DNA of 61,965 nt from Polycladomyces zharkentensis (GTDB taxonomy: Bacteria; Bacillota; Bacilli; Thermoactinomycetales; JIR-001): assembly GCF_016938855.1 (NCBI RefSeq), contig NZ_JAFHAP010000016.1, positions 1-61,965 of the forward strand, written 5' to 3'. Positions 1 through 61,965 of this stretch are shown here, in pieces. Position 1 is the stretch's first letter. Every line of letters starts with the position of its first letter. A program made the translations under genes and the position numbers. The notes beneath the pieces are model-generated. The model saw nothing but the letters and a program-made list of their open reading frames with translations. It searched no databases and was not told the DNA's origin.

Positions 1-322
1 CGTTTATTTTCATGCTGCCATCACTCTGGTTTCCTTGATACTTTGGATCAATGATTGATTCACCAGACACGCCCTAGCTTCTCCTAAAGTAAACGGCAAT
101 CAAATGCAAATCAATATTGAGAACAACGGTGGGTTGCTGACTTGTCAATATCAAAAACAATAACATTATCCCGCAATTCATCTCCACATCTTTGTGGGGA
201 TTTTTTATGTATTGCCTATATGAACAAACAAAATTTTATATAATATTTTTGTGGTAGACTGATTATATTTCATCTTTTGATATTGTTTGGAATATTTCTG
301 GCAAAGATGAGGAGGACAAGCA

Positions 323-694
323 TTGAAAAACATTTTTTTGGCGACTGCACTTTCATTTTTATACCCAGGATTTGGCCAGATTTATAATCAACAAAAGGTC
401 AAAGGGATCATATTGATTGTGATCCAATTGTTCCTGGCATTCTTACATAAAAAGGCCACGGGAGTATTGAATAGTCCATACAATGGATATTGGGTGATTG
501 GTATTATAGATGCGTTTGTTTTTGCAATCATCAAGGAAATAAGAATCAGAGATTTGGATGAAACGGAAGATGCCAGAGATGAAAAGAAACAATGGATTTT
601 GATTGTTATCACTACGGTTGTAGCCGTTTCGACACACTATGGAATTGAACCTTCAGTATGTGTTGACTTATCGGTAATACAATGTTGGATGTAA
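323..694 (+). CDS. Small membrane protein with a PGFGQIYN motif
   Basis: A 123-residue protein starting at a TTG codon, chosen because a GAGGAGGA ribosome site lies about seven bases upstream. The N-terminus (LSFLYPGFGQIYN, residues 11-23) matches the short hydrophobic signature of small TM2/DUF5683-type membrane proteins. At least two hydrophobic segments follow (about 28-45 and 56-72), then a charged stretch and a third hydrophobic segment near residue 92. The family role is unknown; such proteins are usually integral to the cytoplasmic membrane. It stands alone and is followed by a terminator. The last 25 residues look unlike the family and may be drifted sequence. Confidence 0.6.
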   Translation: MKNIFLATALSFLYPGFGQIYNQQKVKGIILIVIQLFLAFLHKKATGVLNSPYNGYWVIGIIDAFVFAIIKEIRIRDLDETEDARDEKKQWILIVITTVVAVSTHYGIEPSVCVDLSVIQCWM

Positions 695-703
695 CAAGAA
701 AAA

Positions 704-736
704 GAGCTTATTGGTTAAGATAGGCTCGTTTCTTTT
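704..736 (+). terminator. Rho-independent terminator
   Basis: An eight-base stem (GAGCTTAT/ATAGGCTC, one G-U pair) with an eight-base loop and a T-rich tail directly follows the stop of the small membrane protein gene. Confidence 0.6.
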
Positions 737-1117
737 CAGTGATTTTGCTTGAGGAACTTGATTTTTCCCCTTTTATCAAGGTGGTCAATACGTGACTTGC
801 TCCATGCGGCTGAGGTCGTTGGATGTCTTTCTCTCTCCTCTCAGCCCCATTGTCAATACACAATTAATGAATATTATGAAAAAATGAGGTAGCACGCCGT
901 CAGAAGAAGGTTTTTTTACTTTTTGTCCCATTGAAACCGTATATTTTACACGTATCTGAATAGGAAGAAGTCCCGCAAATTTCCCATTTGCCCGGTTGGA
1001 TTTCAATCCCGGGTGCCGCGTTCATTTTCACCTTTATTTCGAGTACTAGAGATGTTTGAATCAAGAAGAGATTGCGTTTTACCAAAAATTTGAGTACAAT
1101 ATCCTACATATAAAGCG
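737..1117. other. Intergenic stretch, no gene recognised
   Basis: Only short overlapping reading frames without ribosome sites are present here. I see no protein family, RNA gene or repeat in this stretch. Confidence 0.5.
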
Positions 1118-1120
1118 AGG

Positions 1121-1220
1121 AGGCTGTGAAGAGCGGTGGACAATGTTTTCGCATATGTACCCATCATAAATCTTATAGCGAAAACATACCGGGGCTCTTC
1201 ATAAGACCGCCTTTTCTTTA
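1121..1220 (+). promoter_or_regulatory. Long nested hairpin with a T-rich end (possible small RNA or leader)
   Basis: Three nested complementary segments are visible: AGGC with GCCT, TGAAGAGC (1127-1134) with GCTCTTCA (1194-1201), and a perfect ten-pair stem ATGTTTTCGC (1143-1152) with GCGAAAACAT (1178-1187). The structure ends in TTTTCTTTA. The length and internal loops exceed those of a simple terminator. It could be a small RNA or the far upstream part of the cfr leader. I do not recognise a known riboswitch class. Confidence 0.4.
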
Positions 1221-1281
1221 TTCTATTATGTAAAAATTACTTTATCTCTTTATCGTTACTATTACTGAAAAAGCAAACAAA

Positions 1282-1380
1282 GGCACCGGTATGTCCGGCG
1301 CCTTTTTTACATGGTACAGTGTCGAACATTGATTTGGCTTGTGCCATGTCTTTGGCGCCGGTGACCCGGCGTCTTTTTTT
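1282..1380 (+). promoter_or_regulatory. Tandem attenuator in the leader of the cfr-like gene
   Basis: Two terminator-like hairpins precede the gene: GGCACCGG/CCGGCGCC (1282-1302, one A-C mismatch, then six T) and GGCGCCGG/CCGGCGTC (1354-1373, then seven T). The 3' arm of the first (1295-1302) is perfectly complementary to the 5' arm of the second (1354-1361), so a third pairing would destroy both terminators. A further stem, ACATGGTAC/GTGCCATGT (1309-1349), lies between them. A 17-codon frame (1311-1364) ends inside the second hairpin but lacks a ribosome site. This layout suggests transcription attenuation, as seen before other antibiotic-resistance genes. Confidence 0.6.
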
Positions 1381-1453
1381 ATGGGAAGCCATTGGTTTCT
1401 CACGAAAGCCGTCGGGGCACCGTGTCTTTGATCCAATCTGAGGGAGGATCGAA

Positions 1454-2509
1454 ATGGAAACAAAATTTGATCGGTTAAAAACGTTTGTCGCTGAGAAGGG
1501 GTGGACGAACTACCGCTTCAACCAAATCCTGCACGCAATTTTCAAGGAAAAGAGAAGCGAGTTCGACCGGATGACGACGCTCCCGCTGTCATTGCGCAAG
1601 CAGTTGCAAGAAGAATTTGGCAGAACGTTACTGAGTCTTAGGCCGATATATCGTCAATCGTCCGGTCAAGCGGACAAAGTTCTGTTTGAACTGCCCGATT
1701 CCAACAAGATTGAAACGGTCAGGTTGATCTATCGCACTGGCTGGGAGTCGTATTGTATTTCCTCCCAGTGCGGATGCGGATTCGGCTGTAAATTTTGTGC
1801 CACGGGAAAGATCGGAATGAAGCGAAATTTAAGCGCAGACGAGATCACCGATCAGATCCTGTACTTTTATTTGCAAAACCATCCTATCGACAGTATTTCA
1901 TTTATGGGAATGGGCGAGGCACTTGCCAATCCGCAAATCTTCGTCGCCTTAAAAACCCTGACCGACCCTCGGCTGTTCAACTTGAGTCCGCGGCGGATCA
2001 CGGTTTCCACGATTGGGCTGGTTCCCCAGATACAGCGATTGTCACAGGAGTTTCCGCAGGTGAATCTCACCTTTTCGCTCCACTCCCCTTTTGACGAGCA
2101 GCGGAGCGATCTGATGCCGATCAACCGCAAGTATCCATTGCGGGAGGTGTTGGAGGTGCTGGATGCACACATCCAAAAACATCGGCGCAAGGTATACATC
2201 GCCTATATCGTGCTTCCCGGCGTCAACGATAGTCCCGTGCATGCGGAGAAGCTGATTTCCCTGTTGCGTGGGCGCGGACCGTGGGATTATCTATATCACG
2301 TAAACCTCATCCGTTACAATCCTGCCATTGGAGCCACGAAAGCGTACAATCGTCCGCACAAGCGGGAATTGGCTAGTTTTTACCAACGATTGCGAGAAGC
2401 AGGCCTGAATGTAACCGTGAGACAATCCTTCGGAGTGGACATCGAGGCTGCCTGCGGTCAACTGTATGGGCAGTATTATATTCGTGGAGAGCCGGGAGAG
2501 GTGGAATAG
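1454..2509 (+). CDS. cfr: Cfr-type 23S rRNA (adenine2503-C8) methyltransferase
   Basis: A 351-residue radical SAM enzyme. The CX3CX2C cluster lies in SSQCGCGFGCKFCATG (about residues 105-120). The second catalytic cysteine is in DIEAACGQLYG near residue 334, and SFMGMGEALAN and RKVYIAYIVLPGVNDS match Cfr rather than RlmN, which has GEPL. Cfr methylates C8 of A2503 in 23S rRNA and gives resistance to several peptidyl-transferase drugs. Length agrees with the family (about 349). The start has a GGGAGGATC ribosome site. It is transcribed alone, behind the attenuator, and a perfect terminator follows. It appears to be a chromosomal homologue, possibly one of the intrinsic Bacillales versions; drug specificity cannot be read from sequence. 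Confidence 0.88.
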   Translation: METKFDRLKTFVAEKGWTNYRFNQILHAIFKEKRSEFDRMTTLPLSLRKQLQEEFGRTLLSLRPIYRQSSGQADKVLFELPDSNKIETVRLIYRTGWESYCISSQCGCGFGCKFCATGKIGMKRNLSADEITDQILYFYLQNHPIDSISFMGMGEALANPQIFVALKTLTDPRLFNLSPRRITVSTIGLVPQIQRLSQEFPQVNLTFSLHSPFDEQRSDLMPINRKYPLREVLEVLDAHIQKHRRKVYIAYIVLPGVNDSPVHAEKLISLLRGRGPWDYLYHVNLIRYNPAIGATKAYNRPHKRELASFYQRLREAGLNVTVRQSFGVDIEAACGQLYGQYYIRGEPGEVE

Positions 2510-2525
2510 ACCTTTCGACACGCTC

Positions 2526-2556
2526 AAGCCGTCATGCTCAGCATGACGGCTTTAGA
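2526..2556 (+). terminator. Terminator of the cfr-like gene
   Basis: A perfect twelve-pair stem (AAGCCGTCATGC/GCATGACGGCTT) with a three-base loop. The T tail is short on the plus strand, and the stem ends in AAGCC.. on the other strand, so it may act in both directions. Confidence 0.75.
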
Positions 2557-2677
2557 AATGAAATGTCGATCCTTCACCGGCACTTCCCGCGACCGGTTGC
2601 CCGTTTTTCATCCCCTGAATAATGACGCCAAAATCGGCCGATGCTCCCTCTACCCCTACAATGGCTCCGGGTGCCAT
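2552..2677 (-). CDS. Possible 41-codon ORF
   Basis: The frame reads MAPGAIVGVEGASADFGVII and ends STFHF against the cfr terminator. Amino-acid content is glycine- and alanine-rich with a plausible bias, but no clear ribosome site precedes it and I recognise no family. It may be the tail of a decayed gene. Confidence 0.25.
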   Translation of the reverse strand: MAPGAIVGVEGASADFGVIIQGMKNGQPVAGSAGEGSTFHF

Positions 2678-2808
2678 TTGTAGTTTATGCTTTTCTCACC
2701 GATTAACCGGAGTTAGGAAACAACCGGACGATCCTTTATCTGGCCGGCTTGCTCCGTCGGAGATAGCCTCTCCTGACGCTGATGAGGTAGAGACCAAAAA
2801 TTTAGTGC

Positions 2809-2839
2809 TTGCCTTAAAGTAGACTTTAAGCCGTATGAT
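2809..2839 (+). promoter_or_regulatory. MerR/AdhR-type promoter-operator, copy 1
   Basis: The -35 TTGCCT and -10 TATGAT are separated by 19 bp, the long spacer typical of MerR-family activated promoters. A perfect dyad CTTAAAGT-AG-ACTTTAAG sits between them at 2813-2830. From memory, Bacillus subtilis AdhR, which responds to reactive aldehydes, uses CTTAAAG-N4-CTTTAAG. It precedes the SDR gene, and a near-identical copy precedes the dehydrogenase at 4510. No merR gene lies in the window. Confidence 0.8.
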
Positions 2840-2898
2840 ATTTACGACATCCCACTCCGATGAATGGTAAAAGTACAAAAAGGGGGATGTGGGGACGT

Positions 2899-3732
2899 AT
2901 GGCTGACAAGAAGGTTTGGTTCATCACCGGTGCCGGGCGCGGCATGGGCGTAGACATCGCCAAAGCCGCCCTGGACGCCGGCTACCGGGTCGTCGCCACC
3001 GGCCGCAATACCGACAAGGTGACCAAAGCTGTCGGCGAGGCCGAGGACGTGCTGGTCGTGAAGCTGGACATCACCAATCCTGCCGACGCCGAGGCAGCTG
3101 TCAAGGCGGCGGTTGACCGGTTTGGACGGATCGACGTGCTCGTCAACAACGCTGCCAACTGTTATCTCGGCTACTTCGAGGAGCTGACCCCGAAGCAGAT
3201 CGAGCATCAACTCGCCACCAACCTCATCGGCCCGATGAACGTCACCCGCGCCGTGCTGCCCGTGATGCGTAAGGCCCGGTCCGGTCACATCATCACGATT
3301 TCCTCGATCGCGGGCCTCGTCGGCCAGGAGTTCTGTTCCGCCTACGCCGCCTCGAAGTTCGGCCTCGAGGGCTGGATGGAGTCGCTGCGCTTCGAAATCG
3401 CCCCGTTCCGCATCAAAACCACCATTATCGAGCCGGGCTTCTTCCGCACCGAGCTCCTCACAAAGGAGTCGTCGACCTATGCTGAGCTGTCCCTCGAGGA
3501 CTACGCCGAACGCTCTGCTCAAAACCGGGCTTGGTGGGAGGCGCATAACGGAAAGCAGGTCGGTGACCCCGCCAAGCTCGCCCGGGCACTGATGACGATC
3601 GCGAGCCAGGAGGAGCCGCCGCTGCGCTGGGTCGCCGGTGCCGACGCGATCGCCATTGCTGAGCAGAAGGTTGCCGAACTCCAGCAGCAGATCAACGCCT
3701 ATCGTGACCTGTCGACTTCACTGGCGTACTAG
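2899..3732 (+). CDS. Short-chain dehydrogenase/reductase
   Basis: A classical NAD(P)-dependent SDR of 277 residues. The cofactor motif TGAGRGMG is at residues 8-15, NNAAN near 85, the catalytic serine in TISSIAG and YAASK (about 155-159). Its substrate cannot be assigned. I chose the ATG at 2899, giving MADKKVWFITGAG; two upstream in-frame ATGs (2860, 2887) give atypical N-termini. The gene is strikingly GC-rich with C/G at most third positions, unlike its neighbours, and the GC-rich sequence continues to about 3890. This suggests transfer from a high-GC bacterium placed under a Firmicute MerR-type promoter. It is probably part of an aldehyde/electrophile response with the genes at 4072 and 4576. 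Confidence 0.85.
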   Translation: MADKKVWFITGAGRGMGVDIAKAALDAGYRVVATGRNTDKVTKAVGEAEDVLVVKLDITNPADAEAAVKAAVDRFGRIDVLVNNAANCYLGYFEELTPKQIEHQLATNLIGPMNVTRAVLPVMRKARSGHIITISSIAGLVGQEFCSAYAASKFGLEGWMESLRFEIAPFRIKTTIIEPGFFRTELLTKESSTYAELSLEDYAERSAQNRAWWEAHNGKQVGDPAKLARALMTIASQEEPPLRWVAGADAIAIAEQKVAELQQQINAYRDLSTSLAY

Positions 3733-4060
3733 GACGCGTAACCGCTTGGACTGATCTTGCCGGACCACGCCATCGAGCTCGCTGACCGGCCCAACCGGTG
3801 ATCACTGTGCCAACCAACGCGGTCGTCCGTGTTGTGCTGGCGTATCTTCTGAGCTCTGACCTCTGGTACTACCGGGTTGAACAACCATCTGATGTAGCTA
3901 TTAATGAGATGATGATTCGTCCTGCACATCAAGAGTGGTGATATTTGGGTGGCGATAAAAGCAGAATAAATAATCAGTTCAGTAAAAAATGATTATTATC
4001 AAATGAAAAAAAGGGTTCCTCTCCTGCGAACGTCGGAAACGAAGGTACTTCAAATAAAAG
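3733..4060 (+). other. Gene-free spacer with a composition break
   Basis: The first 150 bases or so stay GC-rich like the SDR gene. From about 3890 the sequence turns AT-rich. The break probably marks the right end of a transferred segment. No coding sequence or repeat is recognised. Confidence 0.5.
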
Positions 4061-4071
4061 GAGGAATATAA

Positions 4072-4401
4072 ATGTCCAATTCAAAAGAACTTACTGCCTC
4101 ACAGAAAATGATCGGAGATTTTGCACCAAAGCTTGTCCAACTAACCGATGATGTTTTATTTGGAGATGTATGGGAGCGCAAAGAGCTTTCTCCACGTGAC
4201 CGCAGTTTAATTACCGTATCTTCGTTAGTAACTGGTGGAAATACAGAACAACTGAAATTTCATTTAAATAAAGCAAAAGAAAACGGCCTTTCGGAAGAAG
4301 AACTGATTGAAGTCATTACCCACTTGGCTTTTTATGCTGGTTGGCCGAAGGCAATGTCTGCCATTATGGTCGCAAAAGAAATGTTTTTGAAAGGAAAATA
4401 A
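4072..4401 (+). CDS. Carboxymuconolactone decarboxylase-family protein
   Basis: A 109-residue protein of the CMD/AhpD-like alpha-helical fold. The signature helix LIEVITHLAFYAGWPKAMSA (residues 81-100) with the conserved His and Gly is present, preceded by LSPRDRSLITVSSLVT. There is no CxxC pair, so it is not an AhpD-type disulfide enzyme. The ribosome site AAAGGAGG is strong. Composition is AT-rich, unlike the genes on both sides. A CMD-family gene (yraC) lies near adhA and adhR in B. subtilis (recalled), which supports a shared stress role. The exact reaction is unknown. Confidence 0.8.
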   Translation: MSNSKELTASQKMIGDFAPKLVQLTDDVLFGDVWERKELSPRDRSLITVSSLVTGGNTEQLKFHLNKAKENGLSEEELIEVITHLAFYAGWPKAMSAIMVAKEMFLKGK

Positions 4402-4509
4402 AAACGATTGTCGCAGATTCATTGATGGTTATATCACGTGTTAAGACCGGGCTCGAAGGTTATGATAGGTTGGAGGCACAAAGGATCGGAAAAGATCAAA
4501 ATTTGGTAC

Positions 4510-4540
4510 TTGCCTTAAAGTAGACTTTAAGTCGTATGAT
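4510..4540 (+). promoter_or_regulatory. MerR/AdhR-type promoter-operator, copy 2
   Basis: The same TTGCCT-N19-TATGAT promoter with the CTTAAAGT-AG-ACTTTAAG dyad (4514-4531) as at 2809. About 60 bp around it are nearly identical to copy 1, including ATTTACGACAT downstream. It drives the alcohol dehydrogenase gene. Confidence 0.8.
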
Positions 4541-4575
4541 ATTTACGACATTCCACTCAAACAAGGAGGTTTGTT

Positions 4576-5625
4576 ATGATTACTGCCAACGCACGTGCCG
4601 TCTTTGGTCCGAGCGATCCGTTCAAAGCGATTACAATCGATCGCCGCGATGTCGGACCTCGTGACGTCCTCATTGAGATTCAGTACTGTGGTATCTGCCA
4701 TTCAGACATTCATTTTGCTCGCGGTGAGTGGGGTTCGGTGAACTATCCCATCGTTCCCGGCCACGAGATCACCGGAATTGTCGCCGATGTGGGCTCCGAG
4801 GTCACAAAGTTCACCGTCGGCGACCGGGTCGGTGTCGGCTGTATGGTTGACTCCTGCCGCGAATGCGTGAACTGCCGCAAGGGCGAGGAGCAGTACTGTC
4901 TCAATGGACATACCCTTACCTACGGTGCCGTCGACAAATACGGCCAGCCCACCCAAGGCGGCTATTCCACCCACATCGTCGTGGACGAGGACTTCGTCCT
5001 CAGAATCCCTGAGGGGATCGAGCTCGACGTTGCCGCACCGTTACTGTGCGCCGGCATCACGACGTACTCGCCGCTGCGCCACTGGGGAGCCGGCCCCGGT
5101 AAGAAAGTGGCGATCATCGGCCTCGGCGGACTCGGTCACATGGCCGTTAAGCTGGCGCGCGCCATGGGCGCTGAGGTCACCGTCCTGTCACGCTCGCTGA
5201 AGAAGAAAGACGACGCTCTGCGGCTCGGGGCGCACCACTACTATGCCACGAGCGACCCGGAGACATTTGAGAAGCTTGCCGGTTCCTTCGACCTCATCAT
5301 TAACACGGTGAGCGCGAAGATCGACGTTGATGCCTACCTCTCGTTGCTGGCTCTGGACGGCACCTTGGTCAACGTCGGTGCTCCTGCGGAGCCGTTGTCA
5401 CTCAACGTATTCTCTCTCCTCGGCCAGCGCCGGTCGTACGCCGGTTCACTGATCGGTGGCATCCGCGAGACCCAGGAAATGCTGGACTTCTGCGCCAAAC
5501 ACCACATTGCCCCCGAGATCGAGGTCATCTCGGCCGACAGGATCGACGAGGCCTACGAGCGGGTACTGGCTTCCGACGTGCGGTATCGATTTGTGATCGA
5601 TATCAGCACGATGCGGACCGCGTAA
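4576..5625 (+). CDS. adhA: Zinc-dependent NAD(P) alcohol dehydrogenase (AdhA/YahK type)
   Basis: A 349-residue medium-chain dehydrogenase of the cinnamyl-alcohol-dehydrogenase branch. Catalytic zinc ligands are in CGICHSDIH (about 38-46) and GHE (about 62-64). A four-cysteine structural zinc loop lies at about 92-106, and the Rossmann motif is GLGGLG near 178. Such enzymes interconvert aldehydes and alcohols. The ribosome site AAGGAGG is typically Firmicute, while the coding sequence is GC-rich like the SDR gene. With the AdhR-type promoter, the best guess is a role in aldehyde detoxification. The symbol is by analogy to B. subtilis adhA; orthology is not proven. Confidence 0.85.
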
Positions 5626-5664
5626 CCATGCGGGCTGCTTGAACATGACTCCATAACTGAATTG

Positions 5665-5702
5665 TTCAGCGGACACCCTAACGGTTGTCCGCTGTTCTTT
5701 TC
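5665..5702 (+). terminator. Terminator of the dehydrogenase gene
   Basis: A perfect nine-pair stem (CAGCGGACA/TGTCCGCTG) with a T-rich tail. Its arms contain the GCGGACA motif that recurs in the next kilobases. Confidence 0.6.
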
Positions 5703-6060
5703 CAAAATCGCCGTTTGTCTCATCATAGATGGAGAGTGGGTAGGAGACGATGAGCAACACCTGGAAAATTTAAATTTACATGCTAACCCTGATCAGCTTC
5801 TTGGTTGGCACCGTCACAATTCGTCATCGTGGGCGAAAGCATCGCGATTACTCCGATTCTGTTATTTTAAACTGAGGAGAAGCTATCCGAATGGCGAAAC
5901 TTTTCATTATAATCAAGAGTTTCGCTGCTTTCAAGAAGTGGTGTTTTTTAATGTCATACATTACCGAATAAGAATTCGGTACATCGTACCTCATAAACGG
6001 AAGTAATGCCTCCCTCTACCCCTTATAACAGAGATTCCTCCATTCCTTTTGCAGTTACCT

Positions 6061-6165
6061 TAGTGGACATTGTTTTACAGAGATATCTGAAGCCTTAGCG
6101 GACATAAAGGTGTGGTTTTCAGGGAGGTAATGTCCGCTAATGACATTTAGCGGACATGTTTTTTT
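6061..6165. repeat. GCGGACAT repeat cluster with a perfect hairpin
   Basis: TAGTGGACAT (6061), TAGCGGACAT (6096), ATGTCCGCTA (6130) and TAGCGGACAT (6148) occur within 100 bp. The last two form a perfect ten-pair hairpin followed by GTTTTTTT, which could terminate plus-strand transcripts. Similar pairs recur at 7084-7125 and a single site at 7961. The arrangement resembles remnants of a mobile element's terminal repeats, but no transposase is nearby. The stretch 5703-6060 holds no recognisable gene. Confidence 0.5.
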
Positions 6166-6199
6166 AAGATGGTTTTTTCCGTTCTTCCCTTTCATCTCA

Positions 6200-6319
6200 T
6201 CAAAAGAAGAAAAAGAAGGAAAAAACAAAAATTAATACTACGATTACCAATAGGAAAATTAACAAGCGACGCAATCCGAAACTGAAAAAAGGGAAACCAC
6301 CAAATCCGAATCCGCTCAT
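6200..6319 (-). CDS. YjcZ-like mini-protein (39 aa)
   Basis: The product begins MSGFGFGGFPFFSFGLRR, then a hydrophobic segment LLIFLLVIVVLIF and a poly-Phe end. Glycine/phenylalanine-rich starts with one membrane segment are typical of YjcZ-family sporulation proteins, whose function is unknown. The ribosome site is GGAGGTTTTATT. It lies downstream of the Lys/Asp/His-rich gene on the same strand, and its predicted protein is identical to that at 9730. Confidence 0.75.
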   Translation of the reverse strand: MSGFGFGGFPFFSFGLRRLLIFLLVIVVLIFVFSFFFFF

Positions 6320-6404
6320 AATAAAACCTCCTTTCATGTAATTTCGTTTCATAGACAATAGAGAGCCTCTTCAAGAGACCCCGGGGCCAATTATTAAGTA
6401 TTTG

Positions 6405-6752
6405 TCATCTCTTTGCGATCATGTTTTTTTTTTTGATGTCGATATCAATGTCAATGATGTTGATATTTCTGTTTCTGTTCTTGTTGTCATTGTCATCATC
6501 GTGATCTCTTTTTCTCCGATCTTTCCAATCATGATCTTTCCGATGGTTTATCCGATCATGGTCTTTCTGATCGTCGTCTTTCCGATGCATTTTCCGATCA
6601 TGGTCTTTCCATTCATGGTCTTTCTGATCATCGTCTTTCCATCCATCAATTATTTTCAAAAAAGTATTAAAAAAATTCACGACATCACATCCTAGTTGTT
6701 TTTTTAGTTCAGCGTGTAAGGCACGAATTTGAAACTCTTGCCTTTTTAACAT
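6405..6752 (-). CDS. Lys/Asp/His-rich repetitive protein, copy 1
   Basis: A 115-residue frame with KDHDRKDH- and KDHEW-like repeats, then RRKRDHDDDNDN and an alternating NIIDIDIDIDIK end. Extreme charge and modular repeats recall spore coat proteins such as CotC/CotG, but homology is not shown. The start is unsure: the ATG at 6752 has no good ribosome site, while the prophage copy starts at a point corresponding to a GTG at 6680 here. It pairs with the YjcZ-like gene downstream. Confidence 0.6.
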   Translation of the reverse strand: MLKRQEFQIRALHAELKKQLGCDVVNFFNTFLKIIDGWKDDDQKDHEWKDHDRKMHRKDDDQKDHDRINHRKDHDWKDRRKRDHDDDNDNKNRNRNINIIDIDIDIKKKNMIAKR

Positions 6753-7083
6753 TTTGACCTAGATACTCAAATCCACATGGACTTTGACACGTCAAATTTT
6801 ATTTTCATTTTTAGGTGAACGAAAAGGAGTCTCGTCAAAGAAACATCAAAAAAGTGAACCACCTATATCTTTTGCTTTATTTTATTCAGTTAACAAAATG
6901 CTGTTTAGGTTTCTTAACTAGGGTAAAAGTAGATTTTTTTGAATCGGTGGAATTGTCCTTTCCCAACTTGGGTTCACTCAGCCTTATTAAAGAACATCTT
7001 TTACTTTAGATTTTTTCCTTCAAAAGGGGTCGCTGTAAAATTTCGGGATAGGCTGAGGAATTAATGGCAATGAGGTACATTAC

Positions 7084-7125
7084 AGCGGACATGGAGATGT
7101 AGTTTTTGGGGAGGTAATGTCCGCT
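7084..7125. repeat. GCGGACAT repeat pair
   Basis: AGCGGACAT and ATGTCCGCT in inverted orientation, with GGGGAGGTAATGTCCGCTAA matching the copy at 6121-6140. It is probably the same repeat family as 6061-6165. Confidence 0.5.
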
Positions 7126-7280
7126 AAAAAGCTCGTCGGCTCATTTCAACAACGTTCACGTTGATTCACCTGGTTGAGTTTTTTTCATAACTGGGTCTTC
7201 TTTCTTTTATGGAAGTAAACACAGGAAACAGCCGACGAAGTGTACCGGCTGTCAAGGAAATGAAGGTTGCTGCAAATCCC

Positions 7281-7547
7281 TTACTTTATTTTGGTAATAC
7301 CTTCCAGGATATTTTTGCCCACTTGGGGGTTGGAACGGATAAAATCCGCAAACATACGCATTTCATTGGGATCAACATCGGCTCCGGTTACATGCATCAA
7401 GTACCGGATCATCCCATCCATTCCTCCCTTTCGATAGGCTTGCATGGCTCCTTTTTGAATCTGTTTCAATTGGTGTTCGGTTAACACCTTTTGTCCCAGT
7501 ACCGAATTAATCATACGCGTTAATTCTTTTGTCGATGGGGTACCCAT
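7281..7547 (-). CDS. Conserved-looking 88-aa protein, unknown function
   Basis: Starts at the ATG at 7547 (MGTPSTKELTRMINSV) behind GGAGGGAAGGGG. It is mostly helical and soluble, with no membrane segment or cysteine, ending GKNILEGITKIK. Its clean ribosome site and sensible composition support a real gene. I do not recognise the family. It lies inside the spore-like repeat locus, transcribed toward the YjcZ-like gene at 6200. Confidence 0.6.
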   Translation of the reverse strand: MGTPSTKELTRMINSVLGQKVLTEHQLKQIQKGAMQAYRKGGMDGMIRYLMHVTGADVDPNEMRMFADFIRSNPQVGKNILEGITKIK

Positions 7548-7734
7548 CCCCTTCCCTCCTTTCGAAACCAACAGGCGGCATTTTTCCACTTTAAAACATA
7601 ACCCCTACCGAAAACGGTGGGAGTATGGGGATAGTCCGAGATACGTGTAAAGTGAACTACTCGTCAATCAATTGGCGAGTAGTTCACAAAAGTGAAAGTA
7701 GACCCTGACTCGGGCTCATTGTGTGTAAATCCTG

Positions 7735-7845
7735 TTAGTCATCAAATCCAACGCCGGCAAAAACAAAAATTGTTGCGATTACCAACAGGAAAATCAACAG
7801 GCGACGCAAACCAAAACGTTTTTCACCAAATCCGAATCCGCTCAT
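7735..7845 (-). CDS. YjcZ-like mini-protein (36 aa)
   Basis: The product starts MSGFGFGEKRFGLRR, has the membrane segment LLIFLLVIATIFVFAGVG and ends FDD. The ribosome site is AAGGAGG. It is too short for most gene finders. It is the least glycine-rich member of the local family. Confidence 0.75.
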   Translation of the reverse strand: MSGFGFGEKRFGLRRLLIFLLVIATIFVFAGVGFDD

Positions 7846-8132
7846 AATATAAACCTCCTTTCATGCAATTTCGCTTTATACTATTCATTGATCCGTTATG
7901 TAGAGACGGCATATATATATAGTTAAGTCTCTAATTTTATGAGCTCCCGCGGGGCTAGTATATGTCCGCTTTCAATTTAGGAGTGTCGGGTAGGGCAGGC
8001 TCATATCGGAGCCTGCCTTAACTATGCGACCAGCTGTTCGAACCAGAGTCATTTTATCTTTGTTTGAAATTCCGTTTTATTAATTGGTGATCTCCGTCCG
8101 ACGTTCTCTATTTTCTTCCAATCCATATACAA

Positions 8133-8157
8133 AACCCAGCGGAAAAACCGCTGGGTT
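8133..8157 (-). terminator. Terminator of the middle YjcZ-like gene
   Basis: Perfect ten-pair stem AACCCAGCGG/CCGCTGGGTT followed by T on the minus strand. Related hairpins stand at 8446-8471 and 8656-8681. Confidence 0.65.
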
Positions 8158-8207
8158 TGTCAATAGCCTCACCCAACATAAGTTGGGCTCATTGTGTGTG
8201 AATCCTG

Positions 8208-8330
8208 TTAGAAACCAAATCCAACGCCGGCAAAAACAAAAATAGTTGCGATTACCAACAGGAAAATTAACAAGCGACGCAATCCGAAACCAAAACCACC
8301 AAATCCACCAAATCCACCAAATCCGCTCAT
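8208..8330 (-). CDS. YjcZ-like mini-protein (40 aa)
   Basis: Begins MSGFGGFGGFGGFGFGLRR with four GGF-type repeats, then LLIFLLVIATIFVFAGVG and ends FGF. The ribosome site is GGAGG. Glycine repeat number differs among the paralogues, which fits slippage in GGTGGATTT units. Confidence 0.75.
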   Translation of the reverse strand: MSGFGGFGGFGGFGFGLRRLLIFLLVIATIFVFAGVGFGF

Positions 8331-8445
8331 AATATAAACCTCCTTTCATGTATCTCGCTTCAGACTATTCATTGATCCGTACTGTAGAGACGGCGCATAC
8401 ATAGTAAGTCCGAAATTAAACGAGCACCCACGAGACTTCAGGAAA

Positions 8446-8471
8446 AACCCAGCGGTTTTTTCCGCTGGGTT
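8446..8471 (-). terminator. Hairpin terminator without an intact gene
   Basis: AACCCAGCGG/CCGCTGGGTT with a T run on the minus strand, identical in its stem to 8133-8157. The upstream stretch 8490-8560 shows only a decayed YjcZ-like trace, so this may be a leftover of a lost tandem unit. Confidence 0.55.
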
Positions 8472-8655
8472 GTAAGAGGAGATAGAGTTGGGTTCGGTTG
8501 GTTTCGGCTGGCTTTAGCTGGCTTTCCTGCTGATCTTCCTGCTGGTAGCCAACTAATGTATTGTATGTAAATTGTTTAAGAACGGTGATAGGGTTTAGCC
8601 TGTTTTCTCCGTGATCTCTGTCTATCTTTTCTCCACATTCTCCCAAACTATGTAC

Positions 8656-8681
8656 AAACCCAGGGCTTTTTCCCCTGGGTT
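8656..8681 (-). terminator. Terminator of the 8725 YjcZ-like gene
   Basis: Stem AAACCCAGGG/CCCCTGGGTT, with TTTG following on the minus strand, just downstream of the gene at 8725-8838. Confidence 0.6.
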
Positions 8682-8724
8682 TCTCTCGCCCAACATAAGT
8701 TGGGCTCATTGTGTGTAAATCCTG

Positions 8725-8838
8725 TTAGAAACCAAATCCAACACCGGCAAAAACAAAAATTGTTGCGATTACCAACAGGAAAATCAACAAGCGACGCAAT
8801 CCGAAACCAAAACCACCAAATCCGCCGAATCCGCTCAT
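8725..8838 (-). CDS. YjcZ-like mini-protein (37 aa)
   Basis: Begins MSGFGGFGGFGFGLRR, then LLIFLLVIATIFVFAGVG and ends FGF. It differs from the 8208 product mainly by one fewer glycine repeat. The ribosome site is GGAGG. Confidence 0.75.
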   Translation of the reverse strand: MSGFGGFGGFGFGLRRLLIFLLVIATIFVFAGVGFGF

Positions 8839-9355
8839 AAATATAACCTCCTTTCATGTAATCTCGCTTCAGACTATTCATTGATCCGTACTGTAGAGAC
8901 GGCGCATGCATATAGTTAAGTCCCAAATTAAATGAGCTCCCGCGGGACTTTGAGCAGTCTCAGATTATAACAGAAAGCCCACCGGTGTCTGGCCGGGCGC
9001 GATTATCCATGTGCCTATGGGTGGAACGGTTCACTAGGAAGTGTCTACAAGTACCGACGATCCGTATGAGCCCTCTACCGTCCCCCGACCCGATTCATCC
9101 ACTCATTTGGTCTCGTGGAAACGACTGAGTGAACCCAAGTTGGGAAAGGACAATTCCACCGATTCAAAAAAATCTACTTTTGCCCTAGTTAAGAAACCTA
9201 AACAGCATTTTGTTAACTGAATAGAATAAAGCAATAGATATAGGTGGTTCACTTTTTTGATGTTTCTTTGACGAGACTCCTTTTCGTTCAAACTAAAAAT
9301 GAAAATAAAAATTTGACGTGTCAAAGTCCATGTGGATTTGAGTATCTAGGTCAAA

Positions 9356-9652
9356 ATGTCAGAAAGGCAAGAGTTTCAAATTCGTGCCTTACACGCTGAA
9401 CTAAAAAAACAACTAGGATATGATATCGTGAATTTTTTGAAAATAATTGATGAATGGAAAGACGACGATCAGAAAGACCATGATCGGAAAGACCATGAAT
9501 GGAAAGACCATGATAGGAAAAACCATCGGAAAGATCATGATTGGCAAGATCGGAGAAAAAGAGATCACGATGATGACAATGACAACAAGAACAGAGACAG
9601 AAATATCAACATCATTGACATTGATATCGATATCAAACATCGCAAAGAGTAG
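9356..9652 (+). CDS. Lys/Asp/His-rich repetitive protein, copy 2
   Basis: A 98-residue frame with the same helical N-terminus (QEFQIRALHAELKKQLG), KDHDRKDHEWKDHDRK repeats and the NIIDIDIDIK tail as the 6405 copy. It has fewer repeats, so repeat number varies. A GTG at 9428 corresponds to the start used by the prophage copy, but its ribosome site here is eroded (TAGGATATGATATC). It is followed 77 bp later by the YjcZ-like gene. The function is unknown; a spore-surface role is a guess from composition. Confidence 0.6.
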   Translation: MSERQEFQIRALHAELKKQLGYDIVNFLKIIDEWKDDDQKDHDRKDHEWKDHDRKNHRKDHDWQDRRKRDHDDDNDNKNRDRNINIIDIDIDIKHRKE

Positions 9653-9729
9653 GAAATGAGATGACAAATACTAAATAAGTGGCCCCCCGGGTCTCTTGAA
9701 GCGAAATTACATGAAAGGAGGTTTATATT

Positions 9730-9849
9730 ATGAGCGGATTCGGATTTGGTGGTTTCCCTTTTTTTAGTTTTGGATTGCGTCGCTTGTTAATTTTCCTGTT
9801 GGTAATCGTAGTATTAATTTTTGTTTTTTCCTTCTTTTTCTTCTTTTGA
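9730..9849 (+). CDS. YjcZ-like mini-protein (39 aa)
   Basis: Identical in protein sequence to the 6200 gene (MSGFGFGGFPFFSFG start, poly-Phe end) but with several silent differences. Ribosome site AAAGGAGG. It is second in the unit with the Lys/Asp/His-rich gene. Confidence 0.75.
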   Translation: MSGFGFGGFPFFSFGLRRLLIFLLVIVVLIFVFSFFFFF

Positions 9850-9890
9850 TGAGATGAAAGGGAAGAACGGACTGGATAGTGTCCATAGAA

Positions 9891-9953
9891 AAAAGCCCTT
9901 AACTACCCAAGGTAGGTGCCAGCCTTATCGCTTGGGAGTGCGGGCTTTTTTCG
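9891..9953. terminator. Bidirectional terminator
   Basis: AAAAAAGCCC at 9891-9900 pairs with GGGCTTTTTT at 9942-9951 around an internal structured loop. T runs occur on both strands. It serves the YjcZ-like gene on the plus strand and overlaps the 3' end of the toxin-like ORF on the minus strand. Confidence 0.7.
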
Positions 9954-10067
9954 TTGTTTCTTGAGGGGAGTGAGTAGTTGACGTATCTCTAGGAGGAGAG
10001 TTTTGACCGCGGTCAGCAACCCGACCACGATCCCGACAATCAAGAAGATTGTGTTAACTGTGTTCAG
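9903..10067 (-). CDS. Candidate type I toxin (small holin-like membrane peptide)
   Basis: A 54-codon frame starting with CTG (no ATG is available): LNTVNTIFLIVGIVVGLLTA, then a basic segment LLTPLKKQRKKP. One membrane span followed by charged residues resembles holin-like toxins of the TxpA type. A strong GAAAGGAGG ribosome site lies nine bases upstream and is locked in a perfect CCTCC-GAAA-GGAGG hairpin. The frame overlaps a bidirectional terminator, so a plus-strand transcript would be antisense to its 3' end. The non-standard start keeps this uncertain. Confidence 0.4.
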   Translation of the reverse strand: MNTVNTIFLIVGIVVGLLTAVKTLLLEIRQLLTPLKKQRKKPALPSDKAGTYLG

Positions 10068-10337
10068 CGCCGCTCACCTCCTTTCGGAGGCCAGCAACTT
10101 CCCCGCACCGCACCTACCTGCGTACAACAAAATTTTACCACAGATCATTTCTGATAGAATAGAACGAGTCTTTTCCTTTTGCCTATTCCCACTTCCGTCG
10201 TCATCACGCCGGGGGAACAGCTGCATATGCAATTTTTCTCATCTCTCGCCCAGAACCAGGATGTTTTGCAGTGGGCAAGTCACTTGACCCGTCATCATTG
10301 ATCCCTTTATTTCTTTCGCCCATTTCCCCGGTCAGGG

Positions 10338-10366
10338 GTGACATCCGACGCCGTTATGCGTATAAT
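10338..10366 (+). promoter_or_regulatory. SigA-type promoter of aroA
   Basis: GTGACA and TATAAT with a 17-bp spacer, 39 bases before the TTG start. Confidence 0.65.
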
Positions 10367-10404
10367 AAGCGATAATTTTTTCTAAGGGATGGGTGGGGAG
10401 AGAA

Positions 10405-11478
10405 TTGAGTCACCAACAGTTCGAAAAGCTGAGGAAGAAACTGGACGAAATCAACTTGCAACTGCTTCGCATCATCAACGAACGTGCGTCGGTGGTAAAG
10501 GAAATCGGAGAAATCAAAAAACGATACAGTGTTCAAAAATTCGACCCGATCCGGGAAAGAGACATGCTGGAACGGATCGTGCAGCATAACGAAGGGCCAT
10601 TCGACGACAACACGGTCCGCCATCTGTTTAAGCAGATTTTCAAGGCTTCATTGAGCTTGCTAGAAGATGACCACAAAAAGGCATTGCTGGTCAGCCGGAA
10701 GCGCCAGCCGAAAGACACCGTCGTCATGGTGGGCGATGTTCCGGTCGGCGGGGAGCGAAACGTCATGGTGGCGGGACCTTGCTCAGTTGAATCGGAGGAA
10801 CAGGTTCGGCAAGTGGCGCAAACGATGAGCAAACTGGGAATTCGCCTGATCCGTGGCGGTGCGTACAAACCGCGCACGTCTCCCTACGACTTTCAGGGCT
10901 TGGGAGAAGAGGGGTTGAAAATCCTGCGCCGGGTGGCGGATGAATTCGGCTTGAAAGTGGTCAGTGAAATTGTTCATCCGGCCGATATCGAGATGGCGAC
11001 ACAGTATGTAGATGTGATCCAGATCGGTGCACGCAATATGCAGAACTTTGAGCTCTTGAAAGCGGCAGGCTCTGTTCGGAAGCCCGTGCTGTTGAAACGC
11101 GGCTTGGCGGCGACACTGGAAGAATTCATGTTTGCGGCGGAATATATTGTCTCCCGCGGCAACACACAGGTCATCCTGTGCGAGCGCGGCATTCGTACTT
11201 ATGAAAAATGGACGCGAAACACGTTGGATATTTCGGCTGTTCCCATTTTGAAACAAGAAAGCCATCTGCCCGTGTTGGTGGATATCAGTCACTCCACCGG
11301 CCGTCGTGACATCCTGTTGCCCATCGCTAAAGCGGCATTGGCTGCGGGGGCGGACGGGATCATGGTGGAGACGCATCCGGAACCTTCGGTGGCGTTGTCG
11401 GATGCTGGGCAGCAAATCAATCTCGAACAACTAGAAGCATTGCTGACACAATTGCGTCAAACGCACGACTTGGTGTGA
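10405..11478 (+). CDS. aroA: Bifunctional chorismate mutase / DAHP synthase
   Basis: An AroQ-type chorismate mutase domain (residues 1-85: [20 protein letters not shown] and [10 protein letters not shown]) is fused to a type I-beta DAHP synthase (about 95-357), with [35 protein letters not shown] and [13 protein letters not shown] synthase joins PEP and erythrose 4-phosphate at the entry of the shikimate pathway; in Bacillus the mutase domain serves feedback control by prephenate and chorismate. Length and order match B. subtilis AroA. The TTG at 10405 aligns best with the family start; a GTG at 10393 is also possible. It has its own promoter and terminator. Confidence 0.93.
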
Positions 11479-11526
11479 AGGAAGGGATGGCGGAGGTCGG
11501 GAACACTGTTTCCCCCGGAACACACA

Positions 11527-11557
11527 AAAAGCTACCCGGTTAAGGGTAGCTTTTTGT
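11527..11557. terminator. Bidirectional terminator between aroA and nucB
   Basis: AAAAGCTACCC/GGGTAGCTTTT, a perfect eleven-pair stem with T runs on both strands, between convergent genes. Confidence 0.85.
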
Positions 11558-11559
11558 CA

Positions 11560-11979
11560 TCATTGAACGATAAATTTCACTCGGGTACCGTCCGGGTAAT
11601 CCTCAAGTTGATTGCTCACCCATGCGCCTGCTCCACGGTTATCATTCGGACTGATATAACGAACATCTGCGCCTGCGCCACCTTCCAGGCACATAGCCAT
11701 TGGCCATTCGTCTCGATCATAACCGCTAATCGGCGGATAAGGCGCAAGCGACTCCTCCCGTCTTTCATCCGCTCCATCCCGTTCGATCGTGCAAACATCC
11801 GGTTGGCCAGATGCAATGGCATCGCGAATATGGCCACCGGTTTCTGGATATCGATCTAGCGGGAAGTAAAGTACAACGTCGTAGCTACTATAAGCATTAG
11901 TGCTATGAGAAGGTAAAACTGCAATAGACGACACAACCAGCGCCACGGCAATCACAAGAGAGCGAAGGAGTTTAAACAT
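11560..11979 (-). CDS. nucB: Secreted deoxyribonuclease NucA/NucB
   Basis: 139 residues with a signal peptide ([20 protein letters not shown]) and the NucA/NucB nuclease core: [38 protein letters not shown] and [12 protein letters not shown]. NucB is an extracellular nuclease made during sporulation in Bacillus; NucA acts in competence. The DRDEWP motif and catalytic Asp/Glu are intact, so it should be active. It is transcribed alone, toward aroA. Confidence 0.9.
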
Positions 11980-12080
11980 GTTATCCCCCTATTCATATTA
12001 TTTGTAATAGACACTCTAATCAAAATATATCACGTTCAAGGATGAATATGAGGGATAACTACTATCATTTATCAAAACAT

Positions 12081-12245
12081 TTACCCTATATCAATAAATG
12101 TTTCCCAAGGCAGATGATCCTCATCCAACTCCGGCAGCTGAAACATTTTCTGCTTTTTCTCTTGCTCATGAAGCAACGATTCATGTTTGGGCAAGATCAT
12201 CCGATGCCCTACCCATAGCTTATTACCACGATCCAACTCCTTCAT
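12081..12245 (-). CDS. Short YolD-like protein
   Basis: A 54-residue protein: KELDRGNKLW, MILPKHESLLHEQEKKQK and ELDEDHLPWE match the N-terminal half of YolD-family proteins (usually 100-120 residues). YolD-like genes often pair with Y-family polymerases in SOS operons. Here it is short and alone, so it is probably truncated. The start follows GAGGTGG, and a near-consensus LexA box lies upstream. Confidence 0.6.
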   Translation of the reverse strand: MKELDRGNKLWVGHRMILPKHESLLHEQEKKQKMFQLPELDEDHLPWETFIDIG

Positions 12246-12271
12246 TTGAACCACCTCATGATTATATTATG

Positions 12272-12285
12272 GGAATACATGTTCG
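12272..12285. promoter_or_regulatory. LexA (DinR) box before the YolD-like gene
   Basis: GGAATACATGTTCG matches 13 of 14 positions of the Bacillus LexA consensus in reverse orientation (GRAACRYNYGTTCG). It is 27 bp upstream of the start. Confidence 0.6.
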
Positions 12286-12360
12286 TATTATAGTGGTATT
12301 TTATTACGGGTAATACCAGCATAGCTCACTAGGGGCAAAGTAAGAGCTATCCTATTTTTT

Positions 12361-12732
12361 TTATTTCCGCCAAAAAGTTGAACAGCCTGCCTTATCCTTG
12401 ATATTAAATTCAATTATCTTCTCTAGCAATTCGTAATTAACTGGTTCAGTCCATTTAATTCGGAACAAGCGTGAAGAAGCGCTGTAGCCAGCTTGGGCGA
12501 TTTCATCGGCAAAATGCACCATTGTCTCTTCTTCGGGTAAAATGCTCAAATGATTCTTTGCTGTGGCAAACATAATGATGTATGTGCCGTGATCGGTAAA
12601 CGTGGGTTTGTTCCACTTGATTTGCGGTTCCAAATTTGGGAATTTATTAGCAACCCACGCCAAAATTTCCTCTGTTCGGGCCCGATGTTGCGGGTTATCA
12701 ATACGCGCTAAATATTCTGCAAAAACTTCCAT
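12361..12732 (-). CDS. DUF1801 / YdhG-like protein (iron chaperone family)
   Basis: 123 residues. The pattern of an N-terminal VFAEYLARIDNPQHRARTEEIL, a central IKWNKPTFTDHGTYIIMFA and a C-terminal LFRIKWTEPVNYELLEKIIEF is typical of the YdhG/DUF1801 fold, related in Bacillus to the frataxin-like protein Fra. A role in iron handling is inferred from family only. The ribosome site is GGAGGGAAC. It is a single-gene unit. Confidence 0.75.
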   Translation of the reverse strand: MEVFAEYLARIDNPQHRARTEEILAWVANKFPNLEPQIKWNKPTFTDHGTYIIMFATAKNHLSILPEEETMVHFADEIAQAGYSASSRLFRIKWTEPVNYELLEKIIEFNIKDKAGCSTFWRK

Positions 12733-13002
12733 GTTGTTCCCTCCTAAAATAAAAATTATGTCGTTCAGAGAAGTCCCTCAAACCCATTCGTCGTTAAAAC
12801 TCCTCACAGAACCGCTCAGACACGTTCTTAAACAACACCTATTTCCAACTATATATTTTACAACCTGGATAGTCAAAATGTCTTAAAACGCAAATTAGAG
12901 GCTTTAAAAAGTATCTGACTTGTATCGCCAGCGATAGCTGGTCTGTCTAAAAGTATATAACTGTAGAGAGCCTTTTTTACAATAATTTTCCACTTCCCTA
13001 TC

Positions 13003-13025
13003 CAAAAGCCGGGGTTTTCCCCGGC
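13003..13025 (-). terminator. Terminator of the DNA ligase gene
   Basis: AAGCCGGGG/CCCCGGCTT, a nine-pair stem with a four-base loop and a TTTT tail on the minus strand, directly after the ligase stop codon. Confidence 0.8.
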
Positions 13026-13880
13026 TTAGAAAATAAAGTGTTGAAACACGGGGAGGCGCATATACCCTTTCGAAGTCCATCCTCGGAATTTGACCTTACA
13101 TCTCAATCGTGGCTCTAGGTATATAAACTGCTCATTTTCGGCGATTTTGATCAGATTGGACACTTCGTAAAGCGCCTTTCTCTCCGCTGGGACTACACCT
13201 AATTCCAAAATACCGACTGGTCGGATATCATTTCCTTCCTCGATCCCGATCATCCACCCAAATTCACTTTTTCGGTAACCTGTGATGACCACTTCCGCCT
13301 CTTTGTAGTTGATGACCTTTTGCCACGCTTTTGACCGTTTCCCCGCTAGATATGGAGCGTCTTTCTTTTTCAGCACGATGCCCTCCAAATCCATCTTCGA
13401 GCAAACATTGAACAGATCGGTTCCGCAACCATCCACATAACGAATCGTGGCGATTGTATTGTCCTCGTCAATCGCTTTGGATAGTATCGCTTTCCGCTCC
13501 ATCAGTGGTTGTTTGGTTATGTCCTGTCCCCGATGATAAAGTATATCAAACACAATATACTGAACAGGAAGTTGGTGAGATAATCGTTGAATTTTCTCCT
13601 GCTTCCCAGCTTGCAACCGTCTCATAACCGCTTCAAAATCCGGTCGGCCTCCATCACCGGTTACGATCAATTCGCCGTCCAACACTGTTTCAGGCGGCAC
13701 TGACAACTTACTCAGTTCAGGAAAACGATCCGTCACGTCGTTTCCATGTCGCGTATATCCCCTTATGCCGTCCACGGTCGATAGGAGCAGCCGAAACCCG
13801 TCCATTTTCGGTTCAGCAATGTACTCGTCACTGTCAAAAGGTCTATCGGATTGATGTGCAAGCATTGGCTCAATAAACAC
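13026..13880 (-). CDS. ATP-dependent DNA ligase (LigB/LigD ligase-domain type)
   Basis: 284 residues from the GTG at 13880, which gives the family start (V/M)FIEPMLAHQSD. The adenylation lysine is K25 in the KMDG motif. Further nucleotidyltransferase motifs are RGYTRHGN, VLDGELIV, YIVFDILY, MDLEGIVLKKK and SKAWQKV, and a short OB-fold ends the protein. It seals nicks using ATP, probably in repair. There is no polymerase or Ku gene beside it. Its start lies inside a hairpin (see findings). A longer frame to 13943 exists but has no start signal. Confidence 0.85.
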   Translation of the reverse strand: MFIEPMLAHQSDRPFDSDEYIAEPKMDGFRLLLSTVDGIRGYTRHGNDVTDRFPELSKLSVPPETVLDGELIVTGDGGRPDFEAVMRRLQAGKQEKIQRLSHQLPVQYIVFDILYHRGQDITKQPLMERKAILSKAIDEDNTIATIRYVDGCGTDLFNVCSKMDLEGIVLKKKDAPYLAGKRSKAWQKVINYKEAEVVITGYRKSEFGWMIGIEEGNDIRPVGILELGVVPAERKALYEVSNLIKIAENEQFIYLEPRLRCKVKFRGWTSKGYMRLPVFQHFIF

Positions 13881-13994
13881 AAAAATCCCCCTGCCTTTTT
13901 GGCTATGTATAGGGGGATCTAATTTTATTGTATCATTTCGCATTTAAATCGGGAGATGGGAAACAGAGGAAATACTGTGACCACAGGGGCGGGT

Positions 13995-14687
13995 TCATTT
14001 CTTCTTATATCCAGCTTTTTTGGCGTCCTCTTCGTTCCAAAAGAACACCCTTTGTTCTATGAGAATATCCTTGTATTGATCGGGTTCCACGTACTCTTTG
14101 GTTTTATAGTTACCTGCGTACTTATCGGGTTGCCGGTGACCAACACGCAGCCGGAACTCATAAGGCAATTCTTCCAGCGGATCGTCAGGATTCCAGATGC
14201 CGCGGCCGTCTTTCTTCGCCTCATTGAGGGAATCTAGGTATGGCTGTACCCGTTCAAAATTCGGATAGATTATATACGGAACGGCTTTTCCTTGAAGAAT
14301 CATCTCTCGGTTGACATCCATATCACCTTTTTGGATATAGGCGAGCAACCTACCGTAGTCATCTTTCGCTTGTTTTCCGGGTATCACTTTCACCTTTGTT
14401 CCTTCAGGAAGCAATTGTTTTAAATACACTTTGGCTTCTTCTCCGTATTTTCCTTGACTTTTCCCTTGGTAGTTAGTTTCAGGAGCGTCAATGGAAAGCA
14501 TGCGGACTTTGGTGGTTCCCAATACAGGATTTTTCAAATGAACGGTATCTCCGTCCACAACGTCATCAATTGAGGATTCATAACCATTGGGCTGATCATC
14601 CGGTGGATTTGGTTTCTCAGGCGGAGTGGGGGGATTACAACCGGCCAGTAACACCACGGCTAACAAAAAAACCCACAGCTTTTTCAT
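13995..14687 (-). CDS. Thermonuclease (SNase-fold) lipoprotein
   Basis: 230 residues with a lipobox LLAGC (residues 14-18), a proline-rich linker, then the staphylococcal nuclease domain (about 38-165): VVDGDTVHL, VRMLSIDAPE and DDYGRLLAYI carry the catalytic Arg, Asp and Glu. It should cleave DNA and RNA outside the cell while tethered to the membrane. The last 65 residues are extra and unknown. It lies upstream of the ligase gene on the same strand, separated by a hairpin. Confidence 0.88.
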   Translation of the reverse strand: MKKLWVFLLAVVLLAGCNPPTPPEKPNPPDDQPNGYESSIDDVVDGDTVHLKNPVLGTTKVRMLSIDAPETNYQGKSQGKYGEEAKVYLKQLLPEGTKVKVIPGKQAKDDYGRLLAYIQKGDMDVNREMILQGKAVPYIIYPNFERVQPYLDSLNEAKKDGRGIWNPDDPLEELPYEFRLRVGHRQPDKYAGNYKTKEYVEPDQYKDILIEQRVFFWNEEDAKKAGYKKK

Positions 14688-14785
14688 GTCCCTTCCCCCT
14701 TAACCTTAATGTTTAACCAGACATTAATTGGAATAAGTTGTATCTTTACTCTACTACTATTATCAGAGAATTACAATTGTGTTAA

Positions 14786-15040
<255 letters not shown>

Positions 15041-15167
15041 CTTACGATGACAGCTTACGTTATCACCTTGCGGTTGGATTCGTCATAGTTCCACCTTCAC
15101 CATGGTTCCATCGGAGGTCGGAATGAGATCTTCAGATCTCTTTCTCCCCTTGTTTGCCAGGCGTTAC

Positions 15168-15211
15168 AAAAGAAACCCGCCCATGGCTCACAATCTGGAC
15201 GGGTTTCTTTT
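15168..15211. terminator. Bidirectional terminator
   Basis: AAAGAAACCCG(C)CCA pairs with TGG(A)CGGGTTTCTTT, flanked by T runs on both strands, just downstream of the immunity gene. Confidence 0.75.
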
Positions 15212-15240
15212 TATTTCTTCTTTATATCCATCTTTTTACC

Positions 15241-15705
15241 TTACTCCATTTCAACCCACTTTTCTTGCTTCAAATCATAGCTATCGCCGGAATTAGGGTA
15301 AAACAAGTAAATGGGAATCGGTGATTTCTTTCCATCTGCTGCGTTAAAACATCGTTGGAAAAATGAAACAAAGTACTCTTTTGCAAACTCATCAATCTCT
15401 TCGACTAACTCTTCATCATCACGAATCTCCGAACGGTCTTTATCTAATTTTGAGTAAAGATAGAAACCAAATGTAGGCAAATCATTATCTGGTTCTCCAT
15501 AAGCATTATGCATAAGTTGCCCATAATTTTCATCCATTTGTGTACAAGTGACACCAAAAACCCCGCCATTTCCTCTTATTTCTAATTCTACAAATTTGGC
15601 ATCCGGATGAAAAGGGTACTGTATGAGAGTTCGGAACTTTTGGATCGTCGCTTCCTGTTCTTCGTCAATAGCTTGCTTGACAAGCATTCGGGTATTATGA
15701 TCCAT
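15241..15705 (-). CDS. Probable immunity protein of the adjacent toxin
   Basis: 154 acidic residues, without membrane segment or signal. It starts MDHNTRMLVKQAIDEEQEAT and ends DSYDLKQEKWVEME. It lies 24 bp downstream of the polymorphic toxin gene on the same strand, the usual place of an immunity gene, and its acidity would suit binding a basic nuclease. The family is not recognised. The role is inferred from position. Confidence 0.6.
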   Translation of the reverse strand: MDHNTRMLVKQAIDEEQEATIQKFRTLIQYPFHPDAKFVELEIRGNGGVFGVTCTQMDENYGQLMHNAYGEPDNDLPTFGFYLYSKLDKDRSEIRDDEELVEEIDEFAKEYFVSFFQRCFNAADGKKSPIPIYLFYPNSGDSYDLKQEKWVEME

Positions 15706-15729
15706 TTGAATCCCCCCTCTATTGTCTTG

Positions 15730-17658
15730 TCAACGTCCACCGCCCCAAATTTGACGTCCGCCTGTATGTCTTATGTTACCATGGACTCTAGATTTCACAA
15801 GTTGCATTAACCCTTCTTCCTGATGATGGTGCCATACATACCCAACTGGATCTTCCCCTTTACTAATCCATTCATGATTGGCTTTGATGAACTCTTCTTT
15901 TAACTTTGGGTTTTTATTTAATTTCTCAATAAGAGTAGCACTTCCCCTCCCGGAAGACAATTCGGATAACTCGGAATCAGAAAGATTGTTTTTTATCACA
16001 GGATTATCTCTAATAAACACCTTTAGTTTTTCGATTCCAGGGCTATTTCGATCTCCAATTCCTTTCTCTAATACTTCCAGAAATGTATTGTCTATTTTTT
16101 TTGTCAGTTCAGGATTGTTTTCCATATCTTTAGCTAAACGTTTATCAAGTAGCTTAAATTGAGTGTCATCAACCAATAAATACTGATCAACATTTAAACG
16201 GGATTCATAATCTGTCCATTGTCTAAAATCAGGAAATCCGTTTTGGTCAAACGGCACCTCATACTTCTGACCATTAACATCAATAGTAAAATTCTTGCCT
16301 GCGTATGAAGAGTTGCGAATAGCTCTTTCTCTCCCATCATAATACGTTAAATATTTTTTTCCGTTTTTATCCACAACTTTACCAGCATTTTCATTTGGAG
16401 AAAACTCCTTTTTCGATGAAGGTTCTTGACCGTATTTTCTTAAATTCGCTGCACGAATGCTTTCTCTTTCAGATTCAGATAGCCATTTGGCGGCCTGAAC
16501 ACCTTCCGAAGATGCCGTTTGACCTGCAAACTTCTGTAACCACTGTCCAAAAGCTGTATCGCCAATTTTGGGTTGGTATGTACTCCCGTTAGCTAAAACA
16601 ACCTCTTGCGCAAAGGGGTTTTTGAGATTGTTAATCCCTTGAATGAGTTGGGTGCCGTATTTATTGATATAATGCCCACCGCTAAACAAAAGCAATGTAG
16701 CTAGCGCTGAAATACCAGCTTTTTTCCAATCTATTTTTCTTCCATGAAGAATATCATCCGAAGCGGATGCTGTACCACCAGCACCTATAAACTTCATAAA
16801 ATTACTGACATAAGGGGCCAATCGTTGGACAATAGGCTTGGCGACTTTTCCCAGAACAGATGTGAGAGTTTGCCCGATCCCTTCTCCAACACCGTGGGTA
16901 ATCAGACCGACAATGCCGCCAATCATTATGTCTCTAGCGATTTCCTTTGGGCCATTACCTTGAAGATAAGAGAACAATCCTCCTATTCCAGACCCACCTA
17001 ATATGGAATAGCCTGCCCCTCTGACGATCAGGGCAACCCCTGCTTCTTCAGCGAACGGCACAAAACATAAAACTACACCAAGTACGACCGTTCCAATCGC
17101 TCCGAGCTCTTCTGTATGGTCCTTGATCCAATCCCAAACATCTGAAGCGACACCCTTGGTAAAATCCCATGCTTTACCTGAGTACTCCTTCGTTTTATCC
17201 CATAACCATCCCAATCCATTCTTGAATGAGCCCCATAAACCAGTATCCTGCTTGTTTTTCAACGGTTGGATATGAGGTTTTTGTTGATTGCCATCACCTA
17301 GAGGCCCCAAGTTTGGAGGGGAATGATTGCTTCCCTCATAGGATAATGAGGAGTATGGTGATTTTTGATCAAACTGAGAAGCTCCCTGTAAGATACGGTT
17401 ATGAGATGAAGAGCCTCCGCCTACAAAGGCTTCACATCCGGCTAACACACTGGCATCCTGATTGATACGAGCGATTTGGGTCTTAATCGCGCATGCCATT
17501 GACTTTTTGACCGGTTCACTGATGACAGCGTTAAAAATAGCTAGTCCCAACAACGCAGCCGCACTCATCACGATGACATATTCAATGGTTGGTGATCCAC
17601 GCCGGTTCCCCAAAACTCTCGAAAATATGCCTGATAAGGCACTCCAAAATCCCCTCAA
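15730..17658 (-). CDS. Polymorphic toxin with a pilin-like N-terminus and a WHH-type HNH nuclease end
   Basis: 642 residues from a TTG start behind GGAGGG. Residues 15-45 (NRRGSPTIEYVIVMSAAALL) look like a Flp/TadE class III signal: G, then the E at +5-type position and a hydrophobic helix. The middle has hydrophobic helices (LGAIGTVVLGVVLCFVPFAE and GISALATLLLFSGG) resembling pre-toxin regions. The end, YVWHHHQEEGLMQLV with HTGGRQIWGGGR, matches HNH/Endo VII toxins with a WHH motif, which cut nucleic acid. The closely following gene is the likely immunity partner. Confidence 0.8.
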   Translation of the reverse strand: MRGFWSALSGIFSRVLGNRRGSPTIEYVIVMSAAALLGLAIFNAVISEPVKKSMACAIKTQIARINQDASVLAGCEAFVGGGSSSHNRILQGASQFDQKSPYSSLSYEGSNHSPPNLGPLGDGNQQKPHIQPLKNKQDTGLWGSFKNGLGWLWDKTKEYSGKAWDFTKGVASDVWDWIKDHTEELGAIGTVVLGVVLCFVPFAEEAGVALIVRGAGYSILGGSGIGGLFSYLQGNGPKEIARDIMIGGIVGLITHGVGEGIGQTLTSVLGKVAKPIVQRLAPYVSNFMKFIGAGGTASASDDILHGRKIDWKKAGISALATLLLFSGGHYINKYGTQLIQGINNLKNPFAQEVVLANGSTYQPKIGDTAFGQWLQKFAGQTASSEGVQAAKWLSESERESIRAANLRKYGQEPSSKKEFSPNENAGKVVDKNGKKYLTYYDGRERAIRNSSYAGKNFTIDVNGQKYEVPFDQNGFPDFRQWTDYESRLNVDQYLLVDDTQFKLLDKRLAKDMENNPELTKKIDNTFLEVLEKGIGDRNSPGIEKLKVFIRDNPVIKNNLSDSELSELSSGRGSATLIEKLNKNPKLKEEFIKANHEWISKGEDPVGYVWHHHQEEGLMQLVKSRVHGNIRHTGGRQIWGGGR

Positions 17659-18087
17659 TAAAATCCCTCCGGAAAGAAAAAATTTCTATACGGATTCTAT
17701 ATTACACCAATATTCGTCTGGTTTTAATAGACAAATAGTAATATTACGGAAATGGTTTGTCGGTTTTCTTATCTTGTCGCCAAGTAACTAAATGAATACT
17801 CTTCCTAATAATCGCTTCTACTTTAGATATCTTAGGAGCAATAAAATATAAAAAATGTACTACCATTGTCACGCAATATCTTCACTTCTCATCTTTATTC
17901 ATCATTACAAAAAATCAGCCTTTTGTTTGTTCGAAACCCACGTATTTCTCACTGTTAAACATAACTTACCCAATGTAGTTGAATAACATAATAGGTAAAT
18001 CTTGATGCTGCTTTTTACTGGAGAATTAAGTATAATCAATGATGTAACCATCTAGGAACACATATTCTACATAAGGGTGAAGTATAG
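17659..18087. other. AT-rich divergent spacer
   Basis: About 430 bp of AT-rich sequence between the toxin gene (minus) and the methyltransferase gene (plus). It must hold both promoters, but I see no clear operator, repeat or RNA. Confidence 0.5.
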
Positions 18088-19206
18088 ATGATATTTAGAA
18101 AAGGGGAGTTATTTTGCGGGCCTGGTGGTTTAGCTTTAGGTTGTAAACTTCCACAATCTATTAATAAGAAAACAGGAGAGGTTTTTAAAGTAGAGCACAC
18201 GTGGGCAAATGATATTGATCCTTATGCATGCCAAACTTTTAGAAAAAATATTTGCCCAGATAATCCCGAATCTGTTATTTGTAAAGACGTCCGTGAATTA
18301 GAAATTGAAAAGTTACCTCCCATTGATTGCTTTACATTCGGATTTCCATGTAACGATTTTAGTATTGTTGGAGAACACAAAGGTACAGATGGAAAGTATG
18401 GTCCACTTTACACATACGGTGTAAAAGTATTAAATTACCATAACCCATTGTTTTTTATAGCGGAAAATGTTGGTGGACTTCAGAGTGCAAACGAGGGAAA
18501 TGCCTTCAAAAAAATACTTCATGATATCGCAAATGCTGGTAAAGGGTACAACATTACTCCTCACTTATACAAATTTGAGGAATATGGAGTACCTCAAAAA
18601 AGACATAGAATAATTATTGTTGGTATAAGAAAAGACCTTAACCTACAATTCCGTGTACCTGCACCTACCCACGTGGACAGATATGTAACAGCTCGTGAAG
18701 CGTTAGAAGTACCTCCTATACCACCTGATGCTGCCAATAATGAGCAAACGCGTCACAGCTCCAAAGTAATTGAAATGCTGAAATATATCCCACCTGGTGA
18801 GAATGCATGGTATGATGGAATCCCAGAAGAACTACGACTTAATGTAAAAAAGGTTAAAATGAGTCAGATCTATAGAAGATTGCATCCTGATGAACCAGCT
18901 TATACTATTACCGGATCAGGTGGTGGCGGTACTCACGGTTACCATTGGAAAGAAAATCGGGCACTCACAAACCGTGAACGTGCAAGATTGCAAACATTCC
19001 CGGATGATTTTGTATTTGAAGGTCCAAAAGAAATGGTTAGGAAACAGATTGGTATGGCAGTTCCCCCATTGGGAGCAAAAATAATAATGCAAGCAATACT
19101 TGATACATTCGCTGGTAATCGATATAAATGGGTAGAGCCTAAATGGAATTTTGAAGAAATGGAAGGAAATGATCTGGTAAAAGTCCTTCAAGAACAAGCA
19201 AACTGA
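18088..19206 (+). CDS. DNA (cytosine-5) methyltransferase of a restriction-modification system
   Basis: 372 residues with the C5-methyltransferase motifs: LFCGPGGLALG (I), FGFPCNDFS (IV, catalytic Cys), AENVGGL (VI), GVPQKRHRIIIVG (VIII), RERARLQTFPD (IX) and IGMAVPPLGA (X). It methylates cytosine in the host's recognition site. It converges on the restriction gene, with one shared terminator. The target site cannot be read. AT-rich composition suggests acquisition. Confidence 0.9.
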   Translation: MIFRKGELFCGPGGLALGCKLPQSINKKTGEVFKVEHTWANDIDPYACQTFRKNICPDNPESVICKDVRELEIEKLPPIDCFTFGFPCNDFSIVGEHKGTDGKYGPLYTYGVKVLNYHNPLFFIAENVGGLQSANEGNAFKKILHDIANAGKGYNITPHLYKFEEYGVPQKRHRIIIVGIRKDLNLQFRVPAPTHVDRYVTAREALEVPPIPPDAANNEQTRHSSKVIEMLKYIPPGENAWYDGIPEELRLNVKKVKMSQIYRRLHPDEPAYTITGSGGGGTHGYHWKENRALTNRERARLQTFPDDFVFEGPKEMVRKQIGMAVPPLGAKIIMQAILDTFAGNRYKWVEPKWNFEEMEGNDLVKVLQEQAN

Positions 19207-19226
19207 AGCATTGCTTCAGTTTGCTT
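19199..19226. terminator. Bidirectional terminator of the R-M pair
   Basis: GCAAACTGAAGC/GCTTCAGTTTGC, a perfect twelve-pair stem with a three-base loop, between convergent genes. It overlaps the last codons of the methyltransferase. Confidence 0.7.
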
Positions 19227-19239
19227 GAACATCATGTTC

Positions 19240-20853
19240 CTATACCTGTTTAATTACATTCATAAACTCCCCAAATGTTTTGTAACCTCTATTCTTAATG
19301 GCGTTCAAAAACATCTGTAACCTCTTTTCCTTTGCAATGTTATTCTCAATACAATAATCCAAAAAAGAAAGAAGGACTCTGGCACTAATGATTATTCCAT
19401 TTATATCTTTATTAATGATTTTTTTTGCTTTCTCGCTAATCCTAACTAAATTATTTTCACCACCAAAATCATTCGCAGTTACATAACCAAAAAAGCACAA
19501 TTCTCTACCTTCAAAGTTATCATAGTTTGGAATATACTCAGATGCCATATGAGATGCTAACGATGCACTAAGCGAGAATTTTTGACGATAATTTTTGGTA
19601 TCAATTATTCCACATTTATTTTCTCCATATTTTAGTAAAATCTCAATTTCTGTTTTAGTATTTGCCGAATCTGGTCTCATGACCACTTGAAACCCTAATG
19701 CATTTAGCACTTCACCAGTTTTATCCTCAAATTTAAGGTTATTTTCTTCTGATAAGTAACTTTCTACAAAATCGTTATTTAGCTGGTCAAATCTTGATGA
19801 ATTTTGAGCAACTTCAAAAGCTAATTTCTTTGCTTGCGCAGGATTAAACTCCTGTCTAAATATCTGCTCAAGCTTTTCTATACTTAGATTTGAAATACTA
19901 GGATAGTCTTTCAACAATGATTTGACTTTTATCTCCTTTTTTCTTGCGTTTGATGCAGGTTTTTTTTCTCCCATCCTAGTAGCTTTATAGCTATCCACAT
20001 CTAATCCGCTATTTTCATACATGCGCTCTCTAGATATTAAATATCGTTTATTAAAAGGATAACGGGTTTCAAAGTAATCCAATTCTTCTTTTATACTAGT
20101 ACTTTTTTCTGGATTAACTCGTAAAGCTTTACCTCTTATATACTCGACTAGACCAGTGTATTCACTAATTAACATAAATGTATGTGCTACATCAGAATGA
20201 TTTTCTTCAAAGCTTCTCGAATCTTTATCGACACGATCCCTGTGATCATAACAATTCGCTATTTCTTCTTTCATTTCAATCTTCTTTTCAATAGGGGAAT
20301 GTCTGTAATCAACAATCTTATGGATTACTTCGTCCAAATCAGAATCTTTCTTAGCAGTTAAAGCGAAATAGGTTATTTCCTCTTTTGTTAAATAATAATC
20401 AAGTAATTCTTGATTGGTTAAGCGAATCAAAAACAATATTGGACGGATCTCAAATCCTTCATCAAATTTAGGTCGAAATCCAGGTTCTAAAAAGTAAGCA
20501 TTTGGAATTTGGAATGTAAGAATCTGTTTCTTGATATTCTCAAACACTTTTTTTCCTTCCAATATTGCTAATCCAACTTTAGTGGGAACTATGTATCCAT
20601 CATCATTAGTGTAACAGTAAGAAAATGTTTTTAGTAATGCAAACCAAGTTCGTCCTCCAGAACCATCATGGCTTACGTTATTTCTTTTTAGATTAGCTAA
20701 CGACAAAGCTCGTTCATATTCCTTATGAACTTCTCTATTACGATCCCATTTAATTGTAAAGTTATTTGTCGCTTTCTTAAGAGCCATTAACGCATCTCTG
20801 TGAAAATGAGGATCGCGTTCAGGCCGTGTAATAAACCACGTTTTCCTGCTCAT
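19240..20853 (-). CDS. AlwI/N.BstNBI-family type IIS restriction endonuclease
   Basis: 537 residues. The N-terminus (TWFITRPERDPHFHRDAL), GGRTWFALLKTFSY, KKQILTFQIPNAYFLEPG and YLTKEEITYFAL match the AlwI/MlyI/N.BstNBI family as I recall it. A PD-(D/E)XK-like nuclease region sits late (about residues 385-430: VVMRPDSANTKTEIEI then GIIDTKNY). These enzymes bind short asymmetric sites such as GGATC or GAGTC. The ribosome site is GGAGG. The partner at 18088 is one C5 methylase, whereas the characterised relatives use adenine methylases, so specificity may differ. Confidence 0.75.
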   Translation of the reverse strand: MSRKTWFITRPERDPHFHRDALMALKKATNNFTIKWDRNREVHKEYERALSLANLKRNNVSHDGSGGRTWFALLKTFSYCYTNDDGYIVPTKVGLAILEGKKVFENIKKQILTFQIPNAYFLEPGFRPKFDEGFEIRPILFLIRLTNQELLDYYLTKEEITYFALTAKKDSDLDEVIHKIVDYRHSPIEKKIEMKEEIANCYDHRDRVDKDSRSFEENHSDVAHTFMLISEYTGLVEYIRGKALRVNPEKSTSIKEELDYFETRYPFNKRYLISRERMYENSGLDVDSYKATRMGEKKPASNARKKEIKVKSLLKDYPSISNLSIEKLEQIFRQEFNPAQAKKLAFEVAQNSSRFDQLNNDFVESYLSEENNLKFEDKTGEVLNALGFQVVMRPDSANTKTEIEILLKYGENKCGIIDTKNYRQKFSLSASLASHMASEYIPNYDNFEGRELCFFGYVTANDFGGENNLVRISEKAKKIINKDINGIIISARVLLSFLDYCIENNIAKEKRLQMFLNAIKNRGYKTFGEFMNVIKQV

Positions 20854-21047
20854 GTCTTAAACCTCCGTAAGTTAAATAATCTTGTGTTTTTTTATTATAT
20901 AAACATCGACATGTAGCAGAAAAGTTTTCGAATAGTATATATTTTCGTATATCAAGGAATACGAGGAGGGAACGGGATAAGCGAAAAAAAACGCTTGAAA
21001 ACAGGGAAGTGATATGGGCTTTGACCAACATAAAAAAATGACAGCCG

Positions 21048-21072
21048 ACGCGGATCATTCCGCGTTTTTTTC
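21048..21072 (+). terminator. Orphan terminator
   Basis: ACGCGGA-TCAT-TCCGCGT followed by seven T. No plus-strand gene precedes it, so it may end an unseen short RNA or be a leftover. TTTGACCAACATAAAAAAA just upstream recurs at 21846. Confidence 0.6.
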
Positions 21073-21157
21073 TTTTGGCCAAGTGAACACAAAATTGACA
21101 CTCGATACGAAAAATTAATTTAGGTAGGTTTTAGAAACTATTTTGGTGGGAGAGAAA

Positions 21158-21774
21158 ATGTATAGTTTAAACGGAGACTGGAGTGCAAAGACATTACATG
21201 GAGCACAATTTGTGTGCGGGTATTGTGGTTCAGTTACAGCTTCTAATCAAGGCTTTTTTAATCAAATAAAGAATTACCACCACACTAAATACAAACACTT
21301 TATCTATATTTGCAGTTTCTGTAATCTACCCACTTTTTTTGAATATTTTGGGACAGACTGTCAAAAACAAACTCCTGCTCCCATGATAGGTAGAACAGTT
21401 AAGCATCTTCCTAAGGATGTGGAAAAAGTTTATAATGAAGCCCGTGATTGCACAAGTGTTGGAGCTTATACTGCGGCTGTGATGTTGTGTCGCAAGCTAC
21501 TAATGCATATTGCTGTAGAGCAAGGTGCCGAAGAAGGAAAATCATTCAAACACTATGTTGATTTTTGGTAGAGAAATCATTGATATCTGACAATCAAAAA
21601 ATTTGGGTTGACCATATCCGCCAGTTGGGTAATCAGGCTAACCATGAAATTGTACATTATGTGAGAAATGATGCAGAGAAAATCTTGAGTTTTGTTGAGG
21701 TATTGCTAATAATGACTTACGAATTTCCCCATAAATTAAAGGGTGAAGAAGAGACGTCTCCCCATTCGACATAA
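21158..21774 (+). pseudogene. DUF4145-domain protein, frameshifted
   Basis: The first frame (21158-21571) has two CxxC-type zinc pairs (CGYCGS and CSFCNL) and RDCTSVGAYTAAVMLCRKLL. The second frame (21565-21774) continues WVDHIRQLGNQANHEIVHYV, the rest of the DUF4145 domain. Joining needs one extra T in the run at about 21559-21563. DUF4145 proteins often occur near restriction and defence genes. It may be a disabled gene, a programmed shift or a sequencing indel. Confidence 0.7.
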
Positions 21775-21954
21775 AAAACAGCCGATCCCTTACGGGGCGT
21801 TTGGTTCGCTTGCGCGAAATAGTACAAGACTCTTCCGAACGAGTTTTGACCAACATAAAAAAACCGGCTATTAATTAGCCGATTTGAGCTTGATGACGAA
21901 CCCTTGGTTTTTTCCTGAACAAACGAAAGAGCACGTGGGAATAATGGAGGTCTT

Positions 21955-22896
21955 ATGCTTAGAGAAAATCTCTTTGATAGCAAGACGGAAGAGCGGTTGT
22001 ACCTTTATCTTCACTCCAATTTGTCTGATAAATTCATGATTCATGCGCATGTCCCTGTATTTAATGTTTTTGAGAGAAAAAAGGTACGTAATCATCCTAA
22101 GATCGGGGAGAGGGAATTTTCCTTTTTAGAAAAAACGAATTTTGATTTTGTTGTGGTGGATAAAGACAGTAGTAATCCAATCCTCATCATTGAGTTCGAT
22201 GGTTTGGGCATGGGTTACAACACAGAAAAGGAATACGTACAAGTAAAAGAAACGTGTGATCCCTACCGGAAATTGAAGCTCGACTGTAAAACAATACTTT
22301 GTCATTCGGCTAAAATGCCATTTGTTATCATTTCCTACCCCGAAGTTGAGCTAATCGAAAATCAAATAACAGTCCTAGATGGGATCATTGGAACTTATTT
22401 AGCAAATCGGGAATTTAATCGTCTTTTTCAAGAGGATGTTCATCTATTAGAGGAAGAACTGAAAAATGTTTACGATCCAATTCAGAGAGAAGTCATTATT
22501 GAGCAGTATGGGTTGGAAAGGGAAGTCGAAAGCAAATATAGATATAACCCAATCTTGAGGAAAATAATGAAGTTACAACATAAATTGATGCTTGAAAAAA
22601 AGCTACCTATTAGCTGTTCCAAAATCCTCGGGGATCCGACTCCCTTATCTAAAAAACTCGGCTATCCTGACCAGGATGATGAAGGATATGATTCGTGTCT
22701 GGTAATTGCTGAGTACCGTGAAAATAAAAAAGATCCAGAAGACCCTTTTTCCACGAAGAATATCTTATGTCATAGGAAGATTCCTGTCCGTACATTTCAT
22801 TGTAAAGGAGTTGTTCCCTGGATTTTGTCAGCAGATATTGGAGAATTACTGGTTCTTTTAGAAATAGCGAATATGTTTGGTGTTAGCGTTGATTGA
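21955..22896 (+). CDS. DUF2726-like protein with a PD-(D/E)XK-type nuclease region
   Basis: 313 residues starting at an ATG behind ATGGAGG. The segment NFDFVVVDKDSSNPILIIEFDG (quoted in part: DFVVVDK, IIEFDG) near residues 64-85 has the D...ExD spacing of DUF2726/restriction-like folds, followed by a Cys-containing CDPYRKLKLDCK. The rest is charged and helical. Near an R-M pair and a DUF4145 remnant it could be a defence or repair factor, but no direct function is evident. Confidence 0.6.
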   Translation: MLRENLFDSKTEERLYLYLHSNLSDKFMIHAHVPVFNVFERKKVRNHPKIGEREFSFLEKTNFDFVVVDKDSSNPILIIEFDGLGMGYNTEKEYVQVKETCDPYRKLKLDCKTILCHSAKMPFVIISYPEVELIENQITVLDGIIGTYLANREFNRLFQEDVHLLEEELKNVYDPIQREVIIEQYGLEREVESKYRYNPILRKIMKLQHKLMLEKKLPISCSKILGDPTPLSKKLGYPDQDDEGYDSCLVIAEYRENKKDPEDPFSTKNILCHRKIPVRTFHCKGVVPWILSADIGELLVLLEIANMFGVSVD

Positions 22897-22942
22897 CAAG
22901 TTCAAAAAGAAGGCTAAATAAGCCCTCTTTTGACACAAGCTC

Positions 22943-22978
22943 AAACCGGCCATTAATTGGCCGGTTTAGCACCTTTTT
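22943..22978 (+). terminator. Terminator of the DUF2726-like gene
   Basis: AAACCGGCC/GGCCGGTTT, a perfect nine-pair stem, with TTTTTT slightly downstream. Confidence 0.75.
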
Positions 22979-23182
22979 TCTAAAAGGTGCTCTTTTGTTT
23001 TTGATCAGGAGTTCCGCGAACAATGCGGAATTGAATACCAATGCACCAAAGCTCCCGAATCATCGCTGTTCACCCGGCCACGGTGTAGGTGGCGTGCTGT
23101 GGCCGGTACGCTCGTCCATTGATACAAGGGAAATTGAATTTTGGAGAAGCAGCGGGATAAATGAATCAGTGAGGCAGCCGAC

Positions 23183-23317
23183 ATGAGCGAAAAAGAAAAG
23201 AAGTACCCCGGCCATGTAGACGGGGTTTTCTCTACCCAGGTAGGCTGGGAAATTACCGTACCTCAAATGGATGCTCAGATCATCCGAGAAAGTGAAAAAG
23301 GCCAGATCAGAAGGTAA
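23183..23317 (+). CDS. Possible 44-aa small protein
   Basis: The frame MSEKEKKYPGHVDGVFST ends GQIRR. It has a weak GTGAGG ribosome site and a hydrophilic, plausible composition. No family recognised. It lies just outside the likely left end of the prophage. Confidence 0.35.
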   Translation: MSEKEKKYPGHVDGVFSTQVGWEITVPQMDAQIIRESEKGQIRR

Positions 23318-23481
23318 CGGAATGAATATCCCTCTTTTTTTATCGGTTCATTACTACTATCATAATATTCCAATATGTTTATGAATCCAACTTACCCAAT
23401 TATCAAAAATCGGTCCTAATTGAATCACCTTCTAAAAGAATACGAAAAATGTTGCATGTAATAGGCAATACGGGCTTAATA

Positions 23482-23515
23482 ACCGGGCGGTTATCTGCCG
23501 CCCGGTCTCTTTATT
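23482..23515. terminator. Hairpin after the lysis module
   Basis: ACCGGGCGG/CCGCCCGGT, a perfect nine-pair stem, followed on the plus strand by CTCTTTATTT. It may insulate the prophage's late operon from host genes. Confidence 0.55.
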
Positions 23516-23580
23516 TAATGTCTGATCTTGGTCTACGTCTATTTTAAATCATTAAATCGCTCCCACCAGCCACTTTTCCG

Positions 23581-24318
23581 TTACCGCTTGATAATCTCCA
23601 CTTTGTCTTGGTACTTGTCCAGCGCCGCCGACACTGCCGCCAACACTTTATCTTTATAAGCTGAATCAATCACCGATTTTCCGTCCACGATGACGCGATG
23701 CATCGGCTTCGGTTGGGGTGCGGCTTTCTTTTTCAAGCCAAAAGTAGCGGCCACGCCTTCCGCAATCGCTTGGGCCAACCCATCAAGGAATTTACCGTCA
23801 CGCAACAATCTTTCTTCGTTCGGGTTGTCAATGAACAGGTTTTCAAGCAACACAGCAGGCATTTTGGTGGCACGCAGAACATAAATGCGGGAGTGTGCAC
23901 CTTCTGTATCGTTTTTAACAGCATCCCCGTGTGCCCCGATCCCGTATCCTTTCAGGAAGGCCAACACGCTGTCGGTAATCACTTTTTGAATTTGCAACGT
24001 GCGGGACGGTGCACCTTTCATCGCATAAGATTCAAAACCGGAACCGCCGCCACAGTTGTTGTGGAGTGACAAGAATAAATCGGCTCCGGATTGGTTTGCA
24101 ATGTCTACGCGCTTATAAAGTCCTTGCGGCGGTGCAGGATAGTTTTTGCTGTTGTTCCGGTCTCGCGTGAAGGTAACGGCCACGCCTTCATATTGACCCA
24201 GTGCGCCGCTCACTTTCTCGGCCAAATTCAAAGCCACATCTGCCTCACGCAACCCTGACTTCGACACCGCCCCGGAATCAGGTCCACCATGTCCAGGATC
24301 CAGACAGATTTTAATCAT
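23581..24318 (-). CDS. N-acetylmuramoyl-L-alanine amidase (endolysin)
   Basis: 245 residues. The Amidase_3 catalytic domain (about 1-175) has the zinc ligands in LDPGHGG (His), the Glu in GLREADVALN and the second His in FLSLHNN, plus the catalytic Glu in AVLLEN. A short C-terminal domain (about 190-245) may bind the wall. It cleaves the peptide from MurNAc to lyse the host. It overlaps the holin gene by four bases. Confidence 0.9.
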   Translation of the reverse strand: MIKICLDPGHGGPDSGAVSKSGLREADVALNLAEKVSGALGQYEGVAVTFTRDRNNSKNYPAPPQGLYKRVDIANQSGADLFLSLHNNCGGGSGFESYAMKGAPSRTLQIQKVITDSVLAFLKGYGIGAHGDAVKNDTEGAHSRIYVLRATKMPAVLLENLFIDNPNEERLLRDGKFLDGLAQAIAEGVAATFGLKKKAAPQPKPMHRVIVDGKSVIDSAYKDKVLAAVSAALDKYQDKVEIIKR

Positions 24319-24713
24319 TTCTTATCGATCTCCTTTCCTCGCAGGATTTCTACAGCTTGTTGGATTTTTGGCGGAATGGGGAGACCCATCCGACCGGCGT
24401 TTTCAATGATGGAGAGGGCTTCATTGGCGATATAGAAAGCCGTGGCTCCATCCCGGAAAATATGACCGTCGCCCAACATGGCATCTACCTGATGGGCCAC
24501 GGCCACTATCGCAAAGATTCCCACCTTCATCGTGATTCCCTGAAACCCGATCCGACTGGATAACTTCCCCTCTTTCCCTGCCGCCAAGAAACCGGTCAGG
24601 TAATCGAGGGCAACAAACAAAAGAAGTGTTTGCAACGCGGTTGACCACCCTCCCCATAAAAAAGAGGCGGCAGCGCCGCCAATGGCAACAATCAATTTAA
24701 ACGTCGTCTCCAT
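24315..24713 (-). CDS. Phage holin (toxin secretion/phage lysis family)
   Basis: 132 residues with membrane segments at about 7-25, 30-45, 63-80 and 85-105. LQTLLLFVALDYLTGFLAA and the late RMGLPIP are hallmarks of the Holin_4_1 family (TcdE/CW_7-type). It forms the membrane lesion that frees the amidase. Confidence 0.88.
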   Translation of the reverse strand: METTFKLIVAIGGAAASFLWGGWSTALQTLLLFVALDYLTGFLAAGKEGKLSSRIGFQGITMKVGIFAIVAVAHQVDAMLGDGHIFRDGATAFYIANEALSIIENAGRMGLPIPPKIQQAVEILRGKEIDKK

Positions 24714-24719
24714 GTTGTT

Positions 24720-24860
24720 TCATCCACTCCTTGATTTCGTTTGCTGTTCATTCATACAGGTTTGAACGTCTTGGCGAAGTGTATCTACATCCGGCACATC
24801 CTCCATCGTCTTCAGTCCTGCGAGTATCAGTCGGGCGTAAGACGGCGCCAATGGATGCAT
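24720..24860 (-). CDS. Small XkdX/CD1375-like protein (46 aa)
   Basis: MHPLAPSYARLILAGLKTMEDVP resembles (in part SYARLILAG, TMEDVP) the short protein that follows tail-fibre genes in Bacillus prophages. Overlaps the upstream gene's stop by one base. Function unknown. Confidence 0.6.
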   Translation of the reverse strand: MHPLAPSYARLILAGLKTMEDVPDVDTLRQDVQTCMNEQQTKSRSG

Positions 24861-25183
24861 CAGATCACCCCCTTTGCGAGAAGTGTCTCAAACAGATAAA
24901 CCAGGGTTTCATCCTGGTCGATCTGCTGTCTGTATGGCAGGGCTTGTTTTGCAACTTCATGGCGAATATCCTGAGCCTGCAGCTCGGGGGTGACCGTATC
25001 CCCTTCCGCAACTGCAACGGAGTCAGGTAGAAAAAGAAAAAGCGCCATACCGGAAAACATGACGCCATTTCCTGCACTGTCCTTAAAACGGACGATATTC
25101 TTTTCTTCGTTATATTCGGCTTCAGAGATGTTTTCAAACACCTCAATGACGGTACCATCCCGGGTGCAACTGACGTATTTCAT
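24860..25183 (-). CDS. Phage protein between tail fibre and lysis genes
   Basis: 107 residues from the ATG at 25183 (MKYVSCTRDGTVIEVFE) with a GGAGGTGATTCTC ribosome site. Mixed beta/helix composition, a central hydrophobic VMFSGMALFLFLP. Its place suggests a tail-tip or fibre accessory protein. Family not recognised. Confidence 0.65.
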   Translation of the reverse strand: MKYVSCTRDGTVIEVFENISEAEYNEEKNIVRFKDSAGNGVMFSGMALFLFLPDSVAVAEGDTVTPELQAQDIRHEVAKQALPYRQQIDQDETLVYLFETLLAKGVI

Positions 25184-25197
25184 GAGAATCACCTCCG

Positions 25198-28152
25198 TTA
25201 AACGTAGGTTATCTCGAGTTTGGCACTATCATCGAATACGGCATAGTAGGCGTCACTGTCATTGGTCGTATACAGACCGATCCCCTTTGCAGTGCCGTTC
25301 GAGAAGTAGGAAAACCAGCTTGACGGCAAGTCGATCCATTTCGCTTCGCCGACGGCAAACGTGACGTTGTATGTCGGCGATAGTACAGAAGGTTGTCCCG
25401 TTGGTTTCGACGTGTAGCTGTGCATCCGAAGCGTGACGGTTACCTTATCGTTCCCGCCTCTTAGCCGCTTCAGATACACACGAATCCGTTTAATCGTCTT
25501 GCCTGTAACTGTACTAGACAGCCCAGACGAAAACAGCCAGATGCCGGTGTGCAAACCATAGCCTTGCCAGTCGCCCTGGCGGACGGTTCCATCCCCGCGC
25601 CACGAGTTGTAGACGGTGCGCCACGAGTCACCGCAAGTAGAATCCCATGTATAGACAGACGGTGCGGTTGGCGTCGAGCCCCCTGTCCCCGATCCGCTCT
25701 GGCCCTGTCCGACAGATGAGGGGTTCACCATCCCACCGTTTACAGCACGGATCGGGTTACCTGCACCATCTGGAATCTGGGTACTCCAGCCAATATATCC
25801 CGCATAATCCGCCATCACGCCATAAGTCGCACCACTTCCGACACACGAGTTCAGCATTGTCGTGGCTCCATACGCCGAGTAGACGCAAGCGCTGACGGCG
25901 TTGTAGAACTCACATTTGTAGTAATAGGCGAAACTGTTGTCATAAGTGGTGACAACACCTGTACACCCACCACTTCCACTGTTGCCGTATACCTTGAGGT
26001 AATTTGCATAAAAGTAGTCGGTTTCGAAAATCTGAATGACACCGATGTTTTCACCGGCTTTCGCGTTGATTCGGCCGTACAGGTTTGTGCTGGACTCTGT
26101 GCCGCCATACAGTTCCACCCGCATTTTGACCGACTTGCACAGGAAGGTGCCGGTCATCGTGTATCCGTTCATCACGATGAAGATCTTTCCGCTTCCCATG
26201 AACCCTGACAGGATGATGTCCTCATAGATGTCGGATTGCAGGTAGATTTTCACCGTACCGTCAAACACACGTGGAAGTCGATCAATGGCGGCATACACGG
26301 AAGCCAACGGCGTACTGCTACTCCCGTCATTGTCGTCGCTTCCCGTATTCGCGTTCACATAATAAGTGACGGTAGTCCCTGCCGGAATCCCAGTCGTCAC
26401 CACGTTCGGAGCCTGGACATTTTCGGCTACAACCGATCCAAACGTAACCTGGGTATCATCGATGATGGCAATCGTTTCTCCATTGGAGTCATAGGCCACG
26501 ACCTTGCCGTAGCGGCTTCCGCTATCCCCGAGACGCAGCTCCTGACCATATGCACCTTTGACGCCGGGACCACCAATCGAAATGTCATAGAAGTGATACC
26601 AGTACCCCGACGGTGAGCTTGTCCCCGTTATTTTGAAGGAACCGGAGTCATACGGGAACGAAACTCCGCTTGTGGTCCGGTAAGTGTTTCCTGAAAAATC
26701 ACCATACAACTGATAGGTACCGACTTCCTGACGTAACAGGAAATCGAGCTTCAAACGGTTTTCTCCGGCGACAAGGTTCGAAAACTGACGTTTCTCGATG
26801 GTATTTCCATTGCCATCGCGTAGTTCCACCGTGCCTGACTGTCCCGCCGTGTCACAAAAAACGCTGACATAACCCAAATGGACATTTTCGGTTACTTGAA
26901 TGGTGAGTGAATGGTTAAAGTTTGCATAGTCGCCATTCGCCAGCGGTTTCGGCGTGTTGGCAATGACATGTGTCCCCGTTCCCGCCGCCTTCTTGGCGGT
27001 ATCCAATGTATCCCTGAGTTGCTTTTGAATCTCTTTGATCGTATCATTCGGGGTGATTTGGATCGGCTGATAATCCCCCAAGCTAACCTGATTCTTACTT
27101 GGGTCAGTCAGAGATTCTTTTACTTCCACAATCCGGGCCTCCAGCACCAGCTCGGGTTCAAAGGTGGTATCCTTCACCAGGATTGTGTCATAAAGCCGGA
27201 TATCGTTGTCGGGGAGCAACGCGATATCCACTTCATAAGTGAGTTGTGGCCGGTTCCGCCGCTTTAATTCCGTCAACGTATTGTTGAACAGCTCTACCGC
27301 ATTTGTCGCTTTGTCGTCCTTATAGATGCCGAAGATGTGTTTTCCGTCCTTCGACCATCGCTGAAGAGCATCCTGATCGCCGACCCATTTGGCTCCTACG
27401 GGTTTCTCATACGGATAAGAAAGTGTCGGATTGTAGGTGTCAAAGGTAAGCAGGTTGCCGGCGGAATCTTTGGGCCCGATCCCGTAGAGTGCCGTGACCA
27501 GTTGGGTATAGTCTTCTTTCCGCTTGGCTCCCTTGAGATTCAATCCATAAACAAACGGCTTGTTTAATTGCCGACCGCGTTGGAGTCTGGCATGAACAAG
27601 CCGCCTCGTGATCGTAAGCCCGTTGAACTCTACTACAAATTCAATTTCCGCTCCGAATTTGTCCATCACTTGGTGAAGTGCATCCAGTGAGGTGGCCACA
27701 TCATCGAAAACAATATCTTGGGTTCCGGCCAGCTCCACCTCACCCGCCTGCCAGTTGGTGCCTTGCAGCAAATAGGAAATGGCCTGTGAAAGCGTGTAGC
27801 TGGATAACTTGGTCGGCAGGATGATATTGCTGATCAGATCGCCAACCGCGGCATTTTCACACGTAATCCGCTTGATATACCTCTCGTCGGAATGATCCTC
27901 TTCTGTGTTCACGATCCGAAAGAGATTGTAGGTACCGGTTCTATATGGATAGACGATCAGATTCCCGACGACCAGATTTTGAGCCGCAGGATGATCGCCC
28001 GGAACGGAAAACTCATACGTGAGATAGGCATATTCAATTCGCTCCGTCCGGACATCATCGAAAAACGGACATGCATTCGGGAGAGAGGGATTTAATATCC
28101 CAATGGCTTTTTCAAACCGATCCAATATATAGAGATTGGGGATCTTGGCCAT
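25198..28152 (-). CDS. Tail endopeptidase/fibre protein with beta-helix and C-terminal binding domain
   Basis: 984 residues from the ATG at 28152, coupled (TGATG) to the Dit stop. The N-terminal 350 residues match prophage tail endopeptidases (Tal-like: YLTYEFSVPG, ALYGIGPKDSAGN, LYDTILVKDTTFEPELVLEARI). A linker leads to a parallel beta-helix (about 590-800) rich in small residues and aromatic ladders, starting YYVNANTGSDDNDG. The last 120 residues look like a jelly-roll carbohydrate-binding domain. It probably contacts and digests the host wall during adsorption. Confidence 0.8.
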   Translation of the reverse strand: MAKIPNLYILDRFEKAIGILNPSLPNACPFFDDVRTERIEYAYLTYEFSVPGDHPAAQNLVVGNLIVYPYRTGTYNLFRIVNTEEDHSDERYIKRITCENAAVGDLISNIILPTKLSSYTLSQAISYLLQGTNWQAGEVELAGTQDIVFDDVATSLDALHQVMDKFGAEIEFVVEFNGLTITRRLVHARLQRGRQLNKPFVYGLNLKGAKRKEDYTQLVTALYGIGPKDSAGNLLTFDTYNPTLSYPYEKPVGAKWVGDQDALQRWSKDGKHIFGIYKDDKATNAVELFNNTLTELKRRNRPQLTYEVDIALLPDNDIRLYDTILVKDTTFEPELVLEARIVEVKESLTDPSKNQVSLGDYQPIQITPNDTIKEIQKQLRDTLDTAKKAAGTGTHVIANTPKPLANGDYANFNHSLTIQVTENVHLGYVSVFCDTAGQSGTVELRDGNGNTIEKRQFSNLVAGENRLKLDFLLRQEVGTYQLYGDFSGNTYRTTSGVSFPYDSGSFKITGTSSPSGYWYHFYDISIGGPGVKGAYGQELRLGDSGSRYGKVVAYDSNGETIAIIDDTQVTFGSVVAENVQAPNVVTTGIPAGTTVTYYVNANTGSDDNDGSSSTPLASVYAAIDRLPRVFDGTVKIYLQSDIYEDIILSGFMGSGKIFIVMNGYTMTGTFLCKSVKMRVELYGGTESSTNLYGRINAKAGENIGVIQIFETDYFYANYLKVYGNSGSGGCTGVVTTYDNSFAYYYKCEFYNAVSACVYSAYGATTMLNSCVGSGATYGVMADYAGYIGWSTQIPDGAGNPIRAVNGGMVNPSSVGQGQSGSGTGGSTPTAPSVYTWDSTCGDSWRTVYNSWRGDGTVRQGDWQGYGLHTGIWLFSSGLSSTVTGKTIKRIRVYLKRLRGGNDKVTVTLRMHSYTSKPTGQPSVLSPTYNVTFAVGEAKWIDLPSSWFSYFSNGTAKGIGLYTTNDSDAYYAVFDDSAKLEITYV

Positions 28153-29606
28153 CACAACCACCTCTCCCGATACTTCAGATATGAATTGGTGATGATGTCG
28201 GACGGATAGACAGCAAGCGCGTTGGTTCCTTTCATCAAACGGATGAAATTGCTCCCCGGGTCCATTGCATAGTAAAACTCTTCTTGGTTTCCATTACTGG
28301 TCTTGATGATTTCCCCCGTTGAACAGTCGATGTCCAGGATATCGCCAGCTTCAAACACATAAGGCACTTCGTTAGAAACCGGTGTTTTCTCATTCCACAC
28401 CTGGATCTGCTCGATATAGTTGGTGGAGATCGCTTGTCGTGTCCCGTATGCACCAAAATGGACCTGTATTGCGGCCAGCTTCTGGGTGTAGAGATTGTCC
28501 TTGTCGATGAACTTGTATGAAAAAGTCTTATACAGCTTTCCGTTTTCATCCCGCCGTGAGGCACTGAACTCCCACCGGTTCCCGATCCGAGTTAACCGAA
28601 TGGGCCCGTTAAGCTGCTTCCAGCTTCCAACCGGACCCGTATAATTGACAAAGACCCGCCCGGTGGACAGGTTTCCGGCACGGGCCTCTAAATAGGGATT
28701 GTCCAGGCTGACGCTGCTGTCGCGGATCGCCATTTTACCGATCACCGCGTTGTTGATGTCCAACAGGTAAACTTCCAATCTTCCCACTTGGTAGGCATAA
28801 CCGGCCTTAAACCCGCATTCCACCTGAACGGTGAAGTCCTGGATTTGCTGCCCGAGGGATTTCACCCCCGCCGGACCGTGCCAGGTGGAGCCGCTTCCGT
28901 AATCACTGGCGCGGATTTTGGTTCCGTCTGACGCCAAAGTACCGGCCACCGTCCCACCGTCCACCCCAACACCGGCCGTATATCCCGCTACACTGGAACA
29001 ATCATCGTCCAGCACCTTCGTCCGCTTAGTTACGGCTGTCTGGGTATCCACGTTGGCGGCCTGGCCAAAGTAAATATAATCGTCGGCGGAGAAGATCCCA
29101 AACTCGGTAGTATTCCCGGTAAATTCAAAGTGAAGCTGTGGGTACGCATCCAAATCGCCGTTGTTGACTACCTGAAGCGGGTTGGTGTCGCCCGGAATGA
29201 AGTTGGCCGTTTTTTCAGTTACTCCATAGGCGATGGGATCCGGACAAACAAATGTGATCGTACCAAATCCCACATGGAGGAGCTTATCAATATCCGTCTC
29301 CCCGGATACTTTCGCCATGTAGTATTTATCCGGTTCATCGGGCAAAACGAGCTGTTTGGGTTCATCATAAAACAGCCAACTCATCAGTGCCCTTTTTTTA
29401 GCAGGAAAATCGGCCATCGAGTAGGCTGCAATGGTAAGGGGAACCGTAATGGTCCTTTCCCCGAGATTCTGGCCGAAATAATAGCTCCCCGCCCGCCCGG
29501 ATATGTCGGTTGTCACCAACGAAATGGGCGGATGGGGAGGGTTCTTGATCTTCCCCACTTTGACGAAAGAAGGGATCTCTTCGTTGTTCAGCATCAACTT
29601 AGCCAA
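28152..29606 (-). CDS. Distal tail protein Dit, enlarged
   Basis: 484 residues; Dit proteins are usually about 250. The N-terminal belt domain (1-125: ISGRAGSYYFGQNLGERTIT and VGFGTITFVCPDP) and the C-terminal end (YYAMDPGSNFIRLMKGTN) are conserved. About 210 residues between them form a beta-rich insertion (about 190-400) like the carbohydrate-binding insertions of evolved Dits. It forms the hub joining tail tube and tail tip, here perhaps also binding the cell surface. Confidence 0.85.
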   Translation of the reverse strand: MAKLMLNNEEIPSFVKVGKIKNPPHPPISLVTTDISGRAGSYYFGQNLGERTITVPLTIAAYSMADFPAKKRALMSWLFYDEPKQLVLPDEPDKYYMAKVSGETDIDKLLHVGFGTITFVCPDPIAYGVTEKTANFIPGDTNPLQVVNNGDLDAYPQLHFEFTGNTTEFGIFSADDYIYFGQAANVDTQTAVTKRTKVLDDDCSSVAGYTAGVGVDGGTVAGTLASDGTKIRASDYGSGSTWHGPAGVKSLGQQIQDFTVQVECGFKAGYAYQVGRLEVYLLDINNAVIGKMAIRDSSVSLDNPYLEARAGNLSTGRVFVNYTGPVGSWKQLNGPIRLTRIGNRWEFSASRRDENGKLYKTFSYKFIDKDNLYTQKLAAIQVHFGAYGTRQAISTNYIEQIQVWNEKTPVSNEVPYVFEAGDILDIDCSTGEIIKTSNGNQEEFYYAMDPGSNFIRLMKGTNALAVYPSDIITNSYLKYRERWL

Positions 29607-32600
29607 ATTGGATCACCCCTTTCGCCCGGTTGAGTAAGGTATCCTGTTTGTTGATCTCTTTGGCAATGAAAGGAGCGAGGATCCCGCTCAATTTCTCCAT
29701 GTCCGACCGATCTTTGAAAAATACAGGCTGGTCAAACCGCAATGAAACGTAAACAGGAGCCGTTACAGGCGGACTGACCGATTGGACTGTTTGGACTGTG
29801 ACGCCGCTTCCCGTATTCCTTGTTGAAGGGATAGGAATCGCTGCTTTAGAAAGAAGGTCGGATACACGACGGATCTGCGAAATACGGGATCGCATCCCCT
29901 CTTCAAACCCTTGGGCTGTAAATCGCCCAAGCTCCATCGTGACACGGGAAGGAGAGTGGATTTTCAGGTTATCTTTCATTGCCTGCCAAGCGCCTCTTGC
30001 AATCGCCGCTGCGGCAGAAATCACACCAAATTTTCCGCCCAGGATCCCCGAGGCAAAGCTGCTGGCGAGATTGCTCCCCAGTCCATAAGCGTCCACCTGC
30101 AGGTTATTCTTGGCGGCACTTGCCACTGACGCGGCATTCCCCGCCGCTTTTCCCTTATTACTCAAAATCCCGCTGGCGAATTGACTGCCTGCCTTATTGC
30201 CACCGCCGCCATCCGTTGTCTTTCCTAAAAGAGATTGAACCCCCAATCGAAGAGCCATAGCCGCCGCCTGTACATTGGGTTGGCTGGCTTTAAGTCCTTT
30301 GGCATGCGAATCGCCCGCCGCCTTTCCTTCCGGATGAAGATTCGCTTTTGCGTTGGCTTTAAGCAGCTTCTCGATCCCTTTGGCGAATGTCTGAATATCA
30401 ACCTTCCCGTCCTGCAAACCTTTCAACAGCGTCTGGACGGTATATTGTCCTTGGGGCCCGAGATTGACTTTCATTTTGCTTTTGATATCCAGACCGAGCA
30501 GGCTGGCCGCTTTGTTGACATCGACGATTCCCGCCTGCATTCCTGCACGAAGCGTGGCGATGTTTTGCTTTCCTTCAGGCGACAGGTCCACCTTCATCCC
30601 TTGCTTCAAGCGGTTATTGAAGTATGTAGCCACTTGGTTAAACCCATAAGTGCCATTTGCCAGACCCTTGACAAACGATTCGGCAGTGACTTTTCCATCA
30701 GGGCCAAGGTCGATCTTCATCTTCGACTTCAAGTCGAGACCCAGTTTCTGCGCGATGATCTCAGGGCTTTGGGAGCGCAGCCCTTTCGTAAATGATTCCA
30801 TAGCCACAATGCCCATATCGCCATACAGTTTGATTAATCGCTCGCGCCCTTTTTGCGCCGCTTCCGTCGCTTTAGCGGCAGATTGGCTTACACTGTTGGC
30901 AAATTCCTCGTTGTTCTTTTTCCCCTCTTCGTTCAACTGGGCATCGGATTTCATCAATCCGGTCTTGGCCGTCACATATCCCATGAAACCATCCAGCATC
31001 TGTCCAGTTGCGAGCTGGTATTGCTGCGCTTCATCCGACATGCTTTTTCTCAATTCCTGGATGGCCTGTGCGCGTTTTTGTTGTGCCACCGCGATCTTCT
31101 CTCGCTCCATCTGGTCAATGATCGCGATTTGCTGATTATACTGCTCACGTGTAATATTGCCATTGGCCAGTTGTTCCTCCCAGACGGCCTTCAGCTCCTT
31201 GGATGTTCGTTTTGCTGCATCGACGGCATGCTTGTAGGTTTGATCAATCGTGGTCATCCACTGTTTGGCACCTTCAACCGAGATTTTCCCCCGCTCCGAT
31301 TCCAACTTCTTCATGAAGCTGTTCAGATCACTGACTTTCTTGACAAAGGTTTGTGCCCCTTGATCCACATCCCGGAGTGCTTGCTGGTATTCGGCAGCAA
31401 ACTTCTTCGGCATCTTGGAAAGGTTTCCGCCGTATTCCAACAATCCTTTTCGAATGATTTCATTGGCCTGTTGAATCTTCTTGATCTGGGTGTCAATTTT
31501 CTTGATGGCGTCATCCGCCACTTTTTGAACCGCAGGTTTCAACGCATTGGGCACTTGAGTAAGCATGGTGGCCGTAGCCTTCTGGACATTGATTTTGTCC
31601 CGATTCAGCTCGGTGACGATTTTATCTCCCATTTGGGCGAAGATAGCGACCGTTTCGTTCACGATCCGTTTAGCCTCTGCACCGGAAGCGATTCTCAACC
31701 TTGCAAGGTTGACCATCGCTTTATCCCGCAAATCCATATAGCCCTTGGCCGCCTGGATCGTCCCTTGCGAGACTCCAACACCGAACCGTCTGGCATCCGT
31801 TTCCGCTTGATTCATGTCTGCGGATAGCTTGTGGGATAACCCAGCCAGTCCACCGATGGCCACACTTGCCCCGACAATAGCGGCCACGAAGGGGTTGGAA
31901 ATGGCGATAATCCCCGCAATAGCTCCGCCCAATGCCAGAACACCGGCAGTAACTGAAGCAAAGATTCCAATCGCTTCCTTGGTGGTCGGATTGAGTTGAG
32001 AGAACCAATCCATCACACTCTGAACCCCATTGGCGAGACTCCTCAAAACCGGAAGAAACATACTTCCCATTTCGATCTGAGCCGTTTCAAAAGCGCCACG
32101 CAGTTGCTCTATCGTCCCCTTGAGGTTGTTCATCCGCTGACTCGCCACTTCCGCCGCCGTGGTCTTGGACATCTCCTGGGCCATCTCTCGGACGCCTTCC
32201 GCCCCTTCCTTAAAGGCAATATTGGCCGCCCGGATCGCATCAGTTCCGAACATCGTTTTCAGCGCTTGGTTTCGCTGTTCTTCAGATAAGTTCCTCAATC
32301 TATCCCGGAGAACCCCAGCGATCTCGGCAAAGGATTTCACCTTGCCGTGAGCGTCAAAGAACTGGTTTTTCCCGTCTGCGGTGATGATACCAAGCTTTTT
32401 CATTTCCTCGGCAGCTTCTTTTGATGACGGAGAAAGGTTGAGAAGCATGGTTTTCAAACTGGTCCCGGCATCGCTTCCCTTAAGTCCATTTTGCGCAAAC
32501 ACCGCCAGTGCAGTGGCCGTATCCCGGAAGGACATGCCTGCCCCCGATGCAACCGCAGCCGCAGCGGCCAAACCATAGCGCAGTTCATGAACATCCGTTG

Positions 32601-33441
32601 CCGATGCGTTCGCCGCACCTGCGAGGATGTTGGCCGCCTCCGCAACGGACAGATGATCCGCCTTAAAGGCATTCAGCGCAGTGGAGGCGATTTCCGCCGC
32701 TTCAGCCAGACTCAACTCACCGGCCGCGGCAAGGTCTAAAGCTCCTTTCAGACCGCCATTCAATATGTCGCGGGTAGACACGCCCGCCTTCGCCAACTCC
32801 TCGATCCCTTGGGCAGCCTCCATTGCGCTAAATTTTGTCTTTGCCCCCATTTGGATCGCCAGCTGGCGGAACTGTTCCATCTCTTGGGCCGAAGCTCCCG
32901 TGACCGCTTTGACACTGGATAATTGCGCCTCAAAGTCCGCCGCTTTCTTGACCGCGCTTCCCAATGCAACCGCCAATCCGCCCGCCATCGCACCGAGGGC
33001 AATTCCCGTCTCAATCGCCTGCTCCCGGATGTAAAACATATTTTGGCCAAAGCGACCAAATAACGAGCGTTGCTGGTTCATTTGGGTATTTACACGCCGG
33101 AGGGCCCCTTCCATATTGGCCAATTCAGCTTGGGCCCGATTCAATCGAACCGCCATTTTCTCGGTTTCATTGGCATTCGCACCGAGTTTTTGGGTATACG
33201 CCTCATGAATTTGGGAAAGCAAAGACACTTTTTGTCTTTGCAGATCGATCTGCTTGGCCAGCAAATTAGCATGGAGCCTCAATTGGTCCTGCGATTGCCC
33301 AAATGCCCGCATTTTTGCAGAGCTGGTGTCCATTTCACTTTTGACCAGCCTCAATTGGCGGTTGATTTGCGAAATCCCTTGCTCAAATCCCTTGGTTTCC
33401 AGTTTGACCTGACCCCTGATCTCGCCGAGAGATTCTGCCAT
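29599..33441 (-). CDS. Tail tape measure protein
   Basis: 1280 residues. The N-terminus is coiled coil, followed by the TP901-type core (about 165-420: AADFEAQLSSVKAVTGASAQ, QLAIQMGAKTKFSA and TALAVFAQNGLKGSDAGTSL), two membrane segments near 480-530, and long helices. Four roughly 40-residue repeats lie at about 900-1056. By the usual 1.5 angstrom per residue rule the tail would be about 190 nm. It overlaps the Dit gene by eight bases. Confidence 0.92.
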   Translation of the reverse strand: MAESLGEIRGQVKLETKGFEQGISQINRQLRLVKSEMDTSSAKMRAFGQSQDQLRLHANLLAKQIDLQRQKVSLLSQIHEAYTQKLGANANETEKMAVRLNRAQAELANMEGALRRVNTQMNQQRSLFGRFGQNMFYIREQAIETGIALGAMAGGLAVALGSAVKKAADFEAQLSSVKAVTGASAQEMEQFRQLAIQMGAKTKFSAMEAAQGIEELAKAGVSTRDILNGGLKGALDLAAAGELSLAEAAEIASTALNAFKADHLSVAEAANILAGAANASATDVHELRYGLAAAAAVASGAGMSFRDTATALAVFAQNGLKGSDAGTSLKTMLLNLSPSSKEAAEEMKKLGIITADGKNQFFDAHGKVKSFAEIAGVLRDRLRNLSEEQRNQALKTMFGTDAIRAANIAFKEGAEGVREMAQEMSKTTAAEVASQRMNNLKGTIEQLRGAFETAQIEMGSMFLPVLRSLANGVQSVMDWFSQLNPTTKEAIGIFASVTAGVLALGGAIAGIIAISNPFVAAIVGASVAIGGLAGLSHKLSADMNQAETDARRFGVGVSQGTIQAAKGYMDLRDKAMVNLARLRIASGAEAKRIVNETVAIFAQMGDKIVTELNRDKINVQKATATMLTQVPNALKPAVQKVADDAIKKIDTQIKKIQQANEIIRKGLLEYGGNLSKMPKKFAAEYQQALRDVDQGAQTFVKKVSDLNSFMKKLESERGKISVEGAKQWMTTIDQTYKHAVDAAKRTSKELKAVWEEQLANGNITREQYNQQIAIIDQMEREKIAVAQQKRAQAIQELRKSMSDEAQQYQLATGQMLDGFMGYVTAKTGLMKSDAQLNEEGKKNNEEFANSVSQSAAKATEAAQKGRERLIKLYGDMGIVAMESFTKGLRSQSPEIIAQKLGLDLKSKMKIDLGPDGKVTAESFVKGLANGTYGFNQVATYFNNRLKQGMKVDLSPEGKQNIATLRAGMQAGIVDVNKAASLLGLDIKSKMKVNLGPQGQYTVQTLLKGLQDGKVDIQTFAKGIEKLLKANAKANLHPEGKAAGDSHAKGLKASQPNVQAAAMALRLGVQSLLGKTTDGGGGNKAGSQFASGILSNKGKAAGNAASVASAAKNNLQVDAYGLGSNLASSFASGILGGKFGVISAAAAIARGAWQAMKDNLKIHSPSRVTMELGRFTAQGFEEGMRSRISQIRRVSDLLSKAAIPIPSTRNTGSGVTVQTVQSVSPPVTAPVYVSLRFDQPVFFKDRSDMEKLSGILAPFIAKEINKQDTLLNRAKGVIQFG

Positions 33442-33458
33442 GCTGTTCCCCCCCTTCC

Positions 33459-34000
33459 CTAAAAGAGGATCTGGTCAATGTAGACCTTTTCTTCTTTTTG
33501 TTGCTTCTTCGCGACATGGGCATACAGCCGCATATAAAAGACCATATCCATTTGGTCGATTTCATGGAGCTTCCAGCCCTGCTGGATCAGATTCAGATAC
33601 AATTCATTCACTACTTCCGCCGGTTCGGCTTCGGCCGTTTCTTTTTTTTGACATCTTCATCGTCATCCAGCTCTTTTAGCGGCTCCATTACCTGATTAAT
33701 GATGCCATGAACAATCGCCCAGGACTGGTCGATGATCTCCCGAGCATCGGTTCCTCGCTCGTATTCTTCAGGGGTGAATTGTCCCCCAAAAACCTCTGAA
33801 ACGAAATGGTATAACTCGTTTAACAGCTCCTCCTGCTCCTGGGTCATATCCTGTCCATTTTCCTGATCCAGTAGCTTTTTCAGGAACTTGTTTCGCTTAT
33901 CGTCCAAATCAAGTGCCCGACGGAACAGATAACCAGAAATAAAGTCCTGACAGTAAGTTTTGGTTTCGCCATGCAATCGAAGCTGGATTTTCAGCATCAT
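33459..34000 (-). CDS. Tail assembly chaperone gpGT (frameshift product)
   Basis: The upstream frame (gpG, stop at 33611) has a GTC-AAA-AAA-AAG slippery run of eight A at 33642-33649. A -1 shift there continues through KETAEAEPAEVVNELYLNLI and ends VYIDQILF at 33459. This is the gpG/gpGT arrangement found before the tape measure gene in most siphophages. The shifted frame has no strong start of its own. Confidence 0.75.
33611..34000 (-). CDS. Tail assembly chaperone gpG
   Basis: 129 residues from ATG-ATG behind GGAGGGTTGT. Acidic helical protein ending DDEDVKKKKRPKPNRRK, with the slippery site near its end. Together with gpGT it holds the tape measure protein until the tube forms. Confidence 0.8.
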   Translation of the reverse strand: MMLKIQLRLHGETKTYCQDFISGYLFRRALDLDDKRNKFLKKLLDQENGQDMTQEQEELLNELYHFVSEVFGGQFTPEEYERGTDAREIIDQSWAIVHGIINQVMEPLKELDDDEDVKKKKRPKPNRRK

Positions 34001-34044
34001 ACAACCCTCCATAAATAAAAGTGAGAGGGCCAGTCATCCGGCCC

Positions 34045-34434
34045 TCAACCTAAACCCATTCCCCTCCGCAATTCAACGGCCATCGCTTTCAGTACCCGTT
34101 CGCGGGATTCCACGATACTTGGACCGACAAACGGATGCGGAGACATCTTCGATGTCCCAAACTCCAAAAATCGAGCGTAGAACGATGTTTTCCCCGGCCC
34201 CACCTCAATTACTTTTCCTTCTTCCGATTCCTTGACGCGGCTCATCTGAATGTTATCTTTCAGATGAACCGCCCGCTTTTTATCCGAAGGCCCTGGTGCA
34301 TTCCGGGCCATGGTCTCCTGCAGCTCCTTCGCCCCAGCTCTGAGCGCCTGATTTTCCCGGCGGGATACCTTCTGGCCCAGACGCTGAATGTTAAGAAGCA
34401 TTTCTTCGACCCCATACCAGTCAATTTCCGCCAT
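34045..34434 (-). CDS. HK97 gp10-like tail protein
   Basis: 129 residues; VSRRENQALRAGAKELQETM followed by FYARFLEFGTSKMSPHPFVGP is the HK97-gp10 signature. These proteins act at the head-tail joint or tail completion. Here the gene lies after the tail-tube gene, next to the chaperones, not before it as is common. Confidence 0.82.
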   Translation of the reverse strand: MAEIDWYGVEEMLLNIQRLGQKVSRRENQALRAGAKELQETMARNAPGPSDKKRAVHLKDNIQMSRVKESEEGKVIEVGPGKTSFYARFLEFGTSKMSPHPFVGPSIVESRERVLKAMAVELRRGMGLG

Positions 34435-34467
34435 CCCGCCACCACCTTTTTGTTATCCGAAAATGTA

Positions 34468-35031
34468 TTAGGCTGTCGGCGGTTCAACGGCGCTGAACCA
34501 GTTCTGACCGATATTGGGGACATAGTCGGGATGATCTTCATCAGCAATTTTCTGCCATGCATTATCCCAATCCCGGCGAATGAAGGTTCCTTTGATTGTC
34601 GCCGTTTGAAACTCCGGTTTGTCTTCCATCGTCTTGTATTCCGATTCAGGCACTTCAAATTTCCCTTTGAGAAGCCAGACATAACGGAATTTCCCGTTCG
34701 ATTTGACCGATTTGAAGCCAATCGCCACATAGGGAGCAATATCCGTGGATTTCTTAATGATGACGCCCTGGCTTACGGTGTGTCCCAACAACTCCGCTTG
34801 GACGTCCAATGGCAGATCGCTCACCTCCAGTTCCACCTCAATCTCACCGAGGGACGAAGCGGTTTCCACGGGGCCGTCATCTGCATAAAGCGTTTCCGAG
34901 TTGGTTTTGGGCGAAATCTTGGCGTTAATCGCCGCCGCTACCTTTTTCGGCGTTTGGTACGTAACTCCAGTGGGATCGTCTTTCGTCAACACAGCATAAT
35001 AAAGATCCCGCAAACCCACTTGCACTGCCAT
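34468..35031 (-). CDS. Major tail (tube) protein, phi13 family
   Basis: 187 residues from the ATG at 35031 (GGAGG ten bases upstream); a TTG at 35037 is an alternative. VGLRDLYYAVLTKDD, LPLDVQAELLGH and YVAIGFKSVKSNGKFRYVWL are typical of siphophage tube proteins. It polymerises into the tail tube. Confidence 0.88.
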   Translation of the reverse strand: MAVQVGLRDLYYAVLTKDDPTGVTYQTPKKVAAAINAKISPKTNSETLYADDGPVETASSLGEIEVELEVSDLPLDVQAELLGHTVSQGVIIKKSTDIAPYVAIGFKSVKSNGKFRYVWLLKGKFEVPESEYKTMEDKPEFQTATIKGTFIRRDWDNAWQKIADEDHPDYVPNIGQNWFSAVEPPTA

Positions 35032-35033
35032 TT

Positions 35034-35417
35034 TCAATCAACCTCCTTGATGGTCGAATATCTCATCGCCTTATGGAAAACCTGGGTGTCATCCTCGTAA
35101 AGGTCATGGGATGAATTACGTTGATAACCCAAATTCTTCATGGTTTTGTCCACTTCCAGCGCGATTGCTGACGTACTTTCCTTGCTCCAGATATCAATTT
35201 GGATGTGAATTTCGCTGCTGAACGCGGTATCATCGGCAAAATCGCGATCAAAGTTCATCAACTCAAAGAAGGTGATGCGCGGAAACTCCTCCGGATCGGG
35301 AGCTTTGATCTGGTAGATCCGTTTGCCACCGAGTAAAGCAACAAGCGCTGGATTGTTCTCCAGCGCCTGTAACACTTCCGGTTTGACGTTAATCACCCCG
35401 CCATCAACTCCCGACAC
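35034..35417 (-). CDS. Tail terminator/minor tail protein (DUF3168-like)
   Basis: 127 residues; LVALLGGKRIYQIKAP, PRITFFELMNFDRDFADD and IQIDIWSKEST match neck or tail-terminator proteins. It overlaps the head-closure gene by 25 bases. It should cap the tail tube. Confidence 0.75.
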   Translation of the reverse strand: MSGVDGGVINVKPEVLQALENNPALVALLGGKRIYQIKAPDPEEFPRITFFELMNFDRDFADDTAFSSEIHIQIDIWSKESTSAIALEVDKTMKNLGYQRNSSHDLYEDDTQVFHKAMRYSTIKEVD

Positions 35418-35716
35418 ATCAGGTGCATTTCCTGATGTCGTTCGTCGATATCAATGACGGAGGTGATGTTAAAGATACGCCCAGAGTAAATAACCCGCAT
35501 ATCGGGTTTCACACCAGCTTTGTATCGCATCCGGATCCTGACGGTGTTCTCAGCATTAATCGCAGCCGCTTCAAAGTATTCCCGCCCGCGAAGCGGCTCC
35601 ACTGCTGCCCAGACCGTGGCTATATCGGTCCAGATTTCGGTCACCAAGCCTTCACTGTCTTTGATCACGGTCTTTTTTTGCAGCGTCACCCTGTGTCGAA
35701 GATCGCTTATTCTCAT
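35393..35716 (-). CDS. Head closure protein (SPP1 gp16-like)
   Basis: 107 residues; MRISDLRHRVTLQKKT, VWAAVEPLRGREYFEA and IRMRYKAGVKPDMRVIYSGR are diagnostic of the head-tail adaptor family. It closes the connector after packaging. Confidence 0.87.
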   Translation of the reverse strand: MRISDLRHRVTLQKKTVIKDSEGLVTEIWTDIATVWAAVEPLRGREYFEAAAINAENTVRIRMRYKAGVKPDMRVIYSGRIFNITSVIDIDERHQEMHLMCRELMAG

Positions 35717-35900
35717 GGCCTTTTCCTTTTCCCTTTCCTTTATGGGGTTCAGCGACTTCGTCCCCCAAGAAACCGCCTTTTCTCAATTCCTCCACGCGGT
35801 CGGCGTCAGTAGTCTCATAAACCCCGCCAGCCGGGTGATATTTGCCTGTGTGTTTGTCGATAAAGTCAGCAGTGACACGATATTTCCGCACGATGATCAC
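35652..35900 (-). CDS. Small phage head-region protein
   Basis: 82 residues. The first half (YRVTADFIDKHTGKYHPAGG and RVEELRKGGFLG) is often seen between connector genes. The second half is a KGKGKGKG-rich tail. It overlaps the head-closure gene by 65 bases. Function unknown. Confidence 0.65.
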   Translation of the reverse strand: MIIVRKYRVTADFIDKHTGKYHPAGGVYETTDADRVEELRKGGFLGDEVAEPHKGKGKGKGHENKRSSTQGDAAKKDRDQRQ

Positions 35901-35906
35901 CCCTTC

Positions 35907-36161
35907 TTAATCTTTCAACTGCAAAATGATGCTCTCCAACGCGAAGTTGAATTTGTCCATCTTCGCACTAGGATCACGGTTTTCATAGTGTAGCGCCACA
36001 TAGAGCATCACTGCCAGCTTGTACAATTGACTATCGGATTCCGGGACACCCGCGTTTGCCAGATACTCTTTTGCACTATCTATGAGGAGAGCGAGGATGC
36101 CATCATCCTCGCTCCCATCAATACGGAGATAGGTTTTCAGATCATCAAGTTTCAGATCCAT
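35907..36161 (-). CDS. Head-tail connector (gp6-like)
   Basis: 84 residues; LDDLKTYLRIDGSEDDGILA and LYVALHYENRDPS are typical of HK97 gp6-type connector proteins that form a ring under the portal. Confidence 0.85.
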   Translation of the reverse strand: MDLKLDDLKTYLRIDGSEDDGILALLIDSAKEYLANAGVPESDSQLYKLAVMLYVALHYENRDPSAKMDKFNFALESIILQLKD

Positions 36162-36179
36162 GTTTCACGCCCCCATCAC

Positions 36180-37340
36180 TTAAGCCTGGGGTGCTACTTT
36201 CGCAATGCGGAATGCGGATTTCAGCAAGAGCTGCATATCAAACCAGGATGTGAGGACGAACAGATACTCCCCTTTGTTTACGTCTTTATCCGAGTCATAA
36301 ACCATATCGCCATCATAGTTCAGATGGGCATAGTTAAAGTCGCCAATGATCGGATCAACGGCGGAGTCACAAAAGATGACCGGCTTACCGAGAACTTGTT
36401 CCGGCTGTGCGTTGTATAGGGTGGTGTTGCCGTTGGCCAACGTTTCAATGATGTCCATATAGTCAGCGAAAGTCATGACAATCTTCGCATTTTCGCGGAA
36501 ATCCTCATGCAGATCAGCCAGAGACGCTTTGATAGCCTTGTATTTATCCGCAGCTGTCACCTGTTTGACGGCATTTTGTGTAGAATAGAAACTCATATGC
36601 TCCTCACCGGTTGCCGGAGTGGTGGCGAAGGATACTTTCTTCTCTTTGGCCGCCAGACCGGAGCGCAAGGCGTTTTCCACGTAATTTACCAGGTTTAAGT
36701 CAGAACCATGGAGAACGGTATCTGAGATTCGGGCTTTCACCTTGAACTTGAAACGGCCGAACGAAACCTTATCCCCCGTCAAAGCGATCTCTTTTGCCGT
36801 TTCTTCGTCACCGATAAAAGCATCATCATCAAGGGTAAAGGCGATTTTCGGCACTTCCAATCCTTTTACGTTCGTCATTCGGATGACGCCACGCAACGGA
36901 TTTCTCGTAAACGGCTCAGAAATGAGCTCATTGGCCATGTTGGTCGGCAGGAATTTCTCTCCGCCTGTAGACGTGGTTTGTTTGATCGCGCCCAAAAGGT
37001 TCCGTGCTTCTTCAGACATTTGGCGACCGAGAATCGCCGAGCGGATCAGGTCCGCTTTGGCTGCAATCATGCGCTGTTCGTTGTTGTCTGTACCGAGAAC
37101 GGGGTGATTTTGCTTGAATTGAAGCTCCAATTTGGCCCGTTCTTCCTTTTCTTGCTTCTCGATTTCCTCTTTCAGGAGTTTGAACCGCTCTTCGGTGTCT
37201 ACTTGTTTCTGTTTCAAATCTCGCAATTCCTCAAGTTTGGCTCCCGGGTCGCCTGCTTTGGATCGGATCTCCTCCGTAATTGCCTTTAACTCTGCTCCCA
37301 GGTCCGCAAGCTGTTGTTTCATCTGATAAATCGTCGGCAT
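36180..37340 (-). CDS. Major capsid protein, HK97 fold
   Basis: 386 residues. A coiled-coil delta domain (1-95) precedes the HK97-fold core with VPKIAFTLDDDAFIGDEETA, PVIFCDSAVDPIIGDFNYA and WFDMQLLLKSAFRIA. The protease gene directly upstream probably removes the delta domain. It overlaps that gene by one base. Confidence 0.92.
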   Translation of the reverse strand: MPTIYQMKQQLADLGAELKAITEEIRSKAGDPGAKLEELRDLKQKQVDTEERFKLLKEEIEKQEKEERAKLELQFKQNHPVLGTDNNEQRMIAAKADLIRSAILGRQMSEEARNLLGAIKQTTSTGGEKFLPTNMANELISEPFTRNPLRGVIRMTNVKGLEVPKIAFTLDDDAFIGDEETAKEIALTGDKVSFGRFKFKVKARISDTVLHGSDLNLVNYVENALRSGLAAKEKKVSFATTPATGEEHMSFYSTQNAVKQVTAADKYKAIKASLADLHEDFRENAKIVMTFADYMDIIETLANGNTTLYNAQPEQVLGKPVIFCDSAVDPIIGDFNYAHLNYDGDMVYDSDKDVNKGEYLFVLTSWFDMQLLLKSAFRIAKVAPQA

Positions 37341-37990
37341 TAGTAATAACCCCCTTGTTTTTTCAAAAATTCATAGACTCGATTGGCTTCAACCAGGATT
37401 TTTTGCCTTTCTTCTTGTTCAGAAGCACTGATTTCAGGCGTTTTTTCGCCTTTTTTGACCATATCCGGGGTCAAACTGCGCACTTCTGCGCTGGTTGACG
37501 TATAGGCCGGAATCGGGGTGAGTGTGATTTCGTACAGTTCCAATTCGTTGATCGTCCGGAACCATCGTCCGTCCCTTTCTTCCCAGTCTTGATCCACGAT
37601 TCGAAAACCAATGCTGCATTGATTGATCAAACCACTTCGGACTTCTTCGATCACATCACGTCCAAGTGTGGTATTGGGTGGTGTAAGCTCAAAAAATAGC
37701 CCTTTTTCATCACTTCTTAGAGTCAAATTTTGCCCGGTTCGTCCAATTACGTTGTCCCAACTATGGTTTCTTAGCGCGAAAATGTCACGTCCGGACTCCA
37801 AGCTTTGTTTGATCGCATCCTTTGCAATCCGCTCGTAGAAGACGTCACCAAACCAATCACGGATTTCCGTGAACTCATCGTAAACGGCCGCATAACCGGT
37901 GATCTTTAGGCTTTTTTCAGTTTGTTCACGGGTTTCTAGCCCATGTATTGGTAGTGTTCGGATCTCATTTTGGCTCGTTCGCGGGTTCAT
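37340..37990 (-). CDS. HK97-family prohead protease
   Basis: 216 residues; KITGYAAVYDEFTEIRDWFG, FALRNHSWDNVIGRTG (catalytic His) and SIGFRIVDQDWEE (catalytic Ser region) are standard. It matures the capsid. It overlaps the portal gene by 26 bases. Confidence 0.9.
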   Translation of the reverse strand: MNPRTSQNEIRTLPIHGLETREQTEKSLKITGYAAVYDEFTEIRDWFGDVFYERIAKDAIKQSLESGRDIFALRNHSWDNVIGRTGQNLTLRSDEKGLFFELTPPNTTLGRDVIEEVRSGLINQCSIGFRIVDQDWEERDGRWFRTINELELYEITLTPIPAYTSTSAEVRSLTPDMVKKGEKTPEISASEQEERQKILVEANRVYEFLKKQGGYY

Positions 37991-39221
37991 TCGTCGGACT
38001 CACCCCCTTTCGATTCGGATCATCGATCGGTGACAGGTCCTTGCTCATATACAGCCTATCGCCTCCCGGTTCCGGTGGAAGTTCCTCAAAGGCTCTTACT
38101 TCATTGGGTTTGAACCACCCCGAGCGAATACCCTTGAAATAAAACTCCCCGCGTGTTTTGATGTCCCCACGCAAAAGAGCGTTCACGTTGAACTTGAAAG
38201 TAAGTCCACGTAAACGCTCTTGTTCCGTTAGCAGTTTTCGATTGAACTCCTGTTCATACTGGCGAACAATCGGCAAAAGGGTCCCCTGAACAAACTCAAG
38301 GTACAATTGTTCCATGCTGGAATAACTTGCACCCTCTGTTTCGCCCAGCATATGAACCGGCATGTTGAAGACGGTGGCCACTCGTGAGCGGGTGATCTTC
38401 TCAACCTCGAACACTTTCGTGTCGATGATACTCCGTTCAATCGGGTTGATCTCCGTCCCGGCTTCTTGGATGATCACACCGCCGTTGGCTTGGTAAAACT
38501 CCTTAAAATTGTTCAGGATCTCGGCCTTTTTCTCTTTCGACAGGGTCGTGTTCATCTTCAGGATGAACGACGCCCGGATGGCGCTGTCCATCTGATCCAG
38601 GCTAAATGTCCGGACTTTCCAATCATAATCCACCGTGTTGCGGAGAACATCGATTGGGCTGATTCCCTTGTATCCGACCGAGTTATAGACGATCGTTTGA
38701 CCTGTTGCGGCAATGTGTTTGACGTGTATCATATCCATGTTGTGAATGTAATACATCCCGTTTTTGCCTTGAACCTCATACCAGAGTTCATAGGTATTTT
38801 CTTCGATGACTGGTTCAACTCTGGTCGGGTCCAAAAGCAAAAGCGATTCCACTTGATAGTTCCCGTCATACATCTTCAGCGCGTAGCCGTTGCCGAATGT
38901 ATCGCGCATCACTTCCAAGGTGCGGATAAACTCAAAACTGGTCATATTTGGATTCGGCGAGTTCGCCAGCATGTCCGCGATTCGATTGTTGACTGGCGTG
39001 AAATCTCTATATAGTTTCAAAGGTAAACTCGCCATCGCGTTTGATAGTCGGGTGATCGCTGCGAAAATGGTTTCGTTCGTCGCAAGTATGTTCCCCGTTT
39101 TACTGGCAAAGATATTGCTTGGTGAAAACCACTTCACAAAGTCGTATCCATCACCGCTGTACTTGTTCCGTAGAACATTCCAGGCGACTTTGAGCCGTTG
39201 CCGTAGATTCAGTAGCATCAC
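37965..39221 (-). CDS. Phage portal protein
   Basis: 418 residues; FAAITRLSNAMASLPLKLYR, YALKMYDGNYQVESLLLLDP and VFNMPVHMLGETEGASYSSM identify the HK97-type portal that forms the DNA entry vertex. Confidence 0.92.
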   Translation of the reverse strand: MMLLNLRQRLKVAWNVLRNKYSGDGYDFVKWFSPSNIFASKTGNILATNETIFAAITRLSNAMASLPLKLYRDFTPVNNRIADMLANSPNPNMTSFEFIRTLEVMRDTFGNGYALKMYDGNYQVESLLLLDPTRVEPVIEENTYELWYEVQGKNGMYYIHNMDMIHVKHIAATGQTIVYNSVGYKGISPIDVLRNTVDYDWKVRTFSLDQMDSAIRASFILKMNTTLSKEKKAEILNNFKEFYQANGGVIIQEAGTEINPIERSIIDTKVFEVEKITRSRVATVFNMPVHMLGETEGASYSSMEQLYLEFVQGTLLPIVRQYEQEFNRKLLTEQERLRGLTFKFNVNALLRGDIKTRGEFYFKGIRSGWFKPNEVRAFEELPPEPGGDRLYMSKDLSPIDDPNRKGVSPTNEPANEPK

Positions 39222-39226
39222 CCCCT

Positions 39227-40915
39227 TTATCGTAAAAGATCACTAATTGAGACAAATTCCACTTTCCCGTTGGATTGTGACACTATCATGCGTTTCATCA
39301 CTTCGGTGTGAGCATTCAACAAGGCGGCGAATCCATCGATCTTCCGGTACCGGTTCTGTTTGGTCGGCATCCAGTTGCCATTCCGGTCTTCCACCAATTT
39401 CACGTTGTTAAGATACCAACGGAACAGCTTGTTCTGGTTGTAAACCACTTTTCCATCAAGCAGAAGCTCCTTTACGTCCTTCATAGCCGGGCTGAGTGTT
39501 AAAGCCCCTTGCCGGACGACCTGTGTTTGAAAACCGTGCACTTTCAAATCTTCCACCAACCGGTAAGCATTGGCCGGATCGTAGGTGATCAGCTCGATGG
39601 CGTACCGTTTGGATTGCTCAACAAACCAGTCAAAGACATATTTGTAATCCACATAGTCTCCCGGACAGATTGTCAGCAATCCTTCCCTTTCCCATTCTCG
39701 AAAAGGCAGCTTTTCGTTATCTAATTCGACTTTTCGCTGTGGGATAAAAGAATGGGATAAGACAAAAACCCGCCCATCATCGAGCGGAAACTCCAGACAT
39801 GCAGCAGTAAAATCCTCGGTCTGTGACAGGTCAAACCCACCCACACAGTTCTTGCCTTCCAACTCGGCAAGGTCGATCCATCCGTCATTACGCCTGATCA
39901 CCTCGTAGTCGATGAAGGACTGCTCATCGGACTGAACGAACAGGTTCAGTCGCTTGGTGATGAAGTCGTTTCGCTCCGCCGGGATGCTCTTCCGGGCATT
40001 CCACTCCTCGATCATAGTGTCAAGGTCAATGGTTACGCCCAGGTTCGGGTTCGCTTTCACCCAATTGTCCGGATTGTCGATATCATCATCCTCATCCAAT
40101 TCGGCGATAAAATAAAAGGACCGTTCATCCTGGATCACGCCTTCCAGCACGTCAGCCGCCTTTTCGTAATAGTCCATCAGTGGCCCATCCAACTGGTAAC
40201 CGGCGGTTGTGATGTACAGGATGAGTGGTTGTGTCCGGGCACCGGTACTGTTTTTGATGACGTTAATCAGTTTGTAGTCTTTGTACTCGTGGATTTCATC
40301 AAATATGGCGAGATGAGCATTCAAACCGTCCAGTTTCTCACTGTCGGACGCTTGCGGTTCAATCTTCGAGAACGTCTGATCGTAGTGGATCGCGTCCCGC
40401 AAGACACGGAAGTGTTTGGACAAGAGCGGGGAAGATTTGACCATCTTCTGGCACTCATCGAACACCACACGGGCCTGCTTCATACTGTTGGCCAAAAGGT
40501 AAACATCTGCGCCTTTTTCGCCATCCTTGGAGCATCCGTAGTTGGCTAGGCCACTAACCATGGTACTCTTACCGTTTTTCCTAGCAACAAAAATAAGCCC
40601 CTCTTTGAATCGACGGAGCTTGGTGTCTTTATGAACCCAGCCGTACAGGGAGCCGATCACAAAATGTTGCCACGGCTGAAGTTCTAAGCGCTTATAGTTG
40701 CCTTTGGATGGTTTGCAAAACCGTTGGATGAACGTAATCGGCCGCAAGGCTTTTTCCTCATCGAATACATAGGGAAAATCGTCTGTTCCTTGACGCTTCA
40801 AGTCTCTCAAATGGCGTTCACAAGCCTGACGAACCTTCTTGGAAACAATAATCTTACCGGCAACTGCATCCTCAGCATATGACGTGGTGAGCAGATCAGA
40901 ACGCTTCGAACTCAT
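39227..40915 (-). CDS. Terminase large subunit
   Basis: 562 residues. ATPase part: EGLIFVARKNGKSTMVSG (Walker A-like) and HLAIFDEIHEYKD (Walker B). Nuclease part: CVGGFDLSQTEDFTA with later acidic residues. Belongs to the HK97/phiE125 TerL group, which usually cuts cos sites. It overlaps TerS. Confidence 0.92.
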   Translation of the reverse strand: MSSKRSDLLTTSYAEDAVAGKIIVSKKVRQACERHLRDLKRQGTDDFPYVFDEEKALRPITFIQRFCKPSKGNYKRLELQPWQHFVIGSLYGWVHKDTKLRRFKEGLIFVARKNGKSTMVSGLANYGCSKDGEKGADVYLLANSMKQARVVFDECQKMVKSSPLLSKHFRVLRDAIHYDQTFSKIEPQASDSEKLDGLNAHLAIFDEIHEYKDYKLINVIKNSTGARTQPLILYITTAGYQLDGPLMDYYEKAADVLEGVIQDERSFYFIAELDEDDDIDNPDNWVKANPNLGVTIDLDTMIEEWNARKSIPAERNDFITKRLNLFVQSDEQSFIDYEVIRRNDGWIDLAELEGKNCVGGFDLSQTEDFTAACLEFPLDDGRVFVLSHSFIPQRKVELDNEKLPFREWEREGLLTICPGDYVDYKYVFDWFVEQSKRYAIELITYDPANAYRLVEDLKVHGFQTQVVRQGALTLSPAMKDVKELLLDGKVVYNQNKLFRWYLNNVKLVEDRNGNWMPTKQNRYRKIDGFAALLNAHTEVMKRMIVSQSNGKVEFVSISDLLR

Positions 40916-41249
40916 CCACTGTCACCACCTCTGCAATCCGCTTGTCAGAGGCTGGTGTCAGTTTCAGCTCAGCCTGCAGTTTACGTTGTTGCTCCACGAT
41001 CTTCAGGATTTTGTCAACCGATTTGTTTTCCCGAAACATCTCCTGGGAGCCGTTTTTGAACAGTTCCACCACGCCACGTTCCTTGATATCGTCCATGTGT
41101 TCCTGTTTCAACTGTTCCAGCAACACCATATTATCAACGATGATCATCGTCCGGTCATTGAGGTTCCCCTCTCTTTCCAGTTCCTGCGTGATGATCTGAA
41201 ACAGTTTCTTGGCTTCTTTGTGCTTGATGATCTTCTTTGGTTTGTACAC
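40896..41249 (-). CDS. Terminase small subunit, P27 family
   Basis: 117 residues, all helical; LFQIITQELEREGNLNDRTM, FRENKSVDKILKIVEQQRK and LTPASDKRIAEV are P27-like. It recognises the packaging site. Confidence 0.82.
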   Translation of the reverse strand: MYKPKKIIKHKEAKKLFQIITQELEREGNLNDRTMIIVDNMVLLEQLKQEHMDDIKERGVVELFKNGSQEMFRENKSVDKILKIVEQQRKLQAELKLTPASDKRIAEVVTVDEFEAF

Positions 41250-41261
41250 CTTGCACCCCCC

Positions 41262-41348
41262 CTCGCGTATGAAATTGCCCCGCGCTGTAAACGAAGGGGC
41301 CGCGCCCGGTCACCAGCCCCCCGCTTTCCAATTTTCAGGGTGGGGGGG
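41262..41348. other. Probable cos region
   Basis: The gap between the HNH gene and terS is GC-rich, with GGGGCCGCGCCCGG and runs CCCCCCG and GGGGGGG. In HK97-type Firmicute phages the cos site lies in exactly this gap. The exact cut cannot be read. Confidence 0.45.
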
Positions 41349-41675
41349 CTATATGATCTCAGGATTCGCCCTCGCCTGGATGACGCGCGCTTTCCTTTGC
41401 TTGGGTTCTTCCTGATGTTTCCCCTTCTCCGGATGCAACCGGTTATGGCATGCAGCACATACGCTTTGCAAGTTGTCTTCATCCAATGCCTTGTCTGGTC
41501 GATCCTTCAGATGGTCGATGTGGTGAACGATCACCGCTGGCTCCAAGACCCCACGTTCCAAGCATATCTGGCATAGATAATAATCCCTTGCTAGTACCGC
41601 TTTCCTTGCATTCCTCCATGCTGGACTGTTGTAGAATGGTAGTGGCTTCTTCCCATGTTTCCCATTCCCCTTCGC
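41349..41675 (-). pseudogene. HNH endonuclease without a usable start codon
   Basis: The conserved frame reads through FYNSPAWRNARKAVLARDYY, LCQICLERG, VIVHHIDHLKD and CAACHNRLHP: two CxxC zinc pairs and the HNH histidines are intact. However, no ATG, GTG or TTG precedes the conserved N-terminus; an in-frame TGA sits right before it. The first possible start (TTG at 41561) would lose the first zinc pair. Packaging HNH proteins work with TerL at cos. It may be dead, or start at a rare codon. Confidence 0.65.
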
Positions 41676-41880
41676 TCAAATTTGTTCACTATATAGACAT
41701 GCCCATAACCAAAAAGAGTAGAAGAAAACAGTTACCATCCCGAATCAGCAAATATCTATTCTTCCATGCCAAGTTTATGGATCTTTCATGCCGAGACAAA
41801 CCCAATCAAAAGGAGAATAACCGTAGACATCGAAATTTATAACCATTCGAAAAAGGAGAGAAGGTAGGAGGCGATATAAT

Positions 41881-42012
41881 ATGATTGAAAACAAAGGCAA
41901 AAATGGGGATGGCAATCGATCTATAACCAGGCCTACAACCCCACCACCCAAGGTTAATCCCAATGTGAGCGTTTCGAGGCCCACTACACCTCCACCAAAA
42001 AAACCGAAATAA
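41881..42012 (+). CDS. Small proline-rich protein (43 aa)
   Basis: MIENKGKNGDGNRSITRP, with RPTTPPPK occurring twice. GGAGGCGATATAAT provides a ribosome site. It is the only plus-strand gene among packaging genes and converges on the DUF6338-like gene, five bases away. Function unknown. Confidence 0.5.
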   Translation: MIENKGKNGDGNRSITRPTTPPPKVNPNVSVSRPTTPPPKKPK

Positions 42013-42016
42013 TTAA

Positions 42017-42763
42017 TTAAACACATTCCTTTTCGATTAATTGATTTTCACATTCTTTTGGTACTTTCAATTCATTTACAACTATGCCGGTTTCAAGATC
42101 AATATACGTTTGTTTAATCGGGAATCTGAAATAATCATGCGCTTCCTTCCAACCTGAAGGATCATCTAGAATCAACGCACGTTCCGGCTCAAAAGGTCGG
42201 GACGCGTTTTTTATACAACCCACTATTTTTTCTTTTTCTGATTCCCCCAGTTTATATACCTCAACAACTAAACGCGAACCATCAGAAGATTTCTCCTTTT
42301 CATCTATTGCGAGAAAAAAACTGTCCCATGTGGAAGTGTTTTCACTAAGCTTAGATACATTTCTCTTTATCCTAACTTTATTAACAATTTTTAGTACTCC
42401 CTTTTGACCATAAACTGACCATATCCAAGCGATTGCAAAACTGAATATTATATTTAGGATAATAAAATAGAAGAGAAATATTAAATTAGTTGACATAGTT
42501 TTTATATCTTCTAATCTCCACAAATGCCTTAAACCAAGATTTAATAAAATAGTCTTATCCAACAAGAAGTAACCTATATCATAAACAATAATAAATAAAC
42601 CGACGGTAGGTACCCACAAGAGTGCCGAAATCCCCATCATCTCAATTACTGTATGTTGAGTTGGAGGGTTTACACCAAACATTCTTAGCCAAAAGTACGC
42701 TAATAATCCAGGCAAAGAAAATACGACAGTAGCAATGAAATTATCCAAAACACATCCCTCCAA
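42017..42763 (-). CDS. DUF6338-like membrane protein
   Basis: 248 residues. Membrane segments at about 8-27, 42-65 and 95-120, and a soluble C-terminal half with DSFFLAIDE, VVEVYKLGES and PFEPERALILDDPSGW. The layout fits DUF6338, of unknown function, often on accessory elements. It breaks the packaging gene order and is AT-rich, so it is probably a lysogenic-conversion (moron) gene. Confidence 0.65.
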   Translation of the reverse strand: MEGCVLDNFIATVVFSLPGLLAYFWLRMFGVNPPTQHTVIEMMGISALLWVPTVGLFIIVYDIGYFLLDKTILLNLGLRHLWRLEDIKTMSTNLIFLFYFIILNIIFSFAIAWIWSVYGQKGVLKIVNKVRIKRNVSKLSENTSTWDSFFLAIDEKEKSSDGSRLVVEVYKLGESEKEKIVGCIKNASRPFEPERALILDDPSGWKEAHDYFRFPIKQTYIDLETGIVVNELKVPKECENQLIEKECV

Positions 42764-42771
42764 GATACTGT

Positions 42772-43149
42772 CTATTTCCTAAATAAATTGGACCTACACC
42801 ACCGTCCATCCTTCTCAGCAGTCTTCCTATTATGACAGCTCACACATAACGCTTGCCAATTGTCCACATCCCAAAACAAAACCATATCGCCTATATGTGG
42901 AACGATATGGTCTACTACAGTTGCTGGTGAAACCTTTCCCTGCTTCATGCATTCTACGCATAACGGATTCCGCCGCAGGAACATCAGACGTGCCTTCCTC
43001 CATCGAGCATCATATCCACGCTTTGCTACTGATCCCCGTTGCTGGTCATATCGCCTTGCTTCCTTTGCTTTATGATGAGGGCAATACCTTTCCTCCGTTA
43101 ATTCTGGGCAACCGGGGTACGAGCAGGGTTTTCGTGATCTCTTCGGCAT
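42772..43149 (-). CDS. HNH endonuclease
   Basis: 125 residues. Zinc pairs CxxC (PLCVECMKQG and CVSCHNRKT) and the HNH core VVDHIVPHIGD ... NWQALC are complete. An extra N-terminal Cys/His knot (CSYPGCPELTEERYCPHH) is common in phage HNH proteins. It may support TerL cleavage, replacing the start-less copy at 41349. Confidence 0.88.
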   Translation of the reverse strand: MPKRSRKPCSYPGCPELTEERYCPHHKAKEARRYDQQRGSVAKRGYDARWRKARLMFLRRNPLCVECMKQGKVSPATVVDHIVPHIGDMVLFWDVDNWQALCVSCHNRKTAEKDGRWCRSNLFRK

Positions 43150-43167
43150 TGAGGTATTCCCCGCAAG

Positions 43168-43266
43168 TCAATACTTATTGACGATGTAAATCCACGCGCC
43201 CAATGCTCCAAAAAAGCCAACGGAAAAACCAAACATAACACCACAAATGAGTCCGAACCAACACAT
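43168..43266 (-). CDS. Single-pass mini-membrane protein (32 aa)
   Basis: MCWFGLICGVMFGFSVGFF then GALGAWIYIVNKY. Ribosome site AAGGAGGGG. One membrane helix spans most of it. It sits behind the repeated leader at 43281. Function unknown. Confidence 0.5.
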   Translation of the reverse strand: MCWFGLICGVMFGFSVGFFGALGAWIYIVNKY

Positions 43267-43280
43267 ATGACCCCTCCTTG

Positions 43281-43365
43281 ATGAGCGACGAGACGGAGTT
43301 TTCACCTCCGTTGATAGATTCCCGCCACAAATACCTACATATTGCGAAAATGAATCTGATATCCT
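43281..43365 (-). repeat. Duplicated leader element, copy 1
   Basis: On the minus strand: CGCAATATGTAGGTATTTG, then an ACGGAG-gtgaaaa-CTCCGT hairpin and GCTCATC. The same order occurs at 45238-45320 with the stem changed to ACGGAGG/CCTCCGT. The hairpin hides a GGAGGTGA sequence that would otherwise be a ribosome site. Confidence 0.55.
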
Positions 43366-43398
43366 CTACATATAGGTGGCATTCGTAAGACAACCAAC

Positions 43399-43905
43399 CT
43401 ATCCTACAAGGAATAGGCTGGTCTCTTTTTGCCTAGCCATCTTCTTTTCCGCCCTCTCAATCATCTTTTGTACTGTGCCCTTGGCTACTCCCAATAACCC
43501 AGCAATTTCAGCATAAGACAAGCAATGACCCCGGCTCATGATATAAACGTCGCGTTCTAAATTAGAAAGTACACTTAAAGCCTCCTCCACACGCCACATA
43601 TCATAGTCGGATAGGGTGTGCTTGTTTTGTTTATAAAGCGGCTGCATGGCATACCGCTGAAAATGAATCGGATCGATTGGTCGCTCCCGTTGGTAAGCCG
43701 CCCGCCGTTCAATTCCCCTACGATTCCCCGGACACCGACCGGTTTCCATCCATTCAAGGGACCACAGCAAGTCCGATTCCATTTGGCATAGGATTTTATA
43801 GTCACAATCCTGCTCAGGACTTCGTTCATTTACGGATGGGTATCCTCTCTTTACCTTTCGGATTTTTCTCAGCGTCTCCTTGTACTCCTTAATTAGATCC
43901 TGCAT
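43399..43905 (-). CDS. Sigma-70 region 4-like phage regulator
   Basis: 168 residues from the ATG at 43905 (GAGGTGGGG upstream). The C-terminal helix-turn-helix LSNLERDVYIMSRGHCLSYA then EIAGLLGVAKGTVQKMIERA matches sigma region 4. A Cys pair and basic patch lie before it. Such proteins act as late-gene activators. Confidence 0.75.
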   Translation of the reverse strand: MQDLIKEYKETLRKIRKVKRGYPSVNERSPEQDCDYKILCQMESDLLWSLEWMETGRCPGNRRGIERRAAYQRERPIDPIHFQRYAMQPLYKQNKHTLSDYDMWRVEEALSVLSNLERDVYIMSRGHCLSYAEIAGLLGVAKGTVQKMIERAEKKMARQKETSLFLVG

Positions 43906-43922
43906 ACTCCCCACCTCCGTGT

Positions 43923-43977
43923 TATAATGGAGATGAGAAGACCCGTTTCCCCAGTCTGATGACTGGGGATTTTTTTA
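43923..43977 (+). ncRNA. Possible very short terminated transcript
   Basis: A TATAAT (43923-43928) is followed 22 bp later by a CCCCAGT/ACTGGGG hairpin and seven T on the plus strand, antisense to the 5' region of the regulator gene. No clear -35. It may be a tiny RNA or an orphan terminator. Confidence 0.3.
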
Positions 43978-44242
43978 TCGCTTTGTTCAAATCAAGGGGT
44001 GTAAATCATATTTAGAACATCAACGTTACCACAGTGTATCGATACCAAACAGGTTCGCTACAAATAACTGGCCTACAGGAATTTATGTAATTTACAAAAA
44101 GAACTAATCCTCAACAGCAAGATGTATTTCCTGTGCCCCCATGAAACGGTCGAAGAATACCATCAATTGTGTCCTTCTAAATGCTATCATTCGCTTACGA
44201 TAAAGTTGCATCGTTGCATCTTAGTCAAAAGAGGTGAAGCTA

Positions 44243-44758
44243 ATGCACGCAATTGTGTCGTTGTTGGATGAACATCATTATCAACAGGTTGAGAACCTTT
44301 GGGCAGAGCTACGTAACAAATTCGGATTGGATGGAATATACAAGACTCCGTATCCGCACTTCTCCTATCAAATTGCGGAAGAGTATGATTTTCAAAGGGT
44401 CGAAGATGAATTGAAACGCCTATCTAGACAAATCCCATCATTCTCTATTCGAACAAGTGGATTAGGTATCTTTACGGGTACTGATCCCGTATTATACGTG
44501 CCCATCGTCAGGTCGAGTCTTCTGGACAGTATACACAGAACTCTTTTGACGAGAATATCTAACGCTGCAAACAAAACATCCCCATATTATGGGCCTGATC
44601 ACTGGATACCCCATATAACAATCGCCCAATGGAATTTAGACAAGAATTTACTATCTAAGGCAATCTCTTATGTGTACGACTACAACTTTTACTGGACTAT
44701 ACAAGTAAACAACTTCGCTATCATCGAAGATGACGGCAAGCGTCAATTCATCAAGTAG
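44243..44758 (+). CDS. 2'-5' RNA ligase-family (2H) phosphodiesterase
   Basis: 171 residues from the ATG at 44243 (AGAGGTGA). The two H-x-T/S motifs are PHFSYQ (about residue 37) and PHITIAQW (about 121), the catalytic pair of the 2H phosphoesterase superfamily. Members hydrolyse or form 2'-5' or cyclic phosphates in RNA. It is a plus-strand accessory gene in the prophage; some phage 2H enzymes oppose host nucleotide-signal defence, which is only a possibility here. Confidence 0.78.
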   Translation: MHAIVSLLDEHHYQQVENLWAELRNKFGLDGIYKTPYPHFSYQIAEEYDFQRVEDELKRLSRQIPSFSIRTSGLGIFTGTDPVLYVPIVRSSLLDSIHRTLLTRISNAANKTSPYYGPDHWIPHITIAQWNLDKNLLSKAISYVYDYNFYWTIQVNNFAIIEDDGKRQFIK

Positions 44759-44987
44759 CGCTTTGATTTACACTAACATCAGGAAATACATTCACACGCA
44801 AATACTAAAAACAACATTTCCACGAACAGAGCGTTTTTTATTACTCCCCTTGATGAGGAGACCACCCATACCTTTTCACACATCGCCGAAATACACATAA
44901 ATGATCCCAGGTCAGCCAGACGCAACCCTTACAATGGTCTTTGGTCACTCTTATCCTCATCAACTTCAATGCCTATCGATTTCTTTT

Positions 44988-45049
44988 TGGTGGGTTGCAC
45001 GGGATTCGAACCCGTGACCGTTGGCCATCCTTGGCCCTCCATGCAACCC
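44988..45049 (-). tRNA. tRNA-like element lacking a D arm
   Basis: Acceptor arms GGGTTGC and GCAACCC pair perfectly, with discriminator A, an encoded CCA, and a canonical T arm ACGGG-TTCGAAT-CCCGT. Only 27 bases lie between acceptor and T stem instead of about 42, and a GGCC/GGCC stem is the sole candidate anticodon arm. A deletion between two TTGGCC repeats could explain this. A hairpin plus T run just upstream (45052-45078) would stop read-through. Probably a decayed phage tRNA. Confidence 0.5.
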
Positions 45050-45237
45050 ATAATAAAAAAAGACCCATACGGGTCAGCGAATCATGGCTCGCCCTTTGCA
45101 TCCTCAACCGCCGTCATCCAAGAGGAAGAAACCGATGGCACGTGGTCGTTATCAAGAGAAATCGGCATAGTATTTTGGGGCCTGTGGCCCTGGGAGAGGG
45201 TTGTTGCCCGGTTGCCCTCTCATCCGGGTGAAGCGGG

Positions 45238-45320
45238 GATAGCGATGAGCGTCAGTGACGGAGGAAATTCACCTCCGTTGTATATTTTTGTCCCCGCTCC
45301 AAACACCTACATATTGCGAT
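45238..45320 (-). repeat. Duplicated leader element, copy 2
   Basis: Minus-strand CGCAATATGTAGGTGTTTG and an ACGGAGG/CCTCCGT hairpin match the 43281 element, but no small gene follows. The surrounding stretch 44759-45440 has no protein gene that I can support. Confidence 0.5.
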
Positions 45321-45440
45321 GAATCGCCCAACCATCCCTGATACCATGTTAACACCGAAAAACGGGTAATTGGTGCCAGAAGGTTGCCAAAAAGTTGCCA
45401 AATAGGGCCATTGTTGTGCTCCTGATTTGTCAGACACAGC

Positions 45441-45537
45441 CTAGTAACCGAATCCAACTTCAGCAAAGACAAAGATCGTAGCGATGACCAACAGGAAAAT
45501 CAAAAGACGACACAGCCCAATACTAAGCAAAGCTCAT
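45441..45537 (-). pseudogene. Broken YjcZ-like gene in the prophage
   Basis: AAGGAGG and ATG AGC TTT GCT lead into a stop. One base off, the frame reads SIGLCRLLIFLLVIATIFVF and ends VGFGY, like the chromosomal YjcZ-like genes at 7735-8838. The total length of 97 bases confirms a single-base indel near the start. Confidence 0.65.
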
Positions 45538-45740
45538 CCCACTCCTCCTTTCCTACAAAAAACTTTATTCGTCCTCTTTTTCTTTAGGGAACCGCTAACG
45601 TCATAGTCAAGGTACATAATTACGTTTGGGATATTTATCTTTTCAAAAAAATGCACATATTACTGTAAACTATTGCCCTTCCACAAAAAAGAACATTAGA
45701 ATAACTTATCCTCAGGAAACGAAAGGGGGAGTTTTAAAAA

Positions 45741-45914
45741 ATGTCCACCACTTCTTTGCCTATTTTGAGAGGAATTAATATCCGCGGTTTAATGACACAA
45801 TTGTTGAAATTCATTCCCATGCCCAAGGCGATTCAATCGATAATGGGTTTTTGGAAAAACATCCAACCGATATGGAATATATGTAAGAGGTTTCTTAGCT
45901 TTTTTAGGAAATAG
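45741..45914 (+). CDS. Small basic protein (57 aa), unknown
   Basis: MSTTSLPILRGINIRGLMTQ, then amphipathic and tryptophan-containing FWKNIQPIWNICKRF and a basic end. Ribosome site GAAAGGGGGAG, followed by a perfect terminator. The amphipathic, cationic character would suit a membrane-active peptide, but this is a guess. Confidence 0.5.
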   Translation: MSTTSLPILRGINIRGLMTQLLKFIPMPKAIQSIMGFWKNIQPIWNICKRFLSFFRK

Positions 45915-45961
45915 TAAAACCGGCTTGTCAGCTCCAGGTGCTTCCCTATAGCTCTTGAATT

Positions 45962-45986
45962 AACCGATCAGACGATCGGTTTTTTC
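45962..45986 (+). terminator. Terminator of the 57-aa gene
   Basis: AACCGATC-AGAC-GATCGGTT plus T run. The same CCGATC-AGAC-GATCGG stem recurs at 47730. Confidence 0.8.
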
Positions 45987-45997
45987 GTCTTTAGTTT

Positions 45998-46050
45998 GGG
46001 CCTCAATGCAAAGGCGAAAACCCTTGCCCATAGGGCGGGGGTTAACTTTT
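45998..46050 (+). repeat. Structured repeat, copy A
   Basis: GCCTCAATGCAAAGGCGAA, a CCCTTGCCC/GGGCGGGGG hairpin and AACTTTT. It recurs at 47823-47880. Both follow a CCGATC-AGAC-GATCGG terminator. Confidence 0.6.
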
Positions 46051-46298
46051 GACTCATTACGACGACCCTCGCCCCTTATTTTGTTGGAGGGATTGAGTCT
46101 TTGGGACAACGTCAAGTCATATGAGCCGAGAGTGGCCTACTCATTATATATCGGGCACAGAAGGGGAAATCATACTACGCAAAAATTCATAATGGATAAA
46201 GATGGTTGTACACGAACAAACATTTCGTAATGAATTATTACTAATAAAAAAGACCGCTAAATGCGGTCGATTGATACAGGCGGTTGGAGAAACCTTAT

Positions 46299-46499
46299 TT
46301 AGTCTTTGTCTCTTTGTGTCTTTCTGTGATCATGTTTTTCTCTAACATCAATATCAATATCAATGTCAATAATGTTGGTATTTTTGTCTTTGTTGTCATT
46401 GTCATCATCGTGTCTTTTGAAAAAATCTTTTTTTCGATCTTTCCGATCATGGTCTTTCCGATCATCATCTTTTTTCCAATCATTATTCCAAAATTCCAT
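46299..46499 (-). CDS. Lys/Asp/His-rich repetitive protein, prophage copy
   Basis: 66 residues: MEFWNNDWKKDDDRKDHDRK, then RHDDDNDNKDKNTNIIDIDI and a basic end. It has a strong TAGGAGGTGATATC ribosome site, so this copy fixes the likely start for the family. It is a shorter relative of the genes at 6405 and 9356. The 200 bp upstream (46500-46700) also match their upstream region. A broken YjcZ-like gene lies downstream on the same strand, so the whole module seems duplicated. Confidence 0.65.
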   Translation of the reverse strand: MEFWNNDWKKDDDRKDHDRKDRKKDFFKRHDDDNDNKDKNTNIIDIDIDIDVREKHDHRKTQRDKD

Positions 46500-46790
46500 G
46501 ATATCACCTCCTAGTTGTTTTTGGAACTGGATTTACTAGAAGTAGTCTCTTCAAAGAAACATCAACAAAGTGAACCTCCTGTATCTTTTGCTATATTGTA
46601 TTCGGTTAATACAATACTGTTTAGACTTCTTAACTAGGGTAAAAGTATATTTTTTTGTAATCGGTGTTTGTCCTTTTCCAACTTGGGTTTCTTCTAATCG
46701 CGGGATAAGCTATTTTCCTTCCTACTAAGTACGGTTGGCTCAGGATTATCCGGAAACAACTGACTATACTAGGACAGAGCGCCCGGCCGT

Positions 46791-47252
46791 TTAAATTAAA
46801 TTCAACGCTATAGCCAGTTTATCCAATGCCCGTCTTTTGATCCGGTAATAGGTTCGCTTACTCCAACCAAGCTTATCGCAAACAATCATGTCGTCCGCAG
46901 GTGATTGATCCATATACCGCTTTTCGATTATATACCGCTCATCCAGATTCAAGACCAACAATGCCCGCTCAATCTGTTGGAGTCTGACCATCTTGGTAGC
47001 CCGGATGATGGCATAAAGTTCCGTGGTGGATTGGTGGTATTCGCTATGCCCACGGCTCACCGACTCCTCATACAGCGGGGTGCAGGAGGGGAACAGATTC
47101 CCAAGGCCCTCCCGCTCCAATTGTCGTTCGTTTTCTATAGCCGCTTTTAGGACCGGGTACTCCCTTAACAAACGCTCCACCTGCCGCCGGTAAGACGGCT
47201 TTTTATATTTAACAACAGGCGCGTTTTTCGGTGCCGCTCCCACTTTTTTCAC
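46791..47252 (-). CDS. ArpU-family late transcription regulator
   Basis: 153 residues. The C-terminal part (VLNLDERYIIEKRYMDQSP and CDKLGWSKRTYYRIKRRALD) is a sigma-4-like helix-turn-helix typical of ArpU/RinA proteins, which switch on phage packaging and lysis genes. It precedes the late operon. Confidence 0.8.
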   Translation of the reverse strand: MKKVGAAPKNAPVVKYKKPSYRRQVERLLREYPVLKAAIENERQLEREGLGNLFPSCTPLYEESVSRGHSEYHQSTTELYAIIRATKMVRLQQIERALLVLNLDERYIIEKRYMDQSPADDMIVCDKLGWSKRTYYRIKRRALDKLAIALNLI

Positions 47253-47500
47253 TCCTTTTTGTGATTGGCTACTGGCTGTAACCGGCCATTCTTTCTATGT
47301 AACGGCAAACACTGAATCCCGTAGCCCTTACTGGCTCTTACTTTCACCCACTAGTTTTCCCTAGTATATCGATATCAGCCTTGGTCGCGCGTATCTTAAA
47401 AGGGTTAAACATCGGCTAAAACGTTCATGATGATAATGCACACCTAGGTTACCCAATCACCTAGGTAGTGCCCCCTGGTTCCACCTTTTGAGGACGAGGC

Positions 47501-47538
47501 TACACTAATGTGTGGTCTCGTCAGTTATTTTTACCTTA
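47501..47538 (+). terminator. Long terminator-like hairpin
   Basis: GACGAG..ACAC pairs with GTGT..CTCGTC over about 12 pairs, followed by TTATTTTT. Confidence 0.55.
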
Positions 47539-47629
47539 CGTTAAGCCTATTTTTTATCACCCCTTGGTCCAAACCAACATAATATTGTCACGTGCCTAAC
47601 ACCCCTTTTTACTCACCTTCAGGTGGGCT

Positions 47630-47660
47630 TTATCCACAAATTATTCACATTTTATACACA
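47630..47660 (+). promoter_or_regulatory. Three DnaA boxes in exact 11-bp register
   Basis: TTATCCACA (47630), TTATTCACA (47641) and TTATACACA (47652) each fit the DnaA consensus TTATNCACA, start 11 bp apart and lie on one strand. The helical phasing suits cooperative DnaA binding. The region 47253-48028 has no protein gene and may hold a phage replication origin or a DnaA-controlled switch. Confidence 0.7.
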
Positions 47661-47729
47661 GATCTGTACTAATCAGAACATAAGATGAATACTTTAATAA
47701 TCCCGGTTCTCCCCTAGGAGCTTCATGGG

Positions 47730-47880
47730 CCGATCAGACGATCGGTTTTTTTTCGCCTGTAATTGATGAATTTTTTTCATTGAATTGGGCAACACATTAA
47801 CGGGGCTAAAAGTACATTGTTAAGGCCTCGATGCAAAGGCGAATCCCCTGCCCGATGGGCGGGGGAAACTTTTTAGCCCA
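47730..47880 (+). repeat. Terminator plus structured repeat, copy B
   Basis: CCGATC-AGAC-GATCGG with eight T (47730-47753), then at 47823 GCCTCGATGCAAAGGCGAA, a CCCCTGCCC/GGGCGGGGG hairpin and AACTTTTT. Copy A differs in the stem while keeping pairing. Confidence 0.6.
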
Positions 47881-48028
47881 TTTTTATCAACAACATTTGA
47901 CTGCCACATATCCTGCATATGTCTCATGACGACGCCTCGCCTACCATCCTCGGTAGGTTTTTTTCATCATACCTGCCTCCTACCTTCTTCGTTCGCGCTC
48001 TTACTCATTTCGCTGCCCCCTCGCTTGA

Positions 48029-48235
48029 TCACAAAATTTCCTTCCCAAAATATTTCTTATGCCTTTCTGCCACTTTCCGCCTCATCTCTTTAAAAAGCCC
48101 TTCGGTTGCTTGGTCCAAAAATTCACGTCGGGACAACCCCCGTCTAATCCGAATCGGTTCAAGCAGGAACTCTTCCAGATACCGCCGCCGTCCCATCAAC
48201 TGCATAAGTTTTTGACATGGGTATCGGTCTTTCAT
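48029..48235 (-). CDS. Small phage protein (68 aa)
   Basis: Basic helical protein, MKDRYPCQKLMQLMGRRRYL to HKKYFGKEIL. Ribosome site GGGGAGA. Function unknown; it ends the early operon. Confidence 0.6.
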   Translation of the reverse strand: MKDRYPCQKLMQLMGRRRYLEEFLLEPIRIRRGLSRREFLDQATEGLFKEMRRKVAERHKKYFGKEIL

Positions 48236-48249
48236 GATCCCGTCTCCCC

Positions 48250-48378
48250 TTAATCCGCAAGCATCGCAAACGCATAATCAAAGCCCATCAGCAACATAAC
48301 AATTTCGTCTTCCTCTTCTTTTCTCACCCATCTAAACACTCCACCAAGGAAAAGCAGGAGGGAAAGGATGTTAAGCAT
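48250..48378 (-). CDS. Small membrane-like protein (42 aa)
   Basis: MLNILSLLLFLGGVFRWV then an acidic segment. Its ATG overlaps the methyltransferase stop (ATGCTTAA), suggesting translational coupling. Function unknown. Confidence 0.5.
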   Translation of the reverse strand: MLNILSLLLFLGGVFRWVRKEEEDEIVMLLMGFDYAFAMLAD

Positions 48379-49276
48379 CTTTTTCCGTGGCCTCCCTTAT
48401 TGCTCGTAAGATTTGATAGGCCACCTGTGGAACAATCGCGTTCCCCAGTGCCTTGAGCCGTGGAACTCTGTTTGTTACTCCTGTGGCAACCCGGGGCGGC
48501 TCCCAGTCGTGTTGAACTGATCCAAAAGCGGCGGGCCATCGGTGTCCGTCCAACCAATCGGAAAGCCCATCAGTGCTTCGACCCATTCGGCGTTGAGTTT
48601 GCCGGAATGACCGCTCCTGATCACCGCTCCCGGGATCGAGTCCCAATCTTTCATTGACGGTGGGAGAGTTGAATTTTTCCCATCGTTCGCTCTTGGTGTC
48701 GGCCACAGTTTCACCGCCGTCTGGATATTCGGGCCACCCTTGCCGTGTTTGCCGGCTCCTGTGTGACAATTCGCGTGAGGTGTGGGCCACAATCCAGACC
48801 CGATCCCGTCTATGTGGGGCGCCGACGGCACAAGCTGGTATAATAAACGTCCGCGTTTCGTAATCTTCGTTTTCCAAGTCATCGATGATGAGGTCGAGGG
48901 CCAGTTTGACAAATCCAACAACGTTTTCGATAAGTACCCAAGGGGGTCGAAGTTCTCGGACGATCCGATACATTTCCGGCCAGAGGTGTCGTTCGTCGTT
49001 GATTCCCCGCTTTTTGCCCGCGACTGAGAATGGTTGACAAGGTGGGCCACCGCAAATAAGTCCAATTGTACGGTCATCGTCTATCACCCCGTCCTTTTCT
49101 AATCTCTCCCGGGTGATTTCCCGAACGTCTTTATAAATCGGAACCTGTGGCCAGTGGCGGGAAAGTACCTGCCGGCAATACGGGTCAATTTCGCAGAAAG
49201 CGACCGTCTTGATACCAGCCCAGTGCGCAGCCAAGGAAAACCCACCGATACCGGAAAACAGGTCTAACATCCTCAA
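48371..49276 (-). CDS. Phage DNA (cytosine-5) methyltransferase
   Basis: About 300 residues; start either TTG 49276, overlapping the rusA stop, or ATG 49270. Motifs: MLDLFSGIGGFSLAA (I), GGPPCQPFSVAGKKRG (IV), LIENVVGF (VI), VGAPHRRDRVWIVA (VIII) and VPRLKALGNAIVPQVA (X). It probably protects phage DNA from restriction. Its central and target-recognition region overlaps another conserved-looking frame (48475-49077). Confidence 0.88.
   Translation of the reverse strand: MRMLDLFSGIGGFSLAAHWAGIKTVAFCEIDPYCRQVLSRHWPQVPIYKDVREITRERLEKDGVIDDDRTIGLICGGPPCQPFSVAGKKRGINDERHLWPEMYRIVRELRPPWVLIENVVGFVKLALDLIIDDLENEDYETRTFIIPACAVGAPHRRDRVWIVAHTSRELSHRSRQTRQGWPEYPDGGETVADTKSERWEKFNSPTVNERLGLDPGSGDQERSFRQTQRRMGRSTDGLSDWLDGHRWPAAFGSVQHDWEPPRVATGVTNRVPRLKALGNAIVPQVAYQILRAIREATEKDA
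48475..49077 (-). CDS. Overlapping +1-frame ORF with phage-like motifs
   Basis: A 200-codon frame wholly inside the methyltransferase gene. It contains SMTWKTKITKRGRLLYQLVP, GLWPTPHAN, LWPTPRANDGKNSTLPPS and LNAEWVEALMGFPIGWTD. From memory these occur together in phage proteins linked to DNA methyltransferases. The start ATG (MTVQLDLF) overlaps codon 67 of the methyltransferase; no good ribosome site is seen. It may be dual coding or a relic of overprinting. Confidence 0.45.
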   Translation of the reverse strand: MTVQLDLFAVAHLVNHSQSRAKSGESTTNDTSGRKCIGSSENFDPLGYLSKTLLDLSNWPSTSSSMTWKTKITKRGRLLYQLVPSAPHIDGIGSGLWPTPHANCHTGAGKHGKGGPNIQTAVKLWPTPRANDGKNSTLPPSMKDWDSIPGAVIRSGHSGKLNAEWVEALMGFPIGWTDTDGPPLLDQFNTTGSRPGLPQE

Positions 49277-49656
49277 CCCGTGGCCACCTCTTTTTCGGGT
49301 GTGTATTTGGTGACTGTTACCTGTACTTGTTCTTTTTGTGGTGTTGTTACGTAGTGCTTCCGGGCGTGGATTTCAGCCACTTGCCTGTCATCACTCCATG
49401 CGATGCCGTTCAGCGCGTCCAAGATGATCTTTTGCATGTTGTCAATGTCGCCTTCCTTGCCATATTTCAGGAGGTAAATATCCATTTTCACAGCCACAGG
49501 ACCATCAAAGCGTGGAACCTTCGCCGCTTTCGCTGCCCAGGCGACATCATGACGGTATGACATGTACCGAAGTACCTTAGGCGAACGCTTACCACGATAC
49601 GTCATCCGAGGAGCCGGAACGCACCGGCCCGCAACGGTGAAAGTAAATCGGTTCAT
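49273..49656 (-). CDS. rusA: RusA-family Holliday junction resolvase
   Basis: 127 residues from the ATG at 49656 (MNRFTFTVAGRCVPAPRMTY); a TTG start at 49707 is possible. GDIDNMQKIILDALNGIAWS with the following DDRQV holds the catalytic aspartates of RusA. It resolves recombination junctions. Confidence 0.87.
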   Translation of the reverse strand: MNRFTFTVAGRCVPAPRMTYRGKRSPKVLRYMSYRHDVAWAAKAAKVPRFDGPVAVKMDIYLLKYGKEGDIDNMQKIILDALNGIAWSDDRQVAEIHARKHYVTTPQKEQVQVTVTKYTPEKEVATG

Positions 49657-49675
49657 CGTAACCACCACCCCATCG

Positions 49676-49864
49676 TCAGATATCCCAGTAAGTCCACAAC
49701 AACTCAAACCGGATCGTTTTCCCTTGCTCCTGGCATTTTGGGCAACATGGCCAATTCATCACTCGATATTCCGGGATCGTAACAACCTCTTTGCACTCTG
49801 GGCACTGATAGACACCATACAGGATCAAATCCATATCATCCGGTCCGACACCTTCAAGAATCAT
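49676..49864 (-). CDS. Zinc-ribbon mini-protein (62 aa)
   Basis: CPEC and CPKC pairs. Ribosome site GGAGGG; start overlaps the previous stop (ATGA). Unknown role in early phage functions. Confidence 0.65.
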   Translation of the reverse strand: MILEGVGPDDMDLILYGVYQCPECKEVVTIPEYRVMNWPCCPKCQEQGKTIRFELLWTYWDI

Positions 49865-50136
49865 CGTTTTACCCTCCTCCCATACACTCCACCCGGTCGT
49901 GGTTTAATGAACCCTTTCCTAGTTCGATCCATGATGAGGATGGCCACCTCGTCCGGGTCTCTCATGCATGCGTTGGCAATATCCCAGATAGAAAACCCTG
50001 CGTTCCACATCCGCTCAATGTCGGGAATCTCGGCTTCATCCCAGAAGAAATTGAAATCCAAATCATCCAAGGCGATGTATATTTTCCGCCGCTGGATCGC
50101 CAACGGTGTAACGGTTCCGGTCGGCCCATAGATCAC
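49861..50136 (-). CDS. Phage early protein with a helix-turn-helix-like segment
   Basis: 91 residues from GTG, coupled to the helicase-loader stop. FFWDEAEIPDIERMWNAGFS and IWDIANACMRDPDEVAILIM look like a DNA-binding helix pair. Function unknown. Confidence 0.65.
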   Translation of the reverse strand: MIYGPTGTVTPLAIQRRKIYIALDDLDFNFFWDEAEIPDIERMWNAGFSIWDIANACMRDPDEVAILIMDRTRKGFIKPRPGGVYGRRVKR

Positions 50137-50978
50137 CGCTCCCTCATCCGGTAGTCATCGCCCTTCACTTGGAGGAAAAAATCTTTCGCCATCCCGGACA
50201 GCCGAGAAAATGCCGCCGGTCCGATCTTTTCGCTTAGTGTCATCGGGTCCTCATTGGAGCTAAACAGGATGGGACGCCGCGCTTTGTATCGTTCGTTGAT
50301 AATCTGGTAATATAAATCCTCTTTCGTCTCGCTGTATTTGCTCTTTCCGATGTCGTCCCATACAAGAACCGGTGCTTGTACCACTGCACCCATCAACCGG
50401 TTAAACTCAATTCCTCCATCATCGATCCGTTTGGAGTTAACCAATTCGTTCATAAACACTGTGTCCGAGATACAAAGGACCGCGTAACCCCGTCGGATCA
50501 ATTCTTTCGCCGCTGCCATCTGAAGATGGGTCTTGCCAAGACCGTAGCTGTTATAAATCCGTTCGTACTCCGCCCGCTTTCGCAGATCACCAATCCGTCG
50601 GATTTGTTGCTCCCCCACTTCGGCCACAAATCCCATACTGTTCGCCTTGGTGTCTTTGATCTCATCAAAACGGGCCAGGTACTCCTTGGTCATCTGCAAA
50701 AGTTCCTGTTGTACAGGCGTTTCGACTTTGTAGTTGTCCAGCCGAGCGTCCACAAACTCTTCCGGGATCATGGCGTTTCTCATCCGGCGTTGGAGCCGTT
50801 TCCGCTTAAGGCAGGAACACGGCCTAGCCGTCCAACCGTCGATGATCCATTCTCGATCCTTGCAAATCTGGCACTCAACCGCCGACTCTGCGCCCGAAGT
50901 TTGCGTATTTCCCGAAGTTGATGATAGGCGTTTCATCTTTTCGATCCGTTCCATAATGTCCTTGATAGCCAACACCAC
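50133..50978 (-). CDS. DnaC/IstB-type helicase loader
   Basis: 281 residues. A Cys-rich N-terminal patch (CQICKDREWIIDG, PCSCLKRK) precedes the AAA+ ATPase: Walker A YGLGKTHLQM, Walker B VLVWDDIG, sensor FSSNEDP. The first Walker A glycine is replaced (NSYGLGKT). It loads the host replicative helicase on phage DNA. Its 5' end overlaps the upstream gene by 104 bases; an internal start is possible. Confidence 0.82.
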   Translation of the reverse strand: MVLAIKDIMERIEKMKRLSSTSGNTQTSGAESAVECQICKDREWIIDGWTARPCSCLKRKRLQRRMRNAMIPEEFVDARLDNYKVETPVQQELLQMTKEYLARFDEIKDTKANSMGFVAEVGEQQIRRIGDLRKRAEYERIYNSYGLGKTHLQMAAAKELIRRGYAVLCISDTVFMNELVNSKRIDDGGIEFNRLMGAVVQAPVLVWDDIGKSKYSETKEDLYYQIINERYKARRPILFSSNEDPMTLSEKIGPAAFSRLSGMAKDFFLQVKGDDYRMRER

Positions 50979-51750
50979 GACCGCCTCCCCGTTCTTGTTC
51001 TTTTCTCATTCGGTTCATCAAGACATGGAATTGCTTGCGTAACTTTGACGGCGATTGTACGTTGTCTTGCCAGAAATCATCTTGTGTCACCCAGTCGATG
51101 ACTTCTTTTATCTCTTGTTTGGTCCGTCCATCTATCTCATGGATCTTTCGAAAATCATCCGCCCATGTTTGGATGTTTCCTCGGAATATATAGCCAAGGA
51201 CGTTCTCCTCTATCTTCTGCCTGAAATAGACGGCCATTTTGTAATAGGGTGAGTCCTCATCATATACTCGGCGCTGTTTGCGACGAGTATTATTTATATC
51301 TTTCTTGTCATTCTTATCATTCTTATCATTCTTGTTTATGTCCGTTGATTGTTTCTTTATTGGGTGTTCATTGTTACCCTCTTCGTCTTTCGATTGGTAA
51401 ACCTCCCAATTTATCAGCGTTATTAATGTGTAACCATTGTTACCCTTGCGCCCTGTTATATTGATCATGCCTTGCTGTTTCATCCAATCGAGAATGGACT
51501 TGATAGTCTTCGGGTTCGGTTCCTTCCATTTGCCGTTTTCATACCAACCAACACCTTGGGCGATCTGCCTGATCGACGTCATATGCTGACCACGGCGAAT
51601 AGTTATTTTGCTTCCATCTTTCATAGGAATCGATTTATCTTGGTGATTAGCCTTGTATTTCAGCCACTGCCACACCCGATGATAAAGTGGAGGCATTAGC
51701 CAAATATCGCTTTCCAGTTCCTTTCTGTGATCCTTGATGTATCCGGTCAC
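50875..51750 (-). CDS. Replication initiator with N-terminal winged helix
   Basis: 291 residues. Residues 15-120 (WLMPPLYHRVWQWLKYKANH, GQHMTSIRQIAQGVGW and IKSILDWMKQQGMINI) form a winged helix like phage O/DnaD-type initiators. A low-complexity NKNDKNDKNDKKD linker follows, then a helical C-terminus that may bind the loader. Confidence 0.78.
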   Translation of the reverse strand: MTGYIKDHRKELESDIWLMPPLYHRVWQWLKYKANHQDKSIPMKDGSKITIRRGQHMTSIRQIAQGVGWYENGKWKEPNPKTIKSILDWMKQQGMINITGRKGNNGYTLITLINWEVYQSKDEEGNNEHPIKKQSTDINKNDKNDKNDKKDINNTRRKQRRVYDEDSPYYKMAVYFRQKIEENVLGYIFRGNIQTWADDFRKIHEIDGRTKQEIKEVIDWVTQDDFWQDNVQSPSKLRKQFHVLMNRMRKEQERGGGRGVGYQGHYGTDRKDETPIINFGKYANFGRRVGG

Positions 51751-51794
51751 TTCTCTCCCTCCTGCTTGTGGGGGATGGGCGGTGTGGCCGCCCG

Positions 51795-51986
51795 TTATCC
51801 GATCCGTTTCAACTCTCGTGCGTAGATAATCCCGATCGTGTCGGTGTTGTAGACCAATTCCTCGCCGTGCTTTTTAGTCCAAAGAACCCGAAACCGTTTC
51901 CCGTTTGCCAGTTCCACCACATCGCCAGGGTTCAGATAGTTCATCCCGAAATGTCCCTCGAAGTGATATTCCGCCTTGTATTTCAT
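51795..51986 (-). CDS. Small phage protein (63 aa)
   Basis: Beta-rich, MKYKAEYHFEGHFGMNYL and PGDVVELANGKRFRVLWT; SH3-like appearance. Function unknown. Confidence 0.55.
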   Translation of the reverse strand: MKYKAEYHFEGHFGMNYLNPGDVVELANGKRFRVLWTKKHGEELVYNTDTIGIIYARELKRIG

Positions 51987-51997
51987 CCGTGATCACC

Positions 51998-52327
51998 TCA
52001 TTCGAAGGTTAATTCTCCCTGTTCAAATTCAGTTTCCTCAATCTCCACCGGTACATAGATCGCGCAGTTTCTACCGGTTACGCTACATTTCCGCTTCCCG
52101 GCCACTCGGATCAATCCGGCCTGCATTAACTCCGTCAATCGCGGATGGACAAAATTGCGTTCCGGGCGCGGGAAATAACCCTTTTCAAACATCTTCTTGG
52201 CCAGCTCGTTAGCCGTAATCATCGGAGACTCATACAGTTCCAACATCACGTCATATTGCCGCTGGCCAAGTGACTCTAGGATCTGATAAAATGATTCTCG
52301 TCGAGTTTCTTTCGTAATTGGATGCAT
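51998..52327 (-). CDS. Winged-helix protein
   Basis: 109 residues: QYDVMLELYESPMITANELA then FVHPRLTELMQAGLIRVAGK make a winged helix with a CSVTGRNC pair. It may regulate early genes. Ribosome site AAAGGAG. Confidence 0.65.
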   Translation of the reverse strand: MHPITKETRRESFYQILESLGQRQYDVMLELYESPMITANELAKKMFEKGYFPRPERNFVHPRLTELMQAGLIRVAGKRKCSVTGRNCAIYVPVEIEETEFEQGELTFE

Positions 52328-52366
52328 TTTATCAGCTCCTTTCGTTTTGCCGGGCCATGGCCCGGC

Positions 52367-52504
52367 TTATTCTTCGTCTATTAGTTCTGGCTCTTCACCG
52401 TTTAAAATCACACGTTCGCATTCAACGCACATATCATGTTTATCTGTCCAAAACACATCACCAATCGTACAAACAGGGCATTTTTTGATGGGTTGCACCA
52501 ACAT
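52367..52504 (-). CDS. Zinc-ribbon mini-protein (45 aa)
   Basis: CPVC and CVEC pairs, MLVQPIKKCPVCTIGDVF, acidic end. Ribosome site GGAGCGAGTGGGG. Confidence 0.6.
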   Translation of the reverse strand: MLVQPIKKCPVCTIGDVFWTDKHDMCVECERVILNGEEPELIDEE

Positions 52505-52578
52505 CCCCACTCGCTCCTTTTGTGGTTGTTATGCCGGGCGCGTGGCCCGGCTTGCTTTGCATCTCTGAATCGCCCGAC

Positions 52579-52785
52579 TTAGAGGTATCCAGAAAGAACG
52601 TCCTCTTTATCTACCCATCGCCTTACCACCGGTTTCAATTGCACCCATAATGTCCACCAGTGGCCACACAGCTGGCATTCCAGTTCTACCGGTAACTCGT
52701 AATCCAGAAAATCCTTTAGGTTATAGTCCTCTAGTCTGTACTCGTCATTTTCTTTGCATTTTGGGCATTGCAGGATTAAATTCAT
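52579..52785 (-). CDS. Zinc-ribbon protein (68 aa)
   Basis: CPKC and CQLC pairs separated by an acidic helix; WWTLWVQLKP follows. Function unknown. Confidence 0.6.
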   Translation of the reverse strand: MNLILQCPKCKENDEYRLEDYNLKDFLDYELPVELECQLCGHWWTLWVQLKPVVRRWVDKEDVLSGYL

Positions 52786-52834
52786 TTGTTGTCGCCCCTT
52801 TCTGATGATGCCGAGTGCGTGGCCCGGCAGTCGT

Positions 52835-53074
52835 TCATCGAATATAAGCGGAGTTGTATTCTTCCTCGTCCTTTTTCTTCGCCTCGATCAGCTTGACCGC
52901 ACAATCATGACAGCAAGCGTGAAATTCGCTCCAATAGAAACCCGAATATTCCTCCATGTCTGGCACACGCAACTTTATGCTGATCCATTTATAAGGCAGC
53001 CCCACATTTCCATCGATAGCCGGGTCCTTGTCCAAACGACCGCATGCGTCACATTGAAAGAAAGTTCCTGTCAT
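52835..53074 (-). CDS. Cysteine-rich phage protein (79 aa)
   Basis: The ATG at 53074 (MTGTFFQCDACGRLDKD) follows GGAGGAG. CDAC and CCHDC give a zinc site. Function unknown. Confidence 0.6.
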   Translation of the reverse strand: MTGTFFQCDACGRLDKDPAIDGNVGLPYKWISIKLRVPDMEEYSGFYWSEFHACCHDCAVKLIEAKKKDEEEYNSAYIR

Positions 53075-53138
53075 GGTATCTCCTCCATTTTGGTGGTATG
53101 TACCGGGCATTGCGGCGGCCCGGCTCGCCGTGATATAA

Positions 53139-53348
53139 TCAGGCCGATACTTTTTTTAGAAGTCTTTTTAGACGTGAGATTTCACGGAGCCGCCAATTAA
53201 TGTCTTGGCGGATTTTTTCTTCCTGCTCCTCATCAGCCCACAAAAGTCGGCGTGTTTCTTCTTGGATGAGCCGCTCATGTGCTTTGATGTCTTCCGCTGG
53301 GTCTTCGATTTCACCAATCATCCAGCTTTCGTACACCATTCCGATCAT
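53139..53348 (-). CDS. Coiled-coil phage protein (69 aa)
   Basis: A long charged helix (AHERLIQEETRRLLWADEEQ onward). Function unknown. Confidence 0.55.
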   Translation of the reverse strand: MIGMVYESWMIGEIEDPAEDIKAHERLIQEETRRLLWADEEQEEKIRQDINWRLREISRLKRLLKKVSA

Positions 53349-53353
53349 CCCCC

Positions 53354-53488
53354 TTACGGTTTCATCAGTTCGCAGGCTTCTTCAAAGGCCACAGCCGCCA
53401 ATTGATCGTCGGTTAGTTGTCTCAGGTCTTTGTCGGTGTATCCCAGTTGTTTTAGGAAGTTGACCAAGTTGGGTTTTATGTTGGGCAT
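53354..53488 (-). CDS. Small phage protein (44 aa)
   Basis: MPNIKPNLVNFLKQLGYTDK then LRQLTDDQLAAVAF. Its ATG overlaps the preceding stop (TGATG), so translation is coupled to the putative annealing protein. Confidence 0.55.
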   Translation of the reverse strand: MPNIKPNLVNFLKQLGYTDKDLRQLTDDQLAAVAFEEACELMKP

Positions 53489-54327
53489 CACCGATTCATC
53501 GCCTCCTTAATTTCCTCGTCAGTGATCGGTGCGTTTGGGTCAATCACTTCCACTTCCGGCAGGTCTTCCACAGCGGACTCAATCGCCTTTTCCCCAATCA
53601 GTTGGACCAGTTCCGGGCCACTCATTTGTTCCATCAAATCAATTAGTTCCTTGGCTTCCTGTTTGGTCAGCTCTTTTGTGCTTTCTTTGCCGGTCTGATA
53701 CTTGACCAGCTTTTTAATCTGCTCGTCCGTCAGTTTCTTTTCGTTCCGTCCCATAGCGAAAATCTTTCTGCGTTGTGCATCTGTAGCCAACCCCTGCGGT
53801 CCTTGCGGTTGCTGCGTGTGTTGTTGCTGATGTTGCCGTGTTTGTTGTGCGATGTATTCACGCTCGTTTATCTCCTCGGCGGAAACTTCTCCGAATCCCA
53901 CAAGGTCCAGGATTGCGCGGTTTTTAGCGCGGGTGATAGCATGCGCCCGGATGTTGTGAATCGTCCGTTGCTTTTCGGTCTTTTCCTCAAACCCACACGA
54001 TCCGTCCGCCTCTTGGTAAGCACCGGTGGCCAAGTGAGTGGCGCGTGCTTTGGCCAGCCATGCGATGATCTTTCCGTTTTTGTCATACAGCGGTTCGTCT
54101 TGGATGATTTCGCATGAGACGTTGAAGAAGCGTTGAACCTTGCGGACAAAAGATTTTTTCGGGTGTTGCTTGTCGCCGATTTGTTGGAAGTCTTCCGGTG
54201 ATCCAAGGCGGTGTTTTAGTTCCTGATATTGCTGGAATGCTTGAAGCGCTTGCTCCACTGTCCCTGCTGGCATGATCATCTGATTTTGTTGTTGCTGTTT
54301 AACGGCCAGTTTGGTTTGTTCGCTCAT
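53488..54327 (-). CDS. Putative phage recombination/DNA-annealing protein
   Basis: 279 residues. ARATHLATGAYQEADGSCGF, RTIHNIRAHAITRAKNRAIL and DLVGFGEVSAEEI form a conserved core seen in phage and archaeal proteins tied to recombination (Rad52/RecT-like position in the genome). A Gln/His-rich linker and an acidic helical end follow. Family assignment is uncertain; the location before replication genes supports it. Confidence 0.55.
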   Translation of the reverse strand: MSEQTKLAVKQQQQNQMIMPAGTVEQALQAFQQYQELKHRLGSPEDFQQIGDKQHPKKSFVRKVQRFFNVSCEIIQDEPLYDKNGKIIAWLAKARATHLATGAYQEADGSCGFEEKTEKQRTIHNIRAHAITRAKNRAILDLVGFGEVSAEEINEREYIAQQTRQHQQQHTQQPQGPQGLATDAQRRKIFAMGRNEKKLTDEQIKKLVKYQTGKESTKELTKQEAKELIDLMEQMSGPELVQLIGEKAIESAVEDLPEVEVIDPNAPITDEEIKEAMNR

Positions 54328-54414
54328 TGGTCATCCTCCTCATCTTGCCCTCCCCTCCATCCCGTGGTAGGATGAAGGGGAAAGCTCTTTGTTTTGGTGT
54401 TTTTTGTCCGCTCG

Positions 54415-54528
54415 TTACCGGGCGGGCTTTTCATTTTTGGCCACTCGTTGGCGTGCGCTTTCCAGGATCAGCAGGACCCAACGACGGGTGATCGGGATCG
54501 CCAACCATTCGCGCGGCTTGATTTTCAT
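54415..54528 (-). CDS. Small basic protein (37 aa)
   Basis: MKIKPREWLAIPITRRWV, ending EKPAR. Ribosome site AGGAGGTGAACAACG. Function unknown. Confidence 0.5.
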   Translation of the reverse strand: MKIKPREWLAIPITRRWVLLILESARQRVAKNEKPAR

Positions 54529-54704
54529 CGTTGTTCACCTCCTGAGGCTTGTTTCGCCATTTCCTCTTGCTTGATACGGATAAGGACTTTGTAAACCCAA
54601 GGGATTAAGACTTCACGCACTTTGTCCGGCGGAATCACGATCCGCTCAACTCGTTTACCAGTCCACGGGAAGACTTTTTGCTCAACTTGCTTGGTGTTGG
54701 TCAC
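54525..54704 (-). CDS. Small early protein (59 aa)
   Basis: GTG start at 54704 behind GGGAGTGG; KVFPWTGKRVERIVIPPDKV. It overlaps the Cro-like gene by 23 bases. Function unknown. Confidence 0.5.
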   Translation of the reverse strand: MTNTKQVEQKVFPWTGKRVERIVIPPDKVREVLIPWVYKVLIRIKQEEMAKQASGGEQR

Positions 54705-54930
54705 CTTTTTCCACTCCCTTTTGTTCCGTTTTGTCCCTAAACATATCAAAAAAACTCTGGTCAAAAGGAATGTCTAATGCTTTGGATATGTTCATTATTT
54801 GGTCAATGTTTAAATCTCTTTTTCCTCGTTCAATCTTGCTATAATGCGATCGTGTAAGCCCTGCGCGTTTTGCTACTTCCGCTTGTGTTAATCCAAGTGC
54901 CATTCGTCTCTTTCGCATTCCCCACCTCAT
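54682..54930 (-). CDS. Cro-like XRE regulator
   Basis: 82 residues from the ATG at 54930. Helix-turn-helix LTQAEVAKRAGLTRSHYSKI and ERGKRDLNIDQIMNISKAL. It is the first gene of the early operon, divergent from the repressor. Confidence 0.8.
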   Translation of the reverse strand: MRWGMRKRRMALGLTQAEVAKRAGLTRSHYSKIERGKRDLNIDQIMNISKALDIPFDQSFFDMFRDKTEQKGVEKGDQHQAS

Positions 54931-54933
54931 TGA

Positions 54934-55090
54934 CGTCACCTCTTTTCGGGACGTTTTGGAACAATTTCTGATTTTATTATAGGGACGTTTCGTCACTAAG
55001 TCAACAACTTTTTAGCCATTTCGGAACAAAAATCCCCTTGTGTACAAAATGGCTCCGTAGGTTATAATGTTTGAGGAAAGGGGGACATAA
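54934..55090. promoter_or_regulatory. Lysis-lysogeny switch region
   Basis: On the minus strand, TTGACT-N17-TATAAT (55004-54976) is a strong early promoter. GGGACGTTTCGTCAC lies within its spacer and GGGACGTTTTGGAAC overlaps the start side: probable operators. On the plus strand, TATAAT at about 55062 drives the repressor, with further GCCATTTCGGAAC-like sites. Confidence 0.7.
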
Positions 55091-55096
55091 TGTCAC

Positions 55097-55489
55097 ATGA
55101 AATTTGGAGATCGAATTGCGCTATTAAGAGAAAAAGCAGGTTTAACACAGGAGCAATTGGCACAAAAAATTGGCATTTCAAGAGCAGCATTGGCGAAGTA
55201 TGAAAAAAGCCGTCGTGAACCAGATTTTGAGACGTTGGATAAAATTGCCGACTTCTTTAATGTCAGCGTTGACTACTTGTTGGGTAGAAATAAGGAACGG
55301 GAAAAAGAAACAATAGATATTAAAGAAGCATTAGAAAACAAATCAAAAGTAGCCACGTGGGAAGGAAAAGAATTGACAGAGGAACAACGCCAAGCACTAA
55401 AGGAAATTTTCGCCGTGATCCGAGACAAACTATTGGAGGAATCGGCGGGAAAGGAAGGCAAGGGGATAAGGGCGGAAACGGCGATTTAA
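55097..55489 (+). CDS. CI-like XRE repressor
   Basis: 130 residues; helix-turn-helix LTQEQLAQKIGISRAALAKY then EKSRREPDFETLDKIADFFN and VSVDYLLGR. A short helical C-terminus, no LexA-like peptidase domain. It should hold the early promoter silent. Confidence 0.85.
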   Translation: MKFGDRIALLREKAGLTQEQLAQKIGISRAALAKYEKSRREPDFETLDKIADFFNVSVDYLLGRNKEREKETIDIKEALENKSKVATWEGKELTEEQRQALKEIFAVIRDKLLEESAGKEGKGIRAETAI

Positions 55490-55707
55490 GGCCCTGATCC
55501 CCCCTCGCAAATCGATTGTATTTTTCGATATGTTTTGAGAGTGATTTTCCCTTTAAACAACAAATATCTTGAAATCTCCTCTATGTATAACGCGTTTCCG
55601 TTAAATTCGGTTAAATCGGCAATGTCTAGCAGGATGGCTTCTAATTTATCATGATACAAGGCTAACAAACCACCGTTGATCAATAGGTGGTTGTTTTTGA
55701 TCTTCAT
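55486..55707 (-). CDS. Small phage protein (73 aa)
   Basis: MKIKNNHLLINGGLLALYHD, ending CEGGSGP; ribosome site AGAGGGGATGG. Convergent on the repressor with a four-base overlap. Function unknown. Confidence 0.5.
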   Translation of the reverse strand: MKIKNNHLLINGGLLALYHDKLEAILLDIADLTEFNGNALYIEEISRYLLFKGKITLKTYRKIQSICEGGSGP

Positions 55708-55818
55708 TATAAACCATCCCCTCTTTAGTACTTTATTTGTATACTTTATTCTAATAAAGGTCTATTTTTTTACCTCTTTGAAATATGTCTTTATTTTTAT
55801 TATACTAATTTATCCATA

Positions 55819-55832
55819 GGAACATTTGTTCG
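55819..55832. promoter_or_regulatory. Perfect LexA (DinR) box before the integrase
   Basis: GGAACATTTGTTCG matches all 14 positions of the Bacillus consensus (GRAACRYNYGTTCG). It lies about 32 bp before the integrase start. A second, everted pair TGTTCGT/ACGAACA spans 55827-55848. Confidence 0.75.
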
Positions 55833-55863
55833 TATTATACCACGAACAGGAGATAGATGAAAT

Positions 55864-57288
55864 ATGCTTGCTAGGATCTATGTTCGCGTGAGTACAGATG
55901 AACAGGCACGGGAAGGGTTCAGCCTTGCCGCTCAGGAGGAACGGTGTAGGCAGTTCGCCCAGTCGCAAGGCTGGGAAGTAGATGAGGTATATTGCGACGA
56001 TGGATATAGCGCAAAAGACTTAAATCGACCGGCCATCCAGCGAGCGATCCGGGACGTGAAAGCGAAAAAATTCGATGTGTTGGTGGTCTACCGCTTAGAT
56101 CGGCTCGTCCGGTCAGTTACTGATCTTCATTACTTGCTGAACATATTTAGTGAGTATGGAGTGAAGTTTAAGTCAGTTACGGAAGTTTTCGACACCACAA
56201 CGGCCATGGGTCGGTTCTTTATTACTTTGGTCGGCGCCATGAGCCAATGGGAGCGGGAAAACCTATCCGAGCGGATCAAAATGGGATTAGAGCGGCGGTT
56301 TATGGAAGGTAATCGCCACGGCCATGCCCCATTTGGGTATGATGATGTCGATGGTCGTCTGGTAGTCAATCGAGATGAGGCGGCCATTGTCCGCTGGATA
56401 TTTGAACAGTATAAGCGCCACGGCATGAACAAAATTGCCCACAAATTAAACCAACAAGGGATCAAAACCAAAACGGGGGTACAATGGCAAGACGCTCAGA
56501 TTTATTACATATTGACCAATCCGGTTTATATAGGACAGATTCGTTACCATGTCAAAAAAGGCCATCCTATCACGATGACATCCGATCACGAACCGATCAT
56601 TAGCGAAGAGGAGTTTTATCAAACACAACAATTGATTAAGAAACGGTCAAGGTGGGATTCCGCAAAGGCATTAACCAGTGATTACCCATTTTCTGGCGTC
56701 TTGGTATGTGGCAAGTGTGGGCACTTTATGTATGGAGGAAAACAAAAAAATAAAACAGGTTTTTACTATATTTACCGATGCTCCGGTAGGTTCAAGAAAG
56801 GAATCTGTGATGCCCCGATCATCCCCGAAAATAAGGTAGTCCAAGCCCTCTTTGAAAAACTTGATTGGATCGCCGAGGACATCGAAAAGCCAGAGGAGGA
56901 ACAGGAAACCCGCATTAGTCCGCAAATACGCATAAAACAGATTGAGGCGGAACTTGAAAGGATCAAGAAACGGCGTAAAAAGTGGCAAGAAGCATATGCA
57001 AATGACGTAATCACATTGGAGGAATTGAGAGAAAGAACCCAGGAAGACAGGAAACGAGAGGAACAACTTAAAGCAGAATTAGAATCAATACCGCAAACGG
57101 AAACACAACCAAAAATCTCGCATGATGAGTTTTTAGAGGCATTAAAGAATCTTCGTTATGTGTGGAAACACGCAACACGGCGTGAACAAAAAGAAATGAT
57201 CCACTCTTTATTTAGTATGTTGGCTATAATAAGAGAAGGAAATAGAGCAGAAAATCGGGCAATCATTACGAATTACCGTCTGTCATGA
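55864..57288 (+). CDS. int: Large serine integrase
   Basis: 474 residues. The resolvase domain (1-150) has catalytic Ser10 in VRVSTDEQ and the RLDRLVRS motif. A recombinase domain (about 155-255) and a zinc ribbon (CGKCGHFMYGG ... CSGRFKKGICD) follow, then a coiled-coil (about 355-420). It inserts phage DNA at an attB site, here comM. Excision normally needs a small directionality factor, not identified here. Confidence 0.93.
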   Translation: MLARIYVRVSTDEQAREGFSLAAQEERCRQFAQSQGWEVDEVYCDDGYSAKDLNRPAIQRAIRDVKAKKFDVLVVYRLDRLVRSVTDLHYLLNIFSEYGVKFKSVTEVFDTTTAMGRFFITLVGAMSQWERENLSERIKMGLERRFMEGNRHGHAPFGYDDVDGRLVVNRDEAAIVRWIFEQYKRHGMNKIAHKLNQQGIKTKTGVQWQDAQIYYILTNPVYIGQIRYHVKKGHPITMTSDHEPIISEEEFYQTQQLIKKRSRWDSAKALTSDYPFSGVLVCGKCGHFMYGGKQKNKTGFYYIYRCSGRFKKGICDAPIIPENKVVQALFEKLDWIAEDIEKPEEEQETRISPQIRIKQIEAELERIKKRRKKWQEAYANDVITLEELRERTQEDRKREEQLKAELESIPQTETQPKISHDEFLEALKNLRYVWKHATRREQKEMIHSLFSMLAIIREGNRAENRAIITNYRLS

Positions 57289-57310
57289 AGGAATTTGGCG
57301 AAAAAGTACG

Positions 57311-58219
57311 TCAGGGCAACTTAATGTGTACTTTCATCAAACTAGGTTCTCCAGGTTTCGGAAAATTCCCGCCCCCGATCAGTCCGGCTTGGGAAATAGT
57401 ATGATGGGGCGATCGAAACGGCCGTCGCCGGTCCAGACGGGGATGACCGGCAAACAAACCGGCAATACTGCGGATTTTTGTAACCTCCAATGCTTCATCC
57501 ACATCCATTAACGGCAGGATCGAGGGAATGCGGCGGGCCAGCATCGTTTTGCCCGAACCAGGCGGACCAATCAACAACAGGTTGTGCATGCCGGCCGCCG
57601 CCACTTCCATCGCTCGTTTCACATGCTTTTGTCCACGGACATCGGCAAAGTCTTCCCAAGCGTGATCAGCCTCTTCCGCTGATGGGTGGATCGGGTAATC
57701 CGGCAGATTCTCGCCTCGCAACACAGCAGCCGCTTGCGCCAATGATGCCACCGGGACGATGTCGATCCCCTCGACCAGCATCGCTTCCGCCGCATTCTCC
57801 CGCGCGACGATCACCCGTCGAAATTCCCGTTCCTTGGCGGCGATTACCATCGGCAGCACACCCGTAACCGGGCGGATCGAACCATCCAAAGCCAATTCAC
57901 CCAACATCATTGTATCCGTTGCCGCTTCCGACGGCAGCTGACCACTGGCGCTCATCACCCCCAGTGCGATCGCCAAATCGAATCCTGATCCTTCCTTTTT
58001 CAAATCGGCGGGTGCAAGGTTTGTCGTGATCCGTTGCAGTGGGAACTGCGCCCCGCTGTTTTTTACAGCGGCCCGAACGCGATCGCGCGATTCGCGTACC
58101 GCCGAATCGGGAAGTCCGACGATATCAAATGCGGGCAACCCGTTGCTGATGTCCACTTCCACTTCCACGACGTAACCGTCGATACCGATAACCGTGCAAC
58201 TGTAAAGTTTGGCGTACAT
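57311..58219 (-). pseudogene. comM: comM/yifB N-terminal part, cut by the prophage
   Basis: From the ATG at 58219 ([22 protein letters not shown] upstream) about 291 codons match the Mg-chelatase-like AAA+ protein ComM/YifB: the Lon-like N-domain, Walker [10 protein letters not shown], and [19 protein letters not shown]. After PGE the frame runs into phage DNA and stops after 12 codons. A full protein has about 505 residues. ComM acts in branch migration during natural transformation. Confidence 0.9.
57340..57360. other. Prophage-comM junction (attachment site)
   Basis: comM homology stops at codon GAA of the PGE motif (57347-57355). Beyond it the sequence is phage. The crossover is therefore near 57346, 58 bases after the integrase stop. 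Confidence 0.75.
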
Positions 58220-58500
58220 ACGCTCCTCCAACAATAGAAAAATGAGTCAAATATGGATATAATTCGAAAAACAAACCATAAATCCTTCCCTTTTCGTAAA
58301 TTTCGTTATGAGTCATAAAGAAAAGCGGATCAATTTTGTGAATACCGGATGAACCCAGCATGTGCCAACGTATGGTACACTAGTTTCTAGAAAGCCATTT
58401 ATGACGGATAAACGTCACGACAACCCGCTGACACCTGTCGTGGCAGCGTCTGTTCGCCTCGATGAAAAAGGAAGTAGCATCCGAAGGAGGTACAGTGGGG

Positions 58501-59049
58501 ATGTTTTTCAAAATCAAGCGTTGGTTCGGACCGGAAGAAACGGAGGAGTTGAAGAAGACACGCCGAACAGCAACAGAATCGGAAGCTTCCGAAGATGCCG
58601 CGGCCGAGTCACCTGATTCGAAATACGATTCTGACCGCTATGCGGTACATATGGAGTTTTTCCTTTATAACCCCAAAAGCCAGGAACAAGCCACATACAC
58701 CGAACAAGATATCCATCGTTACCCGATGATGGGTTTCACGTTGCATTTTTTGAACCAAAAAACACGCCAAAACCGTCCGGACTGGCTGAGCTGGTTGTTG
58801 GGCGGCTTGGAGAAGACCCTGGAAACAATGAAGGTCTCCTATTATCAAATGGATGAAACGGAGCTGTACAGTTTATTTGTTGACCTGAAGCTGTATCCGC
58901 AAACCGAAGTGAAAAAAACGATCTACCTGGTGTTCCAACAGTTGTACCAATGGTATGTCCGGGGGAACGATCAAGTCTCCGTCCGCGTTCACATCGGGGG
59001 AGACGAATTGTATCAGGAACTCCTTGCACATCATCTGGAAGCCGTGTGA
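58501..59049 (+). CDS. Unknown conserved-looking protein (182 aa)
   Basis: Start at 58501 (MFFKIKRWFGPEETEELKKT) with GGAGG 13 bases upstream. An acidic linker (about 20-45) leads to a beta/alpha domain with HMEFFLYNPKSQEQATYTEQ and YLVFQQLYQWYVRGNDQVSV. No membrane segment, no family recognised. Divergent from comM, with its own terminator. Confidence 0.7.
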   Translation: MFFKIKRWFGPEETEELKKTRRTATESEASEDAAAESPDSKYDSDRYAVHMEFFLYNPKSQEQATYTEQDIHRYPMMGFTLHFLNQKTRQNRPDWLSWLLGGLEKTLETMKVSYYQMDETELYSLFVDLKLYPQTEVKKTIYLVFQQLYQWYVRGNDQVSVRVHIGGDELYQELLAHHLEAV

Positions 59050-59116
59050 CTTGCTCCAAACGGCTGCAGCACCAAGAACATCCCTTTGGTCGCCGTGCGG
59101 GCAAATCACAAACGCT

Positions 59117-59150
59117 AAAGCCGGTCCCTGTTGAAGGAACCGGCTTTTTT
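59117..59150. terminator. Bidirectional terminator
   Basis: AAGCCGGT/ACCGGCTT within a ten-pair stem, TTTTTT tail, between convergent genes. Confidence 0.75.
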
Positions 59151-59163
59151 GGAGATTTCGGCT

Positions 59164-60498
59164 TTATTTTTCTGTTTGATGGGTTAAAACCGCTTCAGCG
59201 CCGAGCTCGGCTTCGATGCGGGAGACTTTGGAAGACTCAGCCATACGCCAGTAGACGATGAAGCTCACGGCAATACAGGCAGCTACGTAGTAGTAGAAGA
59301 GTGACTCGTAGCCAATACTCTTGCACCATAACGCGATGAACTCCGCCGTCCCGCCGAACACCGCCACGGTGACTCCGTAGGGGAAACCCACGCCAAGGGC
59401 ACGGACTTCTGTTGGGAAGAGCTCGGCTTTCACGATTGCATTAATCGAAGTGTAACCGGTAACAATGATGAGCCCCGCCATCATGAGCAAGAAAGCACCG
59501 ATCGGGTTCTTTGCCTGTTCCAGAATCAGGAACAATGGTACCGTCAGTAACGTTCCGAGGATACCGAAACTCATCAACAGCGGGCGCCGCCCAACCCGGT
59601 CGGACAGCATGCCGGCGAGAGGTTGAAGTACGGCGAATACCAGCAGGGCAACAAAGTTGATCCAACTGACGACCTCCTTGGGAAGTCCCACAGTATTCAC
59701 CATGAATTTCTGTAAATACGTCGTGTAGGTATAGAAGGCGACCGTTCCGCCGAGCGTAAGTCCGACTACTGTCAGCACTGCCTTGGGGTGCTTCATCAAA
59801 GCCCGAATCGTTCCAGCGTCAGCCCGGCTTTCAGAACCCATTTTTGAGAACTGCTCTGATTCGTCCATCGTTCGGCGCAGCCACAATACGACCAATGCCC
59901 CCATTGCTCCGATAACGAAGGGAATACGCCAGCCCCAGGACTTCATATCGGATTCACTGAGTATTTGTTGGAGGATGATTTGAATACCCATTGCCACCAG
60001 CTGTCCCGCAATCAGTGTGACGTACTGGAAGCTCGAGTAGAATCCGCGGCGGCCGCTGCTGGCCATTTCGGACAGGTACGTTGCCGAGGTTCCATATTCT
60101 CCGCCCAGAGACAATCCTTGGAGAAGACGTGCGAGAACCAGAATAATGGGAGCCAACACGCCAATGGTGTCATAACCAGGCGTGCAGGCAATAATCAGAG
60201 AGCCCCCGGCCATGACGGAGACAGAAAGCGTCAAGGCAGCACGGCGGCCGTGACGATCGGCGTATCGGCCCAGCAGCAGGCTCCCTATGGGGCGCATCAG
60301 GAAGCCGACGGCGAAGATCGCCGCTGTGTCAAGCAGTTGGCTTGTCGTGTCTCCCTTTGGGAAGAACTCGGATGAGAAATAAACCGCGAATGCAGTATAG
60401 ACGTACCAGTCGTACCATTCGATCAGATTGCCCACTGAACCTTTGAAGATGTTGCCTACGATGCGTCGCGTCTTTGAGCGCTCAATGGGTTGAGTCAT
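59164..60498 (-). CDS. MHS-family metabolite:H+ symporter (KgtP-like)
   Basis: 444 residues with about 12 membrane segments. GNLIEWYDWYVYTAFAVYFS, FLMRPIGSLLLGRYADRHGR and LLQGLSLGGEYGTSATYLSE are the signatures of the metabolite/H+ symporter group (alpha-ketoglutarate, proline/betaine, shikimate). Substrate unknown. Third positions are GC-rich and the sequence looks like high-GC relatives, as for the SDR and dehydrogenase. Ribosome site GAGGAGG. Confidence 0.88.
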   Translation of the reverse strand: MTQPIERSKTRRIVGNIFKGSVGNLIEWYDWYVYTAFAVYFSSEFFPKGDTTSQLLDTAAIFAVGFLMRPIGSLLLGRYADRHGRRAALTLSVSVMAGGSLIIACTPGYDTIGVLAPIILVLARLLQGLSLGGEYGTSATYLSEMASSGRRGFYSSFQYVTLIAGQLVAMGIQIILQQILSESDMKSWGWRIPFVIGAMGALVVLWLRRTMDESEQFSKMGSESRADAGTIRALMKHPKAVLTVVGLTLGGTVAFYTYTTYLQKFMVNTVGLPKEVVSWINFVALLVFAVLQPLAGMLSDRVGRRPLLMSFGILGTLLTVPLFLILEQAKNPIGAFLLMMAGLIIVTGYTSINAIVKAELFPTEVRALGVGFPYGVTVAVFGGTAEFIALWCKSIGYESLFYYYVAACIAVSFIVYWRMAESSKVSRIEAELGAEAVLTHQTEK

Positions 60499-61290
60499 TG
60501 TGAAATCCTCCTCTTGAATGACGCTGCTTCATTGACCTCGTCAACACTCAGATGCTTTGATTACGACCAGAAACCCTATTTCCTTTCAAATCATATCATT
60601 CATCATTTGGAAGCGAAAGTTTGGAATTAGTAGTGAAGAGATTACTACATGTATATTCCGAAAATTTTGTGCAAACATCAACCAAACAGCCCCGGTATGG
60701 TGACCATTGTTTTGGTCAAAATGTCGTTGCTTCGCCAAGTGTCGATTCCTCACATAGACAGAATGGATTCCCCGGTATTGAAATGACTCATGTGTGCGTT
60801 CCACTCCGTGATGGGTCGGCTCTGGAGATCCAGTTTATGGACGACAGTATCTCCCGGCTGTATCAGAATCCATCAGACAGCGAAACTGGTGCGGTCAGTG
60901 ATGCGATTGCCAAATACTGTTGGATCCGTTCATTCACTCTTGAACTGCTCCGACTCCCTGATCTGTTTCTTCAATTTCCTGATGCAACGCGGGCACCCGT
61001 GCGTCACCAAACACTTTCCCCATGTCCTTCCCTCCGTGACGTTTCTGTTTTCATGATAAATGAAATTTGGAGAAAGTAACAAGGGAAAGTGAGAGACGCC
61101 ATTTTCGGCCGGCCAATCTCCTGCCCGGCCGGATTTGCATGGTAAAACCGATCGTTCGACCAATAATTAGCAATTTGAATAACCGTTTACAATCTGTTTC
61201 CGATCACATATAATACAGAAAAAGGAACATATATTCGGTTTGTTTGTTGAGGCTGGAATGTCATGTCGTTCTTACGAAATAAAGGAGATG
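60499..61290. other. Mostly gene-free stretch
   Basis: About 790 bp without a supported long gene. A 29-codon ORF lies at 60934-61023. Otherwise I see only overlapping frames without ribosome sites. Confidence 0.45.
60934..61023 (-). CDS. Possible 29-codon ORF
   Basis: MGKVFGDARVPALHQEIEET follows a good GGAGGGAAGGAC ribosome site. It is hydrophilic and could be real or the start of a decayed gene. Confidence 0.3.
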   Translation of the reverse strand: MGKVFGDARVPALHQEIEETDQGVGAVQE

Positions 61291-61291
61291 G

Positions 61292-61512
61292 TTTTGGTGA
61301 AAATTTCAAATCAAAAAAATTACTACTTTTTTCATGTTCGATGGTAAGGCTGAAGAAGCAATGAATTTTTATACTTCCTTTTTTGATCATTCAGAAATAT
61401 TGAGTATTACTCGTTATGGAGCGAACGAAGATGGTGAAGAGGGGACCGTGAAACATGCTACCTTTTCACTATGCGGACAAGCGTTTATGTGTATCGATAG
61501 CAGCGTGAAGCA
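61292..61512 (+). pseudogene. PhnB-like VOC-fold gene, frameshifted and truncated
   Basis: KKITTFFMFDGKAEEAMNFY, SEILSITRYGANEDGEEGTV and QAFMCIDSSVKHEF match the 3-demethylubiquinone methyltransferase-like/glyoxalase family. The start codon after AAAGGAG is out of frame with the body by one base at a run of seven A. After KHEFSSS the second half is missing, replaced by the TnpB element. Confidence 0.75.
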
Positions 61513-61519
61513 TGAGTTT

Positions 61520-61600
61520 TCATCTTCAATAGGCGCAGAAGACCCCGAACCTCTACAGGTCGGGGAGGAATGCGCCCTCCCTCCTTTCTATTGACAAACA
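61520..61600 (+). mobile_element. Left end of an IS200/IS605-type element
   Basis: A CCCCGA..CCT/AGG..TCGGGG hairpin (61543-61565) lies between the break in the VOC gene and tnpB, where a subterminal hairpin is expected. The exact end cannot be fixed. Confidence 0.5.
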
Positions 61601-61650
61601 AGTTTCAATAGATTGCTACAAGTTATTGAAGAAAGGTGGTGAAAGAAAGT

Positions 61651-61965
61651 ATGGAGGTTACTATCACTGCTAAGATAAAGATCCTTCCTGGTGAGGAACA
61701 GAAAGATCTTTTGCTGAAAACAATTCGAGCGATTAAAGATGGACTGAACTATGTCTCAGAAGTCGTATATGAAACCAAAGTTCTTGGTCAGGCAAAACTA
61801 ATTAAAATGACTTACGAAGAACTGCGACTTGGATATGGTCTCCGATCCCAAATGGCTCAAAGTGTAGCCAGGGCTGTCATCGCAAGGTACAAGACTGTCA
61901 AATCAAACGGTCATCAATGGACGAAAATCCATTTTAAGAAACCGGAGTATGATTTGGTTTGGAAT
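61651..61965 (+). CDS. tnpB: TnpB (IS605 OrfB), N-terminal part
   Basis: 105 codons, open at the window edge. MEVTITAKIKILPGEEQKDL, LNYVSEVVYE and LRSQMAQSVARAVIARYKTV match the N-terminal domain of IS605-family TnpB, the RNA-guided nuclease related to Cas12. No tnpA is seen upstream, so it may be a TnpB-only element. Ribosome site GAAAGGTGG. Confidence 0.8.
   Translation, partial: MEVTITAKIKILPGEEQKDLLLKTIRAIKDGLNYVSEVVYETKVLGQAKLIKMTYEELRLGYGLRSQMAQSVARAVIARYKTVKSNGHQWTKIHFKKPEYDLVWN

Follow-up and report, generated by a model that had tools for sequence, protein, structure and literature searches.

Lee, Kam and Shaw are said to have found in 1995 that the gene for the small subunit of M.EcoHK31I is nested in that for the large one, in another frame. 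According to the available portion of a published account, M.EcoHK31I (YGGCCR) consists of two polypeptides, the large one carrying motifs I to VIII and X and the small one only motif IX, with the predicted recognition domain placed in the large subunit; M.AquI (CYCGRG) also consists of two polypeptides, with motifs I to VIII on one and motifs IX and X on the other (PMC3404938). The same portion describes the small domain of C5 methylases as the variable region plus motif IX, located between motifs VIII and X (PMC3404938). The accessible part of another source counts EcoHK31I among the restriction-modification systems (PMC6456624). For phages of the Streptococcus thermophilus 5093 group, the accessible text reports total overlap of two C5 methylase open reading frames (ORFs) in different frames, cites a pneumococcal phage and Tn5252 for the same overlap, and offers in that text no role for the second product (PMC5601072). 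A table in the accessible part of a Paenibacillus larvae phage paper names DNA-cytosine methyltransferase twice, in adjoining rows (PMC6070908).

We analyzed a stretch of 61,965 nucleotides of Polycladomyces zharkentensis (contig NZ_JAFHAP010000016.1), referred to as the window. It encodes a prophage methylase, alpha, and a second ORF, beta, which lies entirely within the alpha gene (48371-49270, or 49276 with the alternative start) in phase +1. A first-pass annotation of this DNA had described the beta ORF with exact position, strand, and length, and coordinates bear out its remark that a stretch of alpha and the second LWPTP of beta share bases. It had also reported LWPTPxAxD twice in beta; LWPTP does occur twice, but only the second copy fits the longer pattern. 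The features of the locus are as follows.

48371-49270, minus strand: alpha, putative large subunit of a C5-cytosine DNA methyltransferase (ATG at 49270; TTG at 49276 is a possible alternative start)
48475-49077, minus strand: beta, nested +1 frame gene, ATG to stop, 200 amino acids, phrog_1008
49085-49090, minus strand: GGGGTG, weak possible ribosome-binding site, 8 to 13 bases 5' of the beta ATG
49232-49264, minus strand: alpha motif I, DLFSGIGGFSL
49025-49051, minus strand: alpha motif IV with the catalytic cysteine, GGPPCQPFS
48914-48940, minus strand: alpha motif VI, WVLIENVVG
48788-48820, minus strand: alpha motif VIII, APHRRDRVWIV
48425-48457, minus strand: alpha motif X, LKALGNAIVPQ
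48832-48879, minus strand: conserved stretch of beta, TWKTKITKRGRLLYQL
48766-48792, minus strand: first LWPTP of beta, LWPTPHANC
48679-48708, minus strand: second LWPTP of beta, LWPTPRANDG, on the same bases as alpha VADTKSERW (48680-48706)
48544-48597, minus strand: motif-IX-like segment of beta, LNAEWVEALMGFPIGWTD
49273-49707: neighboring gene, RusA
50133-50978: neighboring gene, IstB/DnaA-like ATPase
39227-40915: neighboring gene, large terminase

Judged by these sequences, a prophage setting fits the gene neighborhood of the locus. The locus is a dual-coding gene pair, and its products most likely form an EcoHK31I-like methylase of two subunits in which the nested one has taken over recognition. 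We give a probability of roughly 0.75 to the whole reading, namely, a prophage-borne orphan C5-cytosine DNA methyltransferase made of two subunits, with beta supplying recognition. Alpha would be the catalytic large domain, with S-adenosylmethionine (SAM) binding, the catalytic cysteine, motifs I to VIII, and motif X at its end, and its approximately 90 residues between motifs VIII and X would form a loosely constrained linker. Beta would be translated separately in the +1 frame, from an ATG of its own within the alpha gene, and would supply the target-recognition region and motif IX, which in other C5 methylases are located between motifs VIII and X. By analogy with the protein families involved, the two polypeptides would assemble into one active enzyme, a heterodimer, and the methylated phage DNA would be shielded from host restriction.

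Compared with M.EcoHK31I as the available text describes it, the window large subunit likewise has motifs I to VIII and X without motif IX, and the small subunit carries a IX-like segment (E 0.0074; whole profiles, 0.07); the beta gene is also nested in another frame, as that of M.EcoHK31I reportedly is. Unlike in the described enzyme, recognition in the window methylase is predicted to lie in beta and not in the large subunit, and the window methylase sits among prophage genes. Plasmid searches with the window proteins gave no record named EcoHK31I among the matches listed. A layout resembling that described for M.AquI is seen in 7 of 266 distinct loci, in which beta and motif X share one frame, but not in the window, where motif X is in alpha, beta is wholly nested, and motifs IX and X are not together on the small subunit.

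The match of alpha to Pfam PF00145 covers model positions 1 to 199 of 324 and stops there; among phage families, alpha matches phrog_363. It keeps motifs I to VIII and X and is without a recognizable motif IX; the monomeric PF00145-type layout, with motifs I to X in one polypeptide, is not found in it. The first-pass annotation had assigned all catalytic motifs to the main frame, which holds for I, IV, VI, VIII, and X; no motif IX was seen there, and the IX-like segment sits in the +1 frame. AlphaFold2 modeled alpha with a pTM of 0.71, placing residues 1 to 170 and approximately 275 to 300 confidently and giving most of residues 178 to 264 a pLDDT below 50, and we read this middle portion of the model as disorder. 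Foldseek matched the model to M.HhaI and M.HaeIII over approximately 170 columns. The small domain between motifs VIII and X is missing from alpha. Because residues 166 to 270 evolve mainly in the beta frame, as described below, and are modeled with very low confidence, they point to recognition by beta.

The best PHROG match of beta is phrog_1008 (E 2.8e-33), labeled DNA methyltransferase; good matches were to phage families only, and phrog_1008 was matched by all 95 beta sequences scanned. Searches of PDB, Pfam, and NCBIfam gave chance-level matches and no relative. Modeled alone by AlphaFold2, beta reached a pLDDT of 61.7 and a pTM of 0.27; so poor a model might be compatible with folding only beside a partner, although it is not positive evidence for this. 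The best-conserved segment of beta has the consensus LNPxWVEWLMGFPIGWT (LNAEWVEALMGFPIGWTD in the window). The C-terminal profile of beta aligns, at an E of 0.0074, with the motif IX found in other methylases (KLTPRECWRLQGFPD), and none of 200 column-shuffled profiles scored as high; this match is one short segment, and the whole-profile comparison gives an E of 0.07 and a probability of 0.8%.

Relatives of beta were found in 75 of 50,697 annotated phage records (E 1e-5), 54 of them Paenibacillus phages. In phage Shelly, and likewise in phage Lily, the match is annotated as "g55 internal gene," internal to the methylase; this Paenibacillus larvae phage product is 36% identical over 97% of beta and represents, as PHROG 1008, the same nested gene as window beta. 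Otherwise, the relatives are assigned no distinct role in the records examined, being labeled either hypothetical or a second "DNA methyltransferase." Since overlapping phage methylase ORFs have been published and an "internal gene" has been annotated, this kind of locus is already known. Our literature search, which covered few subscription papers, did not turn up any description of beta as the small domain that alpha lacks, nor of the selection-frame switch, the breadth, or the module swaps reported here.

We collected 263 sequences, the window included, from individually collected loci, viral contigs (best 80 of 479 and best 80 of 454), and prokaryotes (one genome per species; best 80 of 86 beta relatives). 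A tblastn search with beta gave no match in three (L008, L009, and L256). Among the 260 matched sequences, which come from best-80 lists and the individual loci, beta overlaps a methylase in the +1 frame in 256, and its match span is free of stops in 259 (the last 25 residues not counted). The beta-bearing phages include those of Paenibacillus, Escherichia, Mycobacterium, Bacteroides, Acinetobacter, and Xanthomonas. Because these loci were retrieved with beta, its presence in them is built into the collection, but the constancy of its +1 phase is not. When alpha served as the seed (best 80 of 578), beta was found in the +1 frame in 80 of 80 loci, at scores of at least 71.6 bits, with 77 nested and 3 having motif X in the beta frame. 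In 45 of these 80, the beta was already among the earlier loci, and because the alpha profile was built from beta-bearing loci, the scan is uninformative on other methylase families.

After removal of 75 duplicates with identical beta DNA, 266 distinct loci remained. In 231, beta is nested and alpha is open from its N terminus to motif X; in 5 more the phase is nested but alpha contains a stop, 7 are split, beta sharing its frame with motif X, one end of alpha was not found in 16, and 7 show other arrangements. A pattern scan of 453 loci found motif IV and the motif-IX-like segment in one open frame in three: L229, from a Pelosinus metagenome-assembled genome (MAG), with motifs I to X in one 419-amino-acid ORF; L235, from Flavonifractor sp. 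An100; and L259, from a Lawsonibacter MAG. The first half of beta remains in the +1 frame in all three, so this layout possibly arose by an indel in a nested ancestor, and for the two MAGs, the shared frame may stem from assembly error. These loci show the place to which the IX-like segment belongs but do not imply that fused enzymes are widespread. A phage search with the shared-frame L229 protein listed first Paenibacillus phages with three-piece matches. The first-pass annotation had offered, besides dual coding, a family that moved between frames; with the same modules found nested, split, or in a shared frame, this holds in part, alongside dual coding.

A second nested family occurs in complete phage methylases. 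In a set of these (L264 to L343), which are of the same kind as L008, the target recognition domain (TRD) and motifs IX and X are in the main frame. The +1 frame is nevertheless open over motifs IV to VIII in 64 of 65, with 9 stops versus 355 expected; downstream it is full of stops (699 observed versus 580 expected). The +1 product is conserved and approximately 130 to 160 amino acids long (e.g., L266:1673-2065, plus strand), and it matches phrog_16143 in 37 of 37 sequences scanned. By hhalign, its profile is related (E 5e-7) to that of beta residues 1 to 95, a similarity to which shared alpha constraint may contribute. Its frame also leads selection for approximately 30 codons past motif VIII (22 pairs). 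Relatives of this product were found in 143 named-phage records, mostly from phages of Streptococcus and other Firmicutes, and a PDB search with the family found nothing. Phages 5093 and P0092 match this family. The 5093 group, as described in the accessible text, thus resembles the window in reading one stretch of DNA in two frames to give two methylase products but differs in which family is nested and, judged by the L264-to-L343 set, in a main frame that keeps the TRD and motifs IX and X. Eighty loci seeded with a complete phage methylase gave no beta match in 71 and weak matches (18 to 27 bits), to the first half only, in 9. We also considered the idea that the end of this second family, DILExxVxEKYFLS, is a common in-frame segment past motif VIII of ordinary methylases and rejected it, as the pattern occurs in 0 of 21 whole-genome methylases.

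Because these complete methylases also carry a nested +1 ORF, the first half of beta may serve a function separate from the recognition domain, and a nested +1 gene may have existed before it came to act as a recognition subunit. In a broader reading, to which we give somewhat less than even odds, nested +1 genes are a general and old feature of phage C5 methylases. At least two families would share a +1 coding first half over motifs IV to VIII, the recognition and IX-X modules would have been repeatedly redistributed (shared frame, split, or nested), these would be among the most widespread long dual-coding phage genes, and besides completing the enzyme, the nested protein may perform some separate task.

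The same observations lend some weight to the idea that beta is an independent phage protein, such as an anti-restriction or regulatory factor, with a fortuitous likeness to motif IX: complete methylases bear a nested ORF related to its first 95 residues, and neither AlphaFold2 nor PDB searches link beta to a methylase. We consider this improbable, since alpha is without recognition domain and motif IX exactly where the second half of beta lies, the IX-like segment stands in the methylase's own frame in three loci, and the likeness to motif IX beats every shuffled profile.

To test for coding, we shuffled synonymous codons within alpha, which preserves its protein and codon use. In 2,000 such shuffles of the window gene, the +1 span was never open (mean, 5.8 stops). 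Scored with a profile built from 94 other betas, the real +1 product gave 227.8 bits, and 1,000 shuffles reached at most 121.7 (mean, 81 bits). Across 173 distinct genes, the beta spans contain 8 stops versus 786 expected, and 165 are free of stops versus 7.5 expected. In the reverse shuffle, synonymous for beta and applied to its second half, 389 alpha-frame stops were expected and 0 observed in 145 genes, with alpha open in 145 of 145 versus 12.9 expected; as these genes were preselected for an open alpha, the fairer figure is the 231 open versus 5 interrupted loci given above.

Openness upstream also bears on programmed ribosomal frameshifting, by which a +1 shift after motif VIII, followed in nested loci by a shift back before motif X, would yield a single full-length methylase and no separate beta. 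The junction does lie directly past motif VIII, one shift would be enough in the 7 split loci, and most characterized C5 methylases are monomers in the available portion of one account (PMC3404938). However, over motifs IV to VIII, far upstream of the junction, the +1 frame has 0 stops in 173 genes versus 562 expected, which a shift after motif VIII does not need, and the 231 nested loci would each require two shifts. We regard frameshifting as slightly less probable still than an independent beta.

The complete phage methylases, intended as a negative control, proved to be nested themselves, and we therefore used whole-genome C5 methylases as the comparison for the first half. Of 30 fetched by Pfam, 21 were measured; the 9 left out did not match the motif patterns. 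Stops interrupt the +1 frame over motifs IV to VIII in 18 of the 21 and are absent in 3, one of which (L430) is the same place as L008; in total, 128 stops were observed versus 150 expected.

In a +1 overlap, codon position 1 of alpha is position 3 of beta. We measured substitution rates at alpha positions 1, 2, and 3 in pairs of genes. In 13 independent pairs of distinct genes at 1 to 12% divergence, the rates upstream of the overlap were 0.022/0.006/0.113; the first half of beta gave 0.017/0.008/0.038, its second half 0.105/0.026/0.031, and the part after beta 0.043/0.027/0.133. Pairs at 12 to 25% divergence (n = 25) gave 0.107/0.063/0.347 before the overlap, 0.112/0.057/0.184 and 0.420/0.223/0.244 in the first and second halves, and 0.136/0.101/0.384 at the motif X end. 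For the second half, dividing the position-3 rate by the position-1 rate gave 0.29 for the closest pairs (bootstrap, 0.18 to 0.40), 0.58 at 12 to 25% (25 pairs), and 0.78 at 25 to 33% (46 pairs); outside the overlap, this ratio ranged from 1.95 to 3.23 in the latter two sets. On a 15-codon map, the fast position switches just after motif VIII and returns just before motif X, indicating that selection follows alpha, then mainly beta, then alpha again. Complete phage methylases show an ordinary pattern in the region of beta's second half (0.199/0.133/0.349; 12 to 25%, 19 pairs). The lower position-3 rate in the first half was dropped as proof, as complete phage methylases show a similar drop.

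That no second protein exists, the +1 reading being a by-product of main-frame conservation or base composition, has next to no chance of being right: shuffled window genes still average 81 bits and 9 of 80 other phage methylases match weakly, but synonymous shuffling of alpha destroys the open frame, most whole-genome methylases have +1 stops over motifs IV to VIII, and the fast position 1 refutes this reading for the second half.

Signals for a start of beta are modest across the group. In 124 of 173 genes, compared with 86.6 expected, an ATG lies close to the homologous start position, and the Shine-Dalgarno match before it averages 3.81 of 6 versus 3.44 (137 genes with ATG). The stop and substitution results show that beta is a real gene and that the locus is a dual-coding pair with selection on both frames. 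The first-pass annotation had proposed dual coding, and the frame is indeed open, conserved in phages of several phyla, and marked by its own substitution pattern; it has many homologs and is uninterrupted in nearly all relatives, contrary to the two outcomes named there as grounds for giving up the idea.

Gene finders usually retain one frame per stretch of DNA. In several phage records, the large frame alone is annotated, so that the recognition half of the methylase would be missing or be filed as a second methylase, and the specificity of such methylases would not be readable from alpha alone. If the two-subunit reading is true, the locus encodes a naturally split enzyme in which one chain catalyzes and the other handles recognition, and its relatives form a large data set for dual coding. 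To our knowledge, few phage studies document long overlaps on one strand in which both frames are clearly under selection.

Several smaller observations concern individual genomes. Five places on one uncultured Roseovarius chromosome (OX638333.1; L207 to L211) have beta matches identical in identity, span, and E value and are perhaps five related prophages. Three contigs of one genome (G016 contigs C14, C31, and C38; L003, L011, and L014) carry equal-scoring nested methylase copies. In Mycobacterium phage Llama (L022), a frame change after motif VI splits the methylase into two annotated genes (74 and 75), unlike in phage Nitzel. Mycobacterium phage Peaches (L023) has the split layout, with motifs I to VIII in gp77 and LPTP repeats plus a GNGVV motif X in gp76, in the +1 frame. 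The window itself also encodes a complete C5 methylase (18088-19206, plus strand) convergent with an AlwI/BpuJI-like restriction endonuclease (19240-20853, minus strand), which together (18088-20853) are likely a type II restriction-modification pair, and a 642-amino-acid protein (15730-17658, minus strand) with a colicin-DNase/WHH nuclease domain at its end, likely an antibacterial toxin.
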